Positions 1 to 24,297 of a stretch of DNA of 24,297 bases are shown here, piece by piece. The notes under the pieces were generated by a model that saw only the letters and a list, made by a program, of their open reading frames with translations, was not told the origin of the DNA and did no database searches. Each line of letters begins with the position of its first letter. The first letter of the stretch is position 1. Source of the stretch: a virus; IMG/VR virus record IMGVR_UViG_3300042307_002266, positions 1 through 24,297 of that record. One strand, written 5' to 3'. The position numbers and the translations under genes were made by a program.

Positions 1-666
1 ACGAGAATTATCAGACCAAGCCCACACGCCAGCTGCGCGGGCGGATGCTGGCTGGACGATTTCAGAGCTGCTGACGGTGTCCCACACCACGACATTGGGC
101 GCATATACCACGACACGCTTTTGGCCAAACAATTCGCGGTAACTAATGGCCGCCTCATCAGGCGTGCTGCCGCCAGATTCGGGCGCGTCTACAATCGCCA
201 TGCCAAATGTGCGGTTGGCAACCATAATCATTTCATCTGCCACCGCTTTTTCGTGCGAAAAACCAGGTGCAATGATGATTTTGGGCTGCACCTTGACCAT
301 CGACTCAGCCGCAATTAAGGCCTGCAAGCCTTGACGCTGGCCTGTAGCAGCATCAACCCCGCCAATCACAAGGCTCTTTGTCTCAGCCACGGTTGCCCCC
401 ACGGCAACGCGCACCACCACAATAGCGGCACCCGTCTGGTCAAAAATAGCATCCATGCTTTGTGGCAGCGTGCCTGTTTTGCCCAGTTTGGCCGCTTTGA
501 TTCGGCTGCCCAACACCAATACTGGCGTATTGAGCGGGAAAGTTTCGGGGTCTGCGTCAGGTGCAGTTCCAACGAGTCCAATGACAGATGAGCGCACAGT
601 TGGAATCGGGCGAATGCCGTCATCAATCTGAATCATCTCAACGCCGTGTAAATATTGTTCGGGCAT
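1..666 (-). CDS. Contractile tail sheath protein (N-terminal part, cut by window edge)
   Basis: This is an open reading frame of 222 codons that runs off the left edge, so the C-terminus is missing. The N-terminus begins MPEQYLHGVEMIQIDDG, followed by IRPIPTVRSSVIGLVGTAP. This is the typical opening of P2 FI/Mu L-type sheath proteins, in which the early strand inserts into neighbouring subunits. A segment around residues 75-90 (DQTGAAIVVVRVAVGA) also fits the family. The sheath polymerises around the tail tube and contracts on infection. The ATG at 666 is preceded by GGAG about 9 bases upstream. It is the next gene after the PAAR gene in the same direction, separated by 145 bp that hold a repeated regulatory-looking element. 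Family assignment is from recognition of the N-terminal pattern. Confidence 0.88.
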   Translation of the reverse strand, partial: MPEQYLHGVEMIQIDDGIRPIPTVRSSVIGLVGTAPDADPETFPLNTPVLVLGSRIKAAKLGKTGTLPQSMDAIFDQTGAAIVVVRVAVGATVAETKSLVIGGVDAATGQRQGLQALIAAESMVKVQPKIIIAPGFSHEKAVADEMIMVANRTFGMAIVDAPESGGSTPDEAAISYRELFGQKRVVVYAPNVVVWDTVSSSEIVQPASARAAGVWAWSDNSR

Positions 667-724
667 AATAAAACTCCATGTAGGTTATCCTGAAATGGAG
701 TATGTGCTTTTATGGCGCGTTGCG

Positions 725-743
725 CCCCCTGCGACTTTTCGCG
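725..743 (-). repeat. 19-bp late-operon repeat, copy 1 (upstream of sheath)
   Basis: On the minus strand this reads CGCGAAAAGTCGCAGGGGG. It differs at one base from the copies at 5151-5169 and 6833-6851. The core GCGA-AAAG-TCGC can form a 4-bp stem, and the single difference lies in its loop. A -10-like CATACT lies at 704-699, 20 bp further along the minus strand, and the sheath ATG is about 58 bp away. It may be an activator-dependent late promoter; this is inference. Confidence 0.6.
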
Positions 744-811
744 AATCATTAGAAAATACGCAACAAATATTCGATTTTTATCAACTCATCTGACATTTGA
801 CTGGTTAAAAA

Positions 812-1102
812 TTAGCCTGCAAAAACATTTGCCGAGCCGCCTGCACAGAGTGAACCACAGCCGATTGCATCGCCCGTTCGCGCCAATGCCTTGCCATTGA
901 CCCGTACCGTGCCGCTGCCGCTGCTTTGTACGCTGGCGTGCGTTTCTGGTATTTCTTTGCATGTGTGCGCCGCCCAAGCATCGCCCACGCACACCGCACC
1001 CACGCCGTTAATCAATACATTCGCGCTGCCCGATACGCTGGCACGCGGCGGCCAACAACCGTGGCCTGTACACATATCGCCCACTCGAATGACTGCTGGC
1101 AT
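812..1102 (-). CDS. PAAR-domain tail spike tip protein
   Basis: A 96-residue protein with the PAAR-repeat pattern: an N-terminal AVIRVGDMCTGHGCWPPR segment, then SGSANVLINGVGAVCVGDAW, and later GSGTVRVNGKALARTGDAIGCG. Regularly placed Gly, Cys and His residues in such proteins bind a metal and form a sharp cone. The cone caps the gpV spike of contractile tails and punctures the outer membrane. Length is normal for a free-standing PAAR protein. It follows the gpV gene by 27 bp in the same operon, which supports the role. The ATG at 1102 is the first in frame and is preceded by AAGGAGGG. The 145 bp after it (667-811) hold no gene, only repeat copy 1 and the leader of the sheath gene. Confidence 0.9.
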   Translation of the reverse strand: MPAVIRVGDMCTGHGCWPPRASVSGSANVLINGVGAVCVGDAWAAHTCKEIPETHASVQSSGSGTVRVNGKALARTGDAIGCGSLCAGGSANVFAG

Positions 1103-1129
1103 ACACCCTCCTTTTTAAATGACCGTGAA

Positions 1130-1573
1130 TTAATTCAACGAAATCGTAGTGCCCACCAACGTGACCGCTCCCGCCGCCGCAATACTCACAGCCCCGCCAG
1201 CGCTCACCGTAAATGCGCCTTTTACATTAAATGCCATCTCGCCAGTGGCGCGGTTGTGCGTGACGCTGGCGCCATTTTTGTATTGAACCACATGCATGTC
1301 AGGCGAATTGGCAGGCGCTGGGTGGTCACTTTGATACAGTGACCACGCAATCACGCCGTCTTCTATCACGCCACCGGGCGACAATACTACGACCTGCTCG
1401 CCGACTTCGGGCGCCCACCACTCAATATCACCATGCGCACGGCGCACCGTCCACGGCAATGCCTCGGTAATCCAGCCATCGCCCATATCCACGCGGGCTT
1501 TATCACCGTTGATGTCATGCACCGTCCCCACGCGAATCAAGTTTTGAAGCCGCCGTTCAATATCTGCACTCAT
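1130..1573 (-). CDS. Baseplate assembly/spike protein, P2 gpV family
   Basis: A 147-residue protein. The N-terminal part (MSADIERRLQNLIRVGTV, then ARVDMGDGWITEALPW) is the oligonucleotide-binding fold typical of P2 gpV and Mu gp45. The middle (WWAPEVGEQVVVLSPGG) continues this fold. The C-terminus is Gly/Ala/Val-rich (GAFTVSAGGAVSIAAAGAVTL), as expected for the intertwined beta-helix of the trimeric spike. It forms the membrane-piercing spike at the centre of the baseplate and carries the PAAR tip encoded next. Its ATG overlaps the stop of the preceding gene by one base (TAATG), indicating translational coupling. It is shorter than P2 gpV (about 211 residues), mostly in the C-terminal helix, which fits the presence of a separate PAAR tip. 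Confidence 0.92.
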   Translation of the reverse strand: MSADIERRLQNLIRVGTVHDINGDKARVDMGDGWITEALPWTVRRAHGDIEWWAPEVGEQVVVLSPGGVIEDGVIAWSLYQSDHPAPANSPDMHVVQYKNGASVTHNRATGEMAFNVKGAFTVSAGGAVSIAAAGAVTLVGTTISLN

Positions 1574-2136
1574 TATTTGACCTCTGTCATTGGCACATCA
1601 GAATGCACCTCTTTTTTGCAGTCGGTATGACCTATTCGCACCTCTGGCACCACACCACGCAGCCATTCTTGATCCTCAAGCGCTTGCGCATTTTGTGCCT
1701 CAGAATCAAGCACCCCATCCATACTGCCAAGGCTGGCAATAAACTCAAACTCAACCACCCGAACCACATACCCATTTAACGGGGCACGAAATTCATCTTC
1801 TGCCTCGCGCAACACCATAATTGCGCCGCAATCTTTGCCCAATGAGCCAATGCTTTTTAAGGCCAGCATGAGCGCAATCCCACCGCGCCGCGATTGTTGG
1901 CGTGCATCATCTGCGTCCGAATCACACACCAACCGCGCATTCCAGCGCATATTGACGGTTATTTGTTGCGTGCCGTTTTGTTGCCCATCCGCATCAGAAT
2001 CCATGTGTTCTAACGTCACAATAGGCGCTTGTACCGAATCGCGCCAGGTTGCATCATCATCCACCACGTCATTGACCCAGCCCAGCGCTGCCTTGAGCTT
2101 TGCTTTTAGGGTGTCGCAAATATCGTCGTATTTCAT
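1573..2136 (-). CDS. Small phage tail-completion protein, possibly Mu gp37-like
   Basis: A 187-residue protein beginning MKYDDICDTLKAKLKAALGW. It contains APIVTLEHMDSD and a run (NARLVCDSDADDARQQSRRGG) that resembles the small head-tail/tail-completion proteins of contractile-tail phages (Mu gp37/DUF1834 group). These act at the head-proximal end of the tail. I chose the ATG at 2136: it overlaps the stop of the upstream gene (ATGA) and has GGGAG 11 bases before it. The ATG at 2154 would place that Shine-Dalgarno sequence inside the coding region. The acidic C-terminal part (residues about 140-187) is not recognisable. Position between minor tail protein Z and gpV supports a tail role; the exact role is uncertain. 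Confidence 0.65.
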   Translation of the reverse strand: MKYDDICDTLKAKLKAALGWVNDVVDDDATWRDSVQAPIVTLEHMDSDADGQQNGTQQITVNMRWNARLVCDSDADDARQQSRRGGIALMLALKSIGSLGKDCGAIMVLREAEDEFRAPLNGYVVRVVEFEFIASLGSMDGVLDSEAQNAQALEDQEWLRGVVPEVRIGHTDCKKEVHSDVPMTEVK

Positions 2137-2645
2137 AGCTTGGATAACTCCCATTCAATTTCGTGCGCCACATATTTAAGTAAATAATCATCGGCTTGCG
2201 CGTATGCCGCCATCATTGCCGCAAAGGCCTCGCGCTCTATTTCTAGCTTGGCAAGCTCCAATGGAAAGCGCGCTTTGCCAACCCGCCGATACACCCCGCC
2301 ATATTTGCGTATCACAAACGCCCCCGCAAAAAAACGACTGCCTACTTGCACGCCTGCTTTGGTTTGCTGTACTTTGCCCAAGCGGTGCACTGCAATGGCA
2401 TTCATGCCCAGCCAAACTTTTTGAGAAACACCATCGCCTTTGTTGTACGTGCGCAACCGCGCCTTCATTGCCCCGCGTGTAATATTGAGCGCATCTGACA
2501 CATTGCGCCCAGACTCAAGCGCCAGTTTCTTGGCGGCTTTGGCAACGCCACGGCGCAGGGCGCGGTGGCAAGCTTGCGGCGCATTGCCCAATAGCAATAA
2601 AGTGCGGCGCAATGTCTCAGGGTCTAAATGAACGTCCAGATTCAT
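2133..2645 (-). CDS. Minor tail protein Z family protein
   Basis: A 170-residue basic protein matching the prophage minor tail protein Z family. The N-terminal helical part (QACHRALRRGVAKAAKKLA) is followed by SDALNITRGAMKARL, an exposed loop, and FVIRKYGGVYRRVGKARFPLE. In lambda, gpZ acts at the tail terminus that joins the head. The gene starts one base after the FII-like gene ends, and its stop overlaps the next start (ATGA), so all three are coupled. Length is close to lambda gpZ (192 residues). In a myovirus the protein probably has a similar tail-completion or neck role. Confidence 0.8.
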   Translation of the reverse strand: MNLDVHLDPETLRRTLLLLGNAPQACHRALRRGVAKAAKKLALESGRNVSDALNITRGAMKARLRTYNKGDGVSQKVWLGMNAIAVHRLGKVQQTKAGVQVGSRFFAGAFVIRKYGGVYRRVGKARFPLELAKLEIEREAFAAMMAAYAQADDYLLKYVAHEIEWELSKL

Positions 2646-2984
2646 TTAAACCCCGACCTCACCAATTGGCGTGTTCTCCACCAACGGCTTAAGAATGATT
2701 TTGACCAGCGCCGTATCGTCAGGCTCACCCACGCGAACCACCTCAAATTCCCGCTGGCGACACACCACCAAGCTGCCCTTGCGCACCACAGATACATTAG
2801 GCTGACAATCAGACGCAGGCAACAACATAAAGTATTCCACCAGCTCCGTTGGTTGACCACCCAGTTCAGGTGCCAGCACCTCGTCATACAGCATGGCCTT
2901 TAGCGGCACGCCGTCGACCGTTAACGTGTCACCGCTCACCCGAAATGCCACCCTGTCCACCACGCCCATCAATCGCTCTAACAT
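2646..2984 (-). CDS. Head-tail connector, lambda FII-like
   Basis: A 112-residue protein, about the size of lambda gpFII (117 residues). It has a short helical N-terminus (MLERLMGVVDRVAFRV), a loop rich in acidic residues (YDEVLAPELGGQ), and a beta-rich core (SVVRKGSLVVCRQREFEVVRVGEPDDTALVKI is its span, read in pieces). The pattern of a low-complexity loop followed by a 'RKGS..V..REFEV.RV..DD' barrel is that of FII-like stopper proteins at the portal exit. The ATG at 2984 follows GGAGG with a 4-base spacing. It lies just after the terminator that follows the capsid gene, so its expression depends on read-through. Assignment rests on pattern and gene order. Confidence 0.7.
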   Translation of the reverse strand: MLERLMGVVDRVAFRVSGDTLTVDGVPLKAMLYDEVLAPELGGQPTELVEYFMLLPASDCQPNVSVVRKGSLVVCRQREFEVVRVGEPDDTALVKIILKPLVENTPIGEVGV

Positions 2985-3020
2985 GCCGCCTCCATCAGGA
3001 TTGGGATTAAAATCAAAATC

Positions 3021-3051
3021 AAAAAACCCGCAATGTGTTTTTGCGGGTTTT
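3021..3051 (-). terminator. Intrinsic terminator after the capsid gene
   Basis: A 10-bp perfect stem (AAAACCCGCA / TGCGGGTTTT) with a 9-base loop. On the minus strand it is followed by a run of six U. It begins 12 bp after the capsid stop codon. It would lower transcription of connector and tail genes relative to the capsid. The A-run on the other side also allows some function on the plus strand. Confidence 0.85.
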
Positions 3052-3062
3052 AAGGTTTGTGC

Positions 3063-4052
3063 TTATTTTTTTAGTTTAAGTTTAATCACCGCGTGCGGAA
3101 TGGTGTTTAAAATAATTGGGAACGAACGCGCCCACAGCTCAACCCCCATGCCGTGCTTTAACTCCTCTTGCGTGAGGTAAAATTGCAAGCCTTTTTGGTT
3201 GACGGCCCACATAATGTCCGCCGCCGTGTAGCGCTCAACAAACATCCCCTGCACCACCGGGAACAAATACGCTTCATCCGCTGCAATATAAGGGGTTTCT
3301 CCAATGCCGTCATTGCACTTCATCCAATCAATGTTACGGTACGAGATACACTCGCGCATGTCGGTACGTGCCTGCACGCTGTCTTGGTAGATTTTGTACG
3401 CATCCTTGAAATCTTTGTCCAAATGCAGTTTGTCCGTAAAATCAGCGCCACACAATGCAATATAGCCTTTGCGTGGTTTACCCTTAATCGCTTTGTCAGC
3501 GGCATTTTTTGCTGCCAGCACTTGTGCTTCTAAATCTGAAGCATCTCCAAACGCCACCTCAATCACCGTTTGCTTATAGTCAAATTTGGTAAACATGTCA
3601 TGAATCACGGTGCCGTCAGAATCCAAGACTTTGCCTTGAATCGCACCAAAACGCTGGCGCTCAAGGTTCACCTCAAGAACTTCACGCATACGGGTTGAGC
3701 GATCGCTCAACTCTTCTTCTACCTGTTCCAAACCATCAGCACCCTCGCCAAAGCGGCGAATGTCCTGCAAATCTTCAGGCTCAATGGTGTCTTTGACCAT
3801 CAAACGCACAGAGTCAAACTTAATTAAATCGCGCTTAGCGCCAGTCATTGAGGTCCCGTCCTCAGTGCCACGCCCTGAAGTTTTTACCAATTGTAAACCG
3901 CCTGCGCGGCGCTCTACTTCAAGGCTGGTGGTGCGAATCCCTTTGGTTTCAAACACCCCAATAGATTGTAGAAAAAGCTTGGGCGTTTCAACATCATTAA
4001 TAATGTCAGTGAGCTCAGCACCTGTAAAATCATCTGTCGCTAAAATAGGCAT
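3063..4052 (-). CDS. Major capsid protein, lambda gpE family
   Basis: A 329-residue protein, near the 341 of lambda gpE. The N-terminus (MPILATDDFTGAELTDIIND) and the following LFLQSIGVFETKGIRT are characteristic. The next parts include LEVERRAGGLQLVKTSGRG, then DIRRFGEGADGLEQVEEEL, the E-loop/long-helix region of this HK97-fold subfamily. Near the C-terminus are VNQKGLQFYLTQEELKHG and a lysine-rich tail (KLKLKK). It self-assembles into the procapsid. The ATG at 4052 has AAGGAA six bases before it. The gene follows the protease directly, with no room for a gpD-type decoration protein. A strong terminator follows. Confidence 0.93.
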   Translation of the reverse strand: MPILATDDFTGAELTDIINDVETPKLFLQSIGVFETKGIRTTSLEVERRAGGLQLVKTSGRGTEDGTSMTGAKRDLIKFDSVRLMVKDTIEPEDLQDIRRFGEGADGLEQVEEELSDRSTRMREVLEVNLERQRFGAIQGKVLDSDGTVIHDMFTKFDYKQTVIEVAFGDASDLEAQVLAAKNAADKAIKGKPRKGYIALCGADFTDKLHLDKDFKDAYKIYQDSVQARTDMRECISYRNIDWMKCNDGIGETPYIAADEAYLFPVVQGMFVERYTAADIMWAVNQKGLQFYLTQEELKHGMGVELWARSFPIILNTIPHAVIKLKLKK

Positions 4053-4070
4053 ATCAGTTCCTTTTAATTT

Positions 4071-5099
4071 TTAAAATGGTTTGGCGGCACGGGCTTTGAG
4101 TCGCTTGGCGGCGGGCTCATTGCCTTTTGGGGTAATAAAATCTTGACCCGCTGCAACACTATTGTTGACAGCTGGCACTTTGGTTTTTTTGTACGCTTGC
4201 AGCAGCGTGGTGGCCTCTGCAATGCTGCGGTTGTTGATGATTAAATCATCCACCTGAGCCACAGGGTAATCGGCCAGCGCCGCCAAACTGCGCAACGCTG
4301 AAGCACGCTCAATCCGTGCAGGCACATCCGCTGCGGCAATACTGGCATTGACAACCATTTTGCTCAGCTCTGATTCGCCCGCATTGACGCACAATGTGAC
4401 CGCCGCAAGAACCTCTTGTGCATTATCTTGCGCAGGCACAGACTGCGCTTGTGGCTCGGTGGGTTCGGTTTTGGCCTGCATCATGGCTTTAACTGCGGCA
4501 GGCGCATTGTTTAGAATTTGGCTCATGCCCGAGCTCATTTGCGCCGCCAGTGCAAATTGTGCCGTGACTTCATCGCACAAACCCACCGCAGCTGCCTCAG
4601 CAGCACCAAACCAAGAATCTTTACTCATCCACTCATTCACTACGTCAATTGTCTGCCCCGTGCGGGCAGCATACGTGTTGGCCAGTGTTGCATTCATTTT
4701 GTCCATCACATCCGCGTACTCGCGCAAATCATCGGCTTGACCGTACATATAAGTACTGACGCCATGAATCATCAAAAACGTATTCTCTGGCATTTCAATT
4801 TTGCTGCACGCCATCAAAATAATCGTGGCCGCAGATGCAGCAATTCCATACACCACACCTGTTACATCGCCACGCGCTTTGATAATATTGTTGATTGCAA
4901 TCGCATCAATGACGCTGCCACCATTTGAATTGACAATCAAACGAATCGGCATGCCCTTGGGAATACCCGCAAACTCGGCCGCAAAATCGCGCGCCGTAAT
5001 GCCCCACATACCGATTTCATCCATCAGATGCACGTCATAACTCACCGCCTTATTCGCGGCATTAAGCTGTGCTTTAATGTCATACCATTTGTTTTGCAT
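4071..5099 (-). CDS. Prohead protease with ClpP/S49-like domain, probably with C-terminal scaffold
   Basis: A 342-residue protein. It has the ClpP-type serine protease fold: the substrate-binding strand is LIVNSNGGSVIDAIAI (about residues 55-69), the nucleophile Ser89 lies in YGIAASAAT, and the catalytic His112 is in FLMIHGVST. Like lambda gpC, it should degrade the scaffold and mature the prohead. Residues from about 200 are Ala/Gln/Glu-rich and helical, and probably form the scaffold, as lambda C carries Nu3 in its C-terminus. Tandem ATGs occur at 5102 and 5099; GGAG stands 2 bases from the first and 5 from the second, so I chose 5099. It lies between the portal and capsid genes as in lambda. 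Confidence 0.88.
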   Translation of the reverse strand: MQNKWYDIKAQLNAANKAVSYDVHLMDEIGMWGITARDFAAEFAGIPKGMPIRLIVNSNGGSVIDAIAINNIIKARGDVTGVVYGIAASAATIILMACSKIEMPENTFLMIHGVSTYMYGQADDLREYADVMDKMNATLANTYAARTGQTIDVVNEWMSKDSWFGAAEAAAVGLCDEVTAQFALAAQMSSGMSQILNNAPAAVKAMMQAKTEPTEPQAQSVPAQDNAQEVLAAVTLCVNAGESELSKMVVNASIAAADVPARIERASALRSLAALADYPVAQVDDLIINNRSIAEATTLLQAYKKTKVPAVNNSVAAGQDFITPKGNEPAAKRLKARAAKPF

Positions 5100-5124
5100 C
5101 ATGACTCCTTTTGTCGTTTACGCA

Positions 5125-6558
5125 TTATTGAGCAGACGGCGCATCGCTCGCCCCCTGCGAATTTTCGCGCACGATGTTTTTATGAAAATTTAACCCTAGC
5201 TTTTGCTCGCGTAAAATATCCTGCGCAAACTCTTCATCCAACAAATCCACATCCTTGCCCAACTGCAACGCGGCCTCAGCACGGGTGATTAGCCCCAGCT
5301 CATAGCGTAATTTAATCGACTGAATGTCTTGAACAGGATGGATGTACGGCTTGGCCTGCTGCACCCAGCGCGTGTCGCGAATCTCAACCTTATTGGAGGG
5401 CAGCAATCCAGCAAGAATCGCCGCATCAAAAAAATGCTTGCGCATCGGACGGCAAAATTTATGCACCACCGTGTTTTCAACCAGCTGCGTAATGCGCCGG
5501 CTAAATTCATTTAAAGCCACGCGCACCGTGCGGTCATTCGCTTCATGAAAATCATTAAAAAACACCGCATACGGCACGCCCAGCCCACTGCAAATGGTGC
5601 GGTATTGCCAGCGCATGTAATCCACGTAATTCGTCCCCGCATCAGGCGGATCAGAAAATTTCACGTCTTCCCCTTCGTCAAGCACTTGTGAGATCCCTGG
5701 TTCCATCACAATCGGCGGCAACATATCGCCCTCAAGCACATCGGGCGCAGACTCTTGGGCTGATTCGCTGGGCGTGTACGGTTCCATATCATCCAAATGC
5801 GCAGGGCGCGTGATAAATGTCACAAACAAATTGGCAATTTTTTGACGCTCCAGCACCGCATCATCCAAATCATCCGCGTTTTTAATCCGCACCAACGCCA
5901 CGCCCAACGCAGGAATGCCGCGCAACTGACCCGCGCGTTTTTGTTCAAAGACATGCGAGACGTATTTCGCCTCAATCCGCTTCGGCGTGTTGCGCTCAAA
6001 CTCGCCCATACCAGACAACACCCAATACGCCACGATTTTGCCGTTGCCATCAAACTCAATCCCTTGTCGAATCGCGCCACCGTTGTCCAAAACTCGGTCA
6101 ATCATTGGCACAAATTCAGGCTCAAGCACTTGCGCTTGATACGTCACGCCCGAATCTGTTTCATAAAACCGATGAATCACAAATGCTTCACCCTGCACCA
6201 AAAACGTGCGCACAGCCAACGTCTGTAAACCATAAACATCACACGCATCACCAAAATCAGCTTGCTCGCCCCAGCGCTCCCACAAATTCACAATTTGCTT
6301 GCGCAGCCGCACACTTTTAATCGTGGGCTGCGGTGAAATTCCATTGCCGACAATATTGGTCACCAAAAAATCAATCAAACCGCGCGCAATCGGGTTATTG
6401 TCATACGCATGACGCGCACGGCGGCGCAACAAATCAAGCCCCGTGGTTTCCCGCGCGGATGTGTAATTTGGTTTCCATGAGCTTAAGCGCCGCGCAGATT
6501 GCGCCGCGTCCAAATGTGAGTTGCCCGCAGTTGAGCCTTTGACCAAGTCGTGCGCCAT
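5125..6558 (-). CDS. Portal protein, lambda gpB family
   Basis: A 477-residue protein of the lambda-type portal family. Recognisable parts include RRRARHAYDNNPIARGLIDFLV and NIVGNGISPQP near the N-terminus (about residues 45-80), LWERWGEQADFGDACDVYG, then the core GEAFVIHRFYETDSG, QVLEPEFVP and GIEFDGNGKIVAYW. The clip/crown region (GVPYAVFFNDFHEANDRTVRVAL, in pieces) lies around 345-370. The dodecamer is the DNA channel and docks the terminase. The ATG at 6558 overlaps the gpW stop (TGATG). The extreme C-terminus is encoded by the 19-bp repeat. Lambda gpB is 533 residues; the difference is mostly C-terminal. Confidence 0.93.
   Translation of the reverse strand: MAHDLVKGSTAGNSHLDAAQSARRLSSWKPNYTSARETTGLDLLRRRARHAYDNNPIARGLIDFLVTNIVGNGISPQPTIKSVRLRKQIVNLWERWGEQADFGDACDVYGLQTLAVRTFLVQGEAFVIHRFYETDSGVTYQAQVLEPEFVPMIDRVLDNGGAIRQGIEFDGNGKIVAYWVLSGMGEFERNTPKRIEAKYVSHVFEQKRAGQLRGIPALGVALVRIKNADDLDDAVLERQKIANLFVTFITRPAHLDDMEPYTPSESAQESAPDVLEGDMLPPIVMEPGISQVLDEGEDVKFSDPPDAGTNYVDYMRWQYRTICSGLGVPYAVFFNDFHEANDRTVRVALNEFSRRITQLVENTVVHKFCRPMRKHFFDAAILAGLLPSNKVEIRDTRWVQQAKPYIHPVQDIQSIKLRYELGLITRAEAALQLGKDVDLLDEEFAQDILREQKLGLNFHKNIVRENSQGASDAPSAQ
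5151..5169 (-). repeat. 19-bp late-operon repeat, copy 2 (upstream of protease, inside portal gene)
   Basis: On the minus strand this reads CGCGAAAATTCGCAGGGGG, identical to copy 3 and one base different from copy 1. It lies inside the last codons of the portal gene, where it encodes RENSQG. A -10-like AATAAT lies at 5129-5124, 21 bp beyond it and overlapping the portal stop. The protease ATG is about 51 bp away. Confidence 0.6.
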
Positions 6559-6800
6559 CAATACCCCCGCCCAGCGTATTGCACGTAATAAAAGGCGCGG
6601 CGCCGTTTTTTAACCCCGCCTTGTTCATTTAACCGCGCAATAATAAATGCCCGCGCCCGCAACAAATCATTGTGCGAGCGAAACTCCGTGCGACGGTCGC
6701 GAAACTCAACCACATTAACCCCCGTGGCAATCGCAATATCAATCGCCCGCAAGTCATCGGTGGTTACAGTAGGTGGAAGGGCATCAATGGTATTTGTCAT
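6558..6800 (-). CDS. Head-tail joining protein gpW
   Basis: An 80-residue protein of the gpW family (68 residues in lambda). The family pattern is present: a first helix (DDLRAIDIAIATG), a beta-hairpin (VNVVEFRDRRTEFRSH), a second helix (NDLLRARAFIIARLNEQ) and a basic C-terminal tail (VKKRRRAFYYV). gpW plugs the portal after packaging and forms the platform for FII. Gene order terL-W-portal is as in lambda. The ATG at 6800 has no convincing Shine-Dalgarno sequence. It lies only about 7 bp after the -10-like hexamer linked to repeat copy 3, so a leaderless or very short transcript is possible. Confidence 0.87.
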   Translation of the reverse strand: MTNTIDALPPTVTTDDLRAIDIAIATGVNVVEFRDRRTEFRSHNDLLRARAFIIARLNEQGGVKKRRRAFYYVQYAGRGY

Positions 6801-6832
6801 GCGCCCATATTAACGAGCGCATGCTCAATCTA

Positions 6833-6851
6833 CCCCCTGCGAATTTTCGCG
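6833..6851 (-). repeat. 19-bp late-operon repeat, copy 3 (upstream of gpW)
   Basis: On the minus strand it is identical to copy 2 (CGCGAAAATTCGCAGGGGG). It lies in the 157-bp gap between the terminase large subunit and gpW. A -10-like TAATAT lies at 6812-6807, 20 bp beyond. Between them is a short GAGC-ATGC-GCTC hairpin. Confidence 0.6.
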
Positions 6852-6883
6852 CGACGGAAAAATTCTATCGGTAGATAAAGGTG

Positions 6884-6919
6884 CATGTAAGTCATTGTGC
6901 ATTGACAACGACTTACATG
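6884..6919 (-). other. Perfect 15-bp RNA hairpin between terL and gpW
   Basis: The arms are CATGTAAGTC and GACTTACATG, plus a further 4 bp, around a 6-base loop. In DNA there is one mismatch (A6894 against C6909). In the minus-strand transcript it becomes a G-U pair, so the hairpin is fully paired only in the late mRNA. No U-run follows, so it is probably not a simple terminator. It could be an mRNA processing or stability element. Confidence 0.55.
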
Positions 6920-6957
6920 GTACAGACGGCGCATTAAAAGTAGAGCTAAAATAAAAA

Positions 6958-8850
6958 TCACCTCAACCGCCGCCCACTGGATCGCCGTCGCCCGCGTGCA
7001 GGTGGCGGCGTTTTTGCTGGCGTGACGGGGGCTGGGTTGTACGCCACTGGCGCGGCCTCGATGGTGTCGTTAATGGCATGGGCGCTGGTGTACGGGTCGC
7101 CTAGAAACATCGCATATTGGCGCGCTTGCGCCAATTTTCTTATGTCAAGTCCACGCTCATAAATCAAGCCTTGCATCGCAGCCCATGCGTAGACGCGGCA
7201 ATCCAAGGCTTCATTGCGTGCGTGCTTTTCTTTTTGCCACGAATAATTGAGTGCGCCTTTTTTGTCGTACTCCGCCACACGCCGCTCGGCGGTGAGTTGT
7301 TCAAAATAGCCATCGTCGTACGTGTGTGGAAAATGGCAGTAGCCCATACCTGCTTGCTCGGTGCGCAGACGCGCGAACAAGGTGTCTTTTATGGTGTCTA
7401 CGCCAATCGTGCGCACCAATTTACCTTTGTATTTTCGCGATTTGCCGGCGCGGCCGGGCCACATCGGTTTTGCGCCACCCGCGCCTTTAATCGCCCAAAT
7501 ATAGCGCTTGCTGCGCTTGGCACAAAAATCATAAACTTTTTGCACATGGTGTCCACCCGAGTCAATCGATGCGGCACCGATGCGCAGCAGCCGGTTGTCT
7601 TGTGTGTAAAACTCGCGCTTTAAAACATCGTCCAAGCGCAGCCAAACCTCTTGTTCAGAGGGGTTGCCCATCAACACGCCGTATTGCACGCCCCATGTTT
7701 CTTCATCCAAACCCCAGCCCAGTATTTCGTATTCCAACCGGTCATCTTGCGTGTCAACGCCTGCGGTTAATACCAGTATGTCTGCCGGCAAGCTCTTGTA
7801 ATCGTAATTTTCGCGCCGCTCGGCCAATGTTGCTGCCTTGCTGATTTGCCCTTGCAAGTCTTTGTACACCAAGCCCAGCCGCGTGTTCATAAACACTTGA
7901 AGTTGATCATGGTAGGGTTTTGCGGCAAGGTATTGCATTGCAAGGCGCGTAATTTTGGTTTTGTGCGGCATCATGACCCGCGACACATGAAAACCGCGCG
8001 CTTTGCGCTCAGGGTATTTGGCAACAAAACGCCCTTGCTTGACCATATCAGGCAGCTCGCGGTCGCCATATAAGCCGCCACATTCGACACAAGCGAGCAT
8101 GGCGGTGTCTGGGTTGTCGTTGACCATGCGCAACTGATCGATAAAATTTATATGATGCTCGTGCGCACAGTGTGGGCATTTTACGTAAAAATAATTTTGA
8201 TCAGTACCAAGAAATTTTTTGTTAATCCGCCCAGAATCCGTGGTTGGCGAGCTAATGTAGATATGCTTGCGGTTTGGATAATTTTCTGTACGTGCCTCAG
8301 AAATGTCCAGCGGGTCACCCTCGCCACCCGCAGAGCTTGGCCAGCGGTCGATTTCATCACAGTTTAAAATCCGAATACTACGTGACGCCAATGTTGCTGC
8401 CGATTGCGACCAAGCCATTGCCACATAACCGCCCGCAAATTCTTTTGTGTACATGTCGTCGCGCGTGAGTTTGTTTTTAAAAATAGGGCAATCGCGAAAC
8501 ATTGTCGCCAAGCGGCGGGTTGAGTAATCGGAGGCCATGAACTCCGTGGATTGCACGTTCAAAATAGGGCAGGGCTCAATGTCTATATAACGACCTGTAA
8601 TGGCTTTTGCAATCGTGGTTTTGCCCGTTTGTGAGGCGGCCATAACCACCAGCGTTTCAGCCTCCACATCATCCAACGCATCCATAATCACGGCTTGCCA
8701 AGGCGTATCGTCGCACCGAAATATTCCAGGATCTGGGCCCTCTTCACGTGACAAATGCAGGTTTTTTTTAGCCCATTCAGATGTAGACGTGCGCGGCGGC
8801 GGGGCGAGCTGCGCAGCCACGGCGTTGCGAAACCACTCGACATTATTCAT
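6958..8850 (-). CDS. Terminase large subunit, lambda gpA family
   Basis: A 630-residue packaging motor (lambda gpA is 641). The N-terminal ATPase has a Walker A-like AASQTGKTT at about residues 71-79 and a Walker B-like ILNCDEIDRW at about 161-170. A zinc ribbon is formed by CPHC (225-228) and CVEC (254-257). The C-terminal nuclease begins near LTAGVDTQDDRLEYE, with its metal-binding Asp at about 366. It cuts concatemers and pumps DNA into the prohead. An ATG exists at 8868 and a more distal non-ATG start at 8919. I chose 8850 because the protein then starts MNNVEWFRNAVAAQL as in the family, with an 8-bp overlap with the small subunit gene. The C-terminus is rich in Arg and Pro. Confidence 0.94.
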   Translation of the reverse strand: MNNVEWFRNAVAAQLAPPPRTSTSEWAKKNLHLSREEGPDPGIFRCDDTPWQAVIMDALDDVEAETLVVMAASQTGKTTIAKAITGRYIDIEPCPILNVQSTEFMASDYSTRRLATMFRDCPIFKNKLTRDDMYTKEFAGGYVAMAWSQSAATLASRSIRILNCDEIDRWPSSAGGEGDPLDISEARTENYPNRKHIYISSPTTDSGRINKKFLGTDQNYFYVKCPHCAHEHHINFIDQLRMVNDNPDTAMLACVECGGLYGDRELPDMVKQGRFVAKYPERKARGFHVSRVMMPHKTKITRLAMQYLAAKPYHDQLQVFMNTRLGLVYKDLQGQISKAATLAERRENYDYKSLPADILVLTAGVDTQDDRLEYEILGWGLDEETWGVQYGVLMGNPSEQEVWLRLDDVLKREFYTQDNRLLRIGAASIDSGGHHVQKVYDFCAKRSKRYIWAIKGAGGAKPMWPGRAGKSRKYKGKLVRTIGVDTIKDTLFARLRTEQAGMGYCHFPHTYDDGYFEQLTAERRVAEYDKKGALNYSWQKEKHARNEALDCRVYAWAAMQGLIYERGLDIRKLAQARQYAMFLGDPYTSAHAINDTIEAAPVAYNPAPVTPAKTPPPARGRRRSSGRRLR

Positions 8851-9418
8851 CAACCTGATCCACTTCATCGCTATTTTTTTGCTCAACATCTTCGATGTGA
8901 CGCATGTACGCCGTATCAACTAACTGCACGGGCGCGCTCAACTTCTCTAAAATAAAATACACTTCATCATGCAAGGCACGATAAATATATGCCTCGCTTT
9001 GCCCTTCAAGGCGTTGAGCCATACGCGTTGGCATTGCCAAAAAAGTTGTTTTAACATCGTGCGCCAATTCACTGTAAAGCCGCACAGCATGGTCAACCCG
9101 CACGAGTTTGCCCGTTTCAACATCAATCTTTATCTGCGTCAACTCGCGCTGCTTTTGTCGCAACAAAGCCAACTCTTTAGCAGCATTTATTTCAGTATCG
9201 CCATCACCCAGCGTTTTTTGTCTGTCGCGCAGAGAATCAATGTAGTTCCGAATCGATTGAGCCAGCACATAAATGCCGCGCCCACCCTTAATCACCACGC
9301 CATCTTTTGCCAACTCACCAATAAATTGCTTTGACACACCAGTAAGCGCCATCAGAGCGCCCACATCAACCAGCAATTCTTCAACAGCACCCGCCGTCAA
9401 TACGTCCGTATTTTCCAC
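8843..9418 (-). CDS. Terminase small subunit, Nu1-like
   Basis: A protein of 191 residues from the GTG at 9418. It has an N-terminal winged-helix DNA-binding part (VDVGALMALTGVSKQFIGEL, then KDGVVIKGGRGIYVLAQSIRNY), then a long helical segment (ALLRQKQRELTQIKIDVETGKLVR), typical of Nu1-type subunits (lambda Nu1 is 181). It recognises the packaging site and recruits the large subunit. I chose GTG 9418 because AGGGG lies 6 bases before it and the length fits. The frame is open to a TTG at 9505 but that extension (RVTVCFKVAFNRL) does not look like the family. It is immediately upstream of, and overlaps, the large subunit gene. Confidence 0.87.
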   Translation of the reverse strand: MENTDVLTAGAVEELLVDVGALMALTGVSKQFIGELAKDGVVIKGGRGIYVLAQSIRNYIDSLRDRQKTLGDGDTEINAAKELALLRQKQRELTQIKIDVETGKLVRVDHAVRLYSELAHDVKTTFLAMPTRMAQRLEGQSEAYIYRALHDEVYFILEKLSAPVQLVDTAYMRHIEDVEQKNSDEVDQVDE

Positions 9419-9529
9419 CAAAACCCCTGTCAATCGATTAAAAGCAACTTTAAAACAAACCGTAACCCTATGATTTAATGAGCAAAGTAAAGTAAACCAT
9501 AGCAAAATAAATCACACCGAGCCCATTTT

Positions 9530-9549
9530 CGCGGGTTTGCGCACCCGCG
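9530..9549. other. Inverted repeat upstream of terS, candidate cos site region
   Basis: A perfect 7-bp inverted repeat, CGCGGGT-6 bases-ACCCGCG, in the short gap between the Mor-like gene and the small terminase gene. In lambda-type phages with this terminase pair, cos lies just before the small subunit gene, and cosN has twofold symmetry. It overlaps TTTTCGCGGG, which is reminiscent of the lambda cos flank. The absence of a U-run argues against a terminator on either strand. Assignment to cos is inference from position and symmetry. Confidence 0.35.
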
Positions 9550-9564
9550 CTGGGTAGAATTTGG

Positions 9565-9999
9565 CTAGGGTCCCCGCCCTTGTTTGGGCTTATCTCGCTG
9601 ACGCGTGCCCTCCAAAAATCGCCGCGTCGGCTTGAGCTTTGCCGCAAGATTCATGTGCATCTGAACTGTGCGCTGCGTCACCCCCAAAACCCGAGCGGCG
9701 AACGATGAGTCCATTCCTTGTCTGCAACATAAATCATGCACATGCGCCGTGCGGCGCAAACTGTCAAACTCAGAGAGCAATGGTATTTGCAGCTCAGCGC
9801 CTGGGTAGTTTTGCGCAAACCACAATGCTGCATCCACGCCAACCAACTCAGCCAAACGATGTTCGCTGGTCATTTTGGCTGGCACGGTGATTTTTTGCCC
9901 ACCATGCACCGCCACCAAAGCCATTGCTTCTTTGAACCCAAGCAACGCTGCCAGCTCATTCATAACCGAATCACAATCAATCTGCTCATTGTTTTTCAT
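9565..9999 (-). CDS. Mor/C-like transcription activator
   Basis: A 144-residue protein with the Mor family pattern. Two related N-terminal units each have a helix followed by a strand: LAALLGFKEAMALVAVHGGQ-KITVP and LAELVGVDAALWFAQNYPGA-ELQIP. A C-terminal helix-turn-helix follows (DSSFAARVLGVTQRTVQMHMN, in pieces, about residues 97-117). Mor and C of phage Mu dimerise through the N-terminal part and activate middle and late promoters with host RNA polymerase. Here the gene lies directly before the structural operon, so it is a good candidate for its activator. I chose ATG 9999, which has GGGGGCG just before it; the frame is open to 10074. The basic C-terminus is rich in Lys and Arg. Confidence 0.75.
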   Translation of the reverse strand: MKNNEQIDCDSVMNELAALLGFKEAMALVAVHGGQKITVPAKMTSEHRLAELVGVDAALWFAQNYPGAELQIPLLSEFDSLRRTAHVHDLCCRQGMDSSFAARVLGVTQRTVQMHMNLAAKLKPTRRFLEGTRQRDKPKQGRGP

Positions 10000-10022
10000 A
10001 ACGCCCCCGTTAATAATAGAAT

Positions 10023-10277
10023 CCGTCCAACCAAAACCCAAACCCCCAAGGACGGCGCAAACCCACGCCAACACTAATCAAAACAACTGCCGTCCAACCG
10101 TCCAACCAATTTCTAAAAGTGTTTAAATACAAAATAGCAGCAAACCACGTGCGCGCATGCACACACGCGCCCGCCCAGCGTATTTGCAAGACGCTTGGAC
10201 GGATTCGCTATAACCCACAGCCCATAAGGCTTACAGCCGTCCAACCTAACAAAAACAGGTTGGACGGGGTTGGACGG
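10023..10277. repeat. Cluster of seven CCGTCCAACC repeats, candidate origin or control region
   Basis: The 10-mer CCGTCCAACC occurs forward at 10023-10032, 10090-10099, 10098-10107 and 10237-10246. It occurs inverted at 10258-10267 and 10268-10277, with an 8-base inverted match at 10195-10202. The 10237-10247 and 10257-10267 arms form an 11-bp perfect inverted repeat around a 9-base A-rich loop. The region lies just after the primase/helicase gene and just before the Mor-like gene, within about 450 bp that hold no clear gene. Iterons beside a primase gene are typical of phage origins such as that of P4, but binding sites for a regulator are also possible. Confidence 0.6.
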
Positions 10278-10448
10278 CTAACCAAATAAACGCCAACCCC
10301 GCCAGCTGCGGCCCTCATCTTTTCGGGTCAATCGCGCACCCATTGAACTCCCCGCCCAATGAACCGCCAAATCGCCCATCCCTGAATCGAACCGCAACCC
10401 CCAAACAATCACCACCAAATCAAATCACCACTTCAACCCCACCACAGC

Positions 10449-12947
10449 TTACGCATGTCGTAAATTATCCGTCTCCAGCTCGTAGTAATAACGCCGCTTG
10501 CCCGTAGACTCTCGCCGCTTCACATACCCCAGCGATCGCATAATCATCGCCACCCGCGCCGACTCGCCCCGATTCGCGCTGATTCTGTCTCTATCCATTT
10601 TCAAGCCGCGCAGCAAAATATCCGTCAAAAACACTTGCTTAGGATTGACATCCAAAGCCCTGTCCTCAGACACCAGCCAATCAGCAATAATCTCAAGCCA
10701 CGCATCACCGACCTCACGCGCCGCCTGCTCAGGCGTAAATATGGTTTCTTGCTCAATCCCCGTCACATGCCACGCCTCACCCGCCTTAAACGCCGCCACC
10801 GCCTCAGCCCACAACTGATCGCGCACCTCATTCAAATAATCAAAATCCACATAATCAGCCACTTTCACAGGCCAAAACCGCCGCCCACCCGTTGAATCTT
10901 TTAAATATTCATCTTGATTCGTCGTACCAATAAACACCGTCGAGCGCGCATGCGCCTCAGTACGCCGCTCATATGCCCCACGGTAACGGTCAACCTGCGA
11001 CGTAATAAACTGCTTCACCTTGGTCGAATCAGCCCGACTAAACGCATCCATTTCGCCCACCTCATAACCCCAAACGCCATCAAGCTGCGCATACGCATCT
11101 TTACTGCTCAAATCAAGCTGCGTATCACTAAACCAATCACCAAACAGCTTACCAATCGCCGTAGACTTGCCGCGCCCCTGCGTCCCCTCCAGCACCAGCA
11201 TATTGTCCACCTTGCAACCGGGCTTATAAATCCGCGCCACCGCTGCAATCAAAAACTTACGCCCCGCCAAATGCAAGTATTCGCCATCCTTACGCGTCAA
11301 CTCCCGCGCCCCAAACACCCCCATCAACCACGTCGCAAGGCGCGGCTCCTTATCCCACGTCAAACCATCCAAGTAATCACGCGGCGGATGCACCTTATTC
11401 ACATGCGCCGCCATCGCCACACCACCAGCAATCAACTGTTCACTATTCACAATCATGCCCAGCGCCCGCGCCAACCACAAACCAAGGCTCAAATCATCCT
11501 GCCCAGTCCACTCACCCACCACACCACCACACGGCGGCACCCGCATCTTAATCACCCGATTCGCAAACTCATCAAACGCAATCACCCCGCGCCACTCAGG
11601 CAACTCAGTCAACGCATAAAACACATTCTCACGGCACGCCCGAAACCCGCCGTCTTTACCCTTATGCAACATATCCAACAATGCCCGATACGCCACCGAA
11701 TCCTTAGACACCTTGTTTTTGACAGTAGAACCAGATGAATCAGCAGAATCACCCGCCGCCTTAACCCCAACCCCCGTGCCAACAGCGCCAGCGGGGCAAA
11801 TGCCTCCCAACCAATCTGCATAATGCACAGCCCCCGCAAGCGCAGTCGCCACATCACCACCCGCCGCCACAAAATCAGCAATATCCCAACCATCCAGCGC
11901 CGTCTCAGCCACGCCCTCCATACTCAAACCACAGCCCAAATCAGGGCAAAAGTCCGCAAACCGCACCACCTTAATATCAGCCACACCCTGCGCCACCAAC
12001 TGCGCCGCCACATCCATCATCGCCCGCACACCGGGCTGTTCAGAATCAGGCAACAACCTCTCACCTGCCTTATCAAACTTCAAATCCCGATCAGGCCACA
12101 AAACCGCAGCCCCAAACCCAGCACACTGCGCCCAATCAGACTTGCCCACCGCCTTACCACCGCCAGACCAGCTCACAGACACAAACCCAGCCACGCCCGC
12201 CGCCACATCCGCGCACTTCTCACCCTCAGTCACCAACAACGGCAACCCAGCCGCAGCATCAAATGCCACAGGGCAGGGCGCATTCAACCCAGCCAAATAC
12301 AAAGGGCGCGGCGCAGGCCACTGCACCCAAGTCCACTTCTGCTCAGCACTCGTCACATGCCGCGCAAACACCAGCGGCAAAACCTCCTTGCCTCCCGAGC
12401 TATTCACAAAACGACACACAAACCCAAGCAACTGCCCAGCCGCATCCCGATACGCCCAGCGCACCGCAGGCGCACCACGCTGAAAATGCGCCTTAGGCGC
12501 AGCATTCACCGCAAAATCAGGCACAGGCGTCACCGCAGCCCAATTGCCCCGCACCCCACCACCAGCTTGCGCGGGCGCATCCTTAGCCACAGCGCGCCGC
12601 GCAGGCACACCAGCGCCCACCGACTTAGGCAACTCAACCCCACACAACCGCGCCACCGCAACCGCCGCATGCCCATTATTCATCCCATGCAAAAACGCAT
12701 ACAGGCTAATCAAATCACCGCCCTTATCCCCAGTCGCAAAATCAGCCCAAGCACCCGTCACCGTATTCACACTAAAAGAATCAGGCGTTTTATCCGGACG
12801 CGTCGGATTCGTCGACTTATACTCATGCCCACGCAACACCCCATGCGGCAACCAGCTCGACAACAACCGCACCGCATCACTCAAGGCAGCACTGGACACC
12901 AGCCCAAAATCAATCCCATCATTGCCGCCGTTATTTCCGTACCCCAT
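10449..12947 (-). CDS. Replicative primase/helicase: primase N-terminus, TOPRIM and VapE (VirE-type) ATPase
   Basis: An 832-residue multidomain replication protein. Residues about 35-110 hold the primase-type N-terminal part (KTPDSFSV, WADFATGDKGGDLISLYAFL). Residues about 225-330 hold a TOPRIM domain with VTEGEKCAD (acidic site) and LWPDRD (metal site). From about 415 comes a virulence-associated protein E ATPase, with Walker A LEGTQGRGKST (about 586-596), Walker B-like EVGEMDAF and a sensor-like FIGTTNQDEYL. Fusions of this type prime and unwind phage DNA at its origin. I chose ATG 12947 (GAGG 7 bases upstream); a TTG lies two codons earlier. The first CxxC zinc finger of P4 alpha is not evident. 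The repeat cluster at 10023-10277 follows it. Confidence 0.9.
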   Translation of the reverse strand: MGYGNNGGNDGIDFGLVSSAALSDAVRLLSSWLPHGVLRGHEYKSTNPTRPDKTPDSFSVNTVTGAWADFATGDKGGDLISLYAFLHGMNNGHAAVAVARLCGVELPKSVGAGVPARRAVAKDAPAQAGGGVRGNWAAVTPVPDFAVNAAPKAHFQRGAPAVRWAYRDAAGQLLGFVCRFVNSSGGKEVLPLVFARHVTSAEQKWTWVQWPAPRPLYLAGLNAPCPVAFDAAAGLPLLVTEGEKCADVAAGVAGFVSVSWSGGGKAVGKSDWAQCAGFGAAVLWPDRDLKFDKAGERLLPDSEQPGVRAMMDVAAQLVAQGVADIKVVRFADFCPDLGCGLSMEGVAETALDGWDIADFVAAGGDVATALAGAVHYADWLGGICPAGAVGTGVGVKAAGDSADSSGSTVKNKVSKDSVAYRALLDMLHKGKDGGFRACRENVFYALTELPEWRGVIAFDEFANRVIKMRVPPCGGVVGEWTGQDDLSLGLWLARALGMIVNSEQLIAGGVAMAAHVNKVHPPRDYLDGLTWDKEPRLATWLMGVFGARELTRKDGEYLHLAGRKFLIAAVARIYKPGCKVDNMLVLEGTQGRGKSTAIGKLFGDWFSDTQLDLSSKDAYAQLDGVWGYEVGEMDAFSRADSTKVKQFITSQVDRYRGAYERRTEAHARSTVFIGTTNQDEYLKDSTGGRRFWPVKVADYVDFDYLNEVRDQLWAEAVAAFKAGEAWHVTGIEQETIFTPEQAAREVGDAWLEIIADWLVSEDRALDVNPKQVFLTDILLRGLKMDRDRISANRGESARVAMIMRSLGYVKRRESTGKRRYYYELETDNLRHA

Positions 12948-12976
12948 AATCAACCCTCAATCTCATTATTATTCAA

Positions 12977-13192
12977 CTAACGCCGCACAAACTGCCGCGC
13001 CAAAATCCCCAACTCACGCCCATGGTCAACCCGACAATCCTGCGAGCAATACGACACACCAGCCGTCGCATCCCCGCAAAATAAACACGCCACATGCACC
13101 ACCACCTCAGCCAAAGCACCCCGCACACTCTCAATCTGCGCATCCAACAGCACCTGCATCTTCGCATCAGTCATATCGCAATCATCAGCCAT
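12977..13192 (-). CDS. Small zinc-binding phage protein
   Basis: A 71-residue protein with a helical N-terminal half and a C-terminal cysteine cluster. The cluster is CLFCGD (Cys36, Cys39), then YCSQDCRVDHGRE (Cys49, Cys53, His57). This CxxC...CSxxCR layout is that of small treble-clef or MYND-like zinc domains. The gene overlaps the upstream CII-like gene (TGATG) and precedes the primase gene by 29 bp, so it belongs to the early rightward operon. A role in binding nucleic acid or the replication complex is possible, but I do not recognise the family. Confidence 0.7.
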   Translation of the reverse strand: MADDCDMTDAKMQVLLDAQIESVRGALAEVVVHVACLFCGDATAGVSYCSQDCRVDHGRELGILARQFVRR

Positions 13193-13659
13193 CACGCCCC
13201 CCGAATCACCTCAATCAGCGCCGCCGTCGCATCCTGCTGCTCATGTAACAAAGCCAACCACGCCACCCGCTCCGCCTCAGTCAAATGCTTGTCAGCCAAC
13301 GCCAGCGCCCCGTTATTTGTCGCGCTCGACGTCGTGCGCACCATCTCCATATACCGTCCAAACACATCACCCCCAACACCCGCCTCACGGCGCACCGCCG
13401 CAAACCCCGTGCCATCAAGCAATGCATTCACCACCACCGCATCAGATAGCAACTCAAACACCGTCAAAAATACATCCAACGACGGCACCTTCTCCAAATT
13501 ATCAGGGTTCAACGCATCCGCAATCACCCGCTCATTGCGCCCCATCGCCACCGCCAACGCCGTCACCCCGCCCGCCGACGACTTGGCCGCCAACTGCAAC
13601 GCCTTAAACAACAACCGCTTGCGTGCCTTAAGCGGCAAACTTTCCGAATGATTCAACAT
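13192..13659 (-). CDS. CII-like phage regulator (CP76 family)
   Basis: A 155-residue protein matching the phage CP76/CII regulator family. It has a helix-turn-helix-like ALAVAMGRNERVIADALNPDN, in which the motif 'L..AMG.....ALNP' is diagnostic. This is followed by VPSLDVFLTVFELLSDAVVVNALLDGTGF. The C-terminal half is helical, probably for oligomerisation. Such proteins take part in the lysis-lysogeny decision or in replication control. It follows the Cro-like gene in the same direction, as cII follows cro. The ATG at 13659 has AGGGG six bases upstream. The 157 bp between Cro and this gene hold an AT-rich palindrome and no supported gene. Confidence 0.82.
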   Translation of the reverse strand: MLNHSESLPLKARKRLLFKALQLAAKSSAGGVTALAVAMGRNERVIADALNPDNLEKVPSLDVFLTVFELLSDAVVVNALLDGTGFAAVRREAGVGGDVFGRYMEMVRTTSSATNNGALALADKHLTEAERVAWLALLHEQQDATAALIEVIRGA

Positions 13660-13701
13660 GACAAACCCCTATTTTTCACCTGTAAGTATTTGATTTTAAA
13701 T

Positions 13702-13718
13702 AATAAAATGTTTTTATT
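13702..13718. promoter_or_regulatory. AT-rich perfect palindrome upstream of the CII-like gene
   Basis: AATAAAA-TGT-TTTTATT is a perfect 7-3-7 dyad, about 45 bp before the CII-like start. Its layout equals that of the leftward operator at 16950-16966 (AATAACA-TTT-TGTTATT). It could be a weak operator, but AT-rich dyads also arise by chance. Confidence 0.3.
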
Positions 13719-13816
13719 GAGCCACACAAACCCCACAGGAGAACCCCACAATGAGCCATGCAACAGACACAAAAAAAGCGCAGCGTAACCCCGCCCAGCG
13801 AGCGCAGTTACGATAC

Positions 13817-14113
13817 CTAACCTTTAAAGACAGACAAAGGAACGCCATCATGTGGGTTGCGAAAAGTAGAAGGGCGAATCATATTGGGCGTTACGACCCA
13901 ATCAGTGGCTTCTGCTATTGCCAAAGTCAAATCAGCGCCAGCGACCCTGTAACCTTTGGCAATATTGTACAAACTCGATGCTTTAAGATAATCAACCTGT
14001 CCCATCAAACTACCAATTCGGGCAAGAAAACCATCAAATGCCGCCTCGTTTGGCAAGCCATTTATGTAAGACAAAAGCGGTTCAAGACGCTTATTTTTTT
14101 TAAGAATAGACAT
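13817..14113 (-). CDS. cro: Cro-like repressor
   Basis: A 98-residue protein. It holds a helix-turn-helix of the type found in Cro/YdaS-like proteins: FLARIGSLMGQVDYLKA, then NIAKGYRVAGADLTLAIAEATD, and the ending WVVTPNMIRP, which corresponds to the 'VTR.DLRP' of the family. It should bind the operators between itself and cI and switch off repressor synthesis, favouring lytic growth. I chose the ATG at 14113 (CGGGAAA before it), reading MSILKKNKRLEPLL; a further start at 14137 would reach into the promoter. It is the first gene of the minus-strand early operon, divergent from cI. Symbol assigned by position and pattern only. Confidence 0.78.
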   Translation of the reverse strand: MSILKKNKRLEPLLSYINGLPNEAAFDGFLARIGSLMGQVDYLKASSLYNIAKGYRVAGADLTLAIAEATDWVVTPNMIRPSTFRNPHDGVPLSVFKG

Positions 14114-14137
14114 GAAATTTCCCGTTAGCAAAAACAA

Positions 14138-14166
14138 ATAATACCTTTTTGATATTTAAAGAGCAA
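14138..14166 (-). promoter_or_regulatory. PR-like promoter for cro
   Basis: On the minus strand, TTGCTC (14166-14161) and TATTAT (14143-14138) are separated by exactly 17 bp. Transcription would start about 20 bp before the Cro ATG. Operator 1 overlaps the -10 and operator 2 overlaps the -35, so repressor binding would block it. Confidence 0.75.
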
Positions 14167-14206
14167 TAACTTTTTGATAGTTTTTAAAAATAACTTTTTG
14201 ATGTTT
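14140..14206. promoter_or_regulatory. OR-like operator: three repressor-binding repeats
   Basis: Three related sites: AATACCTTTTTGATATTT (14140-14157), AATAACTTTTTGATAGTTT (14165-14183) and AATAACTTTTTGATGTTT (14189-14206). Their centres are about 25.5 and 23.5 bp apart, close to the spacing of the lambda OR sites. They lie between divergent cro and cI. Confidence 0.8.
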
Positions 14207-14209
14207 AAT
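14204..14209 (+). promoter_or_regulatory. PRM-like -10 for cI, probably leaderless
   Basis: TTTAAT matches the -10 consensus at five of six positions. A start 7 bp downstream falls exactly on the A of ATG 14216. No Shine-Dalgarno precedes that ATG, and the -35 (TTTTTA) is poor. Lambda cI is likewise leaderless from PRM and needs activation. Operator 3 overlaps this hexamer. Confidence 0.5.
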
Positions 14210-14215
14210 AACAAT

Positions 14216-14992
14216 ATGAAAAACCACCTACCTTACAATGATCCTTCAGAGTTTCCAGAAATCAGACTGGTTCGCAAGGAAAATATGCGCAGACTTGAAA
14301 AGGAAGCAGGGAGCAGAAAGGCGCTTGCCGAAAAAATGGGCGTTGATTACACGCAAATAACCAATTGGCTTAGTCCAAAAGCGCCGCGAAACATTGGGGA
14401 AAGCGCGGCACGCAGAGCAGAATTGGCAATGAAAAAGCCGCGAGGTTGGCTTGATCGGGTTGAGGGTTATGGCTTCGCGGTCCTTGACGCAAAAAAAGAA
14501 ACCTCTTCGGAAGATATAGAGCCACCCAATGCCAGCCGCGCCCCCTATCGCGTTGCAATGGCAGACTCAGACGATGACTCCTACGAAATCCCCTTTTATC
14601 AAGTAAAGGGCGAATGTTGCAGCGGCATAGACAACCCAGAGCCTTACCAAAAAGGCATGCTGCGCAAAGAACACGGCTGGTTTAACAAATACGGCGTACA
14701 CCCCGACCACGTCGCCTGCATTTACGCCAGCGGCAACTCCATGCAACCGTACCTGCTCGAAGGCGACATGGTGTTTATCGACACCCGCCCCACCGATCCA
14801 GTCAGCGGCGAGGCTTACTTAATCAACCACCCAGACGGCGAACGCATCAAACGACTGCGCCGCACCATAGACGGCTCATGGGTCATCAGCAGCGACAACC
14901 CCGATAAATCGCAACACCCCGACGAAACCGTCACCCCAGCCCACGCCGACCAAATCCGCATCATTGGCCGCGTGTTTTATCGACAGGGCTAA
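14216..14992 (+). CDS. cI: CI-like phage repressor with S24 (LexA-type) domain
   Basis: A 258-residue repressor. The N-terminal helix-turn-helix spans about residues 22-70 (AGSRKALAEKMGVDYTQITNWL). The C-terminal peptidase S24 domain starts near IPFYQVKG (about 125). Its nucleophile is Ser175 in SGNSMQPYLLEGD, and the general base is Lys212 in RIKRLRR. It keeps the prophage silent and is probably cleaved after DNA damage. The expected Ala-Gly or Cys-Gly cleavage pair is not clear; the nearest region reads KGECCSGID. I chose ATG 14216 because the -10 fits a leaderless start there. Another ATG is at 14201 and a TTG at 14174, both within the operators. Confidence 0.9.
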   Translation: MKNHLPYNDPSEFPEIRLVRKENMRRLEKEAGSRKALAEKMGVDYTQITNWLSPKAPRNIGESAARRAELAMKKPRGWLDRVEGYGFAVLDAKKETSSEDIEPPNASRAPYRVAMADSDDDSYEIPFYQVKGECCSGIDNPEPYQKGMLRKEHGWFNKYGVHPDHVACIYASGNSMQPYLLEGDMVFIDTRPTDPVSGEAYLINHPDGERIKRLRRTIDGSWVISSDNPDKSQHPDETVTPAHADQIRIIGRVFYRQG

Positions 14993-15021
14993 TTAAAATT
15001 TAATAAAACCAAGGGAGAAAA

Positions 15022-16842
15022 ATGAATAATCTATTTATATTTATCGGGATAATGGGGATTTTTACATCGCTCATTGCCTGCATTGTTTCACTGATTCAAC
15101 CCAAGAAATTTGGCACAAATCCAAACGCCACCCGCGCAAAACTGTTCTGTACTTTTTTGTTGTGCGCGATTACTTTCTTTTTTGTCGCAGGCGTGGCAAT
15201 TGACTCAGAAACATCTAATGGCGAGTTCCTGCCTGTAACAATCGCCCTCGCATTAATCACCGCAGGCATTGCAGCACATACCTTTGGCTTTGAAATGCCG
15301 TTTGACAACAAAAGCAAGGCATTGTTGAAGCAGTGCGACATTGATCGAACCGCACTACAAACACAAGCAGCCCTCCTAAAGGCAGAAAACGAGCAATTAG
15401 CACAATTTAAAGACATCTTAAATGTTCAAGCAGAATGCGAACAAATCAAAGCCCAAGCGTTAAAAGAAGCCGAACAGCTCAAAAATGAAGCCCTTAAAGA
15501 AGCAGAACAAGCCGCAGCCGAACGACGGTCTTTGCTCGAGCAAGCAACAAACCAAGCCACGCAAAGAACCCAGAGAGCAGATGATTTATACAAAAACGCG
15601 CAAGCAGACGCTGCACGCGTATTAGAAACCGCCGAGCACAATGCCCAGCTCATCGCAGCAGACGCCCTGCAAGCCAAAGGACGTGCTAAGGAATACGAAG
15701 ATATTGCGCTGGCAATGCGCAACATCATTGAAGGCTATGGCGACCAATACATCATTCCAACCTTTACCCTACTGGACGACTTGGCCAACGAGTTTGGGCA
15801 CACTCAAGCAGGGCAAGCGCTCAAAGAAGCCCGCCAACAAACCCGCAGCATCGTCAAACTTGAAACGGCGGCTGATTGCGACTACAGCGAACCTACGCGC
15901 CGCCAAACCGCCATTAACTTCGTGCTAGACGCTTTTAACGGCAAGGTTGACACCATATTGGCCGAAGTTAAACGCGACAATTTCGGCACACTCAATCAAA
16001 AAATCCAAGACGCCTTTCAAATCGTCAACAAAAACGGCGCAGCATTTAGGAACGCCCGTATCACAAAAATTTACTTAAGCGCCCGTCAAGACGAACTCAA
16101 GTGGGCCACCATCACGCATGAATTAAAACAACAAGAATTAGAAGAGCAGCGCAACATCAAAGCTCAAATGCGGGAAGAAGAGCGCGCCATGCGTGAGTAC
16201 GCCAAAGCCATGAAAGACGCACAAAAAGAAGAAGACCTGCTCAAACGCATGATCGAAAAAGCCACCGCCGAAATTGCAAACGCCACCGAAGAAACCCGCG
16301 CCCGTCATGCGCAGCAATTAACCGAACTAGAAGCACGCCTCAAAGAAGCCGAAGAAAAAAACCAGCGTGCATTGTCAATGGCGCAGCAAACCAAAGCAGG
16401 CAACGTGTACGTTATCTCCAACATTGGCGCATTTGGCGAGGATGTGTTTAAAATTGGCATGACCCGCCGCCTAGAGCCAATGGACAGGGTTAAAGAGCTG
16501 GGCGACGCCAGCGTGCCGTTTGAGTTTGACGTACACGCCATGATTTACAGTGACGACGCCCCCAAACTCGAAAAAGCCCTGCATCATAAATTTGTCAGCG
16601 CCCAAATAAACAAAGTCAACCCACGCAAAGAGTTCTTTAAAATCAACCTCAACGAAATCAAACAAACCCTCGAAGAGCAGGGCATGCGGGACATTTTTTG
16701 GACAATGACCGCCCAAGCCAAGGAGTACCGAGAATCACTGGTGATTGCCCAACAAATCGAAACCAATGCCAACGCCAAGGCAGAATGGGAAGCAGCTCAA
16801 TTCAAAGCAGAGCAGCAGATATTCGACACCGAAGACGCATAA
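15022..16842 (+). CDS. Membrane-anchored coiled-coil protein with GIY-YIG-like (T5orf172/Mug113) domain, DUF4041 type
   Basis: A 606-residue protein. Two or three hydrophobic segments lie at about 3-25, 40-60 and 70-90. A long Ala/Glu/Gln-rich coiled coil follows (about 100-240). The middle (about 240-380) is DUF4041-like (DDLANEFGHTQAG, then NQKIQDAFQIVNKNG). A second coiled coil runs from about 370 to 455. The C-terminal GIY-YIG-like nuclease starts at about 460 with NVYVISN, then FKIGMTRR, and later ALHHKF. AGGGAG precedes the ATG. It lies directly after cI with its own terminator behind it. That is the usual place for genes expressed in lysogens, so a role in superinfection exclusion or defence is plausible. 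Function is inferred, not known. Confidence 0.75.
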   Translation: MNNLFIFIGIMGIFTSLIACIVSLIQPKKFGTNPNATRAKLFCTFLLCAITFFFVAGVAIDSETSNGEFLPVTIALALITAGIAAHTFGFEMPFDNKSKALLKQCDIDRTALQTQAALLKAENEQLAQFKDILNVQAECEQIKAQALKEAEQLKNEALKEAEQAAAERRSLLEQATNQATQRTQRADDLYKNAQADAARVLETAEHNAQLIAADALQAKGRAKEYEDIALAMRNIIEGYGDQYIIPTFTLLDDLANEFGHTQAGQALKEARQQTRSIVKLETAADCDYSEPTRRQTAINFVLDAFNGKVDTILAEVKRDNFGTLNQKIQDAFQIVNKNGAAFRNARITKIYLSARQDELKWATITHELKQQELEEQRNIKAQMREEERAMREYAKAMKDAQKEEDLLKRMIEKATAEIANATEETRARHAQQLTELEARLKEAEEKNQRALSMAQQTKAGNVYVISNIGAFGEDVFKIGMTRRLEPMDRVKELGDASVPFEFDVHAMIYSDDAPKLEKALHHKFVSAQINKVNPRKEFFKINLNEIKQTLEEQGMRDIFWTMTAQAKEYRESLVIAQQIETNANAKAEWEAAQFKAEQQIFDTEDA

Positions 16843-16867
16843 AACCAAGCAATACCGCACCAAAACC

Positions 16868-16898
16868 AAAAAAAGCCACTCAATTGAGTGGCTTTTTT
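16868..16898 (+). terminator. Strong intrinsic terminator after the DUF4041/GIY-YIG gene
   Basis: A perfect palindrome with GCCACTCAATTGAGTGGC as its core, flanked by seven A and six T. It ends transcription of the cI-DUF4041 unit and can also work on the minus strand. It isolates this unit from the early promoter that follows. Confidence 0.92.
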
Positions 16899-16923
16899 GC
16901 GCCCGTTGTAAACAATAGCGATA

Positions 16924-16966
16924 AAACATCTTTTTGTTATTGACATTAAAATAACATTTTGTTATT
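16924..16966. promoter_or_regulatory. OL-like operator: two repressor-binding repeats
   Basis: Site 1 (16924-16941) reads AATAACAAAAAGATGTTT on the minus strand. It equals OR site 3 except for its central five bases. Site 2 (16950-16966) is the perfect dyad AATAACATTTTGTTATT. Their centres are about 25.5 bp apart, as in the OR. Both overlap the early promoter, site 2 lying between -35 and -10. Confidence 0.78.
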
Positions 16967-16968
16967 AT
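16940..16968 (+). promoter_or_regulatory. PL-like early promoter
   Basis: TTGACA (16940-16945) and TATTAT (16963-16968) with a 17-bp spacer: a near-perfect sigma-70 promoter. It would start transcription about 25 bp before ATG 17001 and drive 17001-19327. It is covered by two operator sites. Confidence 0.9.
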
Positions 16969-17000
16969 TTCGCCATCAAAACAAACAACGGAGTAAATCA

Positions 17001-17246
17001 ATGACCCCAACCCAATCACGTGCCGCCCGCCAGCGGGCATTGCACATCACCATCACAGTTTTGTGGATTATCGCCTTGTGCTTTTTTGGACTGCGCATGT
17101 GCGCCAAACCAGCCAAAGCACAAGCCACCAAAACCACCGCTCAGACCAGCGAGCCCGATTTTAACTACTTTGCGGAAGTATCCCGCGTAAATGCCCAAGC
17201 CGCGCAGCAGTCTCAAGCCCTCGCAGCATTGGCCAACCGCGAATAA
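17001..17246 (+). CDS. Small single-span membrane protein, early operon
   Basis: An 81-residue protein with a basic N-terminus (MTPTQSRAARQRALH) and one membrane segment (ITITVLWIIALCFFGLRM, about 16-33). A polar Ala/Gln/Thr-rich tail follows (about 35-81). The positive N-terminus puts the N-terminus in the cytoplasm and the tail in the periplasm. It is the first gene after the PL-like promoter. The ATG has CGGAG 7 bases before it. The family is not recognised; small membrane proteins at this position are sometimes superinfection or lysis-timing factors. Confidence 0.7.
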   Translation: MTPTQSRAARQRALHITITVLWIIALCFFGLRMCAKPAKAQATKTTAQTSEPDFNYFAEVSRVNAQAAQQSQALAALANRE

Positions 17247-17284
17247 ACGCACACAACATCAAACCAAAAGGAAACACAAACCCC

Positions 17285-17494
17285 ATGATGACCAATATCA
17301 AACCCCTACACAGCTACCGCTGCTACTACACCCATCACAACGCCCCGCGCGGCCTGCACAGCGGCTGCGAAGTGTTTGTGCAAGTAAAAGCCACCGACGC
17401 AGACAGTGCGCAGCGCAAAGCGCACTGCATCACGGGCAGCCCGATTCACAAAACCGAGCGGTTTGAGCCAGTATTTAACGAGGTGCGCGCATGA
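17285..17494 (+). CDS. Small hypothetical phage protein
   Basis: A 69-residue protein (68 if the second of two tandem ATGs is used). It is rich in Tyr, His and Cys at the start (SYRCYYTHHNAPRG), then has EVFVQVKATDADSAQRKAHCITG. The last part resembles the 'V.A.....A..KAH..TG.P' pattern of small phage proteins of unknown function. Its stop overlaps the next start (ATGA), so the two are coupled. AAGGAAA lies 12-13 bases upstream of the ATGs. No function can be assigned. Confidence 0.6.
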   Translation: MMTNIKPLHSYRCYYTHHNAPRGLHSGCEVFVQVKATDADSAQRKAHCITGSPIHKTERFEPVFNEVRA

Positions 17495-17961
17495 GCCGCA
17501 ACACCGCCGCCAAACGCCGCGCCATCAGCGGCAAAAACCGCACCGCCATCAAGCCGCGCAACGCATTCATGGCCAGCCAAACCACATTCTGCCACCTGAT
17601 TGCATGGTTTGAAGCCATCGTCCTATCGCCCACATTTCACGCGGACGACGACGGCGACGCCAGCATCATCACAGACCAAGGCGCATTTAAAGTGTGGGAA
17701 AACATCGAAGCGGCCACCGACGCAGCCGACATATACAACCTGCGTCAACTGGGCGCACCGCTGTGCTTTGGCGCACTCACCACGGTAAAAGTAGGCCTAA
17801 AACACCAGCAACCGCTGTCAATCAACACCTACAAAGCCGCCCACGCAGAACTGTGCCGCATCACCGCCGCCGTCGGACGGCTGAACAACCGCACCCAAAT
17901 CGGCCTAGGCGAAACCACCAAAGGCCGCGCCTGGGCAGAGCTGGCGCAGGCCGAAGTTTAA
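17491..17961 (+). CDS. Hypothetical phage protein
   Basis: A 156-residue protein. The first 25 residues are strongly basic (RNTAAKRRAISGKNRTAIKPR). The remainder is mixed alpha-helical, with an acidic loop (HADDDGDASIITDQGAF). Near the end is CRITAAVGRLNNRTQIGLGE. I do not recognise the family. It overlaps the upstream gene by four bases (ATGA). Codon use and base composition match its neighbours in the early operon. An 82-bp gap with a hairpin follows. Confidence 0.7.
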   Translation: MSRNTAAKRRAISGKNRTAIKPRNAFMASQTTFCHLIAWFEAIVLSPTFHADDDGDASIITDQGAFKVWENIEAATDAADIYNLRQLGAPLCFGALTTVKVGLKHQQPLSINTYKAAHAELCRITAAVGRLNNRTQIGLGETTKGRAWAELAQAEV

Positions 17962-17981
17962 TCAGAACGTAACTATTGACG

Positions 17982-18020
17982 GTGCGCCGCGCCACCTTCA
18001 ACCCACATGCAGCGCGGCAC
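17982..18020 (+). other. GC-rich hairpin in early operon, possible attenuator
   Basis: GTGC and CGCGC pair with GCGCG and GCAC around a two-base bulge and a 19-base loop. The sequence TTAACTTTTA follows, which is only weakly U-rich. It lies between the genes ending at 17961 and starting at 18044. It may be a partial terminator or a structure protecting the mRNA. Confidence 0.4.
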
Positions 18021-18043
18021 TTAACTTTTACAGGAGCATCACC

Positions 18044-18412
18044 ATGACACAAGAAACCGAAACCGCAACCGCAACCGAACAATTCACCAACACGCTCGAC
18101 CAAATCCGCTACGGCGCGCTATCAGACGAACTCACCGAGCGCATGACCGAACTCATCCGCATCTGTCGCGGCACAGGGCGCGTGGGCGAGATTACCCTCA
18201 AGCTCAAAGTCACCCCGCATGCCAGTGGACAAATGGAGATTGCCGACAATGTCGTGGTCAAGCTGCCCACGTACCCACGCGCAACCACGCTCATGTTTTC
18301 AACCGCCGAGGGCGGCCTGCAACGTGCCGACCCACGCCAAGCTCAGCTTGATTTTAGCAAAATCAAAAACGTGGACGTGAGCAACACCACACCACCAAAA
18401 GTTGTCGTGTAA
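18044..18412 (+). CDS. Hypothetical phage protein next to DUF2303 gene
   Basis: A 122-residue protein. It has a Thr/Glu-rich N-terminus, a helical segment (DELTERMTELIRICRGTG) and a beta-rich part (EITLKLKVTPHASGQMEIADNV, in pieces). A tail with FSTAEGGLQRADPRQ follows. CAGGAG precedes the ATG. This type of gene is often found directly before a DUF2303 gene in prophages; in the E. coli CPS-53 prophage yfdP and yfdQ are neighbours. Homology to YfdP is not established here. The function is unknown; a role with phage recombination or DNA protection is only a guess from context. Confidence 0.7.
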   Translation: MTQETETATATEQFTNTLDQIRYGALSDELTERMTELIRICRGTGRVGEITLKLKVTPHASGQMEIADNVVVKLPTYPRATTLMFSTAEGGLQRADPRQAQLDFSKIKNVDVSNTTPPKVVV

Positions 18413-18475
18413 ACACGCCAATTTCAACAATTAAACACGCATTGACCATTATTTTTTAACTACCAAGGAAATACC

Positions 18476-19327
18476 ATGACACAGACAACACAAACCACAG
18501 AGCCAAACAACATCGCCGTACTTGCAACCGCGTTGACCGGACTATTGAACACGAAAAATGCCAAAAACCCCACCAACCCCGCCAGCGGCGACGCGGGCGA
18601 TAATGAACCGTTTGTCATTATTAAAAGCAGCGAAGCTGCCGAAAAAGTCGAATCACTCGAACATTTACTCAGCAACCCAACGCGCAAAAAAGGCGCCTAC
18701 AACTTTGCAGACGCCAAAAGCTTCACTACCTACCACGCCAAACACGCGGGCGAGCACACAGAGCTGTTTGGCAACCTTGCGCGCGGTCATTTTACATGCG
18801 TATTCAACACCCACAGCAGCACCAAAGCAGGCTGGGGCGACCACAAAGCGCACTACAAATGCCCCACCTCGCGCGAATGGGACACATGGACAAAAGGCGA
18901 CAAATTGCAATTAAAGCAAGAAGACTTCGCGCAGTTTATCGAAAACAACCTGCTTGATATTGTCGAACCCAGCGGCGCCGACATGCTAGAAATCTCGCGC
19001 TCATTGGCCGCCACCAAAAAAGTCAATTTTAAGTCAGGGATTAAGCTGTCGAACGGTGAATTAGAGCTTGCGTATGAAGAAACCATTGAAGGCACCAGCG
19101 CAAAGGGCAAGCTCAAAATCCCCGAATCGTTCTTTATTGCCATCCCTGTGTTGACAGGCGGCTCACCGTACAAAATCGAAGCCCGCTTGCGCTACCGCAT
19201 CACAGATGCAAGCCTAGTCATGTGGTACGACCTACTGCGCCCGCACAAATCTTTTGAAGACGCAGTGCAAGCGGCATGGACAGAAATCGAAATCCAAACG
19301 GGCGGCATGATTTTGCACGAGGCTTAA
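18476..19327 (+). CDS. DUF2303 (YfdQ) family protein
   Basis: A 283-residue protein of the DUF2303 family. Typical parts are VESLEHLLSNPTRKKGAYNF and SFTTYHAKHAGEHTELFGNL (about 60-100), then FTCVFNTH and WGDHKAHYKCPTSREWDTW (about 105-140). QEDFAQFIENNL and a C-terminal segment with PYKIEARLRYRITDASLVMWYDL (in pieces) complete it. Length equals E. coli YfdQ (about 274). Members occur in many temperate phages in the early operon; the biochemical role is not established. AAGGAA precedes the ATG. A hairpin follows the gene. Confidence 0.9.
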   Translation: MTQTTQTTEPNNIAVLATALTGLLNTKNAKNPTNPASGDAGDNEPFVIIKSSEAAEKVESLEHLLSNPTRKKGAYNFADAKSFTTYHAKHAGEHTELFGNLARGHFTCVFNTHSSTKAGWGDHKAHYKCPTSREWDTWTKGDKLQLKQEDFAQFIENNLLDIVEPSGADMLEISRSLAATKKVNFKSGIKLSNGELELAYEETIEGTSAKGKLKIPESFFIAIPVLTGGSPYKIEARLRYRITDASLVMWYDLLRPHKSFEDAVQAAWTEIEIQTGGMILHEA

Positions 19328-19344
19328 ACGCTTAAATGATGTGG

Positions 19345-19376
19345 TTTTAATTCCCTCGAATTTGAGGGAATTAAAA
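19345..19376. terminator. Symmetric hairpin after the DUF2303 gene, possible terminator
   Basis: A 13-bp perfect stem, TTTTAATTCCCTC / GAGGGAATTAAAA, with a 6-base loop. It lies 18 bp after the DUF2303 stop. The base runs are within the stem and no long U-run follows. It may act as a weak terminator or a 3'-end stabiliser of the early transcript. Confidence 0.5.
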
Positions 19377-19389
19377 AGTTGGTTTTGTG

Positions 19390-19514
19390 GTGACGCGGCG
19401 CGGATGGACGCGTGCAGTAGAAAATCGAATCACTAGACGTAGTGAGTTGCGGGCAAGGTACCTCAAACGGTTAATACCTACCAAGGCTCAGCTGGAATCA
19501 AGCCCAGCCGTCAC
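19390..19514 (+). ncRNA. Candidate structured RNA in the 216-bp gap before the methyltransferase
   Basis: The outer arms GTGACG (19390-19395) and CGTCAC (19509-19514) can close a domain. Inside are a CACTA-GACG-TAGTG hairpin (19431-19444) and a GCTGG-CCAGC hairpin (19491-19508). No open reading frame of any size is evident. It matches no family I can name with certainty. Pairings were found by eye, so some could be chance. Confidence 0.3.
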
Positions 19515-19543
19515 TGCAAAAACAATTTAATTTAAAGGAACAA

Positions 19544-20152
19544 ATGAATGAGTTGGCTCTTTTCTCAGGCGCTGGAGGCGGCATACTCGGCGGACAACTG
19601 CTCAACTGGCGCACCGTTTGCGCAGTTGAACGTGATGCTTACGCCGCAGCAGTTTTGGCGCAACGACAAAATGATGGACTGCTCGCGCCCTTTCCCATTT
19701 GGTCTGACATATCAACTTTTGACGGACGAGCATGGCGCGGCATTGTTGACGTGGTATCTGGCGGCTTTCCTTGCCAAGACATCAGCTCAGCGGGACGCGG
19801 CGCAGGCATCGACGGAGCACGCAGCGGTATGTGGCGAGAAATGGCAAGAATTATCGGTGAAGTACGACCGCGATTCGTGTATGTGGAAAACAGCCCAATG
19901 CTTGTGGGACGAGGACTTACCCGAGTCATCGGTGACCTTGCCGCGCTGGGGTATGACGCGCAGTGGTGCATTGTATCAGCACAAGACTGCGGAGCGCCCC
20001 ATAAACGCGACCGAATTTGGATACGCGCCACCGACACAAACGTGGGCGACACCGACGACGATGGACAAATTGCCGCCCAAGTCAGCCGAAGCATTGCACC
20101 GCGAAGCCACAATCGCCCGCCCAGGGCGAAGCCGCCCCGCCAACTTGCGTGA
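19544..20152 (+). CDS. Cytosine-5 DNA methyltransferase, catalytic half (frame A)
   Basis: A 202-residue protein with the N-terminal catalytic motifs of C5 methyltransferases. Motif I is LFSGAGGGILGG (about 6-17), binding S-adenosylmethionine. Motif IV is GGFPCQDIS with catalytic Cys77. Motif VI is FVYVENSPML, and motif VIII is HKRDRIWI at the end of the conserved part. After that (about residue 160) the protein degenerates into a Pro/Arg-rich end and stops. Target recognition and motifs IX-X are missing here; they lie in frame B. AAAGGA precedes the ATG by about 4 bases. The enzyme would modify phage or host DNA against restriction. Confidence 0.85.
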   Translation: MNELALFSGAGGGILGGQLLNWRTVCAVERDAYAAAVLAQRQNDGLLAPFPIWSDISTFDGRAWRGIVDVVSGGFPCQDISSAGRGAGIDGARSGMWREMARIIGEVRPRFVYVENSPMLVGRGLTRVIGDLAALGYDAQWCIVSAQDCGAPHKRDRIWIRATDTNVGDTDDDGQIAAQVSRSIAPRSHNRPPRAKPPRQLA

Positions 20153-20828
20153 CCAAGTGAGCAATACGATGAATTGGCCCACACCCGTCGCGTCGGACGG
20201 AAAGCGACAATCCTTAACTTACGGAGGAGGCAACCGCACTTTGTTTGGAGCGGTGCAACTTTATCCAACGCCAGTATGCGTTGATAACGGCGTATTTTTC
20301 AACACATCATGCGGCAAGCCACGTCCCACTTTGGGCGCAATGGCAAAGCACAACTTGTGGCCGACCCCAACCGTATGCGGCAACAATAACCGCAAAGTTT
20401 TGGGTACGAAAAGCGGTGACGGGCTTGGAACAGCTGTAAAAAAATGGCCAACGCCGCAAGCCTCGGATGTACGTGACCGTGGCAATTTAAGCAGCGGCTC
20501 AATACAGCGCCGTATCGCCAAGGGTAAACAAATCAATTTGTCAATGTCTGTCTCGGAAGAAAGCGGCCAGCTCAACCCCGATTGGGTCGAATGGCTCATG
20601 TGCTGGCCGACAGGCTGGAAATCGTTAGAGCCGCTCGACCGCTCAATTTTTGAAGCGTGGCAACAAAAAATTGCAACACATTGGTTAGCAGAACCCGCGA
20701 ACGTGCCACGCGTAATCAGCGGAATGAAGTTTCGCAGCGGTAGGCTCAAAGCCATTGGGAATGGACAAGTGTCAAAAGTGGCGGCGAGTGCATATTTAAT
20801 TTTGGAGATGAAAAATGAAGATTCGTAA
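19548..20828 (+). CDS. Overlapping frame B: carries target-recognition and motif IX-X part of the methyltransferase
   Basis: A 426-codon frame beginning 4 bases after frame A and shifted by +1. Up to about residue 165 it is the shifted reading of the catalytic half (MSWLFSQALEAAYSAD). From about residue 165 (TWATPTTMDKLPPKSAE) it is the only coding frame. It contains repeated WPTP motifs (NMNWPTPVASDG-like, LWPTPTVCGNN, KWPTPQASD), then NPDWVEWLMCWPTGW, typical of phage Dcm-like target-recognition ends. The C-terminus has motif X, RLKAIGNGQVSKVAASAYL. The frame may be translated from its own ATG, from inner ATGs at 20061 or 20169, or joined to frame A by a +1 frameshift near 20023-20043. Which is used cannot be decided from sequence. 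Confidence 0.75.
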   Translation: MSWLFSQALEAAYSADNCSTGAPFAQLNVMLTPQQFWRNDKMMDCSRPFPFGLTYQLLTDEHGAALLTWYLAAFLAKTSAQRDAAQASTEHAAVCGEKWQELSVKYDRDSCMWKTAQCLWDEDLPESSVTLPRWGMTRSGALYQHKTAERPINATEFGYAPPTQTWATPTTMDKLPPKSAEALHREATIARPGRSRPANLRDQVSNTMNWPTPVASDGKRQSLTYGGGNRTLFGAVQLYPTPVCVDNGVFFNTSCGKPRPTLGAMAKHNLWPTPTVCGNNNRKVLGTKSGDGLGTAVKKWPTPQASDVRDRGNLSSGSIQRRIAKGKQINLSMSVSEESGQLNPDWVEWLMCWPTGWKSLEPLDRSIFEAWQQKIATHWLAEPANVPRVISGMKFRSGRLKAIGNGQVSKVAASAYLILEMKNEDS

Positions 20829-21003
20829 ACGTAACAAAATTAGAGCGCGGCGCTGGCGGTTATCGTGCTGGTATCGCTCATTCCGCAATTTTTATTATCT
20901 AGTGCAAGCGTGTTTAAAAGATGACATTTATTACAAAGCACTTAAGACGGGTGGCTGCATAAAGGTTTGCCCCGCTGTTTTTTTGATGAATTTTAAAGTT
21001 TAA
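20815..21003 (+). CDS. Small basic hypothetical protein
   Basis: A 62-residue protein. The first 20 residues are very basic (MKIRKRNKIRARRWRLSCWY). Aromatic and hydrophobic stretches follow (RNFYYLVQACLKDD and AVFLMNF). It overlaps the end of the methyltransferase frame by 14 bases, with GGAG before the ATG, so translation may be coupled. Two Cys near the end (GGCIKVCPA) are notable. I do not recognise it. Confidence 0.5.
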   Translation: MKIRKRNKIRARRWRLSCWYRSFRNFYYLVQACLKDDIYYKALKTGGCIKVCPAVFLMNFKV

Positions 21004-21018
21004 TTAAAGGGTTTAAAA

Positions 21019-21504
21019 ATGAGCAAAATTTTAGATCCCTGCTGTGGCTCTCGGATGATGTGGTTTGATAAGCAAGATAACCGCGCAGTATTTGGCGACA
21101 TCAGGGCAGAGAACCACACGCTTTGCGACGGTCGAAGCCTGTCAATTGAGCCTGATATGCACGTTGATTTTCGCTCAATGCAGTTTGACAGCGGCTCGTT
21201 TAAGCTCGTTGTATTCGACCCGCCGCATTTGGTCAACCTTGGTCAGACGAGCTGGATGGCAAAAAAATACGGAGTTCTATCGAAAGACTGGCGCGAAGAT
21301 TTGCGCAAAGGTTTTTCTGAATGTTTCCGAGTCCTTGAGCCGAACGGCGTTCTGGTTTTCAAGTGGAACGAGACGCAAATCAAAGTCTCGGAAATTTTGA
21401 AGCTGACTACTGAAAAACCAGTTTTTGGACACATCAGTGGCAAGCGAGCAAATACGCACTGGTTTGTATTTTTAAAAGATGAAAAATGCACGAAAAAGCC
21501 ATAG
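21019..21504 (+). CDS. Phage SAM-dependent methyltransferase-like protein
   Basis: A 161-residue class I methyltransferase-like protein. Motif I is ILDPCCGSRMMWFD (about 4-17), with the next acidic part GDIRAENHTLCDG. The DPPH motif lies in LVVFDPPHLVN (about 73-83), where N6-adenine methyltransferases have DPPY. Later parts are GVLSKDWREDLRKGFSECFRVL and LVFKWNETQIKVSEIL, typical of a small phage family. The C-terminal SGKRANTHWFVFLK matches as well. The lack of a recognisable target-recognition domain leaves the substrate unknown. It overlaps the next gene by 19 bases. Confidence 0.82.
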   Translation: MSKILDPCCGSRMMWFDKQDNRAVFGDIRAENHTLCDGRSLSIEPDMHVDFRSMQFDSGSFKLVVFDPPHLVNLGQTSWMAKKYGVLSKDWREDLRKGFSECFRVLEPNGVLVFKWNETQIKVSEILKLTTEKPVFGHISGKRANTHWFVFLKDEKCTKKP

Positions 21505-21728
21505 AGATTTTAAAACAAATTGGCTCAGTCAGCAGCGGTAATTATTTGTTTTTCGCACAAACGCTTTGGCCACACAGAAAAGACACACGAAACCATCAGT
21601 ACGATGAAGAGTCTCGATATTTAGCAGGCGCATTGCTCGCTGGAATGCACAAGGCTGGGCTTATTAAACGCTTGTATGACAACAATGGACATGTTTACGA
21701 ACCAAAGATGGAGGTAAAAAATGACTGA
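21486..21728 (+). CDS. Small hypothetical protein, winged-helix-like
   Basis: An 80-residue protein. It begins with a helix (MHEKAIEILKQIGSVSSGNYL), then has LWPHRKDTRNH. A segment with YLAGALLAGMHKAGLIKRLYDNNGHVYEP resembles the recognition helix and wing of small winged-helix proteins. It overlaps the upstream methyltransferase gene by 19 bases and the next gene by 8. The Shine-Dalgarno is weak, so translation is probably coupled. The function is unknown. Confidence 0.6.
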   Translation: MHEKAIEILKQIGSVSSGNYLFFAQTLWPHRKDTRNHQYDEESRYLAGALLAGMHKAGLIKRLYDNNGHVYEPKMEVKND

Positions 21729-21993
21729 AACCATGGGATTTTGGTATCGAGTTCCTTACGAGTGCGAAGAATCGACTTACTTTGTCAATGAAAAATTTTA
21801 TGAACAAAGCGCAGGATCAGATGCGGCGCAGGACTATTGGAGCAATCACGACGGAAATGAGTCATCTTGGCCTTTGGTTTTTGAAATTAGCAAGACCCAA
21901 GAGTTTAAGCCGATTTTAAGATGCACTGTCGACATGGAAATGCATCCGTTTTTTAACTCAAACGATGAAATATTAAACGAATTAGTGGTATGA
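21721..21993 (+). CDS. Small acidic hypothetical protein
   Basis: A 90-residue acidic protein rich in aromatic residues (FWYRVPYECEESTYFVNEKF). It has a middle part SDAAQDYWSNHDGNESSWP and the end EILNELVV. GGAGG precedes the ATG by 6 bases, one of the best ribosome-binding sites in this cassette. The family is not recognised. Its stop overlaps the start of the methyltransferase C-terminal remnant (ATGA). Confidence 0.65.
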   Translation: MTETMGFWYRVPYECEESTYFVNEKFYEQSAGSDAAQDYWSNHDGNESSWPLVFEISKTQEFKPILRCTVDMEMHPFFNSNDEILNELVV

Positions 21994-22079
21994 CATTTCG
22001 CGGCGACAGGCTCAAAGCCATTGGGAATGGACAAGTTTCAAGAGCAGCAGCGGCGGAGTTTTTAATTTTAGAGGAGTAA
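21990..22079 (+). pseudogene. Remnant of a second C5-methyltransferase C-terminus
   Basis: Twenty-nine codons encode MTFRGDRLKAIGNGQVSRA and then end in EFLILEE. This matches the C-terminus of frame B (RSGRLKAIGNGQVSKVAASAYLILEM, in pieces). A 29-base stretch (22008-22036) is identical to 20742-20770. The rest has diverged, so it is not a recent duplication. It is a leftover of another methyltransferase gene whose main part has been replaced. A start codon is present by overlap with the upstream stop, but a working protein of this size is unlikely. Confidence 0.8.
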
Positions 22080-22082
22080 AGC

Positions 22083-22727
22083 ATGAAAGAACGGGCAATA
22101 TCATTCAACAGAGAAATGGTGCTCGCCATTTTGAACGGTTGCAAAACGCAGACGCGGCGTGTGATTAAAGTGCAGCCGTCAATTGAAAATCCGCGACTGT
22201 CACGCGCTACCTCAACAACAGGCGATAAAAAAGAACTCGACAAATTTCACGGGATAAACCTTATAGACCACGATTATAGGGTCAAAGAGTCGGAAGAAAT
22301 ATATTTTACATGCCCGTACGGCGTAATCGGCGACAGGCTTTGGGTAAAGGAATGGCACGGATTTGTCACTTACGATAAAAACGACAGAGTTAAAACAGAT
22401 GTCGTATACCTTTCAGATGATGACTGGGTAAGCCATGAATTAGATGGTGGAAAGTGGATAGCGCCTAGGTTTATGCCAAGATGGGCTTCACGAATACTGC
22501 TCGAAATCACAGATATTCGCGTTCAGCACTTGAAGGACATTAGCCAAGCGGAAGCGATAGCCGAGGGCAGTCCTGCTAGTAGCAGTTCGATTGACAGAGT
22601 ATCACGTGAGCTTGGATACGCTGATTTTTCGCGATCGTGGTATGCGCAGCTTTGGAAATCAATATATGGAGAAGACTCGTGGGATGAAAATCCGTTGGTA
22701 TGGGTAGTTTATTTTAAGGAATTGTAG
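22083..22727 (+). CDS. ASCH-like phage protein
   Basis: A 214-residue protein of a common phage family related to ASCH domains. The opening ERAISFNREMVLAILNGCKTQTRRVIK is diagnostic (read in pieces). Then come YFTCPYGVIGDRLWVKEWHGF, IAPRFMPRWASRILLEITDIRV and LKDISQAEAIAEGS. The end DENPLVWVVYFKEL also fits. ASCH proteins bind RNA or nucleotides; the function of the phage version is not known. AGGAG lies 6 bases before the ATG, inside the methyltransferase remnant. The gene would therefore have followed the original methyltransferase directly. Confidence 0.85.
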   Translation: MKERAISFNREMVLAILNGCKTQTRRVIKVQPSIENPRLSRATSTTGDKKELDKFHGINLIDHDYRVKESEEIYFTCPYGVIGDRLWVKEWHGFVTYDKNDRVKTDVVYLSDDDWVSHELDGGKWIAPRFMPRWASRILLEITDIRVQHLKDISQAEAIAEGSPASSSSIDRVSRELGYADFSRSWYAQLWKSIYGEDSWDENPLVWVVYFKEL

Positions 22728-22735
22728 AGGTGAAA

Positions 22736-23053
22736 ATGAAACTGACGAATAAAAACAAAAAACTACTGAAAGCAACGGTTGAACACGTTCAAGCCCTGTA
22801 CAAACACAGCCAGCAAATGCGCGATATTGGCTTTGACCTGAATTGCAGCCTGTGCGAAGACCTCAATTTCGCTGCCGCCGACTTAATCGAAGCGGTAGCA
22901 AAAGCCACCGGCACATCGGACTGGCTCGACTGGTTCATCAATGAAAACGACTGTGGCGCAGGAGGGCTAGAAGCTGGGCACAACAAGCAGATGATTCAAG
23001 TGAACTCGCTGGCTGATTTATTTAACGTGATTGAGATGCCGCAAACACCATGA
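22736..23053 (+). CDS. Small hypothetical phage protein
   Basis: A 105-residue protein. It has a helical N-terminus (LTNKNKKLLKATVEHVQALY) and a Cys-containing part (LNCSLCEDLNFAAADLIEAV). The C-terminal half has DWLDWFINENDCGAGGLEAG and ends SLADLFNVIEMPQ. The 'W.I.END.G..GLEA' pattern recurs in phage proteins of unknown function. I chose ATG 22736 with GAGG 5 bases before it; GTG 22730 would overlap that site. Its stop overlaps the next ATG. Confidence 0.7.
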   Translation: MKLTNKNKKLLKATVEHVQALYKHSQQMRDIGFDLNCSLCEDLNFAAADLIEAVAKATGTSDWLDWFINENDCGAGGLEAGHNKQMIQVNSLADLFNVIEMPQTP

Positions 23054-23319
23054 GCCTGCCCTTTTTGACCCAACCTGAAACCAAAAAGCAAACGAGAAAA
23101 ACCATGTACACACCAGAAATCAAACGAGAACAATATTACAGCCGCGACGAATTGATTGCGGTTGTCACAAAAAACAAAATCTGCTCAAAATCGCACCTGC
23201 TCACCAAAGTCGTATATGGCGACCTAAGAGAAGCGCGGACGGGCAAACCACGCTTGTATTTTTACAATAAAACAATGGTGAACAATTGGATAAATAAACA
23301 ACTTGGACTGCGCCAATAA
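23050..23319 (+). CDS. Putative excisionase or small DNA-binding protein
   Basis: An 89-residue basic protein. Its C-terminal 70 residues (KREQYYSRDELIAVVTKNKI, then YGDLREARTGKPRLYFYNKTMVNNWI) resemble a winged-helix DNA-binding fold. The last gene before a convergent integrase is a common place for an excisionase. The first ATG overlaps the upstream stop (ATGA). A second ATG at 23104 (MYTPEIKREQYY) gives a 71-residue protein that fits excisionase size better. The choice is not certain. It ends 15 bp before the integrase stop, with no terminator between. Confidence 0.55.
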   Translation: MSLPFLTQPETKKQTRKTMYTPEIKREQYYSRDELIAVVTKNKICSKSHLLTKVVYGDLREARTGKPRLYFYNKTMVNNWINKQLGLRQ

Positions 23320-23334
23320 GCGCAAGAACGCCAA

Positions 23335-24297
23335 TCAATCCAGTTTATCCGCCAAATTTTCAGCCGTTTCGTTGTAATACGTCATCAAACTCTTTAAATC
23401 CTTGTGCCCAACTGTTCGAGCCAGCTCAAGCACCGTCAGCTTTTGTGCCAGCCGCGTAATCGCAGCATGACGCGTATCATGAAAATGCAAATCAACCAAC
23501 CCCGCACGGCGCACCGCCTGCGTAAAAGCATGGCTCACACTCCCCGCCCGCGCCGTAAAAAATAGCCCATCACCAGACAGCTCAGCCAGCAGCGCTAAAG
23601 CACGGCGCGACAACGGCACCTCACGCGCCGAACCATTCTTTGTCAACGCCAAACGCGCCACCCGCCCGTTCACATCATCGGCCGACAGCCCCACAATCTC
23701 CCCCAATCGCATCGCGGTTTCAAGCGCAAACTCAAACGCAACCCGAGTTTGATGCCGAATCCCAAGCAGCGGCCCAGCAAGTTGATGCAAAATTGCATCA
23801 CGCTCAAAATCAGCAATCAAACGATCACGAGCGCGGGGCGCAGGACGCTTAGAAACCGTCAAACACGGATTTTTCACAATCAAACCCCACTCACGCAACG
23901 CCACCGAAAAAATCAACTTCAAAACAGTCAACTCTCGATTAACCGACCCATCGGACACCTGCAAACAGCGCGCATCACGCCACCGCGCAATATCCGCCGC
24001 AGTCACCAACGCAATCGGCCGATGTAACGGCAACCCCGACAATTTAAACTGGCGCAGCACAGACAACTCCTGCCGGTGTGAACGATGTTGCGGCGAAACC
24101 TCAACCGCGTATTTATCAATCGCCTCCAATAGTGTACAATCCGCCAAATCGCCGCGTGCGTGCGCTTCTAAATCAGCCTCAATCTTAGCAGCCCAAAGAG
24201 TCGCCTCTGTTTTAAGCTTAAACCGCTTAGATCGACTCACCCCGCCACGGCGCACTTGCGCAAACCAACCTTTTTCTGTCTTTGTAATACTTGCCAT
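23335..24297 (-). CDS. int: Tyrosine-type phage integrase
   Basis: A 320-residue recombinase. The N-terminal arm-type binding part has KGWFAQVRRGGVSRSKRF. A core-binding domain covers about 55-150 (SVNRELTVLKLIFSVALREWG). The catalytic residues are visible: Arg197 in TAMRLGEI, Lys220 in LTKNGS, His273 and Arg276 in HFHDTRHAA, His298 in VGHKD, and Tyr307 or Tyr308 in MTYYNE. It inserts and removes the prophage at att sites. The ATG sits on the last bases of the window and MASITKTEKGWFAQ is a usual start, so the gene is complete. The promoter and attachment site are outside. It converges with the preceding small gene. Confidence 0.95.
   Translation of the reverse strand: MASITKTEKGWFAQVRRGGVSRSKRFKLKTEATLWAAKIEADLEAHARGDLADCTLLEAIDKYAVEVSPQHRSHRQELSVLRQFKLSGLPLHRPIALVTAADIARWRDARCLQVSDGSVNRELTVLKLIFSVALREWGLIVKNPCLTVSKRPAPRARDRLIADFERDAILHQLAGPLLGIRHQTRVAFEFALETAMRLGEIVGLSADDVNGRVARLALTKNGSAREVPLSRRALALLAELSGDGLFFTARAGSVSHAFTQAVRRAGLVDLHFHDTRHAAITRLAQKLTVLELARTVGHKDLKSLMTYYNETAENLADKLD

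What the first reader, a model, noticed from the sequence alone, without database searches (positions are those of the whole stretch)
19544..20828. C5-methyltransferase encoded in two overlapping frames
Frame A (19544-20152) holds motifs I, IV, VI and VIII, including PCQ. Frame B (19548-20828), shifted by +1 and starting 4 bases later, holds the target-recognition part and motif X (IGNGQV). Neither frame alone has all motifs. From the sequence, frame B has no stop across the 600 bases shared with frame A. Known split C5 enzymes (M.AquI; M.EcoHK31I, whose second subunit is read in an alternative frame) show that two polypeptides can make one active enzyme. The options are a split enzyme, a programmed +1 frameshift near 20023-20043, or a mutated gene. 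No canonical slippery site is visible. The shared region could also be selected in both frames.
Basis: partly seen in the sequence, partly recalled or inferred. Interest (0 to 1): 0.75.

Follow-up and report, generated by a model that had tools for sequence, protein, structure and literature searches.

The report
Cytosine methyltransferase in two overlapping frames
A phage gene region encodes the two halves of a DNA cytosine methyltransferase in two overlapping reading frames, an arrangement that hundreds of related phage and prophage loci share almost end to end, and in this phage one essential piece has moved from one frame to the other.

Summary
Frame A (alpha, 19544-20152, 202 aa) has C5-methyltransferase motifs I-VIII. 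Frame B (beta, 19548-20828, 426 aa, +1, starting 4 nt later) has the WPTP-type target-recognition part and motif X. They share 605 nt.

It is not an error, a simple frameshift or a recoding site. In relatives from phages, prophages and plasmids of many phyla the same +1 frame is open over the catalytic core: 115 of 116 non-redundant loci, against at most 25 when alpha's synonymous codons are shuffled. In 308 of 338 classified loci (some duplicate contigs) motif X is in alpha's frame and overlaps beta's C-terminus, so the genes are nested almost end to end. Beta shows purifying selection of its own.

The window is a derived variant: alpha is truncated, frame A has decayed downstream, and motif X sits in beta's frame. 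This scattered variant arose at least three times.

Best reading: a heterodimeric orphan phage methyltransferase, both subunits started from one ribosome-binding site at ATGAATG. M.EcoHK31I and M.AquI are the known precedents; the scale, the near-complete nesting and the moving motif X seem new. Expression and activity are inferred, not shown.

The parts
19534..19539 (+). Shine-Dalgarno-like AAAGGA, 4 nt before alpha's ATG and 8 nt before beta's ATG
   Evidence: sequence; the same spacing is the commonest in relatives
19544..20152 (+). alpha subunit, frame A, 202 aa: C5-methyltransferase motifs I-VIII, truncated against relatives
   Evidence: relatives' alpha continues to motif X
19548..20828 (+). 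beta subunit, frame B (+1), 426 aa: N-domain, WPTP-type recognition region, NPDWVEWLM block, motif X
19548..20152 (+). dual-coding stretch shared by alpha and beta
19772..19774 (+). catalytic cysteine codon of alpha (motif IV, FPCQD, C77)
   Evidence: translation; invariant in the alignment
19728..20043 (+). beta N-domain read in +1 across alpha's motifs IV-VIII
   Evidence: PHROG 1008; alignment A2; HMM hits
20574..20618 (+). conserved beta C-terminal block NPDWVEWLMCWPTGW, where nested relatives carry motif X in frame A
20150..20818 (+). frame A after alpha: stops at 20150, 20282, 20285, 20387, 20417, 20474, 20525, 20651, 20741, 20816 (decayed)
   Evidence: nested relatives have none downstream of the core
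20682..20807 (+). motif X region in beta's frame (VPRVISGMKFRSGRLKAIGNGQV...)

Best explanation
The locus encodes a heterodimeric DNA (cytosine-5)-methyltransferase. Alpha (frame A) supplies SAM binding and catalysis (motifs I-VIII). Beta (frame B, +1) supplies the target-recognition region and, in this phage, motif X, which in this enzyme class packs back onto the SAM-binding core. Ribosomes loaded at one Shine-Dalgarno sequence start at ATG 19544 or at ATG 19548, making both subunits from the same mRNA without frameshifting. The usual form of the family nests the two genes almost completely, with motif X in alpha. The window descends from such a form: alpha lost its motif X and frame A decayed downstream, while beta carries a motif X behind its old C-terminus, probably gained by recombination with a related gene. 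It is probably an orphan modification enzyme that protects phage DNA from host restriction. Shown from sequence: conservation, selection on both frames, derived state of the window. Inferred: translation of both frames, heterodimer formation, activity, dual initiation, the recombination step and the role.
For: Both frames are open in 94 of 95 close loci against at most 13 under synonymous shuffling, and in 115 of 116 over the beta N-domain. Alpha-silent changes avoid stops in B (0.02% against 6.8%) and are conservative in B but not in the control frame. Window against L001: no stop in B, 3.7 expected. Reverse test: frame A downstream of the core has 0 stops in 6,342 codons of 62 nested loci, 2.7 per sequence expected. 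Shared start region NTGAATG with beta ATG at +4 in 77 of 100. Motif partition in relatives and recurrence of the window's variant. Nested alpha: core and motif X helix predicted ordered, the stretch between disordered; core fits M.HhaI. Two-polypeptide precedents exist.
Against: No expression or activity data. Beta's structure model is poor and has no fold match. No window-like locus close to the window was found, so its 3' part cannot be tested for selection. The window could be a recently damaged copy whose beta happens to be open. Motif IX was not located formally.
Confidence: 0.82

Rival explanations
1. Programmed +1 frameshift: ribosomes start in frame A and shift into frame B after motif VIII, giving one polypeptide with motifs I-VIII, recognition region and motif X in canonical order.
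For: In the window and the other serial loci such a product would have the canonical motif order.
Against: Beta has a conserved ATG of its own and frame B is stop-free over the whole core, 95 of 95 over codons 3-64, which a frameshift does not need. In the nested majority the fusion would lack motif X. No recognised slippery site was seen by eye around 20023-20152.
Confidence: 0.06
2. Decayed gene: the window's alpha is truncated and the locus is a pseudogene on its way out.
For: Alpha lost the C-terminal extension and motif X found in its nearest relatives, and frame A has ten stops from 20150 on. A homologue in E. coli is flagged as a pseudogene.
Against: All motifs are still present across the pair; both frames are intact; the same serial order recurs in distant lineages; changes since the split from L001 spare both proteins.
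Confidence: 0.1
3. Frame B is open only because alpha's conserved protein and base composition make it so; beta's first 165 residues are not translated.
For: Alpha's conservation imposes similarity on the other frames; identity in the control frame is nearly as high as in frame B.
Against: Synonymous shuffling gives far more stops, the control frame is full of stops, and conservative bias at alpha-silent sites is seen only in frame B.
Confidence: 0.02

Closest known systems
M.EcoHK31I (YGGCCR)
   Same: Nested relatives share its partition, alpha with I-VIII and X.
   Different: In the window motif X is in beta and beta runs 676 nt past alpha's end. From memory the beta of EcoHK31I is 176 aa, shorter than the 240-365 aa of most nested betas here. 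No sequence comparison was possible.
M.AquI (CYCGRG)
   Same: Alpha with motifs I-VIII, beta with distal variable region and motif X (PMC3404938), as in the window.
   Different: The window's beta overlaps alpha over 605 nt, all of alpha but its first 4 nt. The extent of overlap in AquI could not be checked.
Annotated phage pairs: Streptococcus P0095_50/51, Paenibacillus Honeybear_55/56, Mycobacterium Dylan gp7/gp6, Streptomyces Lilbooboo gp32/33, Arthrobacter Scavito gp81/82
   Same: Alpha and a +1 partner overlapping at the beta N-domain.
   Different: Shorter or partial overlaps and distant sequence; annotated in single records, no discussion found in the open literature.

Membership tests
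DNA (cytosine-5)-methyltransferase (PF00145) | Catalytic domain with motifs I, IV (PCQ), VI (ENS), VIII | tested here: met
   alpha, E 1e-31 over profile 4-163; catalytic residues invariant; core of the relative L001 fits M.HhaI
DNA (cytosine-5)-methyltransferase (PF00145) | Recognition region and motif X in the same chain | tested here: not met
   they are in frame B; the enzyme is split
M.EcoHK31I-like split enzyme | Second subunit read in an alternative frame overlapping the first | tested here: met
   +1 overlap of 605 nt, conserved and selected
M.EcoHK31I-like split enzyme | Alpha has motifs I-VIII and X, only motif IX in beta | tested here: not met
   window: X in beta. For relatives X in alpha is met; motif IX not formally located
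M.AquI-like split enzyme | Alpha has I-VIII, beta has motif X | tested here: met
M.AquI-like split enzyme | Motif IX in beta | tested here: inconclusive
   beta's model is too poor and beta has no Pfam match
either split enzyme | Both polypeptides are made and both are needed for methylation | not testable with these tools
   needs expression; only selection on both frames was shown

The most novel reading that the evidence does not exclude
A widespread family of phage and prophage C5-methyltransferases stores both subunits (mostly about 240-370 aa each) in one stretch of DNA in +1-related frames that usually start 4 nt apart. Beta's N-domain arose by overprinting the catalytic core. Motif X has moved between the two frames several times, so the window shows a pair that has partly un-nested.
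Probability: 0.7. Interest if true: 0.8.

Novelty: new variant of a known kind. Interest (0 to 1): 0.62.

Why it matters
Long same-strand overlaps in which both frames encode conserved proteins are rarely documented in prokaryotes. This family gives hundreds of natural replicates, and in the records examined beta was mostly unannotated and matches no Pfam family. It ties two halves of one enzyme together genetically, offers a way to study how target recognition diverges when the same bases also encode another protein, and the serial variants show what constraint the overlap imposes: once alpha's motif X is gone, the beta tail loses the Met/Thr that alpha's codons dictated. It also means that such genes cloned as alpha alone may appear inactive.

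Tried and rejected
Raw identity of frame B as a test of selection: rejected, the control frame shows a similar excess from shared ancestry; replaced by stop counts and the 4-fold-site test. A standalone, non-overlapping beta N-domain was sought in phages and viral contigs and in GTDB genomes; every clear case overlaps alpha. The single-chain ORF of L277 has a stretch resembling part of the domain, but the match is weak (E 0.0012 at a search space of 100). A fossil of a nested beta tail under the window's motif X: P = 0.05 only, so not used as proof; it is clear in L142 and L290. AlphaFold of beta: low confidence, no fold match. The original papers on M.EcoHK31I and M.AquI are not held. I could not settle whether nested or serial order is ancestral for the whole family; only for the window's own neighbourhood.

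Full report
WHAT IS THERE. Alpha (19544-20152) and beta (19548-20828) are exactly as described. Alpha is the catalytic half of a C5-methyltransferase (PF00145, E 1e-31, profile 4-163 of 324; TIGR00675 below its cut-off). Beta has no Pfam or NCBIfam match but matches PHROG families labelled DNA methyltransferase or unknown. The window is a virus record of 24,297 bases with a gpA-type terminase, a VapE-like protein, an S24 repressor-like protein and an integrase, so probably a temperate tailed phage.

RELATIVES USE BOTH FRAMES. tblastn of both frames against IMG/VR loci showed the same +1 pair, starts 4 nt apart in most, but with motif X in frame A, lying over the end of frame B. HMMs for alpha core, beta N-domain, beta C-terminus and motif X on the three forward frames gave the nested pattern in 126 of 137 loci of the first two sets and in most later ones. 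Sources include Pseudomonas, Acinetobacter, Burkholderiaceae, Enterobacteriaceae, Leptospira and A. baumannii plasmids, Verrucomicrobia, Planctomycetes, Actinobacteria, Bacteroidetes, Firmicutes and two archaeal MAGs. Four of 5,426 complete E. coli genomes carry a homologue of one relative. Of all loci classified, 308 of 338 are nested with X in alpha; the count includes some contigs fetched more than once. Of 70 close non-redundant loci with both stops in hand, alpha and beta end within 60 nt of each other in 62.

NOT CHANCE, AND SELECTED IN BOTH FRAMES. Shuffling synonymous codons of alpha leaves frame B open in at most 25 of 116 non-redundant loci (codons 66-164); 115 are open in fact. For the close set (codons 3-164) it is 94 of 95 against at most 13. 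For the window alone P = 0.00035. The third frame averages 4.6-8 stops. Identity in frame B is not a valid test by itself, because the third frame shows a similar excess. At alpha 4-fold sites with equal flanking bases, changes that involve a stop in B make up 0.02% against 6.8% expected, and the changes seen are more conservative in B than reshuffled ones (72 vs 39 columns; control frame 53 vs 58). Window against L001: 65 differences, no stop in B where 3.7 are expected, beta similarity P < 0.001. Reverse test: shuffling beta's codons in 62 nested loci gives 2.7 stops per sequence in frame A downstream of the core; observed 0 in 6,342 codons.

WHAT IS SPECIAL IN THE WINDOW. Frame A stops at 20150 and has nine further stops to 20816, while motif X stands in beta's frame behind NPDWVEWLMCWPTGW. 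The serial order recurs in L131, L207, L218, L274, L289 and L333, and in L003 with one more frame change. L142 and L290 look like intermediates: a motif X in beta's frame is still overlapped by a beta tail in the third frame (L142), or a relic motif X remains in frame A over beta's tail (L290). On a tree of 114 alpha cores the serial, X-in-beta label needs six changes, at least three forced by starred branches, and the window's neighbours are nested (many forks are weak). In nested betas the tail residue opposite alpha's invariant Asn of GNG is Met or Thr in 156 of 159, as the codons AAT and AAC require; none of the seven distinct serial tails has it. So the window most likely descends from a nested pair, lost alpha's motif X and has one in beta. 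The motif X of serial forms reads PR[VIL]..R..R[LI], the nested one GRVA.GVA.R.DRLK (by eye), which suggests recombination rather than a local duplication.

HOW IT PROBABLY WORKS. One Shine-Dalgarno-like AAAGGA (19534-19539) sits 4 nt from alpha's ATG and 8 nt from beta's. In relatives beta's ATG is at +4 in 77 of 100, while alpha's first codon is ATG, GTG or TTG in most. Dual initiation would give both chains. Alpha of the nested relative L001 is predicted ordered in the core and in the motif X helix and disordered between, and its core matches M.HhaI, so target recognition should come from beta. Beta's own model is poor. I recognised no cognate nuclease in the window, hence an orphan, probably anti-restriction, enzyme (inference).

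COMPARISON. M.EcoHK31I has I-VIII and X in the large subunit and IX in the small one; M.AquI has I-VIII in alpha and IX-X in beta (PMC3404938). The window combines AquI's partition with an EcoHK31I-like overlapping frame, so it fails one defining feature of the EcoHK31I type, while its nested relatives meet it. Searches of the open literature found no description of a nested family of this extent; subscription papers and REBASE could not be consulted, so priority is uncertain. A few phage records annotate both frames; most examined annotate alpha only.

Noticed in passing
window 21980-22073 vs 20714-20807: A second, orphan copy of the motif X segment (ISGMTFRGDRLKAIGNGQVSRAAAAEFLILEE), 80% identical in DNA to the end of beta, 1.2 kb downstream. 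The two copies flank three small ORFs and may be a trace of recombination.
   Followed up: partly
window 21019-21504: ORF with DPCCGSRMMW and FDPPH motifs that looks like a second SAM-dependent DNA methyltransferase; no Pfam match.
   Followed up: no
window 16869-16898 and 19345-19376: Two strong inverted repeats, a 30-nt perfect palindrome and a 32-nt one at 94%, the second about 170 nt before the methyltransferase genes; possible terminators.
   Followed up: no
L190 (Mycobacterium phage Llama gp74/gp75): Inside the pair alpha's homology passes to beta's frame and beta's to the third frame, as if one indel had shifted both together.
   Followed up: no
L142 2327-3634: Third-frame translation between the first and second beta tails reads like an HNH endonuclease (HHIDQDKTNNEPENIQTLCKHCHDFWH), which suggests that an HNH insertion accompanied the rearrangement.
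   Followed up: no
L277 1082-3271 (Actinomycetota MAG): A 730-aa single-chain relative: catalytic core, WPTP region, beta C-terminal block and motif X all in one frame.
   Followed up: partly
L370 (E. coli PCP07014 prophage): RefSeq flags the homologous methyltransferase as a pseudogene with an internal stop; which frame carries the stop was not checked.
   Followed up: no
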